Positions 1 through 64,000 of a DNA stretch of 64,000 nucleotides are shown one piece after another. Under the pieces are notes generated by a model. It saw only the letters and a program-made list of their open reading frames with translations, was not told the origin of the DNA and did no database searches. Numbering within the stretch: position 1 is the stretch's first letter; every line of letters begins with the position of its first letter. The stretch is from Oscillospiraceae bacterium (GTDB taxonomy: Bacteria; Bacillota; Clostridia; Oscillospirales; Acutalibacteraceae): contig SVPG01000011.1 in assembly GCA_015065975.1 (NCBI GenBank), positions 1-64,000 of the forward strand, written 5' to 3'. A program made the position numbers and the translations under genes.

Positions 1-372
<372 letters not shown>

Positions 373-383
373 AATGACATACA

Positions 384-420
384 AAAAGACCTGAGAAGAA
401 AATTTCTTCTCAGGTCTTTT
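384..420. terminator. Bidirectional rho-independent terminator
   Basis: Two perfect 18-nt arms (384-401 and 403-420) carry an A-rich left flank and a T-rich right flank. The hairpin can therefore stop transcription of the repeat-protein gene from the left and of the convergent leucine-rich-repeat gene from the right. Confidence 0.85.
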
Positions 421-426
421 ATTATT

Positions 427-1437
427 TCATTCCAAAGTTCTCCAAGCTTCGATACCCTCATTCCCGTGCGAAAAATTCCCTTTTGGCAAATCTTTATCTT
501 TTATATTGTAATGCCTTCGATCTTTTAAACAAGCCGCATAATCCAATTTTAAACACGGGGTCAAATCACCGTCTGCAATATTTATATCAAAAACAAACGT
601 TTTCAGATTTTTCAGTCTATTCAGGAATTTCAAATCATTCAAAGAATTACTTCCCTTTATTGACAACATTTCGAGTTTTTCCAACTCACCAAGCACAGAA
701 AAATCTTGAATCTTAGCGCAATTCGCTATGCGCAACGCTCTCAGACTTGATTTTACATTTTTCAAGGAACTTATATCACTGAGAGATCGATTGTTAAATA
801 AATACAGGCAGGTCAGATTTGATGACTGTTCAATTCCCTCAAGTGATTTCAAACCACAGCAAATAGCCCGAATCGTATCCATTTCTTTACTGCAGAAGAC
901 ATCATATAAATTCTTTGCTTTTATATCTGTAACATCAATTGATTTTAACGAGGAAATCTTATTGTAGTCAATATGACCTTTTCCTGCCACACCGACGTCG
1001 ATCAATCCTTTTACCTTTTTATAATCAATCTGACCATACACTCTCTTGTTATCAACATCACAAGTCCGACAAGTCAACATAACAATCTCAGGCATTGCAT
1101 AAAGCGGTGAAAAATCAAACTCGCTTTCAACATTCGCAGGTATTATGTGCAAATATTTTAATGAAGGACACTTAACAATAAAATCTAACGATTCTGCTAT
1201 AACAACAGCCTTTTCCAGTTGGTACTTGTTAATCAAAGATATATGTTCTTCCAAACTCCTTGATGACTTTTCGTATATAGGCGATTCCACATCAGCTTGA
1301 ATCGGCTGTCTTATGACAATTGCATCATATACATTCCCCGGATGTGTTAATGCCGTAAAAATATAACCTTCTCTTTGGACATACCCATTACTCAAATCAT
1401 CTATACTTTTTATAACAACGTTGAGTCCGTTGAACAA
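427..1437 (-). CDS. Leucine-rich-repeat protein of unknown function
   Basis: 336 residues from a TTG start with AGGAGG 7 nt upstream. From about residue 90 onward the protein has repeating L-x-x-L-x-I units (for example CPSLKYLHI, SSNLTCLYLFNN, LEKLEMLSIKG, LKNLKTFVFD), which fits a short internalin-like LRR solenoid. There is no signal peptide or membrane helix, so it is probably cytosolic. LRR proteins usually bind other proteins. The gene is more AT-rich than its neighbours and lies 72 bp downstream of the carbamoyltransferase gene on the same strand, so it could be a late addition to that operon. It ends at the shared terminator. Confidence 0.7.
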   Translation of the reverse strand: MFNGLNVVIKSIDDLSNGYVQREGYIFTALTHPGNVYDAIVIRQPIQADVESPIYEKSSRSLEEHISLINKYQLEKAVVIAESLDFIVKCPSLKYLHIIPANVESEFDFSPLYAMPEIVMLTCRTCDVDNKRVYGQIDYKKVKGLIDVGVAGKGHIDYNKISSLKSIDVTDIKAKNLYDVFCSKEMDTIRAICCGLKSLEGIEQSSNLTCLYLFNNRSLSDISSLKNVKSSLRALRIANCAKIQDFSVLGELEKLEMLSIKGSNSLNDLKFLNRLKNLKTFVFDINIADGDLTPCLKLDYAACLKDRRHYNIKDKDLPKGNFSHGNEGIEAWRTLE

Positions 1438-1509
1438 TCTCGTACCTCCTTTGAAAGTTTTTCTGCTTCATGCCATATCAAGATAAATAGCAAAACTCAA
1501 CCAGCAGTG

Positions 1510-2340
1510 TTATTTCATAAGACAATATAATATTACAGCCTGTTGAATCTCCAGTAAATATTTCTTGAAGTCATAGCCGACAAAGTACTTTGATGCGATA
1601 ACCTCATCGGACACCTCTTCACCGCGGAAAAACGGCGGGCACGGGTTGAGCAGCGCTCCGTCATTTGCCTTATCCATAACCCGCGATGTTATCCGATAAT
1701 TTTCAAAATCGGCAAGGATTGCGGACGGCAGAGAGTCGGTACAGATAATATCTTTTCCGCGGACAGCTTCGTCGATATCATAATAAACCTTGACGCCGTC
1801 CATCTCATACCCGCTCGGGCAGCACTGCGAAAAATCAAAGCCCATCGCCTGAGAGGCTTCCTTCCAGGCAAGTCCGATATTTCCCCTTCTTCCGCAGAAC
1901 AAATATTTATCCTTTGTGAAATCCGACCTGCGCTTTGAAAGAGAATACATATCGGCGAGCATTTCGCACGGATGGTTTTCATCGGTCATGGCGTTGATAA
2001 CCGGCACGGCAGAATATTTCGCCATCTCTTCGATAAGCTTTATGTCGCGGTGCCTTACTATTACAACGTCTGCCCAGTTGTTGAGATATCCGCAGACATC
2101 TTCAAGGCTTTCCTTCTTATCCAGAGTCTCTGTCGGGAAAAGGATCGGCTGACCGCCAAGCAGATAAATCCCCTTCTCGAATGTGACCCTTGTCCTTATA
2201 CTTGTATTCGGAAAAAACATAACTGCGCTCTTTCCTTTGAGCGCAGTACCAAGTTCTCCCTCTCTCAGCCGATCGGCCAATTTAAAAATTTCAAAAATCT
2301 CACTCTGCTTAAAATCCGTAAGCCTGATAAGATCGTTCAT
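1510..2340 (-). CDS. Aspartate/ornithine carbamoyltransferase superfamily protein
   Basis: 276 residues, short for the family (about 305-335). The carbamoyl-phosphate-binding half is clear: NTSIRTRVTFE near residue 45 (family STRTR) and ENHPCEMLAD near residue 121 (family HPxQxLxD). In the second half the usual HCLP (ornithine) or HPLP (aspartate) motif reads NPCP, followed by FRGEEVSDEVI. Family members transfer a carbamoyl group from carbamoyl phosphate to an amine. HPC and GEEV lean to the ornithine branch, but the changed loop makes the amine substrate uncertain. It is the fourth gene of a leftward operon, 3 bp after the HAD gene, with no arginine or pyrimidine genes nearby. Confidence 0.75.
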   Translation of the reverse strand: MNDLIRLTDFKQSEIFEIFKLADRLREGELGTALKGKSAVMFFPNTSIRTRVTFEKGIYLLGGQPILFPTETLDKKESLEDVCGYLNNWADVVIVRHRDIKLIEEMAKYSAVPVINAMTDENHPCEMLADMYSLSKRRSDFTKDKYLFCGRRGNIGLAWKEASQAMGFDFSQCCPSGYEMDGVKVYYDIDEAVRGKDIICTDSLPSAILADFENYRITSRVMDKANDGALLNPCPPFFRGEEVSDEVIASKYFVGYDFKKYLLEIQQAVILYCLMK

Positions 2341-2343
2341 TTT

Positions 2344-3126
2344 CTAATCCCTTCCCAATCCTGACTCGCGCAGGAAAACCGCAATCGCATCGTGGTCATT
2401 GTCACCTATCACACAGTCCGCAATCTCCTTGACCGCATCGATCGCATTGCCCATGGCAACTCCGACACCGCACAACCTGAGCATTCCTATATCAGCATAG
2501 TCATCTCCAAACGCAATTATGTCGTCGGCTGTAATCCCGCACTCTTCACACATATGCAAAATCGCATTCTCTTTTGTGGCTGTTTTCTTTGTAAACTTGT
2601 ACCAGTAACCGTCCGAGAAGCGGACACAATCACACTCGGACAGCTCTTTACTCAACTGCTGCGCCACTTTTTCATCAAATATTTCAACACACATCTTCAG
2701 CGATGCATGCCTGAAATCACGAAAATCCGTGTAGATGCTGTCCCCCCAGCTTTTATCCTGCTGTTTCGGGTCTGTTTTGTAATTCCAGTAATGCTCGTCT
2801 GCTGTATCAATTGTGATTTCGCAGTCTTCACCGCAGACCTCTCTCGCCCGTTTTATCATATCGGACGTTTCTTCCTCGGTGAACTCAGCTTTATATATAT
2901 ATGTATCCTTATATTTTACCAAAGCTCCGCCGCTTGAAATCACTATATCGGGGTTCAGCTCCGATATGAATTCCATTGAATTCTTTTCACTTCTGGACGT
3001 GGATACTCCGATCATCATTCCACATCTTGCGCAGTTTTCCAGCTCGCAAACCGTAGGCTGTGAAATTGTTTTATCGCTCTGAAGCAGCGTTCCGTCCAGA
3101 TCGAACAACAACAGCTTGCACTTCAT
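2344..3126 (-). CDS. HAD superfamily hydrolase, Cof type
   Basis: 260 residues. HAD motifs appear in order: LLLFDLDGTLL near residue 5 (nucleophile Asp and acid/base Asp), STSRS near residue 42 (motif II), TKENAI near residue 182 (motif III Lys) and FGDDYADIGML near residue 203 (metal-binding acids). The inserted cap between motifs II and III is the Cof/IIB type, typical of sugar-phosphate and flavin-phosphate phosphatases. Substrate cannot be read from sequence. It lies 6 bp after the peptidase gene and 3 bp before the carbamoyltransferase gene, so the genes are probably co-translated. Confidence 0.85.
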   Translation of the reverse strand: MKCKLLLFDLDGTLLQSDKTISQPTVCELENCARCGMMIGVSTSRSEKNSMEFISELNPDIVISSGGALVKYKDTYIYKAEFTEEETSDMIKRAREVCGEDCEITIDTADEHYWNYKTDPKQQDKSWGDSIYTDFRDFRHASLKMCVEIFDEKVAQQLSKELSECDCVRFSDGYWYKFTKKTATKENAILHMCEECGITADDIIAFGDDYADIGMLRLCGVGVAMGNAIDAVKEIADCVIGDNDHDAIAVFLRESGLGRD

Positions 3127-3132
3127 ACCATT

Positions 3133-3879
3133 TTACCCCTCTTCAATGCAGTAGCTGCAAGGTTCATAGCCGCTGTCCTCGCACTGTTCAAGCGTCAGTC
3201 CCGTTACCACCTTGCCCTTTATATACGAGCAATTTTCACGGTGGTATTTTTTGCCGTGGATCGTGACAAAATACTGTGCATCGTCCGCAAGATAAATATT
3301 CGGTTCATTTATACTGTCCGTCTGTGCCGTCGTCACTCTCTCGGGATCCGCTGCGCTCACCGCAGTATCCCCGTTTCCCGATATTCCAAGCGCTACCGCC
3401 GATCCGACAGCTGCGACCGCAAGCACCGCCGCAGCAGCGAGCAGCAGCTTTTTATTGCGGATTGCAAATTTGCTCATCTTTGAGCTTACGCTGCCAACGG
3501 TAAGATAATGGGCAAACTCAGCAGCCGATCGTTCGCACATAATATCCGATCGGTCTTTACCTTTATGGTACGGGTCGCAGAGAATATGCCCCTGCTCATG
3601 GGCGAGCAGGACAAGCCGTTCACTGTCCGAAAGATTCTCCTCAACAAAAACCACGCGGATATTATTATCGTGGTAGTAGAACGCCCGCACCGTGCGTGAA
3701 AAATCTTTCAGCCCGATTGAGGTGAGAAGTGTCTCCACATCGGGCTGATTTGATATCCTGCTGTATTCGACTACTGTGTAGCCTTGTTTTTCGAGAGCCT
3801 TTACGACAGACGATGCCGTAACATCGCCCATCGAATATTCCCTTATATAATCAAGGGCAAGCTTATGTTCAATCCTCAT
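3133..3879 (-). CDS. ImmA/IrrE-type metallopeptidase with membrane segment and C-terminal Cys/His module
   Basis: 248 residues from an ATG at 3879. An in-frame TTG at 3888 is also possible. The N-terminal half is an M78 (ImmA/IrrE) domain with the zinc motif HEQGH in LLAHEQGHIL. One transmembrane helix, rich in Ala and Val, follows at about residues 142-165. The C-terminal tail has HGKKYHRENCSYIKG and, 20 residues later, CSYC, a pattern resembling the Cys-rich metal-binding domain of Ada proteins. M78 peptidases usually cleave an HTH repressor encoded next door, and here the upstream overlapping gene is such a regulator. A peptidase-TM-metal-module order suggests the outer or membrane-proximal module senses a signal. 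Confidence 0.8.
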   Translation of the reverse strand: MRIEHKLALDYIREYSMGDVTASSVVKALEKQGYTVVEYSRISNQPDVETLLTSIGLKDFSRTVRAFYYHDNNIRVVFVEENLSDSERLVLLAHEQGHILCDPYHKGKDRSDIMCERSAAEFAHYLTVGSVSSKMSKFAIRNKKLLLAAAAVLAVAAVGSAVALGISGNGDTAVSAADPERVTTAQTDSINEPNIYLADDAQYFVTIHGKKYHRENCSYIKGKVVTGLTLEQCEDSGYEPCSYCIEEG

Positions 3880-4318
3880 CTTTATCAAGTCCGTTATTCG
3901 CTCTGAGCTTTCTCAGCGCGTTGATCGCAGCTGCCTGATCTTCCACATCGACCACCGTGGTCTCAACTGCGGAACCGTAAGCCGCTGCATTTCCGAAAAT
4001 CGACTGTCCGCCGCATCTCATAAGTTCAAGCTGAAGCATCGTATCGATCGCATGTTTGCCCTTCTCGTCAAGAGCAACATATCCTTCAAGGATGGTTCGC
4101 GCATCCCTGTCAAGATACAGAGGCGGATCGCTCAATACAGTCTTGATGCCGAGAACCTCGCATATACTGACCACGGTATCGAATGATGTTCCTCCGATAC
4201 CTTTATTCAGCGCGCTTATAAGAGTTGATGGCGGAATTTCCATCTCGATTGCAAATTTTCTGACACTTTTGTACTGTCTCTTGATTTCGCTTCTTATAAG
4301 TTGAGTCAATGCATCCAA
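3869..4318 (-). CDS. XRE-like HTH regulator, probable partner of the ImmA-type peptidase
   Basis: 149 residues from a TTG start with AGGTGA 7 nt upstream. Residues 1-60 are a lambda-repressor-like helix-turn-helix (KSVRKFAIEMEIPPSTLISA, then GGTSFDTVVSICEVLGI). The tail is Ala-rich and charged. The stop overlaps the peptidase start by 11 nt. XRE plus M78 pairs control stress responses and mobile elements, with the peptidase removing the repressor. The sequence is related to the small regulator at 4418-4735 (both carry SFDTV after the recognition helix and end helix 5 with the LxI pattern). Confidence 0.75.
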   Translation of the reverse strand: MDALTQLIRSEIKRQYKSVRKFAIEMEIPPSTLISALNKGIGGTSFDTVVSICEVLGIKTVLSDPPLYLDRDARTILEGYVALDEKGKHAIDTMLQLELMRCGGQSIFGNAAAYGSAVETTVVDVEDQAAAINALRKLRANNGLDKDED

Positions 4319-4340
4319 AACAGATCACCTCGTTATCTAT

Positions 4341-4369
4341 ATTTTATCATGAGAGGTGTAAAAAGTCAA
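4341..4369 (-). promoter_or_regulatory. Sigma-A-type promoter of the XRE/ImmA operon
   Basis: On the minus strand: TTGACT (4369-4364), 17-nt spacer, TAAAAT (4346-4341), 22 nt ahead of the TTG start. It should drive the four-gene leftward operon down to the carbamoyltransferase. Confidence 0.7.
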
Positions 4370-4417
4370 TCAGTCACCCTGCTGTATGCACGAAAAACCG
4401 AAAAGAAACGATTACCG

Positions 4418-4735
4418 TCAGTCATTGCCTGCCGGCACACGTCTTTCTTTCTCTACATACTCAACCATCTTGTCTCTTCCCTGCCCATCAAGCAGGCTCA
4501 GTCCGTCTGCCACTCTTCCGACCTCTTCATCGGGCAGAACAAAAACATCATCGCGGTATACTATATCAAGTGCCGAAAGTATTTTTATTACGGTATCAAA
4601 ACTCATTGACCCGATCCCGTTTTTAAGTGCTGTGCTTATCGTTGACTGAGGGACTCCGATGTGCCTGCAGAAATTGCTTACAGTTCCAAATTTTACATTG
4701 ATTGCATCACGTATCTCGTTCGACAAATCGTTCAC
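4418..4735 (-). CDS. Small XRE-like HTH protein, paralogue of the next regulator
   Basis: 105 residues from a GTG start with AGGTGAT just upstream. The HTH covers about residues 14-55 (GTVSNFCRHIGVPQSTISTA, then GIGSMSFDTVIKILSALDI). The rest is an acidic helix (LPDEEVGRVADGLSLLDGQG). The motif order and the GxxSFDTV signature match the regulator at 3869-4318, so the two look like a tandem duplication. This copy lacks the long Ala-rich tail. It has its own promoter, so it may act as an antagonist or independent repressor. Confidence 0.75.
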   Translation of the reverse strand: MNDLSNEIRDAINVKFGTVSNFCRHIGVPQSTISTALKNGIGSMSFDTVIKILSALDIVYRDDVFVLPDEEVGRVADGLSLLDGQGRDKMVEYVEKERRVPAGND

Positions 4736-4753
4736 TGTACATCACCTGATTTA

Positions 4754-4783
4754 AATATAGCAAAACTTGGGTGTAATTGTCAA
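4754..4783 (-). promoter_or_regulatory. Promoter of the small XRE-like gene
   Basis: On the minus strand: TTGACA (4783-4778), 18-nt spacer, TATATT (4759-4754), 19 nt ahead of the GTG start. Confidence 0.6.
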
Positions 4784-4860
4784 TATTTATACACGATTGA
4801 CCGATTCGCAAACGACCTTGTGAACGAAATTCCGAAAGAAGCTGTCAAAATATCTTTGAC

Positions 4861-4889
4861 TTGAAAGGTATATATACGTGTGCTAAAAT
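4861..4889 (+). promoter_or_regulatory. Promoter of the PBP-GGDEF gene
   Basis: TTGAAA (4861-4866), 17-nt spacer, TAAAAT (4884-4889), with transcription expected about 57 nt before the GTG start at 4953. Confidence 0.55.
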
Positions 4890-4952
4890 TAAATTGTATA
4901 ATTGTTTTATTCTCTTTTTTGATACCGTTATATAAAAAAGGAGGTGTTTGCC

Positions 4953-7247
4953 GTGTCCGAAAAAAGACTTAATATCGGATTTATGGTAAACTGGCTCGAC
5001 AACAATTATATAACCACCATCTGCAAAGGTGCAAATCTCGCTGCGGAGGAAGAGGACGCGAATCTCGTTTTCCTTGCGGGGCGAAATTTCAACGCATCTC
5101 TGCACGACCCCGTGCGCGCTCAATACGAATTTCAGCATAACACCATCTACGCTTTTGCTCATAAGGACACACTCGATGCCCTCATAATACCGCTCGGCGT
5201 TATTGCCGGTCATCTTACGCCGTCTGAGATCGATAAGTTCCTCGAAAGATTCAAAGGGATACCGACCGTCATATGCGAATATGAGCGTGAGGGCTATCCC
5301 TGCGTAACCTTCAATACCGACGGTCTGATCGATGCCATCGATCATCTTGTGTCGGAACACGACTGCAGACGTATCGCTTTTGTCGGCGGTCCGAAGAGCA
5401 AGCCCGACGCCAACACACGTCTTGAGGCATACAAGAAAGCTCTTATCAAAAACGGACTGTGTGTTGATGAGCGGCTCATCACCTACGGCGACTTCTCCGA
5501 ATACTGTACGGATGTCGTCCGCGAGCTTCTCGACCGGAACGACACGCTTCCCGACGCAATATGCTTTGCAAATGACACCATGGCTCTCGGCGCTTATTCC
5601 GTGTTTGAAGAGCGCGGTATAGTGCCCGGCAGAGACATCGCAGTTATCGGATACGACAATGACCAGTTTGCGGGCGTGATGACTCCTCCTCTCACCACCG
5701 TTGACGCAGGTATAATCGACCTCGGCTTCTCCGCTGTCAAGACGGCTGTCAAGCTTGTCAGGACAGGGTCTGCCGAAAATGTTTCGCTCAGCTCCGCTCT
5801 CGCGGTGAGAGCCTCCTGCGGCTGCGGCTGCAGCAAGCTGAGCGATTCCTCCCTGAAAAAAGCCTCCTCTCAGGAGCTTTGCGAGCTTGTATTTTCACAG
5901 CTGACCGAGCTTCGCAGCCTCAACGCGCAGATGCGCCCGATACAGCTTCTCAAGGACTTCATCACCCTATATTTTGACGAGGCTCTCGGAATGAGCAAGA
6001 AGCCGTTTTCACAGCAGCTTATCAAAAACACCTTTGCCGATCTGATTTCGACAAAGATCATGAATCTTCTCCGACGCGATTCGTTCGGAAACATGCTTGA
6101 GACCATGCTGCTTCTCGCCGAAAACCGAATCAAGAATGTCAGCAGAAAGCTTGAGCTTTACCGTCTCAACATCGATCTTCAGTCCACACTCAACGAGTAT
6201 TTCAACGAGCGTCTGTTCAACCTCGAATGTGCCTACGCAAACAGCCAATTCCTCATAAGCAACATCACAAAGGACATGACCTCAAACAGCAAAAATGAGG
6301 AAAAATGCTTCCGCCAGCTCGTTGACAATCTTTCGCGTCTCAATCACGAGAGCACATATATCTATGAATTTGAGCACCCCTACAAAGGGCTTTCTCCTGA
6401 GGATATTTCCAACTGGAAACCGCCTCAGAAGCTTCTTCTCAAAGCATATCACGATCACGAAAAGCTCTGCATTCCCTTTGCGGAACAGCAGCAGATAAAT
6501 TCCGTTGATTTCCTCTGCAACGAATTCACGCCGAATTACAGACGCCGCACAACGGCGTTGACCCTGCTCCTCTTCAACGACGAGCAGTACGGTATCATGC
6601 TCACCGAGCTTGCTCCCGAGCATTTCGGTCAGCTTGCCTCCGTCACCCTGCAGATATGCAGCTCGATCAAAATGACCGATTTCATGCTTATGCTCGAGGG
6701 CATAATAAATCAGATAACTCAGCGCAACGCCATTCTCTCCCACGAATCGGTATCCGATGAGCTTACGGGACTTCTCAACAGGCGCGGCTTCTTCTCCGAA
6801 GCCGAAAAGGTCATATCCAACCGCGCAAACAGCAACACAAAGCTCAGATGCGCCGTCATTTTCGCCGACCTCAACAGCCTGAAGGTCATAAACGACACCT
6901 TCGGTCACGAAGAAGGCGACTATGCGATACGTGCTTCGGCTCAGATACTCAAGGCCTGCATGAGAAGCAGCGATATAATCGGTCGAGTGGGAGGCGACGA
7001 GTTTGCCGCGCTTGCGGTATACAACGATTCCTCCTTCGTCGATCAGCTCTTCAAGCGCATCAAGCAGTTCCAGGACGAGTTCAACGCAAAGAGCAGCAAA
7101 CCTTATTACATCGAGCTCAGCCTCGGCATACACGAGTTTGACTGTTCCGACAACCCGAGCCTGCAGGTGCTTCTCGACCACGCCGACAACAAGCTCTATA
7201 TCGACAAAAAGAGCAAGCGTCAAACCGCTATAAAACCTGTAAACTGA
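4953..7247 (+). CDS. Periplasmic-binding-protein-like sensor fused to a GGDEF diguanylate cyclase
   Basis: 764 residues. GTG 4953 is chosen because AGGAGG (4939-4944) lies 8 nt before it; the in-frame GTG at 4944 overlaps that site. Residues 1-285 match the LacI/RbsB-type ligand-binding fold (NIGFMVNWLDNNYI, VAFVGGPKSKPDA, PDAICFANDTMALGAY, VIGYDNDQFAGVMTPPLTTV) without the DNA-binding headpiece. A Cys cluster RASCGCGCS ends this module. A helical linker follows, then a GGDEF domain with an intact GGDEF at 680-684 and an RSSD inhibitory site at 671-674. There is no membrane helix, so it should bind a cytoplasmic ligand, probably a sugar-like molecule, and make cyclic-di-GMP with product inhibition. 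It is monocistronic. Confidence 0.88.
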   Translation: MSEKRLNIGFMVNWLDNNYITTICKGANLAAEEEDANLVFLAGRNFNASLHDPVRAQYEFQHNTIYAFAHKDTLDALIIPLGVIAGHLTPSEIDKFLERFKGIPTVICEYEREGYPCVTFNTDGLIDAIDHLVSEHDCRRIAFVGGPKSKPDANTRLEAYKKALIKNGLCVDERLITYGDFSEYCTDVVRELLDRNDTLPDAICFANDTMALGAYSVFEERGIVPGRDIAVIGYDNDQFAGVMTPPLTTVDAGIIDLGFSAVKTAVKLVRTGSAENVSLSSALAVRASCGCGCSKLSDSSLKKASSQELCELVFSQLTELRSLNAQMRPIQLLKDFITLYFDEALGMSKKPFSQQLIKNTFADLISTKIMNLLRRDSFGNMLETMLLLAENRIKNVSRKLELYRLNIDLQSTLNEYFNERLFNLECAYANSQFLISNITKDMTSNSKNEEKCFRQLVDNLSRLNHESTYIYEFEHPYKGLSPEDISNWKPPQKLLLKAYHDHEKLCIPFAEQQQINSVDFLCNEFTPNYRRRTTALTLLLFNDEQYGIMLTELAPEHFGQLASVTLQICSSIKMTDFMLMLEGIINQITQRNAILSHESVSDELTGLLNRRGFFSEAEKVISNRANSNTKLRCAVIFADLNSLKVINDTFGHEEGDYAIRASAQILKACMRSSDIIGRVGGDEFAALAVYNDSSFVDQLFKRIKQFQDEFNAKSSKPYYIELSLGIHEFDCSDNPSLQVLLDHADNKLYIDKKSKRQTAIKPVN

Positions 7248-7252
7248 CACAT

Positions 7253-7284
7253 AAAAAACGGTCTCCCGAGGGAGACCGTTTTTT
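7253..7284. terminator. Bidirectional terminator between convergent genes
   Basis: A perfect inverted repeat with arms AAAAAACGGTCTCC and GGAGACCGTTTTTT around CGAG. It sits between the end of the GGDEF gene and the end of the leftward CPBP gene. Confidence 0.88.
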
Positions 7285-7288
7285 GTGA

Positions 7289-8176
7289 TTACATTGCACC
7301 CGCAAGTCTTGCAGCAAGCTCTGTCACGAGACCGACACTCTGCTGTGCGGCGGGTCCGGCCATCGCTTCAACCATCGGCTGAAGTATAACAAGCACAAAC
7401 ATACTGAATCCGTTTATCGCCATATGCAGGATCATCGGACCGTATATGTTCTTGAACGAGCAATGGGCAATAACGAGAACAAGTGTGCTGGGAATGTAGG
7501 AAATGATGAAGACAAGCTGCATGAGATCACCTGAAACCACACCGCTCCAGACGTGATGCAGACCGAAAAGGATAATCGTCAGAATAACCGCAGCGGGCTT
7601 TGATTTGAACCACAGCGGACGGAACCACGCCGCGCGGAATATGATCTCCTCAACAAACGGAGCCATGAAGACGGTGAGAAATACCATAGCCATCGGAACT
7701 TCCGATACCATACCTACGACCGCCTGCTGATTTTCGCCCGAAGCGTTGCCTGCAATCATTGCCGTAATAACTGAAACGATCACATTGCCGATCATGTTGA
7801 GAGGTATCATGACGATCGGCATCCATATGACCATGAGTCCGCGGCTGAGAGTCATTCTTCCGAAGAACTCCTTGAGACTTGCCCAGAGGAACGGTCCGTA
7901 AACAAGAAGAATTATAACGGCGGTTGCCACGTATGTGATGAGATTAAGCGTTACCATATTGCTGCCCAGATACTCCACAAGCTCATCATTCGTCGCTCCG
8001 GGATTTGAATAAGAATAGCTGAGCGCCATAATAAACTGAGACAGAAGCGGTATACCGAGAGTGTATACAATATATATTCCTATCGCCGCAAGCACTCCCG
8101 GCCATCTCATAACAATTTCACCGCTTTCATGCTCGCGGTACATCAGTCTCTTCTTCGGTGCCTGAACATTTTCCAA
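7289..8176 (-). CDS. CPBP-family intramembrane metalloprotease (CAAX-like)
   Basis: 295 residues from a TTG start with GAGAGGT 8 nt upstream. About seven hydrophobic helices are visible. The Abi/CPBP signatures are present: FVEEIIFRAAWF near residue 174 (EExxxR) and LFGLHHVWSG near residue 205 (FxxxH). Members cleave prenylated or membrane-bound substrates; in Firmicutes they are linked to bacteriocin immunity, sheddase roles or protein maturation. There is no bacteriocin gene next door, so the substrate is open. The gene is single, facing the ylxM promoter region. Confidence 0.85.
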   Translation of the reverse strand: MENVQAPKKRLMYREHESGEIVMRWPGVLAAIGIYIVYTLGIPLLSQFIMALSYSYSNPGATNDELVEYLGSNMVTLNLITYVATAVIILLVYGPFLWASLKEFFGRMTLSRGLMVIWMPIVMIPLNMIGNVIVSVITAMIAGNASGENQQAVVGMVSEVPMAMVFLTVFMAPFVEEIIFRAAWFRPLWFKSKPAAVILTIILFGLHHVWSGVVSGDLMQLVFIISYIPSTLVLVIAHCSFKNIYGPMILHMAINGFSMFVLVILQPMVEAMAGPAAQQSVGLVTELAARLAGAM

Positions 8177-8292
8177 TCGAATTTACCTCTCTTTCATAAA
8201 ATCCTTCAAAACATATTAAACACATTATATTTCAGCATTCAATCTGTGTCAACACCTTAATACATACATTTAAAAAATATTTTATTTTTTAT

Positions 8293-8321
8293 TTGACAAT
8301 CATATTTATATGTAGTATAAT
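8293..8321 (+). promoter_or_regulatory. Consensus promoter of the ylxM-ffh operon
   Basis: TTGACA (8293-8298), 17-nt spacer, TATAAT (8316-8321), about 47 nt before the GTG start of ylxM. Both hexamers are perfect consensus. Confidence 0.85.
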
Positions 8322-8375
8322 ACGCGTTGTAAAGACAGATTACTTTACAGTTTTAGCTTTCGGGGGTGGATCCAG

Positions 8376-8807
8376 GTGGCAGTAAATCCGGATATAACCA
8401 TTTTGCTCGATCTTTACGGCGAGATGCTTACCGAAAAAGAGCGCGACACTCTTGAATACTACTATAACGACGACCTTTCCCTCAAGGAGATAGCCGATAA
8501 CGAATCTGCCGCACGCCGTTTCAGACGCGATATGGGGTATGCTTCCGATTCTCCTTCCGAGCGTGATACCATCACCCGTCAGGGAGTCCGCGACACCATC
8601 AAGCGTGCCGAAAAGAAGCTCATGGATTACGATTCAAAGCTTCAGCTCGTTGAGAAATATTCCCGTCTTTCGCAGAAGCTGGATTCTCTCGAGCAGTGCG
8701 TTGCTTCAATCGACGAATTCAACCGCCGTCACGGCTGTTACAGAGAGATAAGCGACAACATCACGCTGATCGGTCTTATTGTCGAAGAACTCAGAGAAGA
8801 CATCTGA
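8376..8807 (+). CDS. ylxM: YlxM/p13-like HTH protein of the SRP operon
   Basis: 143 residues, GTG start with GGGGGTG upstream. The N-terminus (LLDLYGEMLTEKERDTLEYY) and the second half of the HTH (ITRQGVRDTIKRAEKKLMDY) match YlxM, a sigma-70-region-4-like protein encoded before ffh and thought to modulate the signal recognition particle. YlxM is usually about 110 residues. Here roughly 23 extra residues (about 43-65, containing AARRFRRDMGY) sit between the two helices of the HTH. The C-terminal helix is coiled-coil-like. It stands 44 bp before ffh in one transcript. Confidence 0.85.
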   Translation: MAVNPDITILLDLYGEMLTEKERDTLEYYYNDDLSLKEIADNESAARRFRRDMGYASDSPSERDTITRQGVRDTIKRAEKKLMDYDSKLQLVEKYSRLSQKLDSLEQCVASIDEFNRRHGCYREISDNITLIGLIVEELREDI

Positions 8808-8851
8808 TCTGTTTTATATAAATCGTTTTTACTGAAAGGACGGTGTTCCTC

Positions 8852-10237
8852 TTGGCATTTGAAGGACTTTCCGAAAAGCTTTCGGCTGCTTTCAAAAAGC
8901 TGCGCGCAAAGGGCAAGCTGACCGAGGCCGATGTCAAGGAGGCCATGCGTGAGGTCAGACTGGCTCTGCTTGAAGCGGACGTCAACTTCAAGGTGGCAAA
9001 GGAATTCACAGCAAGAGTTACCGAAAAGGCTGTCGGCGAGGCTGTTATGGAAAGCCTCACTCCCGGTCAGCAGGTTATAAAAATAGTCAACGATGAGCTC
9101 ACAGAGCTCATGGGCGGTACCCAGTCAAAGCTCGCCTCTCCCAACAGACCTCCGCTCATCATCATGCTGTGCGGTCTTCAGGGTTCTGGTAAAACCACCC
9201 ACGCGGGCAAGCTTTCAAAGATGCTCAAGTCTCAGGGACGCAGACCTCTGCTCGTCGCCTGCGATATATACAGACCGGCTGCTATCGAACAGCTCAAGGT
9301 CGTCGGCACAAAGGCCGGTGTTCCCGTGTTCGAGCTCGGTCAGACCGACCCTGTCAAGATTTCAAAGCAGGCTGTCGACCACGCAAAGCAGCACGGCAAC
9401 GACGTCGTCATTCTCGATACCGCAGGCCGTCTGCACATCGACGAGGTTCTTATGAAAGAGCTTCAGGACGTCAAGGCTGCCGTAATCCCGCACGAGATAC
9501 TGCTCGTTGTTGATGCAATGACCGGTCAGGACGCTGTCAACGTCGCCGAAAGCTTCAACAATGCACTCGGAATCGACGGCGTCATTCTTACAAAGCTCGA
9601 CGGTGATACGCGAGGCGGTGCTGCACTTTCCGTCAGACACGTAACGGGCAAGCCGATCAAGTTTGTCGGTACGGGCGAAAAGATCGGTGATCTCGAGCCC
9701 TTCCATCCCGACCGTATGGCTTCGAGAATCCTCGGAATGGGCGATGTGCTCAGCTTCATTGAGAAGGCTGAACAGCAGCTCGATGAAAAGAAGGCTCTCG
9801 AGCTCGAGGAAAAGATCAGGAAGAACACCTTCAACTACGACGATCTTCTCGACCAGTTTGTGCAGATGCGCAAGATGGGTCCCCTCAAGCAGCTTCTCGG
9901 TATGATTCCCGGAATCGATCAGCAGCAGCTTGCAAACACCGAGATCGACGAGCGTCAGATCGACCGCACAATGGCAATCATCAAATCGATGACACCTGCC
10001 GAGAGAGAGAAGCCCGAGCTTCTCAACGCAAGCCGCAGAAGAAGAATCGCTGCCGGCTGCGGACTCAAGGTTGAGGACGTCAACCGTCTTGCAAAGCAGC
10101 TTGAAATGATGCAGAATATGTTCAAGCAGATGAACGGCGGCAAGGGCGGCAAAAAGGGCAGGAAGATGCGCGGTATGCGCGGAATGCCCGATCTGAGCGC
10201 AATCATGAACGATCCGCGTTTTGGCGGTGAAAACTAA
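8852..10237 (+). CDS. ffh: Signal recognition particle protein Ffh (SRP54)
   Basis: 461 residues. TTG 8852 gives the family N-terminus AFEGLSEKLSAAFKKL; a GTG at 8843 lies too close to the AAAGGA site. The N domain is followed by the G domain with GLQGSGKTTHAGKL (P-loop), DTAGRL and TKLDGDTRGGAAL, then the Met-rich M domain ending in a Gly/Lys-rich tail (GGKGGKKGRKMRGMRGMPD). Ffh binds 4.5S/SRP RNA and signal sequences and delivers ribosomes to FtsY at the membrane. It is the second gene of the operon; rpsP follows after 83 nt. Confidence 0.98.
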   Translation: MAFEGLSEKLSAAFKKLRAKGKLTEADVKEAMREVRLALLEADVNFKVAKEFTARVTEKAVGEAVMESLTPGQQVIKIVNDELTELMGGTQSKLASPNRPPLIIMLCGLQGSGKTTHAGKLSKMLKSQGRRPLLVACDIYRPAAIEQLKVVGTKAGVPVFELGQTDPVKISKQAVDHAKQHGNDVVILDTAGRLHIDEVLMKELQDVKAAVIPHEILLVVDAMTGQDAVNVAESFNNALGIDGVILTKLDGDTRGGAALSVRHVTGKPIKFVGTGEKIGDLEPFHPDRMASRILGMGDVLSFIEKAEQQLDEKKALELEEKIRKNTFNYDDLLDQFVQMRKMGPLKQLLGMIPGIDQQQLANTEIDERQIDRTMAIIKSMTPAEREKPELLNASRRRRIAAGCGLKVEDVNRLAKQLEMMQNMFKQMNGGKGGKKGRKMRGMRGMPDLSAIMNDPRFGGEN

Positions 10238-10320
10238 AGACTTCATCAAGCAGCGCACAACGGCGCAGACTTGACGAAATAAATCAAACAATTTATATTC
10301 TATTACGGAGGTGAATAAAC

Positions 10321-10563
10321 ATGGCAGTAAAAATCAGACTTCGCAGAATGGGCGCAAAGAAGGCTCCTTTCTATCGTATCGTAGTCGCTGACTCGCGTTA
10401 TCCGCGTGACGGAAGATTCATCGAAGAAATCGGAACATACAATCCGCTCAAGGAGCCGTCGGAGGTCGCTATCGACACTGACAAGGCAAAGAACTGGATC
10501 GCTAACGGCGCTCAGCCCACCGATACAGTCAAGGCTCTCTTCAAAAAGGAAGGTATTCTCTAA
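10321..10563 (+). CDS. rpsP: 30S ribosomal protein S16
   Basis: 80 residues, beginning [20 protein letters not shown], the S16 signature, with GGAGGTG upstream. S16 helps assemble the 30S body. Length is normal for Firmicutes. It lies between ffh and khpA as in most of the phylum. Confidence 0.98.
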
Positions 10564-10584
10564 TCTTCAAGGAGGTTTATCGGT

Positions 10585-10818
10585 ATGAAAGATCTTCTCA
10601 TCGCAATCGCACAGGGGCTTGTTGAAGCTCCCGATCAGGTAACCGTTGAGGTCGCCGAGCCCGCTGAGGACGGCACTGTCGTATACACCCTCTTCGTCGC
10701 TGAGGATGACAAGGGCCGTGTTATCGGCAAGCAGGGCAGAATTGCCAAGTCGATCAGAACTGTCATGCGTGCTGCAGGCACCAGACAGGGACAGAAGGTC
10801 TCTGTCGATATCAACTGA
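10585..10818 (+). CDS. khpA: KH-domain RNA-binding protein KhpA (YlqC)
   Basis: 77 residues with a single type II KH fold; the GxxG loop is in DDKGRVIGKQGRIAKSIRTV. KhpA pairs with KhpB/EloR in Gram-positives and affects RNA metabolism and cell elongation. AAGGAGG lies upstream and the gene begins 21 nt after rpsP. Two hairpins follow before rimM. Confidence 0.95.
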   Translation: MKDLLIAIAQGLVEAPDQVTVEVAEPAEDGTVVYTLFVAEDDKGRVIGKQGRIAKSIRTVMRAAGTRQGQKVSVDIN

Positions 10819-10828
10819 CCTAAAATCG

Positions 10829-10854
10829 GAAACGTCGGAAATATCCGACGTTTC
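10829..10854 (+). other. Stem-loop after khpA
   Basis: Eleven-nt perfect arms (GAAACGTCGGA at 10829-10839, TCCGACGTTTC at 10844-10854) with a 4-nt loop, 10 nt after the khpA stop. There is no real T run, so it is more likely an RNA-stability or processing element. Confidence 0.6.
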
Positions 10855-10862
10855 TCTGTTTG

Positions 10863-10896
10863 GGACGGCGCGGATAACCCCTGCGCCGTCCTTTTT
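10863..10896 (+). terminator. Intra-operon terminator between khpA and rimM
   Basis: GGACGGCGC (10863-10871) pairs with GCGCCGTCC (10883-10891), followed by TTTTT. It should end or reduce transcription from the ylxM promoter before rimM-trmD. Confidence 0.75.
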
Positions 10897-10924
10897 ACAA
10901 CTCACCGAAAGGCGATAAAATATT

Positions 10925-11440
10925 ATGAAAAAGAAATTTCTGGAGATAGGAAAAATCGTCGGTACTCACGCTCTCGCAGGCGAGGTAAGAGTTCAGCCGT
11001 GGGCTGATTCCGGTCAGTTCCTGTGTTCATTTAAAAATATGTATTTTGGCGAAGGCAGCGAAAAAATAACCGTTGCCAGAGCAAGAGTTCACGGAAATGT
11101 TGTCATTATGAAAATCGGCGGAGTCGACAATGTTTCCGACGCCGATGCTCTTCGCGGCCGCGTGCTTTACATCGACCGCAGCGACGCAAAGCTTCCGAAA
11201 GGACGCTATTTCATCTGCGATCTTGTCGGATGCAAAATAGTCGACGCAGCAACAGACGAGCAGCTCGGCATACTTGAGGATGTTCTTCAGTATCCCGCAA
11301 ACGAGGTATACAGCGTAAAAACTCCCGGCGGCAAGATTGCGTATATCGCCGCTGTTGATGAATTTATTGCTCATACCGACATCGAGGCGGGCATAATAAA
11401 AATAAATGTCGTCGAGGGGATGTTCGACAATGAGGATTGA
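10925..11440 (+). CDS. rimM: 16S rRNA processing protein RimM
   Basis: 171 residues. The N-terminal reductase-fold domain starts FLEIGKIVGTHALAGEVRVQ, the family signature. The C-terminal PRC-barrel contains YFICDLVGCKIVD and LQYPANEVYSVKTPGGK, with IPAV-like AAVDEFI. RimM binds S19 and the 30S head during maturation. Its end overlaps the trmD start by 11 nt, a typical coupled pair. Confidence 0.96.
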   Translation: MKKKFLEIGKIVGTHALAGEVRVQPWADSGQFLCSFKNMYFGEGSEKITVARARVHGNVVIMKIGGVDNVSDADALRGRVLYIDRSDAKLPKGRYFICDLVGCKIVDAATDEQLGILEDVLQYPANEVYSVKTPGGKIAYIAAVDEFIAHTDIEAGIIKINVVEGMFDNED

Positions 11441-12116
11441 TATTCTCACGCTTTTTCCCGAAATGTGTGAGCGTGTGCTCAGCGAGAGCGTTATCGGAAA
11501 GGCAAGAAAGAACGGGTTTGTCGAGGTTCGCTGTCACAATATAAGAGACTATTCCGACAGTCCGCACCGCCGTGTTGACGATTATCCCTACGGCGGAGGG
11601 CAGGGTATGCTCATGCAGGCAGACCCCATCGCAAACTGTTTTGACAGCATATGCGCCGAGACAAAAAGCCGTCCGCATTTTATTTATATGTCTCCGCGAG
11701 GCGAGGTCTTCAATCAGTCCATCGCCCGCGAGCTTGCACAGCTCGACAACGTATGCATACTGTGCGGTCACTACGAGGGTGTTGACGAGCGTCTGCTCGA
11801 CGCATACATCGACCGTCACATCTCGATCGGCGATTACGTTCTGACCGGCGGCGAGCTTGCGGCACTGGTCATAACCGACGCCGTCGCAAGAATGCTTCCC
11901 GGGGTGCTTGCCGACACGACCTCATTCGAGGACGAAAGCCATTATTCGGGACTTCTCGAATATCCGCAGTACACACGCCCTGCCGAGTGGCGGGGAGCGA
12001 AAGTACCCGATGTTCTCCTCTCGGGTCACGAGGCAAACATCAGAAAATGGAGACACGAAAAATCGCTCGAAATAACCGCTGCACTTCGCCCCGATATGCT
12101 CAAAAAAGACGATTAA
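11430..12116 (+). CDS. trmD: tRNA (guanine-N1)-methyltransferase TrmD
   Basis: 228 residues starting MRIDILTLFPEM. The trefoil-knot SAM site shows as DDYPYGGGQGMLM, ILCGHYEGVDERL and SIGDYVLTGGELA. TrmD makes m1G37 in tRNAs reading CNN codons and prevents +1 frameshifting. The ATG lies inside the last codons of rimM. Unusually, rplS does not follow; ptsH does, after a 394-nt gap. Confidence 0.97.
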   Translation: MRIDILTLFPEMCERVLSESVIGKARKNGFVEVRCHNIRDYSDSPHRRVDDYPYGGGQGMLMQADPIANCFDSICAETKSRPHFIYMSPRGEVFNQSIARELAQLDNVCILCGHYEGVDERLLDAYIDRHISIGDYVLTGGELAALVITDAVARMLPGVLADTTSFEDESHYSGLLEYPQYTRPAEWRGAKVPDVLLSGHEANIRKWRHEKSLEITAALRPDMLKKDD

Positions 12117-12343
12117 ATTTTTCTTTACATTAAAAAACATCGTACTTTTTATTCTTCTTTTTTGCACTGTTTATTTTGTCGATATATGTCAAAATGCACC
12201 GATATTCCGTCATATTATACAATAGTTATATGATAACCTTATCAGATTATCCCAATTGTGAGTTAAAATAATGCCAATTTGCACAACCAGCGAGAATTAA
12301 AATCATTTTGTCTTGTGAATCAAGCCGAAGTTATTTAAAATCG
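12117..12343. other. AT-rich intergenic stretch before the ptsH promoter
   Basis: About 227 nt with no coding signature. I see no clear terminator for trmD, only short AT palindromes (GATAACC TTATCAG ATTATCC region near 12230-12255). The functional part begins at the promoter at 12344. Confidence 0.5.
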
Positions 12344-12372
12344 TTGACGCTTTGATTCCAAATTGATATAAT
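12344..12372 (+). promoter_or_regulatory. ptsH promoter
   Basis: TTGACG (12344-12349), 17-nt spacer, TATAAT (12367-12372). It leaves an untranslated leader of about 130 nt before the HPr start. Confidence 0.8.
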
Positions 12373-12389
12373 ATGCTTGTACAAAAGCT

Positions 12390-12458
12390 ATAATGCATAA
12401 TGAAAGGTTCATAGTATAATTTCGTTTCGGGAGTCGTTCGATTGCCCCATAATGCATA
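12390..12458 (+). repeat. Twin ATAATGCATA elements in the ptsH leader
   Basis: The 10-mer ATAATGCATA with palindromic core ATGCAT occurs at 12390-12399 and again at 12449-12458, 59 nt apart. Both lie just downstream of the expected transcription start. They could be operator half-sites or leader-RNA elements. Confidence 0.4.
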
Positions 12459-12510
12459 TTATGATAACGTAACCACCTTTCGGAACGCATAACTTTAGGA
12501 GGTCACAATA

Positions 12511-12774
12511 ATGTACGTCAACGAAGTCACTGTTCAAAATCAGGTCGGTCTTCACGCTCGCCCCGCTACCTTCTTCATTCAGAAGGCAAATGAGTTCAAG
12601 AGCACTATCTGGGTCGAGAAGGAAGAGCGCAGAGTAAACGCAAAGTCTCTGCTTGGTGTTCTTTCACTCGGTATCGTAGGCGGAACTTCCATCCGCATCA
12701 TCGCAGACGGCGTTGATGAGAATGCCGCTGTTGACGGACTTGTCAAGCTGGTTCAGTCCGGTTTCGCTGAGTAA
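12511..12774 (+). CDS. ptsH: Phosphocarrier protein HPr
   Basis: 87 residues. His15 in GLHARPAT is the phosphotransfer site and Ser46 in NAKSLLGVLSLG is the HPr kinase site, both at the canonical numbers. His15 separates it from Crh. HPr carries phosphate from enzyme I to sugar permeases and, when phosphorylated on Ser46, co-represses with CcpA. No ptsI is adjacent, so it is a stand-alone unit with its own promoter and terminator. AGGAGG is 8 nt before the ATG. Confidence 0.97.
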   Translation: MYVNEVTVQNQVGLHARPATFFIQKANEFKSTIWVEKEERRVNAKSLLGVLSLGIVGGTSIRIIADGVDENAAVDGLVKLVQSGFAE

Positions 12775-12796
12775 TAGCGTATATTTTAACCGCTTG

Positions 12797-12833
12797 AACG
12801 CGTCACTTGTTTTCAGTGGCGCGTTTTGTTTTT
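12797..12833 (+). terminator. ptsH terminator
   Basis: AACGCGTCACT (12797-12807) pairs with AGTGGCGCGTT (12815-12825) through 11 pairs including one G-T, followed by a T-rich run. Confidence 0.8.
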
Positions 12834-12859
12834 AATACGAAAGGATCGGTCTATCAAAG

Positions 12860-14704
12860 ATGATTCGCAAAGATATAGAAAAACACCTTCTCAAGGTACA
12901 GAAGCCCTGCCGTTACACTGGCGGCGAGACGGGAAGCATTATAAAAAACAAGGACGATGTCAATATCCGTTTCGCCTTCTGTTTCCCCGATTCCTACGAG
13001 ATAGGTATGTCCCATCTGGGAATAAAGCTGCTCTATTCGCTCTACAACAACATCGACGATGTATGGTGTGAACGGGTTTTCGCCCCGTGGGAGGACATGG
13101 AGAAGGTCATGTGTGAAAACAGCATTCCTCTCTACGCTCTCGAAAGCGGCGACGCTCTGACCGAATTTGATTTCGTCGGATTCACTCTTCAGTATGAGCT
13201 GAGCTATTCAAATATGCTCAACATGCTCGATCTTTCAAATATTCCTCTGATAGCAAGCGACAGAAGCGACAGCGACCCGCTCGTTATCTGCGGAGGTCCG
13301 TGTGCCTGCAACCCCGAGCCGCTCGCCGATTTTGTCGACATCTTCTCTCTCGGTGAGGGTGAGGAGGTCAGCATCGAGCTCTTCGACCTCTATCGCGAGC
13401 ACAAAAACAAAGGCTTCGTCAAAGCCGATTTCCTGCGTGAGGCTGCAAAGATCGAAGGCATTTATATTCCTTCCCTCTACGACGTTTCCTACAACGAGGA
13501 CGGCACAATAAGCGCATTCACGCCAAAGGGTGACGCTCCCGCAACAATCAGAAAACGCATTATCGAGGATTTCGACAAGTGTTTCTATCCCGACAACTTT
13601 GTTGTTCCTTTCATCGAGATAGTGCACGACCGCGCTGTTGCCGAGATTTTCCGCGGCTGTATCCGCGGCTGCCGTTTCTGTCAGGCGGGTTTCATCTACC
13701 GACCCGTCCGCGAGCGTGAACCCGGCACCATAAACGATATGTGCCGCACCCTCTGCTCCAATACAGGCTACGACGAGGTCTCCCTCTCTTCCCTTTCCTC
13801 CAGCGACTACACAAAGCTCGGCGACCTTCTTGACAATATGCTCAAGTGGTCGGAGAAGGACAAGGTCAGCATAAACCTGCCGTCGCTGAGAGTTGACGGT
13901 TTCTCGAGAGAGCTCACCGAAAAGCTCAAAAAGGTTCGCCGCGGCGGTCTTACCTTTGCTCCCGAAGCGGGAACTCAGCGTCTGCGCGATGCCATCAACA
14001 AGAACGTAACCGAAAACGAGCTCATGTCCACCTGTGCAACCGCTTTTGCAGGCGGCTGGACAAGCGTCAAGCTCTATTTTATGATAGGTCTTCCGACCGA
14101 AACGGGCGAGGACGTCGTCGGCATAACGGGTCTTTGTCAGAAGGTCGTCGACCTCTTCTACAATCTGCCCGAACGTCCCAAAGGAAAGGGTGTACAGGTT
14201 TCGGCAAGCGCTTCGACCTTCGTTCCCAAGCCCTTTACCCCGTTCCAGTGGGAGCCGCAGGACACAATCGGCACTATCCACGAAAAGCAGAAGCTTCTCA
14301 AGGACAGCGTCACAAGCAAGAAGATATCTCTCAGCTGGCACGACGCAAACACAAGCTTCCTCGAGGCCGTCTTTGCGAGAGGCGACCGCAGACTGGGCAA
14401 GGTTCTTCTGCGCGCGCACGAACTCGGCTGTAAGTTCGACGGCTGGGACGAATTCTTCAATCTCGACACGTGGCTCAGGGCGTTCGAGGAGTGCGGCGTC
14501 GATCCCGCATTCTATGCAAACAGACGCAGAGAATATGACGAGATCCTCCCCTGGGACCATCTCGATTACGGCATAGACAAGCGATTCCTCATCGCGGAAA
14601 ACGAACGCTCAAAGCAGTCTCAGACCACTCCTCACTGCCGTCAGAAGTGTTCAGCCTGCGGTGCAGCAAAGCTTACAGGAGGTGTTTGCAGTGTTACCCG
14701 TTAG
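12860..14704 (+). CDS. B12-binding-type radical SAM protein (TIGR03960 family)
   Basis: 614 residues. The first part resembles a cobalamin-binding Rossmann domain (VNIRFAFCFPDSYEIGMSHL). The radical SAM cluster motif is C267-x3-C271-x2-C274 in FRGCIRGCRFCQAGF, followed by the barrel (RGGLTFAPEAGTQRLRDAI, KLYFMIGLPTETGEDV). The family is widespread in Firmicutes, always next to or fused with the DUF2344 protein that follows here, and its substrate is not established; a role in RNA or ribosome modification is often suspected because the pair usually sits near ribosomal genes. It overlaps the next gene by 14 nt. Confidence 0.93.
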   Translation: MIRKDIEKHLLKVQKPCRYTGGETGSIIKNKDDVNIRFAFCFPDSYEIGMSHLGIKLLYSLYNNIDDVWCERVFAPWEDMEKVMCENSIPLYALESGDALTEFDFVGFTLQYELSYSNMLNMLDLSNIPLIASDRSDSDPLVICGGPCACNPEPLADFVDIFSLGEGEEVSIELFDLYREHKNKGFVKADFLREAAKIEGIYIPSLYDVSYNEDGTISAFTPKGDAPATIRKRIIEDFDKCFYPDNFVVPFIEIVHDRAVAEIFRGCIRGCRFCQAGFIYRPVREREPGTINDMCRTLCSNTGYDEVSLSSLSSSDYTKLGDLLDNMLKWSEKDKVSINLPSLRVDGFSRELTEKLKKVRRGGLTFAPEAGTQRLRDAINKNVTENELMSTCATAFAGGWTSVKLYFMIGLPTETGEDVVGITGLCQKVVDLFYNLPERPKGKGVQVSASASTFVPKPFTPFQWEPQDTIGTIHEKQKLLKDSVTSKKISLSWHDANTSFLEAVFARGDRRLGKVLLRAHELGCKFDGWDEFFNLDTWLRAFEECGVDPAFYANRRREYDEILPWDHLDYGIDKRFLIAENERSKQSQTTPHCRQKCSACGAAKLTGGVCSVTR

Positions 14705-15341
14705 ACTTTTCTTCGAAAAAACAGGTCCTGCAAGATATATGTCTCACCTCGACCTTGTAAGGTGTTTCGGACGCTCGCTCAGACGCGCCGCAATCCCGTT
14801 CTGGTACACCGAGGGATTCAATCCTCACCCCTTCCTCACCTTCGCTCTCCCCCTTTCGCTCGGTACTGCGGGTATGAGCGAATCGGTCGATATAAAACTC
14901 ACGGAGGATATGCCTTTTGACACGCTGACAGACCGACTCAACCGCTGTCTGCCCGAGGGTCTGAGGATAACATCGGTCGCAGAGCCCAAAAGAAAGGCCA
15001 CCGACATAGCTTTTTCTTCCTATAAAATTGTGATATCGGAAAAAACAGGCATCTGCGATGCGCTCACGGACTATCTCTCACGCGATGAGATCATCACTCA
15101 GAAAAAGAACAAGAAAAAGCAGATGGTTGACATAAATTTAAAACCGTCTATCCATTCCTTCTCCGTATCGGAAGATAACGTAAACACGGTTCTCGAAGCA
15201 GTACTTTCTTCGGGATGCAGCGAAAACCTCAACCCAACGCTTCTTCTCGATTCATTCTCCGACGCATCGGGAATACAGCTCGATCACGTTGACATAATAA
15301 GACTTAAAATACTCTGCAACGACTTGAGCGATTTCGCCTGA
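14691..15341 (+). CDS. DUF2344 protein, partner of the radical SAM protein (TIGR03936 family)
   Basis: 216 residues from GTG 14691, which follows AGGAGGTG by 6 nt. The N-terminus VRLFFEKTGPARYMSHLDLV and EGFNPHPFLTFALPLSLG are the family signature. In many bacteria this domain is fused to the C-terminus of the radical SAM protein. Here it is a separate, overlapping gene. Function is unknown. Confidence 0.9.
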   Translation: MLPVRLFFEKTGPARYMSHLDLVRCFGRSLRRAAIPFWYTEGFNPHPFLTFALPLSLGTAGMSESVDIKLTEDMPFDTLTDRLNRCLPEGLRITSVAEPKRKATDIAFSSYKIVISEKTGICDALTDYLSRDEIITQKKNKKKQMVDINLKPSIHSFSVSEDNVNTVLEAVLSSGCSENLNPTLLLDSFSDASGIQLDHVDIIRLKILCNDLSDFA

Positions 15342-15390
15342 CCAAAAGCATTTATATAATATTGAAAGAAATTTTAAAAAAATTCTTGCA

Positions 15391-15419
15391 TTGACACGTT
15401 ATTTATGGTAATATATTTT
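15391..15419 (+). promoter_or_regulatory. rplS promoter
   Basis: TTGACA (15391-15396), 17-nt spacer, TATTTT (15414-15419); a TATATT register with a 15-nt spacer is also present. It lies about 150 nt before the L19 start. Confidence 0.65.
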
Positions 15420-15427
15420 AGCATTAA

Positions 15428-15552
15428 ATCATGCGGTTCTATATATAGCCGCTTTCGGGCTTCCTGCCCGGGATTTGCGCCGGCTCATCGCCGGAAGACA
15501 AAAACCGATATTCCTCTGTGCGCTTTTCGCAGCATGAATATCCGAAGAAACA
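15428..15552 (+). ncRNA. Structured 5' leader of rplS, probably an L19 leader
   Basis: Four successive hairpins are readable: GCGG...CCGC (about 15433-15452), CGGGC TTCCT GCCCG (about 15457-15471), CCGGC TCATC GCCGG (about 15481-15495) and a long GATATTC...GAATATC stem enclosing a CTGTGCG/CGCAG pairing (about 15508-15543). Position, length and stem series fit the autoregulatory L19 leader known in Firmicutes. Without a covariance search the identity is inferred. Confidence 0.55.
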
Positions 15553-15566
15553 GGAGGAAATTTACA

Positions 15567-15911
15567 ATGGACGCACTTAAGATCATCTCTCAGAGCAGTA
15601 TCCGTGAGGACAAACTCGACTTCGCTATCGGTGATACCATCAAGGTTCACGTAAAGATCCGCGAAGGTGAGCGCGAAAGAATCCAGATTTTCGAGGGTAC
15701 TGTTATCGCTCGCCGCGGCAGCGGTGTTTCCGAAACCTTCACCGTTCGTCGTGTATCCTACGGCGTTGGTGTCGAGAGGGTTTTCCCCTACAACTCTCCC
15801 AATGTTGCAAAGATCGAAGTAGTTCGCCGCGGTCGTGTTCGCAGAAGCAAGCTCTACTATCTGCGTGACAGAGTCGGTAAGGCAGCTAAGGTCAAGGAGC
15901 AGCTCAGATAG
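15567..15911 (+). CDS. rplS: 50S ribosomal protein L19
   Basis: 114 residues. ATG 15567 follows AGGAGG by 9 nt and gives the family length; an earlier in-frame start would translate the leader. Signatures: [20 protein letters not shown] and [21 protein letters not shown]19 sits at the 30S/50S interface. It is monocistronic here, with its own promoter and terminator, rather than following trmD. Confidence 0.97.
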
Positions 15912-15923
15912 TTTCGGCGCATT

Positions 15924-15949
15924 AAGGGACGGGTATCGTCCCTTTTTTT
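15924..15949 (+). terminator. rplS terminator
   Basis: AAGGGACG (15924-15931) pairs with CGTCCCTT (15937-15944), then a run of seven T. Confidence 0.88.
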
Positions 15950-15996
15950 GCTTACTTGAGATTTAATAATCTGTGGATATAAGGAGGCATATTGTT

Positions 15997-16587
15997 ATGA
16001 ACAACGCCACCATGAACAGAGACGAAAAGCGTAAACTCACGGGGTTCGCCGCTGAGGTTTACGAATGGCTCGAGTCGATCGCTTTCGCTTTTGCCATAGC
16101 TGTCATTCTGTTTACCTTTGTTTTCAGAATCGTCAGCGTTTCGGGTCCTTCCATGAATCCCACACTCAACGATGCCGATCGTCTCGTTGTAAGCTGTCTC
16201 TTCTACGAGCCTGAATACAACGACGTTGTCATCATCGCCGGTCTCGGCAACGAGGACGGTGAGCTCTATAACGAGCCTCTCGTAAAGAGAGTCATCGCCA
16301 CCGAGGGACAGACCGTCCAGATCGTCGACGATATCGTATATGTCGACGGCAAAGCGATAAAGGACAGCTTCGGTGCTACCCCCAACTTCCTCGGCGATCC
16401 GAGCAACTATGTCGATCTTTCCACCCCCACAACCGTTCCCGAGGAATGTGTTTTTGTGCTGGGTGACAACCGTATGGTATCGAGGGACAGCCGTCACAGA
16501 ACCGTCGGTTTTGTTCCCGAGACCTACATTCTCGGCAAGGTCATTCTGAGAATGTATCCATTTGACTCTTTCGGAACGGTGGAATAA
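15997..16587 (+). CDS. lepB: Signal peptidase I
   Basis: 196 residues from ATG 15997, 7 nt after AAGGAGG. One N-terminal membrane helix (about residues 27-48). The Ser/Lys dyad is Ser52 in SGPSMNPTL and Lys97 in PLVKRVIA; the box VLGDNRMVSRDSR is also present. It removes signal peptides from exported proteins on the outer face of the membrane. It is the first gene of lepB-rbgA-rnhB-yraN. Confidence 0.96.
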   Translation: MNNATMNRDEKRKLTGFAAEVYEWLESIAFAFAIAVILFTFVFRIVSVSGPSMNPTLNDADRLVVSCLFYEPEYNDVVIIAGLGNEDGELYNEPLVKRVIATEGQTVQIVDDIVYVDGKAIKDSFGATPNFLGDPSNYVDLSTPTTVPEECVFVLGDNRMVSRDSRHRTVGFVPETYILGKVILRMYPFDSFGTVE

Positions 16588-16588
16588 T

Positions 16589-17473
16589 ATGCCTCAGGAC
16601 ATCCAGTGGTATCCGGGTCATATGACGCGCACAAGGCGTCAGATGGAGGCAAGCCTCAAGCTGGTGGACGCTGTCGCCGAGATAATCGACGCGCGCATAC
16701 CGGTCAGCAGCCGCAACCCCGATATCGATTCTATAACCGCGGGCAAACCGCGTATAATTCTTCTCAACAAGGCCGACTGTGCGGATCAGGCTGCCACAAA
16801 CGAATGGATAAACCATTTTTCCTCCCTCGGCATGAAGGCCATCGCCTGCGACTGCCGAAGCGGCAAGGGACTTGGCAGCTTTGTCCCGACAGTCAAGAAT
16901 ATACTTTCCGACAAGATCGCAGCGTGGGAGAAAAAGGGTATGAAAAACCGTTATCTCAAGCTGATGGTCGTCGGTATTCCGAACGTCGGAAAATCTTCTT
17001 TTATAAACAGAATGTCGAAGACTTCAAAGGCCAAGGTCGCTGACCGTCCCGGCGTTACAAGGGGCAATCAGTGGTTTTCCGTCGGCGGCAATGTCGAGCT
17101 TCTTGACACCCCCGGTGTACTCTGGCCGAAATTTGACGATATTGAGGTCGGTCGGCGTCTCGCATTCACGGGTGCTGTCAAGGATACCGTGCTTGACACG
17201 GAGCAGCTCGCCTGTGAACTGCTTAAAATCATGTCTGCCGAATACGCTGACAGACTGACGGAGCGATACAAGGTTATCCCCGACGAATATGAGCTCCCCG
17301 AGCTTCTGCTCGAGGCTATCGCAAAAAAGCGCGGTATGCTCATCTCGGGCGGTATGCCCGACACCGAGCGTGCAAGCAACATTCTGCTTGACGAGTTCCG
17401 TGCCGGAAAGCTCGGACGAATAACTCTCGAACACGTCTGCTCAAAAGGGACTGAGACTGATGAAAAACTCTGA
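16589..17473 (+). CDS. rbgA: Ribosome biogenesis GTPase RbgA (YlqF)
   Basis: 294 residues starting [19 protein letters not shown]. The GTPase motifs are circularly permuted: the G4 motif LLNKADC comes before the P-loop [14 protein letters not shown], then DRPGVTRG and [10 protein letters not shown]. RbgA is needed for late 50S assembly. The start follows the lepB stop by 1 nt, and the end overlaps rnhB by 14 nt. Confidence 0.96.
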
Positions 17474-18089
17474 ACCGATCGACTGGCTGCTTTATGAACG
17501 CGCCGCTTATGAAGAGGGATTCCTCTGCGTATGCGGAGTTGACGAGGCAGGACGCGGTCCTCTCGCGGGACCTGTCTGCGCCGCTGCAGTCATTCTCCCG
17601 AAAAACACAATTATCGACGGAAATAACGATTCAAAAAAGCTGACCGAAAAAAAGCGGGAGGCTTTATTTGATATTATAAAGGAGAAAGCCATATCTTACG
17701 GTATAGCTTTCGCGACTCACGAGGAAATCGATGAGATAAACATTCTTCAGGCAACCTATCTTGCCATGCGCCGTGCGGTCGAGCAGCTCAACATTCCGCC
17801 CGATCTTGCCATGATCGACGGCAACAGGATTCCGCCCGACCTCCCCTGCGAGGCTCGCTGCATAATAAAGGGCGACGCGCTTTCTTCATCGATCGCCTGT
17901 GCCTCTGTTCTCGCAAAGGTAACGAGGGACAGATATATGCTCGAAATGAGCAAAAAGTACCCCGAATACAACTTTGCAAAGCACAAGGGCTACGGCACAA
18001 AGGAGCACATCGAGGCTCTCAGAAAGTACGGTATGTGCCCCATTCACAGGCGTTCCTTCCTTAAAAAAATCGAGGGTATCCCCCAATGA
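17460..18089 (+). CDS. rnhB: Ribonuclease HII
   Basis: 209 residues. The catalytic Asp-Glu pair is in [15 protein letters not shown]; further acids are in MIDGNRIPP and [17 protein letters not shown]. It removes single ribonucleotides and RNA-DNA hybrids. The ATG lies within the end of rbgA, and the stop overlaps the start of yraN (ATGA). Confidence 0.96.
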
Positions 18090-18454
18090 ACACATCGGGT
18101 GTATGGGGTGAGGATATCGCCTGCGAGCACATAAAAAACGCAGGCTTTGAAATAATCGCAAGGAACTACACCTCCCGTTACGGGGAAATAGATATCATTG
18201 CAAAGGGCTTCGGATTCATTGTATTTGCCGAGGTCAAGCAGAGAAAATCGGGAGCGATGATAAGCGGTATCGATGCCGTTTCCCGCTCAAAAATGCAGAA
18301 GATCTATCAGACTGCGCTGACATATCTTTCGGAAAACCCGTGCGAGCTGCAGCCGAGATTCGATGTTATCTCGATAGTCGGCAGCAAAAACAATCCCGGG
18401 TCTGTCTGCATACAATGGATTGAAAACGCATTTGACTGCGATTATTTTGCTTGA
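18086..18454 (+). CDS. yraN: YraN family protein (UPF0102, nuclease-like fold)
   Basis: 122 residues with the restriction-endonuclease-like core [29 protein letters not shown] and [10 protein letters not shown]-like FAEVKQRKS. The E-x-D-ExK pattern is intact. Commonly encoded after rnhB; role not established, possibly Holliday-junction or repair related. Confidence 0.93.
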
Positions 18455-18471
18455 GTCAGGAATGATTTTTT

Positions 18472-19413
18472 ATGAAATTTTTCGATCTTCATTGTGACAC
18501 GGCTTACGAATGCCGCTGCGTTCTCGGCGGCAGAAATATAAAAGAAGGTGCACATCATCTGTCGCTCGAGCGCGGAAAAAGCCTCGATTCATGGCATCAG
18601 GTGTTCGCCATATTCATGCCCGACGAATTCAGGGGCGCCGATGCCGTCAGACATTACGAGACGGTGCGCGACTATATTTTCAGACAGGAAGAGCTTTTCC
18701 CCGACCGCTTCATCGTCTGCCGCGACAGAGAGAGTTTTCTCTCCGCCGAGCAAAAGGGTGTTTGCGGTGCGATAATGTCGGTCGAAGGCGGCAGTGCCGC
18801 TGCGGGCTCTCTTGAACGGATACGTTCAATGTACGACGACGGCGTGCGTCTTATGACCCTCACCTGGAATGCCGAGAATGAGCTCGGCTGCGGCGTATGG
18901 GCTGACCGCAAGGGCGGGCTGACCGATTTTGGACGACGCGCTGTCGCTCTTATGAACGAGCTTTCCATGGCGGTCGATGTTTCCCATCTTTCCGATGAAG
19001 GTTTTTATGATGTTGCCGAAATATCGGCATCTCCGTTTGTCGCTTCGCACTCCTGCGCAAGAAGGCTGTGCGGTCACAGACGCAATCTGACCGACGAGAT
19101 GTTCTCCGTTATAAACGAACGCGGCGGACTTGTCGGCATAAATTTCTCGCGCGGATTCCTCTGTGAGGATTCGAACACAAAAATCGACGATATCATCCGT
19201 CACACCGAGCATTTTCTTTCGCTCGGCGGCGAAAAGACCGTCTGTCTCGGCTCGGATTTTGACGGCACCGATATGCCCGACGGCGTTTCGGGCGTGGAAT
19301 CAATGGAGAAGCTTTACGAGCTTTTCCTCAGATACAATTATTCTGAGGATACGGTAAGAGATATTTTCTGGGATAACGCTCACCGTTTCTTTCTCAATAA
19401 CATATTCAAATAA
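18472..19413 (+). CDS. Membrane-dipeptidase family protein (peptidase M19)
   Basis: 313 residues. Zinc ligands of renal-dipeptidase-type enzymes are visible: HCDT in FFDLHCDTAYE, the bridging Glu in MSVEGGS, SHS in FVASHSCARRLCGHRRN and GSDFDGTD. These amidohydrolase-fold enzymes cleave dipeptides, including D-containing ones. The gene starts 17 nt after yraN, so it is likely read with that operon. Confidence 0.93.
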   Translation: MKFFDLHCDTAYECRCVLGGRNIKEGAHHLSLERGKSLDSWHQVFAIFMPDEFRGADAVRHYETVRDYIFRQEELFPDRFIVCRDRESFLSAEQKGVCGAIMSVEGGSAAAGSLERIRSMYDDGVRLMTLTWNAENELGCGVWADRKGGLTDFGRRAVALMNELSMAVDVSHLSDEGFYDVAEISASPFVASHSCARRLCGHRRNLTDEMFSVINERGGLVGINFSRGFLCEDSNTKIDDIIRHTEHFLSLGGEKTVCLGSDFDGTDMPDGVSGVESMEKLYELFLRYNYSEDTVRDIFWDNAHRFFLNNIFK

Positions 19414-19451
19414 TTTTCATATGCCGCTTTTGCGGCAGAAAAGAGGTCTGT

Positions 19452-20954
19452 ATGGTTTACACAAGTACGCGTGACAACACTGTCAGAGTTGATTCGGCAA
19501 CCGCCATCATGCGCGGAATTTCTCCCGACGGCGGACTTTATGTACCCGTAGAGCTTCCCAAGCTCTCCTACTCTGAGCTCTGCTCGATGGTCAGCGCCGA
19601 TTATCAGCACAGAGCTGTTGACATTCTCGGCAGATTCCTCACCGATTTCACCGATGAAGAGCTTTCCGAATGTGTTAAAGCCGCTTACGAGGACAAGTTC
19701 GGTTCGGACACCGTCGCTCCCGTTGCATCGATAAACGACGGCCGTTATATTCTCGAACTGTGGCACGGTCCCACCTGCGCCTTCAAGGATATGGCTCTCC
19801 AGCTTCTTCCCCATCTTCTGACACGCTCTGTCAAGAAGTGCGGCGATGACCACGAGATAGTCATTCTTGTTGCAACCTCAGGCGACACGGGCAAGGCTGC
19901 TCTTGAAGGATTTGCAGATGTCCCCGGCACACGCATCATCGTTTTCTATCCCGACGAGGGCGTTTCCAACATTCAGAAGCTTCAGATGACAACTCAGGAA
20001 GGCGACAACGTCGGTGTATGCGCCGTTTGGGGCAACTTCGACGATGCCCAGACAGGTGTCAAGATGATATTCACAAACGACGAGGTCAAGGCTCAGCTTG
20101 AGAAGAACGGCATGGCTTTCTCCTCCGCAAACTCCATAAACTGGGGTCGTCTTGTTCCTCAGATCGTTTATTATTTCTCCGCTTATCTCGATCTTATGCA
20201 GACAGGTGAGATGGACTACGAGGGCGAAGAGATCAACATCGCCGTACCGACAGGAAACTTCGGCAACATTCTCGCCGCCTTCTATGCAAAGATGATGGGA
20301 CTTCCCGTAAAGAAGCTCATCTGCGCTTCCAACGCAAACAACGTCCTGACCGAGTTCCTCACAACGGGCGTTTATGACCGCAACAGAAAGTTCCACACCA
20401 CCATGTCTCCTTCGATGGACATTCTCATTTCCAGCAACCTCGAGCGTCTGCTCTTCCACCTCACCGACGGTGACAGCGCAAGAGTCAAGGGCTGGATGGA
20501 GCAGCTTTCCGCAACAGGACGCTATGAGGTTGACGACGACGTCAAGCAGAAGCTGTTCGACCTCTTCTGGGCAGGCTGCTGTGACGACGGCGAAACCCAG
20601 GCTCAGATAAAGGAGCTTTTCGACGCCGACGGTTACCTGTGCGATACCCATACCGCTGTCGGACTGCACGTTTACACTCAGTACCGCAGCGCAACAGAGG
20701 ATGTAAAGACTCCCGCAGTCATCGCCTCGACCGCAAGCCCCTATAAATTCGCTCCCAGCGTACTCGGCTCGTTCAAGGAGCCCGACAGCGCAAGAAGCGA
20801 ATTTGAGAATATCGACGAGCTTTCCGTTCTCTCCTCCTGCCCTGTCCCCGCACCTCTTGCAGCTCTCGAGAGCAAGAGCGTGAGATTTGACAAGGTGTGC
20901 AAAAAGGAAGATATGACCAAGGCCGTATTCGATATGCTCGGCATTGGAAACTGA
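19452..20954 (+). CDS. thrC: Threonine synthase
   Basis: 500 residues, the long form. The PLP lysine lies in HGPTCAFKDMALQLL; the phosphate loop is VPTGNFGNILAAFYA; LVATSGDTGKAALEGF matches the substrate loop. It converts O-phosphohomoserine to threonine. RBS AAAGAGG is 7 nt upstream. No thrB, hom or T-box leader is adjacent, so it appears to be a separate unit. Confidence 0.96.
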   Translation: MVYTSTRDNTVRVDSATAIMRGISPDGGLYVPVELPKLSYSELCSMVSADYQHRAVDILGRFLTDFTDEELSECVKAAYEDKFGSDTVAPVASINDGRYILELWHGPTCAFKDMALQLLPHLLTRSVKKCGDDHEIVILVATSGDTGKAALEGFADVPGTRIIVFYPDEGVSNIQKLQMTTQEGDNVGVCAVWGNFDDAQTGVKMIFTNDEVKAQLEKNGMAFSSANSINWGRLVPQIVYYFSAYLDLMQTGEMDYEGEEINIAVPTGNFGNILAAFYAKMMGLPVKKLICASNANNVLTEFLTTGVYDRNRKFHTTMSPSMDILISSNLERLLFHLTDGDSARVKGWMEQLSATGRYEVDDDVKQKLFDLFWAGCCDDGETQAQIKELFDADGYLCDTHTAVGLHVYTQYRSATEDVKTPAVIASTASPYKFAPSVLGSFKEPDSARSEFENIDELSVLSSCPVPAPLAALESKSVRFDKVCKKEDMTKAVFDMLGIGN

Positions 20955-20962
20955 CCGAAAGA

Positions 20963-20990
20963 TTAAGGGCGCACTTTCGTGCGCCCTTAA
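20963..20990. terminator. Bidirectional hairpin after thrC
   Basis: Perfect 12-nt arms (20963-20974 and 20979-20990) around TTTC. It lies between convergent thrC and the DUF1540 gene. T runs on either side are weak. Confidence 0.7.
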
Positions 20991-21005
20991 AATACTATAT
21001 GCGGC

Positions 21006-21182
21006 TCAGCCCTGCAGCTTGAAGGTGGAGCAGAGTGTCTCGTCCTTGCTGACAGCATCGCTCGACTTTACCTCGATGTGACCTGCGTGGCAGGTGTTGT
21101 GCTCACCGTGATAAACGCAGTTCTCAACCTCGCACTTGATATTGTTTATGCAGCCGCAATCCATTTTGTTCTCTGAGGTCAT
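21006..21182 (-). CDS. DUF1540 small cysteine-rich protein
   Basis: 58 residues, with AAGGAG 8 nt before the ATG. Eight Cys and four His are spaced as in DUF1540: CGCINNIKC, CVYHGEHNTCHAGHIEV, ending ETLCSTFKLQ. The pattern suggests metal binding. These small proteins are common in sporulating clostridia and bacilli, with unknown function. It is transcribed away from the phosphoesterase gene, sharing a 119-nt region with it. Confidence 0.85.
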   Translation of the reverse strand: MTSENKMDCGCINNIKCEVENCVYHGEHNTCHAGHIEVKSSDAVSKDETLCSTFKLQG

Positions 21183-21301
21183 TTGTCTGTCTCCTTTTCT
21201 TATTTGATGGACAAGCTTTCACAAAATGAAAGCATTTATATCTTTGACCGATATTTCTTGATTATTCAGCGTATCTGCACGGAAAGGAGCGATTTGCGCT
21301 T

Positions 21302-21988
21302 ATGGCACTTTTTGCTGTCGGAGACCTGCATCTCTCTCTCGGCGCCGATAAACCGATGGATATTTTCGGCGGCTGGAAAGACTACGTCTCCCGTATCGAG
21401 AATAACTGGCGCCGCATCGTCTCCGACAAGGACACCGTTGTCATATGCGGCGACGTTTCGTGGGCGATGAAGCTGGAAAACACCGCCGAGGATTTCCGTT
21501 TTATCGATTCTCTTCCGGGAAGGAAAATAATCCTCAAGGGCAACCACGATTACTGGTGGAATACGGCAAAAAAAATGAACGCCTATCTTGCGGACGGCGG
21601 TTTTTCGACACTCAATATTCTTCACAACAATTTCTACACCTACGGCGATTATGCGATATGCGGCTCACGCGGGTGGTCATACGACTGCCCTCAGAGCGAA
21701 AAGACTATCCTTCTGCGCGAATGCGGAAGGCTCAGAATGTCGCTCGACTCGGCGGCGCAGTCGGGTCTCGAGCCGCTCGTTTTTCTCCATTACCCTCCCG
21801 TTTACGGCGATTATCGCTGCGACGAGATAATGGACGTGCTTCACGAATACAACATAAAGCTGTGCTGTTACGGTCATCTTCACGGACCTTCGCATACACG
21901 TGCTCTGACGGGTGATGTCGAGGGAATAAACATGAAGCTGGTCGCCTGCGATTATACGGGTTTTATGCCCGTACTTATCTCGGGATAA
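21302..21988 (+). CDS. Calcineurin-like metallophosphoesterase
   Basis: 228 residues. All metal-binding boxes are visible: VGDLHLSL, CGDVSWAM, KGNHDYWW and YGHLHGP. The family includes nucleases, phosphodiesterases and phosphatases; substrate unknown. An AAAGGAG lies about 13 nt before the ATG, so the start is a little weak. Confidence 0.9.
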   Translation: MALFAVGDLHLSLGADKPMDIFGGWKDYVSRIENNWRRIVSDKDTVVICGDVSWAMKLENTAEDFRFIDSLPGRKIILKGNHDYWWNTAKKMNAYLADGGFSTLNILHNNFYTYGDYAICGSRGWSYDCPQSEKTILLRECGRLRMSLDSAAQSGLEPLVFLHYPPVYGDYRCDEIMDVLHEYNIKLCCYGHLHGPSHTRALTGDVEGINMKLVACDYTGFMPVLISG

Positions 21989-22015
21989 TTATTTGCATTA
22001 TAGTTCAAAAAACTC

Positions 22016-22044
22016 TTTCAATTTTTTCATATATATGATATAAT
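22016..22044 (+). promoter_or_regulatory. Probable tig promoter
   Basis: A perfect -10 TATAAT (22039-22044) with a weak -35 TTTCAA (22016-22021) and 17-nt spacer, 53 nt ahead of tig. Confidence 0.5.
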
Positions 22045-22096
22045 TGCAAGGTATGTTTATATCAAATTGATTTGATGAAAGGAAAGGTAAAAAATT

Positions 22097-23386
22097 ATGA
22101 AACTTATTTCCTGCACTGAGGAAAGCGCAAACAGACGCAAGCTTGAGATCGAGGTCGACGCTGAGACCTTCAAGGCTGCTTACAACAAAGTCTTTGCAAA
22201 GCAGACCGCAAAGCTGACAGTTCCCGGCTTCCGTAAGGGCAAGGCTCCCAAGGCTCTTATTGAGAAGATGTACGGCAAAGAGGCATTCTATGAGGATGCT
22301 GTAAACGAAGTTTATCCCGAGGCTCTTGAGTGGGCTATCAAAGAGGGAGGTCTCGCTTATGTTGACGATAAGATCGATCTCGACGTTTCCAAGGTCGACG
22401 AGGAGGGTCTTGTTTTCTCCGCTGTTATCACAGTAAAGCCCGAGGTCAAGATCGAAGGCTACAAGGGTCTCAAGGCTGAGCGTCCCTGCGTCAACGTTTC
22501 CGACGAGGACGTTATGAAGGACATCGACGCTACCCGTGACCGCAACGCACGCACTGTTGCAGTTTCCGACAGAGCTCTTGAGAACGGCGATATCGCTGTA
22601 TTCGATTTCGAAGGCTTTGTTGACGGCGTTCCCTTCGAGGGCGGCAAGGCTGAGAAGTACACCCTCACAATCGGTTCCGGCCAGTTCATCCCCGGTTTCG
22701 AGGAGCAGATGGTCGGTCACAGCATCGACGAGGAGTTCGACGTAAACGTCACCTTCCCCGAGGAGTATCATGCAGAAGAGCTCAAGGGCAAGGAAGCTGT
22801 TTTCAAGATCAAGCTTTATGAGATCAAGGTCAGAGAGCTTCCCGAGCTCGACGACGAGTTCGTAAAGGACATCAGCGAGTTCGACACAGTCGACGAGTAC
22901 AAGGCTGACGTCAAGGCTCAGCTCGAGAAGAAGGCTGCCGAGAAGGCAGAGGACGCTGTCGGCGAGAACCTCACCGAGCAGCTCATCGGTCTCGTCGAGG
23001 CTGACATTCCCGAGGCAATGTTCACCAACAGAGTTGACGACAACATCCGCGATTTCGCATACAGACTCCAGTCCCAGGGTCTCAGACTCGAGGACTACCT
23101 CATGTACACCGGCGGCTCCATCGACGCTCTCCGTGAGTCCATGAGAGGTCAGGCTGAAAACCAGGTCAAGCTCCGCCTCGGTCTTGAGAAGATCGTTGAG
23201 CTCGAGGGCATCGAGGTTTCCGACGAGGAGCTCGACGAGGAGTTCGCAAAGCTTGCCGAGCAGTATCAGATGGACGTTGCAGCTGTCAAGAGCGCTATCC
23301 CCGTTGACGGTCTCAAGGGCGATCTTGCAGTCGACAAGGCTATCAAGTTCGTGCGTGAAAATGCCGAAATTTCGGATTGCGAGTAA
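22097..23386 (+). CDS. tig: Trigger factor
   Basis: 429 residues. The ribosome-binding tail has the GFRKGKAP signature (VPGFRKGKAPKALIEKMYG). The FKBP-type isomerase domain is near residues 155-240 (ENGDIAVFDFEGFVDGVPFE, FIPGFEEQMVG). The C-terminal domain is helical. It is the first chaperone to meet nascent chains. RBS AAAGG. It starts the tig-clpP-clpX-lon-ysxC block. Confidence 0.97.
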   Translation: MKLISCTEESANRRKLEIEVDAETFKAAYNKVFAKQTAKLTVPGFRKGKAPKALIEKMYGKEAFYEDAVNEVYPEALEWAIKEGGLAYVDDKIDLDVSKVDEEGLVFSAVITVKPEVKIEGYKGLKAERPCVNVSDEDVMKDIDATRDRNARTVAVSDRALENGDIAVFDFEGFVDGVPFEGGKAEKYTLTIGSGQFIPGFEEQMVGHSIDEEFDVNVTFPEEYHAEELKGKEAVFKIKLYEIKVRELPELDDEFVKDISEFDTVDEYKADVKAQLEKKAAEKAEDAVGENLTEQLIGLVEADIPEAMFTNRVDDNIRDFAYRLQSQGLRLEDYLMYTGGSIDALRESMRGQAENQVKLRLGLEKIVELEGIEVSDEELDEEFAKLAEQYQMDVAAVKSAIPVDGLKGDLAVDKAIKFVRENAEISDCE

Positions 23387-23462
23387 GGTTTTCGCTTCTT
23401 TCATACATCCGCTCATATTAGCTCAATAATTCGATATATTATATTCCGGAGGTGTATTTTCA

Positions 23463-24044
23463 ATGAGTTTGGTACCGGTAGTAGTTGAACAGACCAACAG
23501 GGGCGAGCGCTCCTATGACATCTTTTCAAGATTGCTCAATGACCGTATCATCTTCCTCTCCGAGGAGGTCAATGATACCACCGCAAGTCTTGTAATCGCT
23601 CAGCTTCTCTATCTTGAGAGCCAGGATCCCAAAAAGGATATCAGCCTTTATATCAACAGCCCGGGCGGTTCCGTTACCGCAGGTCTCGGCATTTACGACA
23701 CCATGAACTACATCAAGTGCGATGTTTCCACCATCTGTGTCGGTATGGCTGCAAGTATGGGCGCTTTCCTTCTCGCAGCAGGTACAAAGGGCAAGAGATA
23801 TGCTCTTCCCAACAGCGAGATCATGATCCATCAGCCGCTCGGCGGCACAAAGGGTCAGGCAACCGATATCGAGATTCAGGCAAATCAGATTCTCAAGCTG
23901 AAGAAGAAGCTCAATACCATGCTTGCCGATGCAACCGGAAGACCTCTTGATGAGGTTTCTCGCGACACTGAGCGCGACAACTATATGACCGCCGAAGAGG
24001 CCGCCGCATACGGACTGGTCGATAAGGTCATCTACAAAAGATAA
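23463..24044 (+). CDS. clpP: ATP-dependent Clp protease proteolytic subunit ClpP
   Basis: 193 residues with the canonical triad at canonical numbers: Ser98 in GMAASMGAF, His123 in MIHQPLGG and Asp172 in RDTERDNYM. ClpP forms a double heptamer that degrades substrates delivered by ClpX, encoded 18 nt downstream. GGAGGTG is upstream. No CtsR-like direct repeat is evident. Confidence 0.98.
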
Positions 24045-24062
24045 CTTAGGAACGGTGGTATA

Positions 24063-25370
24063 ATGTCACAAAACAATCCGCAGGATCCTTCCTATCGCTG
24101 CTCCTTCTGCCGCAAATCGGAGGACGAGGTCGTCCGCCTTTTTGCCGGCAACGGAGTGTATATCTGCGATGAGTGCATAGAACTGTGCTACAACATCGTA
24201 AACGAGGGCGGCAGTATCCAGAAAAAACGCACAAGAGCCGCCGTCAAAAAGCTCCCGAAGCCCATGGAGATCAAGGAGCATCTCGATCAGTATGTCATAG
24301 GACAGGACGATGCAAAGGTCGCTCTTTCCGTCGCTGTTTACAACCATTACAAGCGTATAAACAGCCTCGCTGCGAAGAGTGATATAGAACTTCAGAAGAG
24401 CAACATTCTTCTTCTCGGTCCGACGGGTGTCGGAAAGACATTTCTCGCCCAGACCCTCGCAAAGATTCTTGATGTTCCGTTTGCAATCGCTGATGCAACC
24501 ACTCTCACCGAGGCAGGTTATGTCGGCGAGGACGTCGAGAATATCCTTCTCCGTCTCATTCAGGCGGCCGACTGGGATATCGAGCGTGCGGAGCGAGGCA
24601 TAATCTACGTTGACGAGATCGATAAGATCGCGAGAAAATCGGAAAATCCCTCTATCACCCGCGACGTTTCCGGCGAGGGTGTTCAGCAGGCACTTCTGAA
24701 GATTCTCGAGGGTACGGTTTCCAACGTTCCTCCTCAGGGCGGACGCAAACACCCCCAGCAGGAGTTCATTCAGATCGACACCACAAACATTCTTTTCATA
24801 TGCGGCGGTGCTTTCGACGGCATTGAAAAGATAATCGAAAAGCGTGTCGGAAATTCCTCTCTCGGCTTCGGCGCCGAGATCCATTCAAAAGAGGATTTTG
24901 AATACAGCGCACTTATCAGTCAGGCCATACCTCAGGATCTCGTCCGATTCGGTCTTATCCCCGAAATCGTCGGACGTCTGCCGGTATTTACCGCTCTTGA
25001 AGCACTCGACTGCGACGCGCTCGTAAAAATAATGACCGAGCCGAAAAACTCCATACTCAAACAGTATGCCGCACTTTTCGAGCTTGATAACGTGGAGCTC
25101 ACCTTTGAGCCTGACGCGCTTCGCGCCATCGCTCAGAAGGCTCTCGATCAGAAGACAGGCGCAAGAGGTCTGCGCGGAGTTATCGAGACCATACTCACAC
25201 CGCTTATGTTCTCGATCCCCTCTGACCCCGCCGTCTCGAAGGTGATAATCACCCTCGGCAGCGTCGATGGCACGTCGCTCCCCATTCTCGAGAGACGTGA
25301 TGCGGACGCAGTCTCCGGCGGCAGCCGCAAAAACCAGTCCTCCGCAGGAGATAAAAAGCGCATAGGTTAA
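24063..25370 (+). CDS. clpX: ATP-dependent Clp protease ATP-binding subunit ClpX
   Basis: 435 residues. An N-terminal zinc-binding domain uses C13, C16, C35 and C38. The AAA+ core has [15 protein letters not shown] (Walker A), [11 protein letters not shown] (Walker B) and sensor-2 in [12 protein letters not shown]. It unfolds substrates and feeds them to ClpP. Confidence 0.98.
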
Positions 25371-25463
25371 AGAAGAATATAAGGGTGAGCAGAAATGTTC
25401 GCCCTTATAATGCATTTACACAGGCGTTACCCGCCACGGCAAAGAAAGGCTTTTTATATTAAG

Positions 25464-27911
25464 ATGAACGATAATTCCAGAAAAGATATGCTGCCTGTCG
25501 TTGTTCTGCGCGAAACGGTTCTTTTCCCGCACATAACCCAGCAGCTTGATATAGTCCGCAAACGCTCTCTCGCCGCGGTGAGAAGCGCTCTTGCAAGCGG
25601 ACAGAATGTTATGGTCGTGATGCAGCGCGAGCCAACCGACGACGAGCCCGACATCATCGACATACATACCTTCGGCGTTATAGCCACAATCCGTCAGGTG
25701 CTCAAGCACCCGACCTCCGATTCGATGCGTATTCACGTCGAATGTCATTGCCGTGCAAAGCTCGACACCGCTGTCGAGAAGGACGGTATGATAATGGCTA
25801 TCGTCTCGAAGGAGGACGAAAAAGAAATTGAACATTCCGCTTTCAGACGCGCTCTTGTGCGTTCGCTCCGCGATGTTTCAAAGCAGTATTTCCATCTCAG
25901 CGGCATCAAATCCAATCCCGGATTTTTCGATCTTCTCGCCGACACGCACGACATCGGCGAACTGACCGATGTCATAGCTCACACCTCGTCGCTCAGCGGT
26001 GAAAACAAGCAGAAGCTCCTTGAAGAGACCGATCATCAGGATCGCTGCGAGCTTCTCATCGCCCTTCTTCACACAGAGCTTGAACTGCTCCGTCTTCAGA
26101 AGGATATTGAAGCCAAGGTTCAGCAGAATATCGACAAGGGACAGAAGGATTACTATCTGCGCGAACAGCTCAAGGTCATAAGCGAGCAGCTCGGAGACGG
26201 TGATTCTCCTCTCGAAGAATCGGAAGAATACCGCAAAAAGATAGAGGAAGCAAAATTGCCCGAAGAGATAAGCGAGGCCCTTCTTGCTGTATGCAAAAAG
26301 CTTGCAAAGCTCCCTCAGGGCTCTCACGAAGCGGCAGTCGAGCGCAACTACCTCGACACCTGCCTCGCTCTTCCGTGGAACAAAATGTCCGACGAGCAGG
26401 CCGATGTCGCAAACGCCGCAAAGGTTCTCGACCGCGATCACTACGGCATGGAAAAGGTAAAGGAACGCATACTCGAGTTTATCGCCGTGCGTTCTCTCGC
26501 GCCCGATATCAAGGGGCAGATCATCTGTCTTGTCGGTCCTCCGGGCGTCGGAAAGACCTCGATTGCAAGATCGGTCGCCGAAGCGCTCGGCAGAAAATAT
26601 GTCCGTGTTTCTCTCGGCGGCGTTCACGACGAGGCCGATATCCGCGGTCACAGAAAGACATATATCGGCGCAATGCCGGGCAGAATATCACACGCGCTCA
26701 AGCTCGCGGGAACTTCAAATCCGCTCATTCTTCTCGACGAGATAGACAAGCTTGCAAGTGATTTCAGAGGCGATCCGACCTCCGCACTGCTCGAGGTTCT
26801 CGACCCGGAACAGAATTCCACTTTCCACGATCATTATATCGATCTTCCCATCGACCTCAGTCAGGTCATGTTCATAACCACGGCGAATGACTTTTCCCGT
26901 ATTCCGGGACCGCTCACCGACCGTATGGAGGTCATCGAGCTGCCCAGCTATACCCTTGAGGAAAAGGTCAACATCGCAAAGAAGCATCTTCTCAAAAAGC
27001 AGCTCACCCGCCACGGACTGTCAGGCAAGACGATGCGCGTTTCGTCGAAAGCGCTTGTCACACTTATCGACGGCTACACAAGAGAAGCGGGCGTTCGCTC
27101 GCTCGAGCGCGAGATTGCTTCCCTCTGCCGCAAGGCTGCAAAGATGATCGCATCGGGAGAGGCTGCCAGAGTTTCCATTACCGACAAGAACATTCCCGAT
27201 TTCCTCGGTCCGATAAAGTACAAGAGAGATCAGCCCGATAAAAAGCCCGCTCCGGGTCTTGCCAACGGTCTTGCGTGGACAAGCGTAGGCGGAACAATGC
27301 TCGAGATCGAAACGGCTATCCTTGAAGGAAGCGGCAAAATCGAGCTCACGGGTTCTCTCGGCGATGTCATGAAGGAATCTGCGCACGCTGCTATAAGCTA
27401 TATCAGAATGCGTGCAGCCGACTGGGGTATTGACCCGACCTTCTATAAGACCAAGGATATCCACATTCATATCCCCGAGGGTGCTACCCCGAAGGACGGC
27501 CCTTCGGCAGGTATCACGCTTGCAACCGCAATAATCTCCGCTCTCACAGGAGCACCCGTACGCGGCGACGTTGCCATGACTGGTGAGATAACCCTGCGCG
27601 GCAGAGTGCTCGCAATCGGAGGACTTCGTGAAAAGTCCATGGCGGCATACGTTGCGGGAATAAAGAAGGTCATTATTCCGAAGGACAATTATCCCGAGGT
27701 ATCGCAGCTTTGCGATGCTGTCAGAGAAAACGTCGAATTTGTCGCAGCGGAAAAGCTTGACGAGGTTCTCGCTCACGCACTGACATATATCCCCGCTGCA
27801 AGCAGCACAGACAGAAAAGAAGAAACAGCCGTGAAGAAGGCTGAGCTCCCGAAGCTCCCCTTCGTTCACAAAATCGGAGGTAAAAATGAAGCTGGAGAAG
27901 GCCTCGTTTGA
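25464..27911 (+). CDS. lon: ATP-dependent Lon protease
   Basis: 815 residues from ATG 25464, which gives the family N-terminus ([20 protein letters not shown] after nine residues). The frame is open back to 25395 but the extra residues are unlike Lon. LonA order: substrate-binding domain, coiled coil, AAA+ with [13 protein letters not shown], and protease domain with Ser681 in PKDGPSAG and Lys724 in LREKSMAA, spaced as in E. coli Lon. Its last 26 nt overlap ysxC. The RBS is weak (GAAAGG 14 nt away), so translation may be low or the start may differ. Confidence 0.95.
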
Positions 27912-28476
27912 GGCAGCGGCAGGTACTGCGAAACAGCTGCCGAGATGTACCGTACCCGAAGTGGTTTTCGCCGGACGTTCCAACGTCGGAAAATCATCTC
28001 TCATCAACAAGGTTCTCAACAGAAAATCCCTCGCGAGAGTAAGCTCTCAGCCGGGTAAGACTGCCACCATAAACTTCTATGACTGTGACGGCGCAAAGCT
28101 TGTCGACCTTCCCGGTTACGGCTATGCGAAGGTCAGCCAGTCGGAGAAGAACAGATGGTCTCAGCTCATCGACGGATACTTTGCTCAGAACCGCGATATT
28201 AGACTCGTCGTCATGCTTGTCGATTCGCGTCACAAGCCCTCAAAGGACGACCTCACAATGCTCGATTTTCTCGAAGAAAGCGGTCTCCCCACCCTCATCG
28301 CTCTGACCAAGGTCGACAAGCTCAACAAGACCGAGCGCACAAACCGCCTTGCGGCTCTTCCCGATGAACTGGGCTGCGATGAAGAGATGCTTCTCCCCTT
28401 CTCCTCGGTAACGGGCGAAGGCGCCGAGCAGCTTCGCGAGATACTCTATCAGGTAGCCGCCGACGAAGAGGAATAA
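27886..28476 (+). CDS. ysxC: Ribosome biogenesis GTPase YsxC/EngB
   Basis: 196 residues. GTPase motifs: FAGRSNVGKSSLINKV (G1), PGKTATINFY (G2), LVDLPGYGYAKVS (G3) and ALTKVDKL (G4). Needed for 50S assembly. GGAGG and the ATG lie inside the end of lon, so the two are translationally coupled, as in many Firmicutes. Confidence 0.97.
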   Translation: MKLEKASFEAAAGTAKQLPRCTVPEVVFAGRSNVGKSSLINKVLNRKSLARVSSQPGKTATINFYDCDGAKLVDLPGYGYAKVSQSEKNRWSQLIDGYFAQNRDIRLVVMLVDSRHKPSKDDLTMLDFLEESGLPTLIALTKVDKLNKTERTNRLAALPDELGCDEEMLLPFSSVTGEGAEQLREILYQVAADEEE

Positions 28477-28494
28477 TTCTCGGAAAACTTAGGC

Positions 28495-28523
28495 TTTACT
28501 TTCACGATACAAAGTGTTAAAAT
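28495..28523 (+). promoter_or_regulatory. Promoter of yerC-methyltransferase-hslO
   Basis: TTTACT (28495-28500), 17-nt spacer, TAAAAT (28518-28523), 40 nt before the yerC start. Confidence 0.65.
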
Positions 28524-28563
28524 AGCATTGTAAAAAAATACGATGATATGGAAGGTAATTGCT

Positions 28564-28884
28564 GTGAACAGTAAAATCAAAGACAACAACACCGATTTTC
28601 TCCTGTCCGCTATACTCAAGCTTGAAACTCTCGAGGAGTGCTATGCATTCTTTGAAGATCTCTGCACCGTTCCCGAAGTAAAGGCTATGGCTCAGCGTCT
28701 TGTCGTTGCCCATATGCTCAAGGACAAGTGGGTATACAGCGACATCGTCAATTCCACAGGCGCTTCGACCGCCACCATCAGCCGAGTAGGTCGTTCCTTC
28801 AAATACGGCTGTGACGGTTATGAGCTCGCCTTCTCCCGTCTGACCGAGGAGGAGCTTGCTCTTCTGCCCAAGAAGGAAGACTGA
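28564..28884 (+). CDS. YerC/YecD family TrpR-related protein
   Basis: 106 residues from GTG 28564, preceded by GGAAGGT. The TrpR-like HTH is clear: LVVAHMLKDKWVYSDIVNST and GASTATISRVGRSF. In Firmicutes this family is a stand-alone relative of the Trp repressor with no proven ligand. The stop codon shares a base with the methyltransferase start, so the genes are coupled. Confidence 0.9.
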   Translation: MNSKIKDNNTDFLLSAILKLETLEECYAFFEDLCTVPEVKAMAQRLVVAHMLKDKWVYSDIVNSTGASTATISRVGRSFKYGCDGYELAFSRLTEEELALLPKKED

Positions 28885-29615
28885 TGAGTTACGAGACCTT
28901 TTCGGCGTGGTACGATCCTCTGACCGACAACGTCGATTATGATTCGTGCGCCGCTCGAATAGACACGCTTTTAAAGAAACACAAGCCCGACTGCCGGCTG
29001 ATCGTCGATCTCGCCTGCGGCACGGGCAGTCTTTCTGTTCGGCTTTCGAAGCTTGGTTACGATGTCATCGGTGTTGACCGCTCCGCCGAAATGCTTTCGG
29101 TGGCTATGAGCAAGGGCGATCCGTCCATACTCTGGCTGTGTCAGAGTATGCAGGAGCTCGACCTTTACGGTACGATAGATGCCGTTGTGTGCACGCTCGA
29201 CAGCGTAAATCACATCACCGATGAAAAGGAACTCGAAAAGGCTTTTGCAAAAGTAGCGCTTTTTCTCGAGCCTGACGGCGTGTTTATTTTTGACGCAAAC
29301 ACCGTATACAAGCACAGGGATGTTCTCGCCTCCAACGTATTTGTTTTCGATACCGATGATGTTTACTGCGTATGGCAGAACGAAACGCAGGACAGCACAA
29401 CTCAGATAACGCTTGATTTCTTCGAGCAGGAGGACGGCGTATATTACCGCAGCAGCGAGAGTTTCCGTGAACGCGCTTACAGCGATGAGGAACTCGAAAA
29501 AATGCTGTCGAACTGCGGTATGGAGATAGTCGAAAAATTTGACGGATATACAGAACTGCCGCCGACCGAAACAAGCGAGCGGACAGTATACATAGTAAAA
29601 AAGCAAAAGGACTGA
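28884..29615 (+). CDS. Class I SAM-dependent methyltransferase
   Basis: 243 residues. The SAM-binding loop is VDLACGTGSLSVRLSKLGYD, followed by the acidic end of strand 2 (IGVDRSAEML) and motif II (DAVVCTLDSVNHI). The family methylates small molecules or proteins; substrate not evident. It is set between YerC and Hsp33. Confidence 0.88.
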   Translation: MSYETFSAWYDPLTDNVDYDSCAARIDTLLKKHKPDCRLIVDLACGTGSLSVRLSKLGYDVIGVDRSAEMLSVAMSKGDPSILWLCQSMQELDLYGTIDAVVCTLDSVNHITDEKELEKAFAKVALFLEPDGVFIFDANTVYKHRDVLASNVFVFDTDDVYCVWQNETQDSTTQITLDFFEQEDGVYYRSSESFRERAYSDEELEKMLSNCGMEIVEKFDGYTELPPTETSERTVYIVKKQKD

Positions 29616-29619
29616 TAAT

Positions 29620-30504
29620 ATGGGTAAAATGCAATCCTGCATAACCTCCGACGGTCTTGTAATGGGCATAGCTCTCGATTCGACCGACATAATAAAGGAA
29701 GCTCAGAGAATCCACAAGACCACACCCGTTGCGCTTGCCGCTCTCGGCAGACTGCTCACGGGCACAGCCATAATGGGCAGCCGTCTCAAGGAAGACAACG
29801 CAAGCATAACCATCAGAGTCAACGGCGGCGGACCGCTCGGCTCGGTCATCGCAGTCGCTGACAGCTCGGGAAATGTACGCGGCTACACTCAGGAGCCCGG
29901 ACTTCTTCTTATGCCCGATAAAAACGGCAACCTCGACATCGCAAAGGCTGTCGGCAAGGACGGTTTTGTCACCGTTATGAAGGATTTCGGCGCAGGTCAG
30001 CCCTACGGTGCACAGTGTCCGCTCGTATCGGGCGAAATTGCCGAAGACCTTACCGGATATTATGCAACAAGCGAACAGACCCCCACAGTATTCGCACTGG
30101 GTGTACATTTTGATAAATTATGGAAGCCCGAGCTTGCAGGCGGTCTGCTTATTCAGCTTCTCCCCGCTGCAGACGAGCGCGAGATCGAAAAGCTTGAAAA
30201 ATCGCTTGCAAACCTCCCGCCTGTCACATCAATGATGCAGCAGGGCATGAAGCCGACCGACATTCTTCTTCGCGCACTTGAAGGCTTCGAGGTCGAGTTC
30301 TTTGAGCCGACCGAGGTTTCCTACAAATGCTCCTGCAGCCTTGACCGAGTAACGGGCGCTATCGCCACACTCGGCGCAGACGATATCAGAACGCTCGCCG
30401 ATGAATCGGGTTTCGCCGAGGTCGGCTGTCAGTTCTGCGACAAGAAATACAAGCTTTCACAGCAGCAGCTCAATGAGCTTGCCGATTCGGTAGAGAAAAA
30501 ATAG
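29620..30504 (+). CDS. hslO: Redox-regulated chaperone Hsp33
   Basis: 294 residues. The C-terminal redox switch has the four zinc cysteines: CSCSLD and, 33 residues later, CQFCDKKY. The N-terminal core begins GKMQSCITSDGLVMGIALDST. Oxidation releases zinc and activates its holdase function, which suits an anaerobe exposed to oxygen. It is 4 nt after the methyltransferase stop. Confidence 0.96.
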   Translation: MGKMQSCITSDGLVMGIALDSTDIIKEAQRIHKTTPVALAALGRLLTGTAIMGSRLKEDNASITIRVNGGGPLGSVIAVADSSGNVRGYTQEPGLLLMPDKNGNLDIAKAVGKDGFVTVMKDFGAGQPYGAQCPLVSGEIAEDLTGYYATSEQTPTVFALGVHFDKLWKPELAGGLLIQLLPAADEREIEKLEKSLANLPPVTSMMQQGMKPTDILLRALEGFEVEFFEPTEVSYKCSCSLDRVTGAIATLGADDIRTLADESGFAEVGCQFCDKKYKLSQQQLNELADSVEKK

Positions 30505-30515
30505 TTATGGATACG

Positions 30516-30549
30516 AAAACCGTCCGCAGGAATTTCTGCGGACGGTTTT
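30516..30549. terminator. Bidirectional terminator after hslO
   Basis: Perfect 14-nt arms, AAAACCGTCCGCAG (30516-30529) and CTGCGGACGGTTTT (30536-30549). It serves hslO and the convergent small gene. Confidence 0.88.
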
Positions 30550-30554
30550 GTTTG

Positions 30555-31037
30555 TCATTCAAACACATATTTTAATAAAAACCATAATTCTGATGTGCTT
30601 GTTCTGTAACTAAAGCTTTCAGATAAAGTTGTGCAGGCAACATAATCAATGCATTCCCCGTCCTTATACAGAGCAAATGTTGTATGATATTCGCTGTGTG
30701 TTTGTCCCCGCTGAAACACGACCAAATCCATTTTGTGCTTTTTCAAAAATTCTGTATCATCAATCTCATAGGTTATAAGTCCACGATGAACCAGTTTATA
30801 TTCGCTGTCATCATTTTCATCGATCATAATTAAAGGATATTGATAATAACCGTTTTTTTCGCTCACATTAAGGACATCTGACGGATATTCATAACTGTAA
30901 TCAACTTGAGACAATTTATCCAAATCGATTTGTTCGGTTTCGGGAACACAGTAAAAGAAATAATAGTTATATGCTATACAAACGGTCGATACAAGCGCTA
31001 AAAGTATACACAAACATATTATAATTCTTTTTTTCAT
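30555..31037 (-). CDS. Small membrane-anchored protein of unknown function
   Basis: 160 residues from ATG 31037, with GGAGG 8 nt upstream. An N-terminal KKR is followed by one hydrophobic helix (about residues 5-27), with no lipobox or clear cleavage site, so the remainder is probably outside the cell but anchored. The rest is mixed alpha/beta with many Tyr and acids. No family recognised. It lies 43 nt after the S41 peptidase and is more AT-rich than it. It may be a partner or substrate of that protease. Confidence 0.7.
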   Translation of the reverse strand: MKKRIIICLCILLALVSTVCIAYNYYFFYCVPETEQIDLDKLSQVDYSYEYPSDVLNVSEKNGYYQYPLIMIDENDDSEYKLVHRGLITYEIDDTEFLKKHKMDLVVFQRGQTHSEYHTTFALYKDGECIDYVACTTLSESFSYRTSTSELWFLLKYVFE

Positions 31038-31080
31038 AACAACCTCCGTTCTACCGCAATTATCAGCAAATCGGTGTGAA

Positions 31081-32550
31081 TCAGCCAATCGTCTCCCCAA
31101 GCACATTCATCGCGTCGTCGCCGTCACATTCGATATCGGGCATAACGAGCCTGTCGATCACTTCACCGCTTGCTCGGAGGAATTTCTTTGTAGAAACGCT
31201 GAGATATATTCCCGAATTGTCCAGCCTGAATGTCGCTATATCGCCGTAGCCGTTGGGATCGTTTCCCGGCGGCTCGCCTATTATCGTACCGAGGCCGTTA
31301 TCCTTTATATACTGGGCAAACAGCATCGCCGAAGAAAAGCTTGTGGCATCGGTAAGCAGATAGACATCTCCTAAAAATGTAAGCTCGGCATATTTTTCGT
31401 TTTCCATAACCGCGTCATCCTGCGATACCATGAACACGCCAAGACGCTGCTCGGTGGTATCCACCTTATAGCTGTCAACCTCAAGATAACGGATAAACTC
31501 GTTTGCAACGCGCGAATCTCCGCCGCCGTTTCCGCGCAGATCAACCGCAACATTGTTTATCCCCTGCGCTTTTACTTCGGTGAACATATCACGAAGACAG
31601 GCTATATATTCATCGTTATAATTGCACTCGGTAAGGGTCAGGATGGCAAGGCTCTTATCCTTGTCAATTTTATAGCTTGCAAAGCTTTTGGTTTCGCTTT
31701 CATTCGTCATGTACGCTTCGTTATACTTAACATATTCGGCATAGGTTACAAAGTCGGCCGATGTGTATGCTTCGGTCAGTCTCTCACCCGATTCGTTTAT
31801 CCATGTGTAAGAAACTCCCTCGGCATCGATACCGATAAACGCAAGACCTTCCTTTGATGTGAGCTTTCCCGAAAGATTCTCGACTCCCCAGCTTTCGGCA
31901 TCAAAGCTGAAAAGACCGCGGTTTTCCTCAAACAGCTCGGTAATCGACTTACCGTTGATGCTATCAAGAGTATATCCCTGCGCACGGCGCTCGGCGATGG
32001 TTCTGAGATAATGCTCTTCATTATATAAAACGTAGGCAGTCGTGTGACCGTCCGAAAGGGTAGACAGCATCGTCTGCATCTCGCGGTAAAGGTCGTTTAC
32101 GGTTATCTCATCGTCCTTCTCAAGCCTTGCGAGAGCTTCATCGTATGCGGCTGAAAATCCCTGAGGACAACCGTCCATAAACATCGGATGATCCTTCTTC
32201 ACCCAATGGAGCATCTCCTCCATATCGTCCTGCGCCTGAGAATATGTGAGAACGGTGTCGTAATCCTTCGTGCAATCTGACGGGCGCACAAGTGTACTGC
32301 TCCAATAAGGGTTGCAATAAGCTCCTGCCCACGCGGCGGCGATAAGAATTGCGGACACTATCGGAGCGATTATTTTGACCGCTCGCTTTTCGTCACTCTT
32401 AATTATGCGCAGAATGTTGACCGCCGCAAGCATCGCCGCAGGAATCCATATCACCCATTCGGGAAACTTTATCACGAACATATTGAGCGGCACAAGACCC
32501 ACGAGCAGGAACGCGGAAACGGCCGATCCTATTATAAAAAGTTTTTTCAT
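31081..32550 (-). CDS. S41 family (tail-specific-like) peptidase with N-terminal membrane helices
   Basis: 489 residues. Two or three helices occupy about residues 5-90, so the protease domain faces outward. The S41 core shows VAVDLRGNGGGDSRVANEF and the serine region TDATSFSSAMLFA (residues 403-407 carry TSFSS), followed by TIIGEPPGNDPNGYG. Residues 110-170 resemble the tricorn-type N-terminal helical domain. No PDZ domain is obvious. Substrate unknown. The first gene of a two-gene operon, divergent from rpoB. Confidence 0.87.
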   Translation of the reverse strand: MKKLFIIGSAVSAFLLVGLVPLNMFVIKFPEWVIWIPAAMLAAVNILRIIKSDEKRAVKIIAPIVSAILIAAAWAGAYCNPYWSSTLVRPSDCTKDYDTVLTYSQAQDDMEEMLHWVKKDHPMFMDGCPQGFSAAYDEALARLEKDDEITVNDLYREMQTMLSTLSDGHTTAYVLYNEEHYLRTIAERRAQGYTLDSINGKSITELFEENRGLFSFDAESWGVENLSGKLTSKEGLAFIGIDAEGVSYTWINESGERLTEAYTSADFVTYAEYVKYNEAYMTNESETKSFASYKIDKDKSLAILTLTECNYNDEYIACLRDMFTEVKAQGINNVAVDLRGNGGGDSRVANEFIRYLEVDSYKVDTTEQRLGVFMVSQDDAVMENEKYAELTFLGDVYLLTDATSFSSAMLFAQYIKDNGLGTIIGEPPGNDPNGYGDIATFRLDNSGIYLSVSTKKFLRASGEVIDRLVMPDIECDGDDAMNVLGETIG

Positions 32551-32585
32551 TATATATACTCCTCTCCGATAAGTATACTCGATTT

Positions 32586-32614
32586 ATTATACTATCACGC
32601 AAAAGGGGCGTCAA
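32586..32614 (-). promoter_or_regulatory. Promoter of the S41 peptidase gene
   Basis: Minus strand: TTGACG (32614-32609), 17-nt spacer, TATAAT (32591-32586), 35 nt ahead of the ATG. Confidence 0.75.
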
Positions 32615-32696
32615 GACGGGGTTTGTCTATTTTCCCGATAGCATTTTTTTGATTTTCGACCCATTAAAAAATTATGCAACTTTTTTAAAATTTTCC

Positions 32697-32725
32697 TTGA
32701 CAAATTGTTGAACTTGGAGTATGAT
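32697..32725 (+). promoter_or_regulatory. rpoBC promoter
   Basis: TTGACA (32697-32702), 17-nt spacer, TATGAT (32720-32725). The leader runs about 200 nt to rpoB. Confidence 0.75.
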
Positions 32726-32732
32726 ATAACAT

Positions 32733-32930
32733 TGCTAAATAATGGAGTAATTTGCCCTAAAAGCACTTAAAAGTTTTTGAAAAAAATTTGCTTAAAGGTC
32801 GATTTTCCTTTATTTATTGTGATTTATTCACAGTTTTTTCGTCTCTTTCGCTTGTATATTCTCTTGTGTAAAACGACGAAATTTTTATTCTCATGTTATC
32901 AAAAACCAAAGATGAACGGAGTGAAAGTCT
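32733..32930 (+). other. rpoB 5' leader, AT-rich
   Basis: About 200 nt of untranslated leader. It contains a short hairpin TGTGA TTTAT TCACA (32818-32832) followed by GTTTTTTC, which could act as a weak attenuator. No other structure is clear. Confidence 0.4.
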
Positions 32931-35900
32931 ATGGTGAATGTAAAAAAGGTCCAGCTTGGGCGCAACACCAGAATGAGTTTCTCTAAGATCGACGAGGTTC
33001 TGCAGATGCCGAATCTTATCGAGATTCAGAAGAACTCCTATCAGTGGTTCCTTGACAAGGGACTTCGCGAGGTGTTTGCCGACGTCTCGGGAATTACCGA
33101 CCATACAGGTAATCTCGTTCTCGATTTTGTTGATTACAGAATCGACGAAAAGCCCAAGTATTCGGTAGAAGAGTGTAAGGTGCGTGATGCGACATATTCC
33201 GCTTCCCTGCGCGTTACCGCAAGACTTCACAACAAGGAGACAGGCACCATCAATGATTCCGAGGTCTATATGGGCGAATTCCCCCTTATGACCGACAGCG
33301 GTACATTTATCATCAACGGTGCCGAGCGTGTTATCGTATCACAGCTCGTTCGTTCCCCGGGTGTCTATTACAAGATGGACTATGACAAGTCGGGTAAGCA
33401 TCTCTTTACCTCGACCGTCATCCCCAACCGCGGTGCATGGCTTGAGTACGAGACCGACGCAAACGACGTCTTCTATGTCCGTATAGATAAGAACCGCAAG
33501 CTTCCCGTTACAACCTTCGCACGTGCTCTCGGTCTGTCCAGCGACACCGAGCTGTTCGATTTCTTCGGACGCGGCGAGGTCATGGAAGCAACCATCGGCA
33601 AGGACCCCTCCAAGAACAGCGAGGAGGCTATGCTCGAGGTCTTCAAGAAGCTCCGTCCCGGTGAGCCTCCCGCACTCGAGAGCGCTCGCTCACATATAAA
33701 CGGTCTCTTCTTCGACGCAAGAAGATATGACATCTCCAGAGTCGGACGTTACAAGTACAACAAGAAGCTTTCCCTCACAGGCAGAATCCTCGGCAGAACA
33801 ATCAGCCAGCCCGTAGTTGACTCCTTCACCGGTGAGATCATCTGCGACGCAGGCACCGTTGTCAGCACCGAGCTTGCAGCTGCAATCGAAAAGGGCGGCG
33901 TCGGCGCTGTTTACGTCTCTCTCGAGGACGGACGCGAGGTCCGCATCGTTTCCAACTCCATGGTCGATGCTTCCCATTATATCGATACCGATATACTCGA
34001 GAAGGCAAGAATCGAAGAGAAGGTTCGCGTAAGCGTACTCCTCGAGGTTCTCGACAAGGATCTCGAAGGCGACGAGCTTGTCGAAGAGCTCCTCGCACGT
34101 CACGATGATCTTATCCCCAAGCACATCATCATCGACGACATCTTCGCTTCCATCAACTATCTCATCTGTCTCACATATGACATCGGCACAACCGATGATA
34201 TCGACCATCTCGGCAACAGACGTATCCGTTCGGTAGGCGAGCTTCTGCAGAACCAGTTCCGCATCGGCTTCACCCGTCTCGAGCGCGGTGTCCGCGAAAA
34301 GATGGGCATCAACGATGCCGAGATCGTCACAGCACAGACTCTTATCAACAGCCGTCCCGTTGCTGCCGCCATCAGAGAGTTCTTCGGTTCTTCACCGCTC
34401 TCTCAGTTCATGGATCAGACCAACCCGCTGGCTGAGCTTACACACAAGAGAAGACTTTCCGCTCTCGGTCCCGGCGGTCTTTCCCGTGACCGTGCAGGAT
34501 TCGAGGTTCGTGACGTTCACTACAGCCATTACGGCCGTATGTGTCCTATCGAGACTCCTGAAGGACCGAACATCGGTCTTATCTCCTATCTTGCTACATT
34601 CGCAAGAGTAAACGATTATGGCTTCATCGAAGCTCCCTTCCTCAAGGTTGACAAGGAAACAGGCTGTGTCACCAACGAGGTTCAGTACATGACCGCAGAC
34701 GTTGAGGATAACTACATCGTTGCTCAGGCTAACGAGCCGCTCGACGAGGACGGCAGATTCGTCAGAGCCAGAGTCAACGCAAGACACCTCGACGAGTTCC
34801 TTGAAATCGAGCGCGAGCGCATCGACTATATGGACGTTTCCCCGAAGATGGTCGTTTCGGTCGCTACCGCGATGATCCCCTTCCTCGAGAACGACGACGC
34901 CAACCGTGCTCTCATGGGCTCCAACATGCAGAGACAGGCTGTTCCCCTTCTCCGTACCGAGTCTCCCGTTGTCGGAACAGGTATGGAATACAAGGCAGGC
35001 GTTGACTCGGGCGTATGTCTGCTCGCAAAGCGTCCCGGTACCGTCAAGCGCGTTTCCGCCGACTACATCACTGTTGAGGCTGACTGCGGCGAGATCGACG
35101 AGTACAAGGTCATCAAGTTCATGCGTTCCAACCAGGGTACCTGCTTCAACCAGATCCCCGTTGTTTCCAAGGGCGAGCACGTCGAAAAGGGCGATGTCCT
35201 TGCAGACGGTCCCGCAACCAAGAACGGCGAGATTTCCCTCGGCAAGAACGTTCTCATCGGCTTCATGACATGGGAAGGCTACAACTACGAGGACGCTGTT
35301 CTCCTCAACGAAAAGATCGTCCGTGACGATGTATTCACATCTATCCATATTGAAGAGCACGAGATCGAGGCAAGAGACACCAAGCTCGGCGCCGAGGATA
35401 TCACAAGAGATATCCCCAACGTCGGTGAGGACGCTCTCAAGGATCTCGACGAAAACGGTATAATCCATGTCGGTGCCGAGGTCCACTCGGGCGACATTCT
35501 TGTCGGTAAGGTCACTCCGAAGGGCGAGACCGAGCTGACCGCTGAAGAGAGACTTCTCCGTGCTATCTTCGGTGAGAAGGCAAGAGAGGTCAGAGATACC
35601 TCCCTGCGCGTTCCCCACGGCGAAAGCGGCATCGTTGTTGACGTCAAGGTATTCACCCGCGAAAACAGCGACGAGCTCTCCCCCGGCGTAAACAAGGTCG
35701 TCCGCGTCTATCTCGCACAGAAGAGAAAGATCTCCGTCGGCGATAAGATGGCAGGCCGTCACGGTAACAAGGGTGTTGTTTCCAGAATTCTCCCCGTTGA
35801 GGATATGCCCTTCCTTCCCGACGGTACTCCGCTCGACATCGTTCTTAACCCGCTGGGCGTTCCGTCCCGAATGAATATCGGACAGGTGCTCGAGGTTCAC

Positions 35901-36692
35901 CTCGGACGCGCTGCAAAGGCTCTCGGCTACAAGGTCATGACCCCGGTATTCGACGGCGCTCACGAAAGCGATATCGTTGAGCTCTTCCGTCAGGCAGGTC
36001 TGCGCGAGGACGGCAAGACCGTTCTTTACGACGGACGTACCGGCGAGCAGTTCGACAACCCCGTAACCGTCGGTTACATGTACTTCCTCAAGCTCCACCA
36101 TCTTGTTGATGACAAGATCCACGCACGTTCCACCGGTCCGTACTCCCTCGTAACTCAGCAGCCGCTCGGCGGTAAGGCTCAGTTCGGCGGACAGCGTTTC
36201 GGTGAAATGGAAGTCTGGGCGCTCGAGGCTTACGGCGCAGCTTACACACTCCAGGAGATCCTGACCGTCAAGTCTGACGATGTCGTCGGCCGTGTAAAGA
36301 CCTACGAGTCGATCATCAAGGGTCAGAATATTCCCAAGCCGGGTATCCCCGAGTCCTTCAAGGTTCTCATGAAGGAGCTCCAGTCCCTCGGTCTTGACGT
36401 TAAGGTTCTTGACAAGGATAAGAACGTCATCGATCTCAAGCAGACCTTTGACGATGATGATATCGGTCTGCGTCCCGACAACGGTCCGGATGATACCGAA
36501 TTCAATGAAGAAAATGTTGTTCTCGACGACGAGCTCGCAGACGGCTTCAATGACGATCCCGATGCTGAAGCAGCATTCGAAAACGACTATGCCGACGATG
36601 ACGATATCTTCGGTTCCGGCAACGGACTCTTCGACGACGAATCCCTGCTCGACGATGTTTTCGGCGACGGCGATTCCGATGAACAGTACTAA
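32931..36692 (+). CDS. rpoB: RNA polymerase subunit beta
   Basis: 1253 residues. Starts [20 protein letters not shown]. The rifampicin-binding segment ([17 protein letters not shown], then [14 protein letters not shown]) keeps the susceptible residues at the main resistance positions. The [15 protein letters not shown] region and the C-terminal clamp are intact. A roughly 70-residue very acidic tail (many Asp/Glu after residue 1180) ends the protein. No rplJ-rplL precede it; it has its own promoter. rpoC follows by 16 nt. Confidence 0.98.
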
Positions 36693-36708
36693 TTTTGGGA
36701 GGTAAACG

Positions 36709-39700
36709 ATGGAATTCAATGTATTTGACTCGATTATGATCGGACTTGCCTCACCCGACCAGATAAGAAGCTGGTCCTACGGCGAGGTCAAGAAGCCCGA
36801 AACCATCAACTACCGCACCCTCAAGCCCGAAAAGGACGGCCTTTTCTGCGAAAAGATCTTCGGACCGCAGAAGGACTGGGAGTGCCATTGCGGCAAATAT
36901 AAGAGAATCCGCTATAAGGGTAAGGTCTGTGAGCGCTGCGGCGTTGAGATCACCCGTGCAAAGGTCCGCCGTGAGCGTATGGGCTCCATCGAGCTTGCAG
37001 CTCCGGTATCGCACATCTGGTATTTCAAGGGTATTCCGTGCAGAATGGGCTTCATGCTCGACATTTCTCCGCGTCACCTTGAGAAGGTTCTCTATTTTGC
37101 AAACTATATCGTAACCGATCCCGGCTCCGTTCCCCCGAGCAGACTGCAGTACAAGCAGATCCTGACCGACAAGGAATACCGTGAGCTCAAGGAAATGTAT
37201 GAGGACGATTTCACCGCCGAGATGGGCGCTGAGGCTATCAAGAAGCTTCTCGCCGAGATCGACCTTGACGCTCTTTCCCAGGAGCTCAAGGAGGAGCTCG
37301 TCGGTGCTACCGGTCAGAAGCGCGTACGTCTCCTCAAGAGACTCGATGTCGTTGAGGCATTCCGCATCTCCGGCAACCGTCCCGAGTGGATGATAATGGA
37401 CGTTATTCCCGTTATCCCGCCCGATATCCGTCCGATGGTTCAGCTCGACGGCGGTCGTTTCGCAACCAGCGATCTCAACGACCTCTACAGACGTGTTATC
37501 AACAGAAACAACCGTCTCAAGAGACTTCTTGAGCTCGGTGCTCCCGATATCATCGTCCGCAACGAGAAGCGTATGCTTCAGGAAGCTGTCGACGCTCTCA
37601 TAGACAACGGCAGACGCGGCCGTCCCGTTACAGGACCCAACAACCGTCCGCTCAAGTCCCTCTCCGATATGCTCAAGGGTAAGCAGGGACGTTTCCGTCA
37701 GAACCTGCTCGGTAAGCGTGTTGACTATTCCGGCCGTTCGGTTATCGTCGTCGGTCCGGAGCTCAAGATGTACCAGTGCGGTCTTCCGAAGGAAATGGCT
37801 CTCGAGCTCTTCAAGCCCTTCGTTATGAAGAGACTTGTCGAGTCGGGTGCTGCAGGCAACATCAAGGCTGCAAGAAAGATGGTCGAGCGTGCAAAGCCCG
37901 AGGTATGGGATGCACTCGAGCTCGTCATCAAGGGACACCCCGTCATGCTCAACCGTGCTCCGACTCTTCACAGACTCGGTATCCAGGCTTTCGAGCCGGT
38001 ACTCGTTGAGGGACGCGCCATCAAGCTTCACCCGCTCGTATGTACAGCTTTCAACGCTGACTTCGACGGTGACCAGATGGCTGTTCACGTACCCCTTTCT
38101 TCCGAGGCTCAGGCCGAGGCAAGACTGCTCATGCTCGCTTCGGGCAACCTGCTCAAGCCCTCCGACGGTAAGCCGGTCGCCGTTCCTACCCAGGATATGG
38201 TTCTCGGTTCCTACTACCTCACCCTCGACAAGAACGGTGAGCCGGGCGAAGGCAAGTATTTCAAGGATTTCGACGAAGCTCAGCTCGCATATGATTCGGG
38301 CGTAATCACGCTTCATTCCAAGATAAAGGTTCGCCGTACAATGGTCATTGACGGCAAGGAAGTTTCCGGTCTCATCGATACAACCGTCGGTAAGATCATC
38401 TTCAACAGACCTGTTCCTCAGGATCTCGGTTTTATAGACCGTTCCCTCCCCGAGAATCAGCTCAAGCTTGAGGTCGACTTCCTCGTCAACAAGAAGATGC
38501 TCGGTAAGATCATCGAGAAGTGCATCACCGTTCACGGCGTCACAAGAACCTCTGAGGTTCTCGACGATATCAAGGCTCAGGGTTACAAGTATTCCACCAA
38601 GGGCGCTCTCACCGTTGCTGTATGCGACGCTACAATCCCGCCCCAGAAGAAGGATATCCTTGCTGAGACCGAAAACAAGGTTGAGAAGATCATCAAGCAG
38701 TACAGACGCGGTCTTATCACCAACGACGAGCGCTACAAGCTTGTCATCGGTGTATGGGATCAGGCAACCAAGGCTGTTGCTCAGGCTCTCACCGACAACA
38801 TGGATCAGTTCAACCCGATCAACATGATGGCTCAGTCGGGAGCTCGAGGCTCTGCAAACCAGATCAGACAGCTCGCAGGTATGCGCGGACTTATCGCAAA
38901 CACTTCCGGTCGTACCATCGAGGTTCCTATCCGCGCCAACTACCGTGAAGGTCTTAACATTCTCGAATACTTCATCTCGTCCCGTGGTGCCCGTAAAGGT
39001 CTCGCCGATACAGCTCTTCGTACCGCTGACTCGGGTTACCTCACCAGACGTCTCGTCGACGTTTCTCAGGACGTTATCATCCGTGATGACGACTGCGGCA
39101 CTACCGAGGGTATCGAGGTTTACGCAATCAAGGACGGCAAGGAAAGCATCGAGTCTCTTGACGAGCGTCTCATCGGTCGTTACCTCGTCGAGGATTACCT
39201 CGACGACGACGGCAACGTTCTCGTTTCCAAGGACAAGATGATGGACGAGAAGGACGCTGCCATTATCTCCAAGCGCAACGAGGAGAAGGGCATCGAGCGT
39301 ATCCGCATCCGTTCCATCCTCACCTGTTCCTCCAAGCACGGTATCTGTAAGAAGTGCTACGGCTCCAACCTTGCAACAGGCAAGGCTGTCACAGTCGGTG
39401 AGGCTGTCGGTATCATCGCCGCTCAGTCCATCGGTGAACCGGGTACTCAGCTTACCATGAGAAACTTCCACACCGGCGGTATCGCGGGTGCTGAGGATAT
39501 CACACAGGGTCTTCCCCGTGTTGAGGAGCTCTTCGAGGGACGTAAGCCGAAGTATCTCGCTATCATCAGTGAGATCGACGGTGTTGTCTCCTTCGAGACC
39601 ATCAAGAAGAATCTCCACGTCGTTGTCACCAACGAGGAGTCCGGCGATGTCAGACAGTATCTCATCCCCTACGGACTGCGCAAGAGAGTCAAGGAAGGCG

Positions 39701-40281
39701 ACGTTATCAAGGCCGGCGATATGATCACCGACGGTTCTGTCAACCCGCACGATATCCTTGCTATCAAGGGCGTTCAGGCTGTTCAGGAATACCTCATCGA
39801 GGAAGTTCAGCGCGTCTACCGTCTGCAGGGTGTTGATATCAACGACAAGCATATCGAGGTTATCGTCAGACAGATGCTCAAGAAGATCAAGGTCGACGAT
39901 CCCGGTGATACTCTGCTGCTGCCCAGCAAGCAGATCGACAAGAGCGAGTTCGATGCCGCAAATGCGGAGATCATCAGAAGACGCGAGGAAGAGGGCAACG
40001 AATCCCTCCGCACCGCTACCTGCATACCCGTTCTTCTCGGTATCACAAAGGCTTCCCTCTCCACCGACTCCTTCCTCTCCGCAGCTTCCTTCCAGGAGAC
40101 CACAAGAGTCCTCACAGAGGCTGCCATTCACGGTAAGGTCGATCCCCTTATCGGTCTCAAGGAGAATGTCATCATCGGTAAGCTTATCCCTGCCGGTACC
40201 GGTATGGTCCAGACCGATGACGAGATCGTTGATCTCGACGAGTCTGCAGAGACTCCCACTCTCCCGGTCGATTTCGCATAA
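36709..40281 (+). CDS. rpoC: RNA polymerase subunit beta'
   Basis: 1190 residues. The N-terminal zinc ribbon has [20 protein letters not shown]. The catalytic Mg site [15 protein letters not shown] is intact, as are the bridge helix and trigger loop ([20 protein letters not shown]). A second Cys set appears in [13 protein letters not shown]. Length is usual for clostridia. Confidence 0.98.
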
Positions 40282-40298
40282 TCAAGCCTGTCGGCATA

Positions 40299-40328
40299 AC
40301 AAGCCTGCACCTTTCGGTGCAGGCTTGT
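40299..40328 (+). terminator. rpoC terminator
   Basis: Perfect 13-nt arms ACAAGCCTGCACC and GGTGCAGGCTTGT around TTTC, 17 nt after the rpoC stop. The T run is weak (GTTTC). Confidence 0.75.
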
Positions 40329-40419
40329 GTTTCACTTACTCGCCTGTTCATGCGGTTTTTTAGGTGATTGTAAACAATTTGTGACCCGTAAAGGCGCCAA
40401 TATATACAATTTAACAATA

Positions 40420-40448
40420 TTGACAAAATGCCCGCTAAATGGTACAAT
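40420..40448 (+). promoter_or_regulatory. str operon promoter (rpsL)
   Basis: TTGACA (40420-40425), 17-nt spacer, TACAAT (40443-40448), leaving a leader of about 90 nt before rpsL. Confidence 0.8.
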
Positions 40449-40544
40449 ACTATTCCGTGGGCATTTATTTTTGTGCCATTTTTTCGGTGATTTGAGACTC
40501 TCGTCTCTTCACATAAATTTATTATCGGAGGTGAAATCCAAAAC

Positions 40545-40967
40545 ATGCCAACCTTTAACCAGCTTGTCAGAAAAGGCCGTCAGGTTACTGAGAAGAAAGC
40601 GAAGGCTCCTGCTCTTCTGAAAGGACTTAACACCAAGAAAAGAGTTCTTACCGATCAGGAATCTCCCCAGAAGCGCGGTGTCTGCACTTCTGTCCGTACC
40701 GCTACACCTAAGAAGCCGAACTCGGCTCTTCGTAAGATTGCGAGAGTTCGTCTTTCCAACGGTATAGAGGTTACCGCTTACATTCCCGGTATCGGCCACA
40801 ACCTGCAGGAGCACAGCGTCGTCCTTATCAGAGGCGGCCGTGTACGTGACCTCCCTGGTGTACGTTACCACATCATCCGTGGTACTCTCGACGCTCAGGG
40901 TGTTGCAAAGAGAATGCAGGGTCGTTCCAAGTACGGTGCTAAGCGCCCGAAGGCCGGAAAGAAGTAA
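40545..40967 (+). CDS. rpsL: 30S ribosomal protein S12
   Basis: 140 residues. Decoding-centre loops: [11 protein letters not shown] with Lys56 (E. coli Lys43) intact, and [13 protein letters not shown] where Arg101 replaces E. coli Lys88. S12 monitors codon-anticodon pairing. GGAGGTG lies upstream. First gene of rpsL-rpsG-fusA. Confidence 0.98.
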
Positions 40968-41000
40968 TCCGGTAATTTTTTATCAAGACTTATCCATGCG

Positions 41001-41030
41001 GCTAAAGGAATATATTTCCTTTTTAGTGGC
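41001..41030 (+). other. Stem-loop between rpsL and rpsG
   Basis: GCTAAAGGAA and TTCCTTTTTAG pair imperfectly around TATAT, with T's in the right arm. It may be a weak attenuator or a site for S7 feedback control of the str operon. Confidence 0.35.
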
Positions 41031-41129
41031 ATTATATATATTATGTATAGTGCCTCTTTATAAGCCCGACGAAAGGATCAGTCCATTTCGAGTACCTATG
41101 ATATCATCTCTATGAAGGAGGGAAGAGAA

Positions 41130-41600
41130 GTGCCAAGAAGAGGCTCTATTGCAAAACGCGATGTTTTGCCCGATCCTATATACAATTCAAAGGTTGTCAC
41201 CCGCCTTATCAACAACATCATGTATGATGGCAAGAAGGGCGTTGCACAGCAGATCGTATATGGCGCTTTTGAAATTGTCGGTGAGAAGACCGGCAAGCCT
41301 GCTCTCGAAGTTTTCGAGGCAGCAATGGAAAACATCATGCCTGTACTTGAGGTTAAGGCACGCCGTGTCGGCGGTGCTACCTATCAGGTTCCTATCGAGG
41401 TTCGTCCTGACCGTAAGCAGACTCTTGGACTGCGTTGGCTCACAAAGTATGCACGCCTTCGCAACGAGAGAACCATGAAAGAACGTCTTGCTAACGAAAT
41501 CCTCGACGCAGTAAACGGAAACGGTGCTGCAGCTAAGAAGCGTGAGGACACCCACAAAATGGCCGAGGCAAACAAGGCTTTCGCACATTTCAGATGGTAG
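41130..41600 (+). CDS. rpsG: 30S ribosomal protein S7
   Basis: 156 residues, the standard length, from GTG 41130, which follows AAGGAGGG by 9 nt. An ATG at 41112 overlaps that site. Begins [21 protein letters not shown]7 nucleates the 30S head. Confidence 0.97.
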
Positions 41601-41645
41601 TCCTCGGTTAGCGAGTAATTTTTCGCACAAATTGAGGAGGTTCGT

Positions 41646-43712
<2,067 letters not shown>

Positions 43713-43742
43713 TTCTTGTTAAAACTTATTTCACAAAAGACT

Positions 43743-43770
43743 TGAAATTTGCCTAATTTATTGGTATTAT
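43743..43770 (+). promoter_or_regulatory. tuf promoter
   Basis: TTGAAA (43743-43748), 16-nt spacer, TATTAT (43765-43770), 55 nt before tuf, allowing separate expression from fusA. Confidence 0.6.
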
Positions 43771-43825
43771 ATATTAGACACTGTATCTATAACTCATTTT
43801 TTTCAAATGAAGGAGGAAATTTTCA

Positions 43826-45046
43826 ATGGCAAAACAGAAGTTTGAACGCGGCAAGCCGCACGTAAACATTGGTACCATCGGTCACGTTGACCATGGTAAG
43901 ACCACCCTCACCGCAGCTATCACTAAGGTTCTTTCCCTTTCCGCTGCTCAGGGTTCTGACGTTAAGGCTGATTTCGTTGATTATGCTAACATCGATAAGG
44001 CTCCCGAAGAGAGAGAGCGTGGTATCACAATCAACACCGCTCACGTTGAGTATCAGACTGCTACCCGTCACTACGCACACGTTGACTGCCCGGGCCATGC
44101 TGACTACATCAAGAACATGATCACCGGTGCTGCTCAGATGGACGGCGCTATCCTCGTCGTTTCTTCTGCTGACGGTCCTATGCCCCAGACCCGTGAGCAC
44201 ATCCTGCTCGCTCGTCAGGTTGGCGTTCCCTACATCGTTGTTTTCATGAACAAGGTTGACCAGGTTGATGACGAAGAGCTTCTCGAGCTTGTCGAGATGG
44301 AGATTCGTGACCTTCTCACCGAGTATGAGTTCCCCGGCGACGATACTCCCATCATCAAGGGTTCCGGTCTTAAGGTTCTCGAGAGCTCTTCTACCGATCC
44401 TTCTGCTCCCGAGTATGCTTGCATCATGGAGCTCATGAACGCTGTTGACGAGTACATTCCCACTCCGCAGCGTCAGACCGACCTTCCCTTCCTTATGCCC
44501 ATCGAGGACGTTTTCACCATCACCGGTCGTGGTACTGTTGCTACCGGTAGAGTTGAGCGTGGTACTCTTAACCTCAACGAGAACGTAGAAATCGTTGGTC
44601 TCCAGGACGAGAAGAGAAGCACTGTCGTTACCGGTATCGAGATGTTCCGCAAGCTCCTCGACTATGCAGAGTGCGGCGACAACATCGGTGCTCTTCTCCG
44701 TGGTGTTCAGAGAACTGAGATCGAGCGTGGACAGGTTCTTGCTAAGCCCGGCTCCATCAACCCCTACACCAAGTTCAAGGGCCAGGTTTACGTCCTTACT
44801 AAGGACGAAGGCGGCCGTCATACTCCGTTCTTCAACAACTATCGTCCGCAGTTCTATTTCAGAACCACTGACGTTACCGGCGTTGTTAAGCTTCCTGAGG
44901 GCGTCGAGATGTGCATGCCTGGCGACCACGTAGAGATGGACGTTGAGCTCATCACTCCGATCGCTATCGAGAAGGGTCTCCGCTTCGCTATCCGTGAAGG
45001 CGGCCGTACCGTCGGTTCGGGTCGAGTCATCGACATCAACGAGTAA
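43826..45046 (+). CDS. tuf: Elongation factor Tu
   Basis: 406 residues. Motifs: [51 protein letters not shown]. Delivers aminoacyl-tRNA to the ribosome. Slightly long for the family because of small insertions in domain I ([11 protein letters not shown]). AGGAGG is upstream. Confidence 0.98.
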
Positions 45047-45095
45047 TTAACTACTCTCCACATCTAATTTAGATTCCTAATTTTATACAGTGTGC

Positions 45096-45137
45096 AACCC
45101 CCGGAGGATTCACCACCCTCCGGGGTTCAACTTTTTT
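45096..45137 (+). terminator. tuf terminator
   Basis: AACCCCCGGAGG pairs with CCTCCGGGGTT (one bulged C), then AACTTTTTTAT. Confidence 0.85.
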
Positions 45138-45147
45138 ATACACAAAA

Positions 45148-45180
45148 ACCCCACCTGCGGGCGATGCCCGCAGGTGGGGT
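45148..45180 (-). terminator. Terminator of the leftward GGDEF operon
   Basis: Perfect 15-nt arms around GAT (45148-45162, 45166-45180). On the minus strand a T run follows, and the nearest gene end is 9 nt away at 45189. Confidence 0.85.
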
Positions 45181-45188
45181 AAATACGT

Positions 45189-46421
45189 TTATATGAACTT
45201 TATCGGTCTGTTTCTGTCACTCTTTGACTTGTACATCGCGATATCAGCACGGCGGAGAAGCTCAGCGCTCGAGTCGCCGTCTTTGCGATAAATCGCTATA
45301 CCGTAATTGCATCGCACCTCAAAGCCCGCTCTGCGTACAGTATAATTGTCGTCTATCGTATTCTTTATACTGTCTGCAAGCTCTGTGACATATCGCTCTG
45401 ACACTATGCTGCGGCAGAACACGCAGAAAACTGCACCTGCATATCTTCCGAGTGTATCCTGCTCTCCGAGCTTACTGTTAATTACGCCGCACAGCTCCTT
45501 GAGAACCATATCGCCGAACATATGACCGCGGCTCTCATTGAGCTTTTTACAGCCGTCCAGCTCAAGCATTATCAGTGCGTGCCTGTCATCAGGGCAGGTT
45601 GCAAGCGAGCCAATGACAATCTCTTCGAAATAATCCTTTGACGGGACACCCGTGAGTGCATCAAGATGCCCGATCTGATCTGCCAGTGCTGCGCTTCGAT
45701 CCTCTTCGTTAACGGGGGTAACAACGCAGACAATTTCGCTGATATTTCCCAGTTCGTCTCTGAGCGCTCTCGGAATTATAACCGCCGGCACCAGATTGCT
45801 GAAATCAAATCGCACATCGAGCTTCAGCTCGTCAGGCTCTTCCCAATCGGATTCAAACAGAAAACTCGTAAGCTCTTCGGCTCCTTGAGCCGTTATAAGA
45901 CCGAGACCGCAGAGCACCGACGGGTATTTTTCCGCGGCAACCAGACCGCCTATTCTCGCCGAAAAACCGCCAAGAGTTCTTATCTCATTGCTCTCGAGGT
46001 CAAACATGAATATGACTTTGCCAACGATTTCCGATATAGCATCTCCGCGATGTCTTGCACGTTTTTCACGCATGGAGATACTTGCATATCTGTCCGCCGA
46101 TTCGGCAACGCACAGCATTTTTATACAATTGCCCGAAAAATCGAATTTTGCCGCACGAAAAACAAAAAATGCATTTCCAATCTTTACAGCAGCGCTGTCT
46201 TCACATCTGCCGCCGACAGATGCCGCGCACTTATGCAGCCATAATTCGAAGCTTTCCCTCTGACTTTCATCAACCAGAGATATAAGCGAATCGCCGACGC
46301 TCGCTCCCGAGCGCTCAGCAAACCACGGGTTTGCATTCTCAACGGTGACTCCCTGATCAAGCAGTAATGTAATTACACCTGTCGGCAGAATATCATATGA
46401 CTGTTCATACAGACCGCTCAA
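45189..46421 (-). CDS. PAS-like/GGDEF-fold protein with a degenerate GGDEF motif
   Basis: 410 residues from a TTG start; GGGGGTG for it lies in the last codons of the upstream gene. Residues 1-100 look like a PAS domain, 130-240 a second sensor-like domain. The GGDEF fold begins at LDALTGVPSKDYFEE. The signature motif reads AGAVF at 328-332 (RYAGAVFCVF) where active enzymes have GGDEF. The metal- and GTP-binding residues are therefore lost, and cyclase activity is unlikely. Such domains often bind GTP or partner proteins. It is 6 nt after the GGDEF-EAL gene, so probably its regulatory partner. Confidence 0.85.
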   Translation of the reverse strand: MSGLYEQSYDILPTGVITLLLDQGVTVENANPWFAERSGASVGDSLISLVDESQRESFELWLHKCAASVGGRCEDSAAVKIGNAFFVFRAAKFDFSGNCIKMLCVAESADRYASISMREKRARHRGDAISEIVGKVIFMFDLESNEIRTLGGFSARIGGLVAAEKYPSVLCGLGLITAQGAEELTSFLFESDWEEPDELKLDVRFDFSNLVPAVIIPRALRDELGNISEIVCVVTPVNEEDRSAALADQIGHLDALTGVPSKDYFEEIVIGSLATCPDDRHALIMLELDGCKKLNESRGHMFGDMVLKELCGVINSKLGEQDTLGRYAGAVFCVFCRSIVSERYVTELADSIKNTIDDNYTVRRAGFEVRCNYGIAIYRKDGDSSAELLRRADIAMYKSKSDRNRPIKFI

Positions 46422-46427
46422 ATGTCA

Positions 46428-49427
46428 TTACACCCCCACATCGCCCGACGCACGCTGATATCTGCTGCGGAATGTCTCAACATCCATCGGCTTCGCATAA
46501 TAATATCCCTGCGCCTGATCACAGTTTATTTCTTTCAGGAAATCAACCTGATCGTTTGTTTCAACGCCTTCGGAAACAACGCGTATATCAAGAGATTTCG
46601 CCATATTTACAACATTTGCAATGATCGTTCGCTCACGCTCCCTGTCGTATCCTCCGCCGCCCGCAAAGAACTCCTTATCGATCTTGAGAACGTCGAACGG
46701 GAGCTTTTTGAGCAGATTGAGAGACGAGTAGCCCGAACCGAAATCGTCCATCGATATCACGATACCGAGACGGTGGAGCGACTTCATTATCTCGTAAAGA
46801 TAATCCTCGTTGCCCGTCATCGCACTTTCGGTAATCTCAATTTCAATCAGATTCGACGGGATATTGTATCTCTCGATGCAATCCCTGATCTTGTCGATGA
46901 AATCGGGTGTGCTGAGATGGACACGCGAGAAATTGACCGAAATCGGAGTTACGGGAAGACCCTCTCTGATATCCTGATTCAGCTTTTTGCAGACGCTTTC
47001 GAGAACAAAGAAATCGACCTTTACAACAAAACCGTTATCCTCAAATATCGGGATAAACTCCGACGGGACAACAACACCCTTGCCCGGGCGATTCCATCTG
47101 ACAAGAGCTTCCGCGCCCACAAGATCTCTGTTAGCAAGAGAGAACTTCGGCTGATAGAAGACGACAAATTCCCCGTTGTCAAGGGCATCCTGCATGACAT
47201 CCTCTATCTCCTGCTGACGGGAAAGTTCCTTCTTCATCGATTCCTCGAAGTACGCACACGCACTTCTGTGCATGATATTTATACTGTTACACGCGATTAT
47301 CGCATTATCCACGAGCGACGAGACATCAGATACGTTATTATCGGGAATAATATAAACACCCGATCTTGCGAAAACCTTATAACAGGAATCCTCGTCCTTC
47401 TTGATCGAGTTCATCTTCTGGTCAAAAGCCAGCAGTCTTCTCTCAAGCACTTCGCGGCCTTCGTATTCCAGAATACAAACAAATCTGTCGGCATTTGCTC
47501 TTGCATAAGATTCATCTTCGCGAAGCGAATCGGAAAGTATCTGCGAAAATCTTATGAGAAGCTCGTTGCCTATTGCATAACCGTATTTTTCGTTTATAAG
47601 CTTGAATCGGTCGATATCACTGTACACTATACAGTACCGCTTATCGGGATTCTTTGCGAGCAGAACACTGCACTCGGAAAGGAAACGGCTGAGGTTCCAC
47701 GCACCCGTAAGCTTGTCGCGATGCGCCGCGCGGTCAACATCCTGCTGGGTACGAAGCCGCACCAGATAACCGCCGATTATCTTTGATATAAGGAGAAGCT
47801 CGTTTATATCAAGCTGCGACCACGTTCTGCTTTCATCGTTGACACAGAAATTTATATGACCTCTGCAGGCACCGTTGTCGAGTATTGTACACTGAAGGAG
47901 CGATTTTGCCCCGATCGAATTGAAGAACTCAACAGCCTCTTTATCGTTTCTGCAGTAGGCTGCGGTATCATTGCCCGAAAAGCAGTCCTTATCTATACAG
48001 AGCGTGATCCTATCGGCAAGCTCCATCGGAATATGCTTTGTGCTCAGCGCAGGCGGTGCGGCTCTGTCGCTGTTCCATTCATACGACATTTCGGCATAGG
48101 TGAAATCTTCCGAAAACTCGTAGATATAAGCGTGATCGAGCGAATACTTATGTCCTATCAGCGAAAGGATTATGCTTATGGAACTGCTGAGATCTCTTGC
48201 ATCAAAAAGGATCTCGATAATCTTGTTGATAAGGTCATCGCTGTGGAATCCCGTATCACTGCCGGAATATAAAATGTGCTGATCATCGACGGCAGAAATG
48301 TTATTCTCCATTCCGTCGCTGTAAACACAATATTCCTTATCGTTTATCTTTGCGGCACAAAGCGCAGTATCGCTCTTGAAGAAAAGCTCCTCATACGCAG
48401 AACCGTCTCTCGGGAACTGTGCCACTCCAACAGCGCACTTTATCTCTCGCTCGGTCTTATCGTCAAAAGAGATTGTTCGTTTGAAACAATGCGCTATTTT
48501 TTCTGCGTAATTATCCGTGAATTCATCAACCGAACAGTCGGGCACAAACGCCACAAACTCATCGCCGCCGAAACGACCGATAATGCTGTTCTTCGGCAGG
48601 ATATTTCCAAGCTTGGCCGCAAGCTCGATAAGCAGAGCGTTTCCGTAAAGGTTGCCTCTTACCTCGTTGATAAGGGTGAATTTGTTGATATCGATAACCG
48701 CCATGACGTGATGCGATTTTCTCGAAACGGTGTTCCTGATAAGCTCGGAAACACGCTCCTCAAGCGAGTATCGGTTGAAAAGTCCCGTAAGCTGATCGAG
48801 CCTTGCATTCTCTCTCAGCTTCTCTTTTCTCTCCAGCTCGGAATCGATGTTGACCGTCTTGATGAGAGCCTTGACCGGTTTTCCGTTATTATCGGAAATA
48901 ATCTTCGCCACAGTAAGCGAGTACCAGCCGTAATCGCCGTCCGTTCTTCTCGCCATGAACTCATACGGCTTGCTGATGTTACCGGAGGTCGACAGCTCGG
49001 AGACAAAATCCCTGATAACATGGTAATAGTCCGGATGAACAGTATTCCTGATAACCGTATCAAAGTAATCGGGAACTTCATCCAGACCAACCTGTCCGTT
49101 CTGTTTTGTTACCATCATATAAAGCCTGTCGGCTGCAATATCATACTCCCATATGGTGGCATCGTTGTTGGAAGACACCATACTGTAACGATTCTTTTCA
49201 GCCTCAAGCTCGATCTTAGCCTGTTCGATCTCCAGATTATGCTTGTAGGTAAACTGAACCGCAAAGCGCATGAAAACGATTACCACAGTCGCCGCCACAC
49301 ACCAGACCTCGATGTTGTCAAGCGGTATGCTGATTACTCCCGTGACATTGAAAATCATAAAAAGGGTAACAGCAACCACAACCATATTCAATACTATCTG
49401 CAACCATACATAAAAACGTCGGCTCAT
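46428..49427 (-). CDS. Membrane-anchored PAS-GGDEF-GAF-GGDEF(degenerate)-EAL protein
   Basis: 999 residues. ATG 49427 is preferred: GGGGGGTG lies 9 nt upstream, whereas the far TTG at 49469 has none. Two helices at about 6-27 and 38-58 form the anchor. Then a PAS-like domain (about 85-200), a GGDEF domain with intact GGDEF at 287-291, a GAF-like region (about 390-555), a second GGDEF fold with NADRF at 645-649 in place of GGDEF, and an EAL domain with EAL at 773-775, EITESA, DDFGSGYSS, LKIDKEF and EGVET. Probably a cyclic-di-GMP phosphodiesterase with one possible cyclase domain. Confidence 0.9.
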   Translation of the reverse strand: MSRRFYVWLQIVLNMVVVAVTLFMIFNVTGVISIPLDNIEVWCVAATVVIVFMRFAVQFTYKHNLEIEQAKIELEAEKNRYSMVSSNNDATIWEYDIAADRLYMMVTKQNGQVGLDEVPDYFDTVIRNTVHPDYYHVIRDFVSELSTSGNISKPYEFMARRTDGDYGWYSLTVAKIISDNNGKPVKALIKTVNIDSELERKEKLRENARLDQLTGLFNRYSLEERVSELIRNTVSRKSHHVMAVIDINKFTLINEVRGNLYGNALLIELAAKLGNILPKNSIIGRFGGDEFVAFVPDCSVDEFTDNYAEKIAHCFKRTISFDDKTEREIKCAVGVAQFPRDGSAYEELFFKSDTALCAAKINDKEYCVYSDGMENNISAVDDQHILYSGSDTGFHSDDLINKIIEILFDARDLSSSISIILSLIGHKYSLDHAYIYEFSEDFTYAEMSYEWNSDRAAPPALSTKHIPMELADRITLCIDKDCFSGNDTAAYCRNDKEAVEFFNSIGAKSLLQCTILDNGACRGHINFCVNDESRTWSQLDINELLLISKIIGGYLVRLRTQQDVDRAAHRDKLTGAWNLSRFLSECSVLLAKNPDKRYCIVYSDIDRFKLINEKYGYAIGNELLIRFSQILSDSLREDESYARANADRFVCILEYEGREVLERRLLAFDQKMNSIKKDEDSCYKVFARSGVYIIPDNNVSDVSSLVDNAIIACNSINIMHRSACAYFEESMKKELSRQQEIEDVMQDALDNGEFVVFYQPKFSLANRDLVGAEALVRWNRPGKGVVVPSEFIPIFEDNGFVVKVDFFVLESVCKKLNQDIREGLPVTPISVNFSRVHLSTPDFIDKIRDCIERYNIPSNLIEIEITESAMTGNEDYLYEIMKSLHRLGIVISMDDFGSGYSSLNLLKKLPFDVLKIDKEFFAGGGGYDRERERTIIANVVNMAKSLDIRVVSEGVETNDQVDFLKEINCDQAQGYYYAKPMDVETFRSRYQRASGDVGV

Positions 49428-49511
49428 TATCACGGTCACCCCCCTGGGACTCGGCAATCTCTTAATCAACTTTTAAGCGAATATACCAATTAGAAACATA
49501 CAGTTAACCAA

Positions 49512-49539
49512 ATTATAACATATTTATATATTTTTGCAA
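49512..49539 (-). promoter_or_regulatory. Promoter of the GGDEF-EAL operon
   Basis: Minus strand: TTGCAA (49539-49534), 16-nt spacer, TATAAT (49517-49512), 84 nt ahead of the ATG. Confidence 0.6.
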
Positions 49540-49557
49540 TACAATATTGAAATTTTT

Positions 49558-49585
49558 AAGCAAAAAAGCGTTTTCAGTTTTGCTT
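49558..49585 (-). terminator. Possible ribU terminator
   Basis: AAGCAAAA pairs with TTTTGCTT across a 12-nt loop, 7 nt after the ribU stop. Weak stem, with few T's following. Confidence 0.35.
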
Positions 49586-49591
49586 GTTTAT

Positions 49592-50140
49592 TTACTTTTC
49601 AGAAATATCGATAAGTTTTCTGAGAGGAAGCCACACGATGCAGGCAAGAGCCGTATTGACACCTGCTTTAATCAGATTGAACGGAATGATCGCAGGAAGG
49701 AAATCTGTTACCATAGCGGTGGGAACCTTGAAAAGCAGCGGAATGAAAATATAGTTGAGCGGTATCATCAGAGCAGTCATCGCGAGCGTTCCGCAAATGG
49801 CCGAAACCGTAAGTCTCTTACCGGTCTTTTTATTTTTGCAAACGTTTCCAAATATCACTACCACGGCGCCCGAAGCCACAAAATGCATTATAAGACCTAT
49901 GATGCCGTTTCCGCCGAGGAAGAACGCCTGTACAAGCGACACCACAAACAGCACACCGAGTCCCGGTGTTACTCCGAAAGCGAGCGTTGCAATAAGAATG
50001 GGGATATCGGCAAAATCAAACTCGAGGAAAGGTGCGCTCGGGAAGATTGAAAACTTGAAAATACCGATGGAAACGGCAAGTGCCGCAAGCATGGCAAGTG
50101 TGGTCAGCTTCAGTACGCTGCCTTCTCTGTTTTTACTCAT
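49592..50140 (-). CDS. ribU: Riboflavin ECF transporter substrate-binding subunit RibU
   Basis: 182 residues with five or six hydrophobic helices. The motif EFDFADIPILIATLAFGVTP near residue 40 matches RibU, and GNGIIGLIMHFVASG is also typical. RibU captures riboflavin and works with the shared EcfA/A'/T energising module, not encoded here. AGGAGA precedes the ATG. An FMN riboswitch controls it, which supports the substrate assignment. Confidence 0.93.
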   Translation of the reverse strand: MSKNREGSVLKLTTLAMLAALAVSIGIFKFSIFPSAPFLEFDFADIPILIATLAFGVTPGLGVLFVVSLVQAFFLGGNGIIGLIMHFVASGAVVVIFGNVCKNKKTGKRLTVSAICGTLAMTALMIPLNYIFIPLLFKVPTAMVTDFLPAIIPFNLIKAGVNTALACIVWLPLRKLIDISEK

Positions 50141-50157
50141 AGTGATCTCTCCTGTCT

Positions 50158-50196
50158 AAAAAAAATAAAAAATGCCCACGAATAAAATTCGGGGCG
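50158..50196 (-). terminator. Riboswitch-controlled terminator before ribU
   Basis: Minus strand: GCCCCGAA...TTCGTGGGC hairpin (50195-50174), followed by a long T-rich run (50172-50158). Its left arm CGCCCCGAA (50196-50188) is complementary to TTCGGGGCG at the start of the FMN aptamer (50326-50318), giving a clear antiterminator alternative. Confidence 0.85.
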
Positions 50197-50221
50197 TACA
50201 TAAAAAAGAATCCTCTTTTTT

Positions 50222-50330
50222 ATCTTCTTTCATCCGGACTTTAACCGTCGGTTCCGGAATCGCACCGGATCAACCAAAAAGGCTCGCGGACTGTACCGCC
50301 GGTGGGGAATCTCACCCCGCCCCGAAGATT
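50222..50330 (-). ncRNA. FMN riboswitch (RFN element)
   Basis: Minus strand carries the conserved blocks in order: CTTCGGGGCGGGGTG, ATTCCCCACCGGCGGT, AGTCCGCGAGC, GATCCGGTGCGATTCCGG, AACCGACGGTTAAAGTC and CGGATGAAAGAAG. P1 pairs the ATCTTC at the 5' end with GAAGAT at the 3' end. FMN binding should free the downstream terminator arm and switch ribU off. Confidence 0.95.
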
Positions 50331-50342
50331 ATTTACTCCCCC

Positions 50343-50371
50343 ATTATACTCTCGCCGCATATTGTTGTCAA
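50343..50371 (-). promoter_or_regulatory. Promoter of the FMN riboswitch-ribU unit
   Basis: Minus strand: TTGACA (50371-50366), 17-nt spacer, TATAAT (50348-50343); transcription starts a few nt before the aptamer. Confidence 0.85.
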
Positions 50372-50460
50372 TATAAACTCTTTGGCAAATTTCCCGCGTA
50401 ACATTCTGTTCATATATATAATGTATAATCTGGAAAAATATCAAAATGGGAGGCATTTTG

Positions 50461-51162
50461 TTGTCTTTTATAGAATTTCGGAATGTTGAAAAGAAGTACG
50501 TAATGGGCGAGGTCACAATAAACGCCGTCAGTAATCTGAGCTTTGAGGCTGAAAAGGGCGAATTCATCGTCATAGTCGGTCCGAGCGGAGCGGGCAAAAC
50601 CACACTGCTCAATATGCTCGGCGGTATGGATACCTGCACCTCGGGCGAGATATATCTCGACGGACAGAAGGTGAGTTCTTTTTCTGAAAAACAGCTCGTA
50701 AACTACCGCAGGCACGATGTCGGTTTTGTGTTCCAGTTCTACAACCTGGTTCAGAATCTGACCGCACTCGAAAATGTCGAACTCGCCGCACAGATATGCC
50801 GTGATCCGCTCGACGCAGCGCAGGTTCTCTGCGATGTCGGACTTTCGGAGCGAATAAACAATTTCCCCGCTCAGCTTTCGGGCGGTGAGCAGCAGCGCGT
50901 CGCCATTGCGCGAGCTCTTGCAAAGAACCCGAAGCTCCTCCTCTGCGACGAGCCTACGGGCGCGCTCGACTATGCGACGGGCAAAGCTATACTCGAGCTG
51001 CTTCAGAAAACCTGTCACGAAACGGGAAGAACGGTCATCATCATCACCCACAACCAGGCGTTCACCGCCATCGCCGACAGAGTCATAAAGCTCAAAAACG
51101 GCACAGCCACAAGTGTCACAACAAATGATTCTCCGCTCAGCGCGCAGACCCTCGAGTGGTAA
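50461..51162 (+). CDS. ABC transporter ATP-binding protein (MacB/LolD-like)
   Basis: 233 residues from TTG 50461, 8 nt after GGGAGG; the ATG at 50446 lies within that site. Walker [15 protein letters not shown], signature [15 protein letters not shown], Walker [13 protein letters not shown], switch His in IITHNQ. The sub-family pairs with FtsX-type permeases, as here (12 nt downstream). Likely energises peptide, lipid or drug export, or mechanotransmission. Confidence 0.95.
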
Positions 51163-51174
51163 GAGGTGCTTCGC

Positions 51175-54100
51175 ATGAAAAGAAAATCTTTCAACAAGGA
51201 TATACTGCGTTCTATCCTGAAATCCAAGAGCCGATTCATCGCCATTGTGGCGATCGTTGCTCTCGGAGCGGGATTCTTTTCGGGACTGGGCGCTATATCA
51301 TATGATATGAAGCTGACGGGCGACTCGTACTATGACGGGACGAACATGATGGATATTCATCTTCTGTCACCGTACGGATTCACCGAGGACGATATCGATG
51401 CGATAAAGAGCGCCGACGGTATCGAAGATGTCATGGCCGGCTATTCGACCGATGCTGTCAGCACCCTCGACGGCAAGGATATGGTCGTGCGTATTCACAG
51501 CCTGCCCTCAGATATGTCCGAGGACAATGCAAACTGGCTGAACCGCCCGACACTGACCGAAGGACGGCTGCCCGAGAAATCGGGCGAGTGTGTGCTCAGC
51601 GCCGCACTGACCGGTATGGGCGACGTTGCACTCGGCGACACCATCGTTCTCGGCAACGAGGACGGTTCTCTCGATGACGCCATCTCCACAACAAAATTCA
51701 AGGTGGTCGGTTTTGCCGACAGTTCCTATTATATCGCCATAACATACGGCACAAGCAACATCGGAAGCGGCACCATCGAACGATTCATGTATATCCCCGA
51801 ATCTGATTTCTGTACCGAGGTTTACACCGATGTTTTCGCGACCGTGACCGACGCTCGAGCCCTCAACTGCTTCGAGTCCGATTATGAAATTCTGATCGAC
51901 AAGACTGTGGAAAATCTCGAAGATGTCTCCGCTGTCCGCGCTCCGATAAGATTTGACGAGGTCAAAAGCGACGCTATGACCGCTATCGAGGATGCGGAAG
52001 ATGAATATGAAGACGCAAAACACAAGGCCGAGGTAAGTCTTTCCGACGCTCTTGAAGCTCTTGAAGAAGCTGAAGATGAAATTACCGATAACGAAAAGCT
52101 TCTTGACGATTCTCAGAAAAGGATAAACTCGGGCTGGAATCAATATAATGCAGGTATGTCCGCCTATAACGACGGTCTGGCTCAGTACGACGCACAGGTC
52201 ACCGATTACAATTTTGCAAAACAGCAATACGACGCTGCTGTTTCTCAGCTTGAAGGCGGATATGCTCAATATGAAGCGCTAATTGCCTCGGGCGTTTCAC
52301 CCGACTCTCTTGCCGAAATGAAGGCTCAGCTCGACGGCACAAAGGCTGTGCTCGATACTCAGAAGCCTCAGCTTGACGCATATAAAGCTGCCCTTGACAA
52401 AGCAAAAGCTACTCTCGACAGCACAAAGCAGCAGCTCGACGATGCAAAAACCGAGCTTGTCGTTTCTCAGAAAAAGATAGACGACGGCAGAAAAGAACTC
52501 GAAGATGCAAAAATCGAACTTGCCGATGGATGGCACGAATACGATGAAGCAAAACTCGAAGCCGAGCAGAAGCTCGCCGACGCAAAAGATGAAATCGAGG
52601 ATGCAAAAAAATCGGTGGACGAGCTTGAGATGTCTGAGTGGTATGTTCTCGACAGAAACACCAACATCGGTTATGTCAGTTTTGAAGGTGACGCCAATCG
52701 AATGGCATCGCTCGCAACGGTCTTCCCTGTGATGTTCTTCCTTGTTGCGGCTCTTGTCGCTCTTACCACGATGACGAGAATGGTCGACGAGGAGCGTATG
52801 ACCATCGGAACATACAAGGCACTCGGTTACAGCAACGCGAGGATAATGTCAAAATATCTCCTCTACGCCTTTGCCGCAAGTGTTCTCGGAAGCGTGATAG
52901 GAATTGCCGTTCTGATGAAGGTGCTTCCCGCTGTTGTCTGGGCGGCATACGGCATACTCTACAAAGCTCCTCCCATACAGATGCCCTATAACCCGACACT
53001 TGTAATTTCGGGCATAGCTGCCGCTACCGCCTGCACTATGCTTTCCACATACTTTGCCTGCCGCTCCGCTCTTAAGGAACAGCCGAGCGCACTTATGCGT
53101 CCGCGTGCCCCCAAAGCAGGCAAGCGCATTCTTCTTGAGAGGATCGGCTTTATCTGGAAACGCCTCAAATTCTCTTACAAGGTCACATTCAGAAATATTT
53201 TCAGGTACAAAAAGCGTCTCTTTATGACCCTTGCTGGAATCTCGGGCTGTACCGCTCTGCTTCTTACAGGCTTCGGTGTCAAGGACTCCGTTTCCGATAT
53301 TGTTCACTGTCAGTTTGACGAGCTGTACAAATACAACACAATGATCGCCATTGACGAAGATGTCCCCGAGGACGCCGAGACGATTCTCAACGACGACTCC
53401 ATCTTCTCGGGGTGGACCGTTACAAGTCAGAAATCAACCGAATTTTCCAACGACAACGGTCTGCTTTCGGGTTACATATTCATCCCCTCCGACGCAAAAA
53501 CCATTCCCGATTTCATCGAATTTGTCAACATGGACAGCGGTGAGGCCGTGGAGTTTGACGAGCATTCGGTCGTTCTGACCCAGAAGGCGTCAGACACTCT
53601 CGGCATCGGCGTCGGAGACAGTATTTCGGTCGAGGTCGAGGACGGACGCTACTGCGATTTCACCGTCACGGGAGTGACCGAGCATTATGTCTATCATTAC
53701 CTTTATATAGCTCCCGAGGTCTGGCGTGATACCGCAAAGCTTGAGCCGCAGTACAATCAGGTGCTTGCTCAGTGTATCGCCGAGGGCGAAAATAAGGACG
53801 CCGCCGCAGATGACCTTCTCGACTGCGAAGGTATCGGAACGGTGCAGTTCACCGATTCCATAAGCAAATCCTTCGACGATATGATCGAAAGCCTCAACTA
53901 TGTCACGCTGGTGCTCATCGTGTGCGCAGGCGCTCTCGCCTTTGTTGTTCTTTACAATCTTACAAACATCAACATAACCGAAAGAAAACGCGAGCTTGCG
54001 ACCATCAAGGTGCTCGGCTTCTACAACAGTGAGGTTTCGGCATACATCTACCGCGAAACGGCAATTCTCACCGTTATCGGCTGTGCACTGGGACTCGCTC

Positions 54101-54294
54101 TGGGAATAGTCATGCACTCCTTTGTCACAAAGACAGTCGAGGTCGATGCCGTTATGTTCGGCAGAGGTATCGAGCCGCTCAGCTTCGTCTGGGCAGCCGC
54201 CATGACCATTGTATTCTCTGTAATAGTCAATCTTGTAATGCACAAGCGTCTCAAGAGCATCGATATGGTCGAAAGCCTCAAGTCGGCAGAATAA
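51175..54294 (+). CDS. FtsX-family ABC permease with a long extracellular coiled coil
   Basis: 1039 residues from ATG 51175 (a GTG at 51166 is possible). Order: one helix (about 20-42), a MacB-like extracellular domain to about 260, a charged coiled coil from about 262 to 490 (EDAKHKAEVSLSDALEALEE ... LADAKDEIEDAKKSVDEL), FtsX core one (about 525-660), a second extracellular domain (about 700-905), and FtsX core two (about 910-1035). This layout is frequent in Gram-positive export systems. No bacteriocin or two-component genes are adjacent, so the cargo is unknown. Confidence 0.92.
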   Translation: MKRKSFNKDILRSILKSKSRFIAIVAIVALGAGFFSGLGAISYDMKLTGDSYYDGTNMMDIHLLSPYGFTEDDIDAIKSADGIEDVMAGYSTDAVSTLDGKDMVVRIHSLPSDMSEDNANWLNRPTLTEGRLPEKSGECVLSAALTGMGDVALGDTIVLGNEDGSLDDAISTTKFKVVGFADSSYYIAITYGTSNIGSGTIERFMYIPESDFCTEVYTDVFATVTDARALNCFESDYEILIDKTVENLEDVSAVRAPIRFDEVKSDAMTAIEDAEDEYEDAKHKAEVSLSDALEALEEAEDEITDNEKLLDDSQKRINSGWNQYNAGMSAYNDGLAQYDAQVTDYNFAKQQYDAAVSQLEGGYAQYEALIASGVSPDSLAEMKAQLDGTKAVLDTQKPQLDAYKAALDKAKATLDSTKQQLDDAKTELVVSQKKIDDGRKELEDAKIELADGWHEYDEAKLEAEQKLADAKDEIEDAKKSVDELEMSEWYVLDRNTNIGYVSFEGDANRMASLATVFPVMFFLVAALVALTTMTRMVDEERMTIGTYKALGYSNARIMSKYLLYAFAASVLGSVIGIAVLMKVLPAVVWAAYGILYKAPPIQMPYNPTLVISGIAAATACTMLSTYFACRSALKEQPSALMRPRAPKAGKRILLERIGFIWKRLKFSYKVTFRNIFRYKKRLFMTLAGISGCTALLLTGFGVKDSVSDIVHCQFDELYKYNTMIAIDEDVPEDAETILNDDSIFSGWTVTSQKSTEFSNDNGLLSGYIFIPSDAKTIPDFIEFVNMDSGEAVEFDEHSVVLTQKASDTLGIGVGDSISVEVEDGRYCDFTVTGVTEHYVYHYLYIAPEVWRDTAKLEPQYNQVLAQCIAEGENKDAAADDLLDCEGIGTVQFTDSISKSFDDMIESLNYVTLVLIVCAGALAFVVLYNLTNINITERKRELATIKVLGFYNSEVSAYIYRETAILTVIGCALGLALGIVMHSFVTKTVEVDAVMFGRGIEPLSFVWAAAMTIVFSVIVNLVMHKRLKSIDMVESLKSAE

Positions 54295-54300
54295 AAACAT

Positions 54301-54345
54301 AAAATCGGCAGATTACTTCAAAAAAAAGTTTTCTGCCGATTTTTT
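54301..54345 (+). terminator. Terminator after the ABC permease
   Basis: AAAATCGGCAGA (54301-54312) pairs with TCTGCCGATTTT (54332-54343) across a 19-nt loop, followed by T's. Confidence 0.8.
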
Positions 54346-54348
54346 ATT

Positions 54349-54384
54349 TTTAATAAAATTAAAGCTTGACTTTAATAAAATTAA
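54349..54384 (+). repeat. Twin 14-nt direct repeats at the DUF2089 promoter
   Basis: TTTAATAAAATTAA occurs at 54349-54362 and 54371-54384, exactly 22 nt apart, about two helical turns. One copy lies just upstream of the -35, and the other covers the spacer. A candidate operator. Confidence 0.55.
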
Positions 54385-54394
54385 GCATTATAAT
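54366..54394 (+). promoter_or_regulatory. Promoter of the DUF2089 operon
   Basis: TTGACT (54366-54371), 17-nt spacer, TATAAT (54389-54394), 52 nt before the ATG. Confidence 0.82.
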
Positions 54395-54445
54395 AACCTC
54401 GACGTCAAAAATATTAAAAATATTTCGAAGGGAGGATTTTATGTT

Positions 54446-54745
54446 ATGCCTATTGAATATGTACCGCAGTGGATGCAGAGTCTTGACGAAGACGATCTGA
54501 CATTCATTCGCAATTTTATTCTTACAAGCGGTTCACTCAAGGAGATTGCCGCTCAGTACGGTGTGACCTATCCCACCGTCAGGCTGAGACTCGACCGCCT
54601 GATACAGCGCATAAAGGTCAGCGAGGAATTTTCCTCCGAGCCCTATGTCGCTCTTATCAAAAAGCTTGCTGTCGACGAAAAAATCGATCTTGACACCGCA
54701 AAGCTTCTCATAAGCGAATACAGAAACACATCAGAAAACAAATAA
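54446..54745 (+). CDS. DUF2089-family HTH protein
   Basis: 99 residues. WMQSLDEDDLTFIRNFILTS and SLKEIAAQYGVTYPTVRLRL form a sigma-like helix-turn-helix, as in DUF2089 proteins. A C-terminal helix follows (DTAKLLISEY). No Cys zinc ribbon at the N-terminus, unlike the full-length family, so it is the short form. GGGAGG is upstream. It is read with the membrane protein 22 nt downstream, and may repress its own promoter. Confidence 0.8.
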   Translation: MPIEYVPQWMQSLDEDDLTFIRNFILTSGSLKEIAAQYGVTYPTVRLRLDRLIQRIKVSEEFSSEPYVALIKKLAVDEKIDLDTAKLLISEYRNTSENK

Positions 54746-54767
54746 TCACACGGAGGCGTACAATAAA

Positions 54768-55313
54768 ATGTCAATTCTTGCAAATATAATACTTTTAGTT
54801 ATTATTCCTGCCGGTCTGTTTGTCGGCCTGTGCTTTCTTCAGGTTTATCTTTCAAAGAAAAGTCACGCTGTTCCCGGTCTTGTTCTTCCCTGCATCTGTC
54901 TTGTCCTTTCACTTATTACAGTGATCTCGCTTATCTCTTACAGCGCAGATTTTTCAAACACCGCAATCGGATCAGATAACTATGAGATAGAATTTTATTC
55001 TGACGGCGAGATGGATATAACCAACACTCAGACAGGCGAAGCTGTCGAATGGGTCGTCACGAACGACGAGGAGGGCACCTCCTGGATTGCCGACAAGGCA
55101 AACGGCAATCTCATTATAGAGGAATCTATTGCAGCGCAGTCTGTCGGGCAGGCAACTTCAGACAGCTCGACAGTTCCCACCATCTGGGGATCAATCGTAT
55201 ATTTTATCCTTGCAAATATCCCCACAGCAGTATTCTTTGTAATCTACGGCGTTATCCGCAGCAAGATGCGCAGCCGCGCACAGCTTGACAAAATGGCAAT
55301 ACAGGATCTGTAA
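54768..55313 (+). CDS. Three-helix membrane protein of unknown function
   Basis: 181 residues. Helices at about 4-26 and 37-59, then an acidic external segment of about 75 residues (EIEFYSDGEMDITNTQTGEA region), then a helix at about 143-164 and a basic tail (RSKMRSRAQLDK). No family recognised. Pairing with a DUF2089 regulator suggests a sensor or target of that regulator. Confidence 0.7.
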   Translation: MSILANIILLVIIPAGLFVGLCFLQVYLSKKSHAVPGLVLPCICLVLSLITVISLISYSADFSNTAIGSDNYEIEFYSDGEMDITNTQTGEAVEWVVTNDEEGTSWIADKANGNLIIEESIAAQSVGQATSDSSTVPTIWGSIVYFILANIPTAVFFVIYGVIRSKMRSRAQLDKMAIQDL

Positions 55314-55320
55314 AAAAATT

Positions 55321-55356
55321 CGGAGTAAAGAGATTCGCTCTCTTTACTCCGTTTTT
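55321..55356. terminator. Bidirectional terminator
   Basis: Perfect 13-nt arms CGGAGTAAAGAGA and TCTCTTTACTCCG with T's on the right and A's on the left. Shared by the membrane-protein gene and the convergent flavoprotein-like gene. Confidence 0.88.
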
Positions 55357-56156
55357 CATATTTTCTGTTTCTTATAGGTGATTACCATTGTTTTTGAAAG
55401 CTTTTTTCCAACCAAGTATATTACCCACCCCAAAAATCTCTTCAAAGGTGTCATCGGTATACCGGGTGCATATCTCATCCCTTTATACTTTGGCCAAAAA
55501 TTATTGTCTTCCGTTGGATACTCTTTTTCTCCTTTATTACCGACACACATAGCCTGAAACAAATTGAAAGGAATGAGTACTCCAACACCGGGAACATGCA
55601 TTTTTCCCGATTTCACATCAAGATAAAACCTCTTTGCAACTTCGGATGCTTTTTTCAAATGCTTCTTTGTCGGCTCGTAATCATTCCAGCTAAGTGCCGT
55701 TATAGGTAATTGATAGCATTTATTAAATCCCCACCCCGGCAGTGTTGCTGCTAAAGCTTTTGTTGTACTGTCAGCTGATACTCCACCGGTTGTACTGATG
55801 ATAAGCGCTTTCTTTGTAAAATACCTTGGGCGATGCAACATAAATGCCATATGGTCGGTAAAATTTTTCAATATTCCCGGTAAATGCCCCTGAAAGCACG
55901 GAACTGAAAAGATAACTGCATCGCTTTCTTCTATCATATCCATGATAGGCTGTATTTTTTTATTATGCGGACAGGTTACATGTCCTTTACGAAAGCAATT
56001 ACTACAGCCCGTACAAAACGGAAGGTCAATATCTGATAAATGTATTTCATCGAACATAATGGTCTTATCAAAATTGTATAGAAACTCTCTTACTTTCTCG
56101 GTCAGCCGCCAGGTATTTCCCTTGTGCGGTCCACCATTTATAATCAGTATTCTCAT
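55356..56156 (-). CDS. Flavodoxin-fold NAD(P)H oxidoreductase with an Isf-like Cys cluster
   Basis: 266 residues. The N-terminus MRILIINGGPHKGNTWRL is the FMN-binding loop of the NADPH-dependent FMN reductase/iron-sulfur flavoprotein family. C48-x2-C51-x2-C54-x7-C62 (FCTGCSNCFRKG, then C62) fits the compact [4Fe-4S] motif of Isf proteins. The C-terminus ends in a hydrophobic helix with basic flanks (about 240-262), possibly membrane-associated. It follows the XRE-membrane gene by 9 nt and is unusually AT-rich, which hints at transfer. Confidence 0.82.
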   Translation of the reverse strand: MRILIINGGPHKGNTWRLTEKVREFLYNFDKTIMFDEIHLSDIDLPFCTGCSNCFRKGHVTCPHNKKIQPIMDMIEESDAVIFSVPCFQGHLPGILKNFTDHMAFMLHRPRYFTKKALIISTTGGVSADSTTKALAATLPGWGFNKCYQLPITALSWNDYEPTKKHLKKASEVAKRFYLDVKSGKMHVPGVGVLIPFNLFQAMCVGNKGEKEYPTEDNNFWPKYKGMRYAPGIPMTPLKRFLGWVIYLVGKKLSKTMVITYKKQKI

Positions 56157-56165
56157 ATATAGCTT

Positions 56166-57146
56166 TTAATCTTCTTTTTTATCCGCAACAACATTCAGAA
56201 CTGCCATCAGCGCCGCAAACAGAACTCCTGCAACGGGCCAGACGATCCATGTTGTTTCCCAGTTGTTCGTCATAAAGCTCCAGCCGAGATAAACCGCCGT
56301 TGCAACAAGCCAATAGGCTGTACCTATTGAATCGGCAAGCTTTGACTGTTTCCTGCCCTTTTCGGAAAATTCTCCTACCTGAAGAAGACGTTCCATACTT
56401 GCCCATCTGACTCCTGCTACAATGAAGAACATAACACCGACACCCGCAACAACCATCATCAGTGAAAGGAAAAACACCATTGCAACTTCGTCCTTTGTGA
56501 TGCTTCCGATAAAAAGAAGCACGGGTGCCAGTATGCACAGGCAGGTTCCGATTATATTGCTTCTGACATAGGTATCCCTGAACTTTTTCTGCTTGTCCTT
56601 CACCATTCCCGCAACACCGTAGGCGAGCTCAAAGTTTTCTTCCTCAAGATATTTATAGTCACCGTTTTTCGCACCTACATAAATATAGACGGCAACAGCC
56701 GCAGCCGCAAAAACAAACATAACCGCCAGTCCGAAAAACACTGCAAACTCATCGGTCATGCCGCTGTTCGGTTTCTGTGATACCGCACCCATCATAAGCA
56801 GCCATATTGGGGCAAGTATACACAGGAAGGTTGCTGCTGCAATGCGCCACGACGCCCATCCGCGATGCTCAAGATAAGCATTTGCTTCTTCCATTGTTAC
56901 ACATCTGCCCGTTTTCTCAAGGCTGCTGTCCGTAAACTGTTCGTTCTCTATCTCGTCCTTGAGAAGATAATCGGTGCTTACGCCGAACAGGTCGCCGAGT
57001 CTGAGTATCTTTTCAAGATCGGGCGTTGTCTGTGCCGCTTCCCATTTTGAAACAGCCTGACGCGAAACATTCATTTTTTCGGCAAGCTCCTCCTGAGACC
57101 AGCCATTCATCTTTCTCAGTCTGATTATTTTGTCTGCTAAAATCAT
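56166..57146 (-). CDS. XRE regulator with a C-terminal membrane domain
   Basis: 326 residues. Residues 5-60 are a classic HTH_3 domain (IIRLRKMNGWSQEELAEKMN, VSRQAVSKWEAAQTTPDLEK). Six or so hydrophobic helices fill residues 100-320. Membrane-bound XRE proteins of this build occur across clostridia; they could couple an envelope signal to transcription. GGAGG precedes the ATG. A TATAAT lies about 40 nt upstream, without a good -35. Confidence 0.87.
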   Translation of the reverse strand: MILADKIIRLRKMNGWSQEELAEKMNVSRQAVSKWEAAQTTPDLEKILRLGDLFGVSTDYLLKDEIENEQFTDSSLEKTGRCVTMEEANAYLEHRGWASWRIAAATFLCILAPIWLLMMGAVSQKPNSGMTDEFAVFFGLAVMFVFAAAAVAVYIYVGAKNGDYKYLEEENFELAYGVAGMVKDKQKKFRDTYVRSNIIGTCLCILAPVLLFIGSITKDEVAMVFFLSLMMVVAGVGVMFFIVAGVRWASMERLLQVGEFSEKGRKQSKLADSIGTAYWLVATAVYLGWSFMTNNWETTWIVWPVAGVLFAALMAVLNVVADKKED

Positions 57147-57301
57147 TTTTTGTTACCTCCGTGTTTTGTTTTGCGCCATCATTATAGGATTTTTGGGGGT
57201 TACATTCCACCAAACGGCAGCTTGCAATACGTCAACCCAAGGTTGCAAATGGCGGTATCATTCAAAACAGCGCCGCTCCACAGCTGAAACGGCGCAAAAT
57301 G

Positions 57302-58291
57302 TCAGCAGAGCGGATCTTCGTTCCACTCGGTATATTTTTCGAGAAGTTCTTCGGGGTTTTCAATCAGATGAGTGAGATAACGCATAGCCTTTGCGTATGT
57401 ATAACCGTCGACGATTCTTTCATCAACCATCATTCGAAGGGTTATGCTGCTCCTTCTGACGGGGTTACCATTTCCGTCATCGGCAAAATATTTCTCACGT
57501 CTGCCGATGGCGATAAACTCGGAACAGGTACCGAAATCATAGAGATGATGATAAACCGCACTGATTCCCGTCGAGCCGATATCGGTTATGAACATCGAGG
57601 TGTGGAAGGGGCTTACCTCGTTGACGAACTTTGTCAGCTTGTTGTGATCGTCGCAGTAGGTGACGAAATTGACAAAAGCCTTGAGAAGCCATACGGGCAG
57701 TGCATTGAGTATTTTCGCCATTGCGCCCGTATCGTTGGCTTCGATATCATCACCCTTGTTTGCCTCGACCTCTTTATGTACAGCCTCATATACATCGAAA
57801 AGGGACGCATCGGGATTGAACATCGGCTTGATTACATTTTCATCGCCGCCGACCGTCATCTCCTTCTTGACGACCATTGCTATCGACATGTAGTTTCTGG
57901 CATATATTCTTCTGCCGCGGATAAAACGGTTTATCTGCGGATATCTTGCCATGATTCGTGCAAGACCCGCCATTATGACCATCGCACGGGAGAGCTGTTT
58001 CATATCGGTCTCGCGGCGCATTTTTCGGACAAAAGCATCGAGATTTGTTGTATCGATACGCTCCTCAAAGCCGACCATCGAGCCTGTACGGGTGGGCATA
58101 ATATGAGGAATTACGCCGAAGAATGGGTCTTTGCCGCGCACACGCCAGCCGTCGCGTCGGTCACCGTGTCTTCTTTTATAATTGAAGAATTCCTTGCCTT
58201 TTACGCGCTTTATTTCATTCTTCTTTGCAAGCTTTGCCTTTTTCTTTTCGAGCTTAGCTTCTTTTTTTGCAAGTTTCTTTTCTTTGCTCAT
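57302..58291 (-). CDS. E2/CAT-fold acyltransferase-like protein with His-to-Glu change
   Basis: 329 residues. A Lys-rich N-terminus (KKLAKKEAKLEKKKAKLAKK) is followed by a domain like the catalytic domain of 2-oxo-acid dehydrogenase E2 and chloramphenicol acetyltransferase (MRRETDMKQLSRAMVIMAGL, ARNYMSIAMVVKKEMTVGGD). There is no lipoyl domain. The active-site motif DHRxxDG reads DERIVDG, with Glu291 at the catalytic His position. So normal acyl transfer is doubtful. It is divergent from the synthase/reductase pair across 286 bp, which suggests joint regulation. Confidence 0.75.
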   Translation of the reverse strand: MSKEKKLAKKEAKLEKKKAKLAKKNEIKRVKGKEFFNYKRRHGDRRDGWRVRGKDPFFGVIPHIMPTRTGSMVGFEERIDTTNLDAFVRKMRRETDMKQLSRAMVIMAGLARIMARYPQINRFIRGRRIYARNYMSIAMVVKKEMTVGGDENVIKPMFNPDASLFDVYEAVHKEVEANKGDDIEANDTGAMAKILNALPVWLLKAFVNFVTYCDDHNKLTKFVNEVSPFHTSMFITDIGSTGISAVYHHLYDFGTCSEFIAIGRREKYFADDGNGNPVRRSSITLRMMVDERIVDGYTYAKAMRYLTHLIENPEELLEKYTEWNEDPLC

Positions 58292-58456
58292 AACAAAACC
58301 GCCCTTTTCTGCCGCGAAAAGGACTCCCCTCTCTTTTCAATATAATTTGCCGGAAACTGATATTATTCTATAATACCGCAAAATTTTTCGCAACCGAAAA
58401 ACAACCGAGGTTATTATACAATATCGCCGATTTGTCAAAATGTGTCGTATAACGTC
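58292..58456. other. Divergent intergenic region between the E2-like and synthase genes
   Basis: 165 nt. It holds a hairpin CCTTTTC TGCCGC GAAAAGG (about 58303-58322) in the leader of the leftward gene and AT-rich DNA with several TATTAT-like boxes. I could not fix a promoter for the leftward gene. Confidence 0.4.
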
Positions 58457-58486
58457 TTGATTTTTTTTACATAAGTAAAATATAAT
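58457..58486 (+). promoter_or_regulatory. Promoter of the synthase-reductase operon
   Basis: TTGATT (58457-58462), 18-nt spacer, TATAAT (58481-58486), giving a leader of about 85 nt. Confidence 0.6.
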
Positions 58487-58513
58487 GGATTCGGGTCTGG
58501 CAGCCCATTTAAT

Positions 58514-58537
58514 CGGATTCTCCCGGCAGAGAATCCG
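58514..58537 (+). other. Leader hairpin before the synthase
   Basis: Perfect 9-nt arms CGGATTCTC and GAGAATCCG around CCGGCA, in the 5' leader. No T run, so not a terminator. Possible regulatory or stabilising role. Confidence 0.5.
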
Positions 58538-58577
58538 CAAACTAACCGGCAAACAATTTGATAAGGAGGAAGTATAT

Positions 58578-59777
58578 ATGGACATTTTTGAAAAAGCCCG
58601 TAACTTCACGATGGTCAAGGAGATACAGGAAATGGGTATATATCCTTATTTCCACGCGCTCGAGTCAAGGCAGGACGTCGAGGTCATCATGGAGGGCAAA
58701 AGAAGAATCATGCTCGGTTCCAACAACTATCTCGGTCTGACGACCTGTGACGCTGTTGTTGAAGCAGGCATCAAGGCATTCGAGAAGTACGGCTCCGGCT
58801 GTTCCGGCTCCCGTTTCCTCAACGGAACTCTCGAGATGCATCTTCAGCTTGAGGAGGAGCTCGCAGCATTCCTCAACAAGGAAGCCGTTGTCACATTCTC
58901 GACAGGTTTCCAGTCCAATCTCGGTATAATCAGTGCAATAGTCGGAAGAAACGACTATGTCATATGCGATAAAGAAAATCACGCAAGTATCTATGACGGC
59001 TGCAGACTGAGCTGGGGCAAGATGCTCCGCTACGATCACAACAATATGGAGCAGCTTGAAAAATGTCTCCAGAAGGTTCCCGAGACAGCAGGCTGTCTTA
59101 TCGTAACAGACGGTGTCTTCAGCATGGGCGGCGATATCGCAAATCTCCCCGAAATAGTCAGACTTGCCAAGAAATACGGCGCGAGAGTCATGGTTGACGA
59201 CGCTCACGGTCTCGGTGTTGTCGGCGAAGGCGGCCGCGGTACCGCAAGCCATTTCGGACTTGAGGACGAGGTCGACATCTATATGGGTACCTTCTCAAAG
59301 TCCCTCGCAAGTCTCGGCGGATATATGGCTTCGAGCAAGGTCGTTGCCGATTACGTCCGTCACAGCTCACGCCCGTTCATCTTCTCGGCATCGATCACTC
59401 CCGCAAGCTGTGCAACAGCTCTCGAGGCGCTCAACCAGCTTCGCACAAGACCCGAGCTTGTCACAAGACTTTCTCAGCTCTCCCACTACGTCAGAGAGGG
59501 CTTCAAGGCCCGCGGCGTGCGCATAAGAGAGAGTGTTGCCGATGTTGACACTCCGATCGTTCCGATCTACACATACGATCAGATAAACACACTCACAACC
59601 GCAAAGGCTCTCTATGAGGCGGGCGTATATGTCAACCCCGTTCTTCCGCCGGCTACACCTCCCACAGAGTGCCTGCTCAGAACAAGCTATATGGCAACCC
59701 ACACCGAGGCTCTGCTCGACGAGGCTATGGATATCATCGCTTCCGTCGTTGCAAAGGAGCAGGAAGTCGCAGTATGA
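58578..59777 (+). CDS. Alpha-oxoamine synthase, serine-palmitoyltransferase-like
   Basis: 399 residues from ATG 58578, with AAGGAGGA 8 nt upstream. Fold-type I PLP enzyme: VMVDDAHGLGVVG (cofactor Asp), MGTFSKSLASLGGY with Lys241 as the Schiff-base lysine. The loop GSGCSGSRFLNGT at 72-84, FSTGFQSNLGI, GRNDYVICDKENHASIYDG and FSASITPASC follow bacterial serine palmitoyltransferase more closely than KBL or BioF as I recall them. The enzyme would condense an amino acid with acyl-CoA or acyl-ACP. BioF/CqsA-type roles remain possible. Overlaps the reductase by 4 nt. Confidence 0.85.
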   Translation: MDIFEKARNFTMVKEIQEMGIYPYFHALESRQDVEVIMEGKRRIMLGSNNYLGLTTCDAVVEAGIKAFEKYGSGCSGSRFLNGTLEMHLQLEEELAAFLNKEAVVTFSTGFQSNLGIISAIVGRNDYVICDKENHASIYDGCRLSWGKMLRYDHNNMEQLEKCLQKVPETAGCLIVTDGVFSMGGDIANLPEIVRLAKKYGARVMVDDAHGLGVVGEGGRGTASHFGLEDEVDIYMGTFSKSLASLGGYMASSKVVADYVRHSSRPFIFSASITPASCATALEALNQLRTRPELVTRLSQLSHYVREGFKARGVRIRESVADVDTPIVPIYTYDQINTLTTAKALYEAGVYVNPVLPPATPPTECLLRTSYMATHTEALLDEAMDIIASVVAKEQEVAV

Positions 59778-60559
59778 AGGTAGCCGTTATAACAGGCGGC
59801 AGCAGCGGCATAGGCAAAACCACCGCGCAGTTTTTCTGCGATAAGGGCTGGAAGGTCTATGAGCTGAGCCGCAAAGGCAAGGATTTTGGCTCAGTGTCAC
59901 ACATAACCGCCGACGTTACCGACGAGAATTCGCTCAAAGCCGCTTTCGACAAGGTATACGAAAACGAAGGCAGGCTCGACCTTGTTGTGTGCAATGCAGG
60001 TTTCGGAATATCGGGCGCTGTTGAACTTACGAAAATCGAAGATGCAAAAAAACAGTTCGATGTCAATTTCTTCGGCACTGTGCGCACAATACAGCAGGCT
60101 TTGCCCTATCTGAGGAAGAGCGGCGGCGGAAAGATAATCAATCTCAGCTCCGTTGCGGCACCTCTTTCCATACCATTCCAGGCTTTCTATTCAAGCTCGA
60201 AGGCAGCCATCAACGCTCTCACACTTGCGCTTGCAAACGAGCTTCGTCCCTTCGGTATTTCGGTATGCGCCGTAATGCCGGGTGATGTCAGCACGGGTTT
60301 CACCGATGCTCGCGAAAAGGGCGAGGACGACGGCAGTCTGTACGGCGACACGATAAAGAAATCGGTCGCTGTAATGGAAAAGGACGAGCGCGGCGGAATG
60401 TCTCCGACAGTCGTTGCAAAAACGATCTACAAGGCATCAAAGAAAAAGCACCCCAAACCCCTGTACACAGCGGGCGGAAAGTACAAGTTCTTTGTATTCT
60501 TATCAAAGATACTTCCCGCATCGCTCGCAAACAGGATAGTCGGAATGCTGTATACATAA
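59774..60559 (+). CDS. Short-chain dehydrogenase/reductase, possible 3-ketosphinganine-type reductase
   Basis: 261 residues from ATG 59774 (overlap ATGA). Classical SDR motifs: TGGSSGIG at 7-14, NAG in VVCNAGFGISG, Ser in IINLSSVAAP, and Tyr139-x3-Lys143 (YSSSK). The C-terminus ends in a hydrophobic/basic segment (KYKFFVFLSKILPASLANRI) that could touch the membrane, as in reductases of lipid ketones. Tight coupling to an alpha-oxoamine synthase suggests it reduces the ketone that enzyme makes. Confidence 0.83.
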   Translation: MKVAVITGGSSGIGKTTAQFFCDKGWKVYELSRKGKDFGSVSHITADVTDENSLKAAFDKVYENEGRLDLVVCNAGFGISGAVELTKIEDAKKQFDVNFFGTVRTIQQALPYLRKSGGGKIINLSSVAAPLSIPFQAFYSSSKAAINALTLALANELRPFGISVCAVMPGDVSTGFTDAREKGEDDGSLYGDTIKKSVAVMEKDERGGMSPTVVAKTIYKASKKKHPKPLYTAGGKYKFFVFLSKILPASLANRIVGMLYT

Positions 60560-60566
60560 TAAAAAC

Positions 60567-60613
60567 GACCGAAAGTCACGCCCTATGCGGCACGGCTTTC
60601 GGTCTGTTTTTTT
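60567..60613. terminator. Terminator after the reductase
   Basis: GACCGAAAG (60567-60575) and CTTTCGGTC (60596-60604) pair, followed by T7. It touches the stop codon of the convergent LCP gene. Confidence 0.8.
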
Positions 60614-62093
60614 ATTCTTCTTCCTTTGCTGCGGTGGTGGTTGTGGTTGCGTTATTTGCGATATTGTCGATCGACGGGACTCTGACGCCCTCCGCCTCTT
60701 TTGCGTTGTTTGCGTAGGTCATATCGTCATCATAGATGAACGCCTGAAGCTGCTGTGCATTGAAGGTATAGTTGCACACGATTACCTCGGACGTAGCTCC
60801 GCTCATCTGAGCCTGACCGTAATTCCACGAGCCGTCGATGGGGATTGTGAGCTGCTCGATATCGTAGCCGATAAGATTTGTCGCCTCGGAAACAAATCCG
60901 AGCATCTGAGCCTCCGACAGATCGGTCGTGATATAGGGGAATATCGCGTACATAAGCTGTGCCATCTCAACATACGACAGGTCCTTTACCTCGTCGAGCA
61001 TGAGTGAGAGCATGATTCTCTGTCTTCTCGTTCTGTTGAAGTCGTTCTGACCTGCAACCTTTCTCATACGGACGTAGTTGAGGGCTTCCTTTCCCGACAT
61101 GATATATGTACCCTCACCCGACGCATATCTCGGGAAAAGTCCGTACTTTTTGTCGCTGCACATATATTTTGCCTCTTCGGCGGAAACCGTTACCTCAACG
61201 CCGCCTATCATATCGACGATGGTCGCAAATGACGAGAAGTCGAGTATGACGTAATCGTCAAAGGTGATGCTCAGGTTTTTCTCAAGCGTTTTCTTGAGTA
61301 TCTTGAGGTCAGAGTTGCCGTTTGCCGAATCGTAATAATACGCGGTGTTTATTTTGCTTCGTTTATAACCCGGAATGATCGCGTAAAGGTCACGCTGGAT
61401 CGATACCATCTTGATCTTCTGATGCTTTCTGTCGATTGCGACGAGCATCAGGGTATCGGCTCTGGAAATTTTTCCCGAGCTGGGACGCGCGTCGGTACCC
61501 GCAACGAGGATTATCTGTATATCCTTATCGGACACGATCGGGGTATCCTCAACGACAAAGTCCTCTTCGTAGACCTCTTCCTCGTCGAGCTTCTCCGCCT
61601 CGATATCTGCCGCCTCAGCCGCGGAAAGATTCGCCTTGACGAAATCGTCTTCCGAGCCGAGTCGTCCTATCATTATCTGCCAGAACGCAAATCCGTAGAC
61701 CGCAACGAATGCCACGGTGAGACACAGACCCGTCAGGGTAGCCTTTGCCCAGAAGGGCATCGGACGCTTGTTGCGTCTTTTATATCTTGTTCGGCGTTTC
61801 ATGTCGGGAGTCTGAATATCGGGGATAAAGCCGTCTTCCTTCTTCGCCTCGGGTTCGGGTTTCTGCGGCTGTACCACTTCCATCTCGAACATATCGGCCT
61901 GCATCGATCTTCTCGGTGCGGCGGGCGGTGCAGCGGGTGCTGCCTTTACCTCGGGCGCTGCGGGCTGTATTTCTTCCTGAGCTATATCGTCAAAATCATC
62001 ATCAAAATCGTCGTCGGGGAAAATGATGGGCTCGCGCTCTTCCTGCGGCTCTGCTCCGCGTCTCTGGAATCTGCCCCTTCCTCCATCGCTCAT
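60612..62093 (-). CDS. LytR-CpsA-Psr (LCP) family cell-wall ligase
   Basis: 493 residues. ATG 62093 is 9 nt after AAAGGA; the ATG at 62102 is too close. A disordered, acidic and Ala/Pro-rich cytoplasmic N-terminus of about 110 residues ends in a basic cluster (RRTRYKRRNKRPMPF), then one membrane helix (about 115-137). The LCP domain has GTDARPSSGKISRADTLML, VSIQRDLYAII, KINTAYYY and RTRRQRIML. LCP enzymes attach teichoic-acid or capsule chains to peptidoglycan. The C-terminal tail is Asn/Thr-rich. Confidence 0.94.
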   Translation of the reverse strand: MSDGGRGRFQRRGAEPQEEREPIIFPDDDFDDDFDDIAQEEIQPAAPEVKAAPAAPPAAPRRSMQADMFEMEVVQPQKPEPEAKKEDGFIPDIQTPDMKRRTRYKRRNKRPMPFWAKATLTGLCLTVAFVAVYGFAFWQIMIGRLGSEDDFVKANLSAAEAADIEAEKLDEEEVYEEDFVVEDTPIVSDKDIQIILVAGTDARPSSGKISRADTLMLVAIDRKHQKIKMVSIQRDLYAIIPGYKRSKINTAYYYDSANGNSDLKILKKTLEKNLSITFDDYVILDFSSFATIVDMIGGVEVTVSAEEAKYMCSDKKYGLFPRYASGEGTYIMSGKEALNYVRMRKVAGQNDFNRTRRQRIMLSLMLDEVKDLSYVEMAQLMYAIFPYITTDLSEAQMLGFVSEATNLIGYDIEQLTIPIDGSWNYGQAQMSGATSEVIVCNYTFNAQQLQAFIYDDDMTYANNAKEAEGVRVPSIDNIANNATTTTTAAKEEE

Positions 62094-62230
62094 GCTTCTC
62101 ATTCCTTTCCGGGATTATATTTGTATACAGAATTATATTACCTTATTTTTTGCGCAACTTCAATATATATTGTGTGAATTTAATTTATATGGTAATATTA
62201 TATTCAGATTTATTTTTTGAGGTAGTTATT

Positions 62231-62803
62231 ATGAATGTATGTGTTTACGGCGCATCGAGCAGCGCAATTGACGAGCGATATATCTGCGCGGCTTATGACC
62301 TCGGACTCAGACTTGCACAGCGGGGACACGGTATGGTTTTCGGCGGCGGAGCAAGAGGTCTTATGGGCGCTGCGGCAAGGGGTGTCAGCAGTCAAGGCGG
62401 CTCCATCATCGGTGTTGCTCCGCGATTTTTCGACATTGAGGGTGTTCTTTTTGAAAAATGCACCGAATTTGTCTATACCGACACGATGCGTGAGCGCAAG
62501 CAGATAATGGAGGACCGTTCCGACGCATTCATCGTTCTCCCCGGCGGCATAGGCACGATGGAAGAATTCTTCGAGATACTGACACTCAAGCAGCTCGGAC
62601 GTCACCGCAAGGCGATAACCATTCTCAACACAAACGGTTATTACGACAATATCGAGGCGCTTTTCAAAAACAGTGTGGAAGAAAAGTTCATGAGCGAGAG
62701 CTTTTATTCTCTCTATGCCATGTTCTCCGAGCCTGACGCGCTCATCGATTATATCGAAGGCTATGACCCCGACTCCGCCGTGACAGAGATTTCAAAATTT
62801 TAG
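62231..62803 (+). CDS. LOG-family phosphoribohydrolase (TIGR00730)
   Basis: 190 residues from ATG 62231, with GAGGT upstream. The LOG signatures PGGIGTMEEF and MRERKQIMEDRSD are intact, and FGGGARGLMGAAARG forms the nucleotide loop. These enzymes release free bases from nucleoside 5'-monophosphates. In bacteria the physiological substrate is seldom known. The start lies 137 nt from the divergent LCP start. Confidence 0.92.
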   Translation: MNVCVYGASSSAIDERYICAAYDLGLRLAQRGHGMVFGGGARGLMGAAARGVSSQGGSIIGVAPRFFDIEGVLFEKCTEFVYTDTMRERKQIMEDRSDAFIVLPGGIGTMEEFFEILTLKQLGRHRKAITILNTNGYYDNIEALFKNSVEEKFMSESFYSLYAMFSEPDALIDYIEGYDPDSAVTEISKF

Positions 62804-62811
62804 CAGAAACG

Positions 62812-63717
62812 GTGAAATTCACATTGAAATATATTGAAAAGCATCCGATGATAATGATAGTCGTCGGAGTTATCGGCATATCGCTGTCCTCCATATTTGT
62901 CAAATATTCGGCCGCACCTTCGGCTGTGACCGCTGCATTCCGCCTTCTCTGGACCGTCATTCTGATGACTCCCGTTGTGCTCGGAAAGCGTGAGGTTCGG
63001 CGCGAATTTTCTCAGCTTGATATAAAATCGCTTTTGCTCAGTGCGCTCAGCGGACTCTTTCTCGCGATACATTTTGCCGTATGGTTTGAATCGCTGCGGC
63101 ACACCTCGGTCGCAAGCTCCACAACCATCGTCTGCACCGAGGTCATCTGGGTATCGCTCGGCTTCTGCCTCTTTATGAAGGGCAGGCTGTCGGGCAAAGC
63201 AATTTTTGCAATCGCCGTCACACTCGTTGGCAGCGCCTTTATCGCATACGCCGATTCGTTCACGGGCACATCTCATCTTTACGGCGATATGCTCGCACTG
63301 ATCGCTGCGGTTGCCGTTGCGGTGTATATGCTCATCGGTCGTGCCGTGCGCGCAAAGGTCTCCACCACCGTCTACACCTACACCGTTTACATAGTGTGTG
63401 CGCTTTCCCTTCTCGCAATGTGCTTTATCGGCGGATACGGGCTGTTTGATTACGGAATCAGTGCGATCATTGTCGGTCTGCTTCTGGCGGTTTTCTCCAC
63501 CATTCTCGGTCACAGCATCTTCAGCTGGTGTCTGAAGTTCTTTTCCCCGTCGTTTGTATCGGCTTCGAAGCTGTGCGAGCCCGTTGTCGCCGCAATACTT
63601 GCAATCTTCCTCTTCGGCGAATTGCCGTCACTGCTTCAGATACTCGGAAGCCTTCTGATATTGGGCGGTGTCTATTACTATTCGGTTATAGAAAGAAAAT
63701 CTCAAAATACTGATTAG
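62812..63717 (+). CDS. EamA/DMT-family transporter
   Basis: 301 residues from a GTG start, 8 nt after the LOG gene, with a weak RBS. Ten hydrophobic helices in two EamA repeats; FAVWFESLRHTSVASSTTI and SVIFSWCLKFFSP-like HSIFSWCLKFFSPSFVSASK and KLCEPVVAAILAIFLFGE are typical. Probably exports a metabolite or amino acid; substrate unknown. Confidence 0.9.
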   Translation: MKFTLKYIEKHPMIMIVVGVIGISLSSIFVKYSAAPSAVTAAFRLLWTVILMTPVVLGKREVRREFSQLDIKSLLLSALSGLFLAIHFAVWFESLRHTSVASSTTIVCTEVIWVSLGFCLFMKGRLSGKAIFAIAVTLVGSAFIAYADSFTGTSHLYGDMLALIAAVAVAVYMLIGRAVRAKVSTTVYTYTVYIVCALSLLAMCFIGGYGLFDYGISAIIVGLLLAVFSTILGHSIFSWCLKFFSPSFVSASKLCEPVVAAILAIFLFGELPSLLQILGSLLILGGVYYYSVIERKSQNTD

Positions 63718-63720
63718 ATT

Positions 63721-63757
63721 AAAAAAACGGAGAAGAATAAAATCTTCTCCGTTTTTT
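63721..63757 (+). terminator. Terminator after the EamA gene
   Basis: ACGGAGAAGA pairs with TCTTCTCCGT around ATAAAA, with flanking A and T runs. It follows the stop directly. Confidence 0.88.
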
Positions 63758-63838
63758 CTGCAAATTGGGATCTGTTGCTCCGTCAAACTGAAACTTTCAA
63801 CTGTGTTACAATAATAGAATTTAAAAGATTATCATTTA

Positions 63839-64000
63839 TTGAATCCAAACCATTTTAGTTTTCTATCTGCTACAAACACAATAAAAATCAAATATAGAAC
63901 ATATCAAAAAGCATGTGCCAAGTGGGAAGAAGCCTACGGAGAGAAAGCCACTCCAAAAGCCGAAACCATGCACGAAAAGATAAAAAGGTATCAAAAAAAA
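63839..64000 (+). CDS. Possible start of an unidentified gene, cut by the window edge
   Basis: Open for 54 codons from a TTG after a stop at 63815-63817. The later part (ACAKWEEAYGEKATPKAETM) looks like a hydrophilic helical protein, but there is no convincing RBS and the stretch is AT-rich. It may be noncoding. Confidence 0.22.
   Translation, partial: MNPNHFSFLSATNTIKIKYRTYQKACAKWEEAYGEKATPKAETMHEKIKRYQKK

Follow-up and report, generated by a model that had tools for sequence, protein, structure and literature searches.

We find that two overlapping genes in the 64,000-nucleotide stretch of DNA analysed here (the window), from a gut-type bacterium, encode a membrane-tethered M78 peptidase with an Ada-like tail and an adjoining XRE-type regulator, an arrangement that, judged by comparison with related genomes, is real, recurrent and little described, and for which a signalling mechanism is plausible. 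We give roughly even odds (about 50%) to the reading that the two genes form a signalling module in which a part outside the cell acts through the membrane-held peptidase to inactivate the regulator; domain order, topology signals, conservation, gene pairing and a link between a regulator motif and the peptidase are the sequence-derived observations behind it. M78 peptidases that remove XRE-type repressors control mobile elements as well as DNA repair and phage defence, and the signals that those studied answer to come from inside the cell. A membrane-spanning M78 lineage with an exported sensor-like domain, if the reading is true, would let signals from outside exert such control by means of two genes. 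Dozens of related bacteria carry the same peptidase-regulator pair, which looks like a little-described route from an outside signal to gene control.

Table 1. Features of the locus, in window coordinates.
Feature	Position	Strand	Basis or remark
M78 (ImmA/IrrE-type) metallopeptidase, 248 aa	3133..3879	-	PF06114, alignment, hydropathy, AlphaFold and fold matches
HEQGH zinc motif, residues 94-98	3586..3600	-	H94, E95 and H98 invariant in 16 aligned homologues
Third-ligand E116	3532-3534	-	Near-invariant in 16 aligned homologues
Single membrane helix, about residues 144-166	3382..3450	-	Hydropathy, charge, model
Predicted external Ada-like module, about residues 202-245	3145..3276	-	Conservation, fold matches, Pfam Ada_Zn_binding
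XRE-type regulator, 149 aa, presumed substrate	3869..4318	-	ORF; homologues with HTH_26/HTH_50/HTH_3
AAYG motif, XRE residues 112-115, in C-terminal extension	3974..3985	-	Motif counts
Promoter-like site TTGACT-17-TAAAAT, TG before second hexamer, upstream of XRE gene	4341..4369	-	Aligned with sister species and second family
Second, shorter XRE-type gene, no C-terminal extension or motif	4418..4735	-	HTH_26 E 4e-4, just under cut-off
HAD-IIB (Cof-type) hydrolase, 6 nt behind peptidase	2344..3126	-	Not conserved as neighbour
Ornithine-carbamoyltransferase-like protein, 3 nt behind HAD gene	1510..2340	-	Below equivalog cut-offs

The peptidase, read here from an ATG (an alternative TTG in the ORF list would start it at 3888 and give 251 aa), has the predicted order of a cytoplasmic catalytic domain, one membrane helix and an external Ada-like tail. 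PF06114 matches it above the cut-off (E 9.9e-8; 32.3 bits against 22), and this match, the HEQGH motif with E116, and a single hydrophobic segment (KD19 maximum 2.47 at residues 146-164) bear out the original prediction of an M78 peptidase with a membrane helix after the HExxH domain. In an AlphaFold model, IrrE/PprI is among the best fold matches of the catalytic part (Z 5.6-5.9), with low model confidence at about residues 100-141, and the helix is placed, again with low confidence, at residues 139-159. Searches of Pfam, NCBIfam, PHROGs and PDB sequences with the whole peptidase returned the M78 part, weak tail matches and nothing else, and by test M78 is the only one of the families compared to which the protein belongs.

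Net charge falls from +5 ahead of the helix to -2 behind it, setting the positive side toward the catalytic domain, and the catalytic side likewise carries the higher net positive charge in 37 of the 38 proteins that share the M78-helix-tail order. M78 peptidases had been said to be normally soluble, and tail-less M78 proteins almost always lack such a helix (79 of 80): a helix follows HExxH in one alone, as a borderline segment (1.60), so that tail and helix go together. This sample derives from a list of 114 PF06114 matches covering 118 genomes from the class. Eleven of the matches belong to the 38; 90 loci among the remainder were examined and an ORF assignment was possible for 81, including L241, which proved to be a further tail-bearing protein, and L207, whose pattern match resembles an unrelated zinc ribbon and which was counted as tail-less.

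The tail itself (YHRENC...GYEPCSYC) follows the pattern H-x3-C...C-x2-C, and its four candidate ligands, H213, C217, C241 and C244, are invariant across 16 aligned homologues, in keeping with the YHRENC...CSYC module expected after the helix. Modelled alone with eight relatives, it reaches a pLDDT of 78.6. With structure prediction, proposed at the outset as a check on the tail, three N-Ada entries were the only Foldseek matches of note, none with a significant E-value. No entries other than N-Ada matched, with Z from 3.3 to 4.9, and VIA-align gives Z 4.9 and 2.7 Å over 47 residues for 1u8b; the Pfam Ada_Zn_binding profile (PF02805) matches nine of nine tails, with a best E of 3.5e-5, the window's own scoring 13.8 bits, below the cut-off of 23. 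The tail spacings agree with those of Ada, whose ligands we take to be Cys38-x3-Cys42 and Cys69-x2-Cys72. The term Ada-like is thus apt for ligand spacing, and apparently for fold, but not for the first ligand, since His213 stands at the place of the methyl-accepting Cys38 and is histidine in every homologue aligned. Because of this replacement, alkylation sensing, one of the functions first suggested for the tail, is unsupported, and we reject it.

The same four ligands bear on whether helix and tail might serve for anchoring only, fixing to the membrane or to an outside partner a peptidase activated by a cytoplasmic cue, ssDNA or zinc, as in PprI/IrrE. Known relatives do respond to ssDNA (PMC10904395) or zinc (PMC7907104) with no membrane part; pure anchoring, however, needs no ligands, and all four are invariant across a deep lineage in spite of a linker between helix and tail whose length varies greatly among the aligned homologues. 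We regard anchoring alone as unlikely. The tail might instead be a metal or thiol-redox switch in its own right, with loss or gain of outside zinc setting the peptidase, a view with which the His/Cys pattern and the known activation of IrrE by zinc (PMC7907104) are consistent. Yet exported nucleases and other proteins that give no sign of metal sensing commonly bear the module, and zinc sites more often serve a structural purpose, so that such a switch seems rather improbable.

What the tail would bind, if it acts as a receptor, is hinted at by its companions elsewhere. Among 66 ORFs bearing the tail, a helix or signal-like segment precedes it in 61, and the companion domains that Pfam identifies include SNase, Endonuclea_NS_2 and metallo-beta-lactamase domains; since these sit on exported proteins, several of them nucleases, nucleic acid is our first guess at the ligand. 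The window's own genome holds a second tail-bearing protein (L253 on contig 34, 1350-2288), which has several hydrophobic segments and no peptidase motif.

A search of other genomes for the peptidase-helix-Cys order, which the original prediction had called for, found it in 38 proteins of related genomes (the window's included), each with HExxH, one helix and an H-x3-C...C-x2-C tail, and the order is therefore no chance arrangement. The relatives were drawn from the window genus and 300 genomes of the family, then from about 390 genomes each of the order and the class, where an alignment of seven served as query and loci were then inspected; a search of the phylum adds two more tail-bearing relatives, and we would place the group carrying the pair in the Clostridia (Bacillota). 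The catalytic domains of the tail-bearing proteins fit one lineage: across a tree of 37 catalytic domains with the tail and 59 without it, built on few columns, the label changes twice, against 29.6 times in shuffles, which is support for a single tail-bearing lineage rather than proof of it. We set aside several independent acquisitions of the tail, a single origin being not rejected (p-AU 0.62), though not demonstrated. At L040 (6648-7490), an M78-like protein without HExxH keeps the helix and the Ada-like tail and has no XRE gene adjoining. We found no description of a membrane-tethered M78 lineage in the literature searched, most subscription journals lying outside its reach.

Around the pair, conservation is selective. 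With the second XRE gene's own promoter set aside, the best promoter-like site upstream of the gene run is the one in front of the XRE gene, making read-through into the HAD and carbamoyltransferase genes likely at this locus; a search for an operator upstream of the window XRE gene found no inverted repeat. Control of these two genes by the pair, as originally supposed, finds no support in conservation: they are co-directional here, with the short gaps given in Table 1, but in the sister species a different gene stands behind the peptidase in the HAD gene's place, and both are absent beside the other homologues inspected, where the neighbours are unrelated. In that species the nearest relative of the HAD protein is encoded elsewhere, at the end of a contig, and contig breaks limit this comparison of neighbours. 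The sister species does retain, next to the pair, the second XRE gene and a divergent LacI-like/GGDEF gene. The latter (4944-7247) encodes a LacI-type periplasmic-binding-like domain fused to GGDEF, with no HTH matched; the sister species has a 58% identical copy, likewise adjoining the XRE pair, and paralogues occur elsewhere in the genome. A similar shorter XRE gene also precedes the pair in L100, as in the sister species.

The pair could also be a regulator along ImmR/ImmA lines, selfish or belonging to a mobile element, that senses nothing in the environment on behalf of its host. Integrase or recombinase signatures occur in the fetched flanks of 8 of 37 homologue loci, and scans of virus contigs returned two loci only, one of them a full-length relative on a predicted provirus; phage and plasmid records gave no match. 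A pattern scan found no such signature in the 64 kb of the window, and by that scan the window pair does not lie on an integrating element; none was found in the flanks of the window's subgroup either, and the same upstream neighbours are kept in the sister species. We think a mobile-element role rather improbable.

The pairing of the peptidase with an overlapping XRE-type gene was rightly located and described from the start, the XRE ORF running 11 nt past the peptidase start in a translational overlap. The window regulator itself has no significant HTH match in Pfam; five of eight aligned close relatives do match, and those recognised share 39-45% identity with it. At 33 of the 38 tail-bearing loci there is a same-strand upstream ORF of 95-300 aa, most of the peptidases lying behind an XRE-type gene. 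HTH_3 was found in 21 of 36 upstream ORFs scanned, the upstream regulators fall into several sequence groups, and a few homologues (L103, L119 and L124) have no XRE-type gene next door. Similarity among the regulators is correlated with that among the catalytic domains (rs 0.46, p 0.0005, 26 non-redundant pairs), species kinship being left in.

In many partner regulators the motif [AVI]A[YF]G occurs some 30 residues before the C-terminal end. Counted strictly in the last 90 residues of mechanically picked upstream ORFs, and in the same data in which it was noticed, the motif is present in 19 of 33 partners, being missing in 14 and so not universal, and in none of the 52 ORFs picked upstream of tail-less M78 genes, a contrast partly inflated because these 52 are not all regulators. 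By regulator cluster the counts are 9 of 16 against 0 of 27 (Fisher 2e-5), where shuffles expect 0.14. Within one regulator family, a motif-bearing extension (here [AVI]A[YF][GS]) marks six of six members beside a peptidase and none of 21 without one, several of the six being in the search alignment and the 21 including close relatives; most of these 21 end just before the extension. Regulators with another HTH type also align to this C-terminal region in the profile of the window regulator, their matches starting at about 71-78 and ending at 142. Such peptidase-linked C-terminal features fit cleavage, and they make the AAYG extension a candidate recognition or cleavage site that would offer a precise target. 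That the peptidase processes some other protein, the XRE regulator merely controlling its expression, is very unlikely: cleavage of the regulator is a step we infer, and some homologues have no neighbouring regulator, but the translational overlap, the correlated divergence and the peptidase-linked extension speak against it.

At two loci, L122 (3126-4214) and L135 (3828-4919), a 363-aa protein lies between a short XRE regulator and the peptidase, and its C-terminus resembles the end of that short regulator, AAYGE included. Regulators upstream of tail-less M78 proteins (for example at L191, L193 and L204) have a different C-terminal stretch in common, FAGGE(L/M)S or a close variant, and for soluble M78 peptidases it may serve the equivalent role.

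Under the signalling-module reading, the XRE protein would sit on its operator, probably in its own promoter region, while the membrane would hold the peptidase so that the catalytic domain faces the cytoplasm and the Ada-like His/Cys3 zinc-type module lies outside. The state of that module, whether a bound ligand (perhaps nucleic acid) or a metal or redox state, would be relayed along the single helix, a change in dimerisation being the simplest means, and the peptidase would then cut or bind the regulator at the C-terminal extension around AAYG, costing it its function. Zinc binding, proteolysis, the direction of signalling, the ligand and the targets are the parts of this scheme that we infer.

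M78 relatives are known to cut XRE-type repressors, namely DdrO and CapH (PMC10904395) and ImmR (PMC10233336), and the window peptidase and its partner resemble the ImmA, CapP and PprI systems (PMC10233336, PMC10904395, PMC2701414). The ImmR/ImmA systems of ICEBs1 and TnSmu1 share with the window an XRE-type repressor gene followed by an M78 gene, the peptidase antagonising the repressor (PMC10233336). Those systems belong to mobile elements, whereas the window copy lies on no recognisable one. To our knowledge, ImmA has no membrane helix and no outside module. In IrrE/PprI-DdrO of Deinococcus and CapP-CapH of CBASS, an M78 protein likewise inactivates an XRE-type repressor (PMC10904395); unlike the peptidase proposed here, IrrE/PprI and CapP are switched on by cues within the cell, ssDNA or zinc, and where the window protein has helix and tail, IrrE carries a GAF-like domain. 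With the N-terminal zinc domain of Ada (PF02805) the tail has in common its four-ligand spacing (x3, long loop, x2) and apparently its fold, but it carries His for Cys38, is apparently exported and, in the window, falls below the Pfam cut-off. SNase, EndA-type and ComEC-like exported proteins carry the same module, which in most cases forms the final part of a membrane or exported protein; it is fused there to nucleases or unknown parts and here to an M78 peptidase.

In layout the closest parallel we draw is with BlaR1/BlaI (MecR1/MecI), which combine an outside sensor, a membrane part and a cytoplasmic metallopeptidase that cuts a repressor (PMC9834060). BlaR1 differs in having an M56 peptidase, several helices and a beta-lactam-binding sensor; we claim no homology, and the window peptidase, with one helix and no M56 match in a profile search, is not a member of the BlaR1/MecR1 family. 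A bolder version, in which widespread Bacillota single-helix receptor-proteases sense nucleic acid with an external Ada-related His/Cys3 domain and trigger destruction of the XRE regulator through its AAYG extension, having arrived at a BlaR1-like design independently from ImmA-type parts, is a long shot. Our best reading of the pair, from its sequence features, is as a putative BlaR1-like arrangement made from ImmA-type parts.
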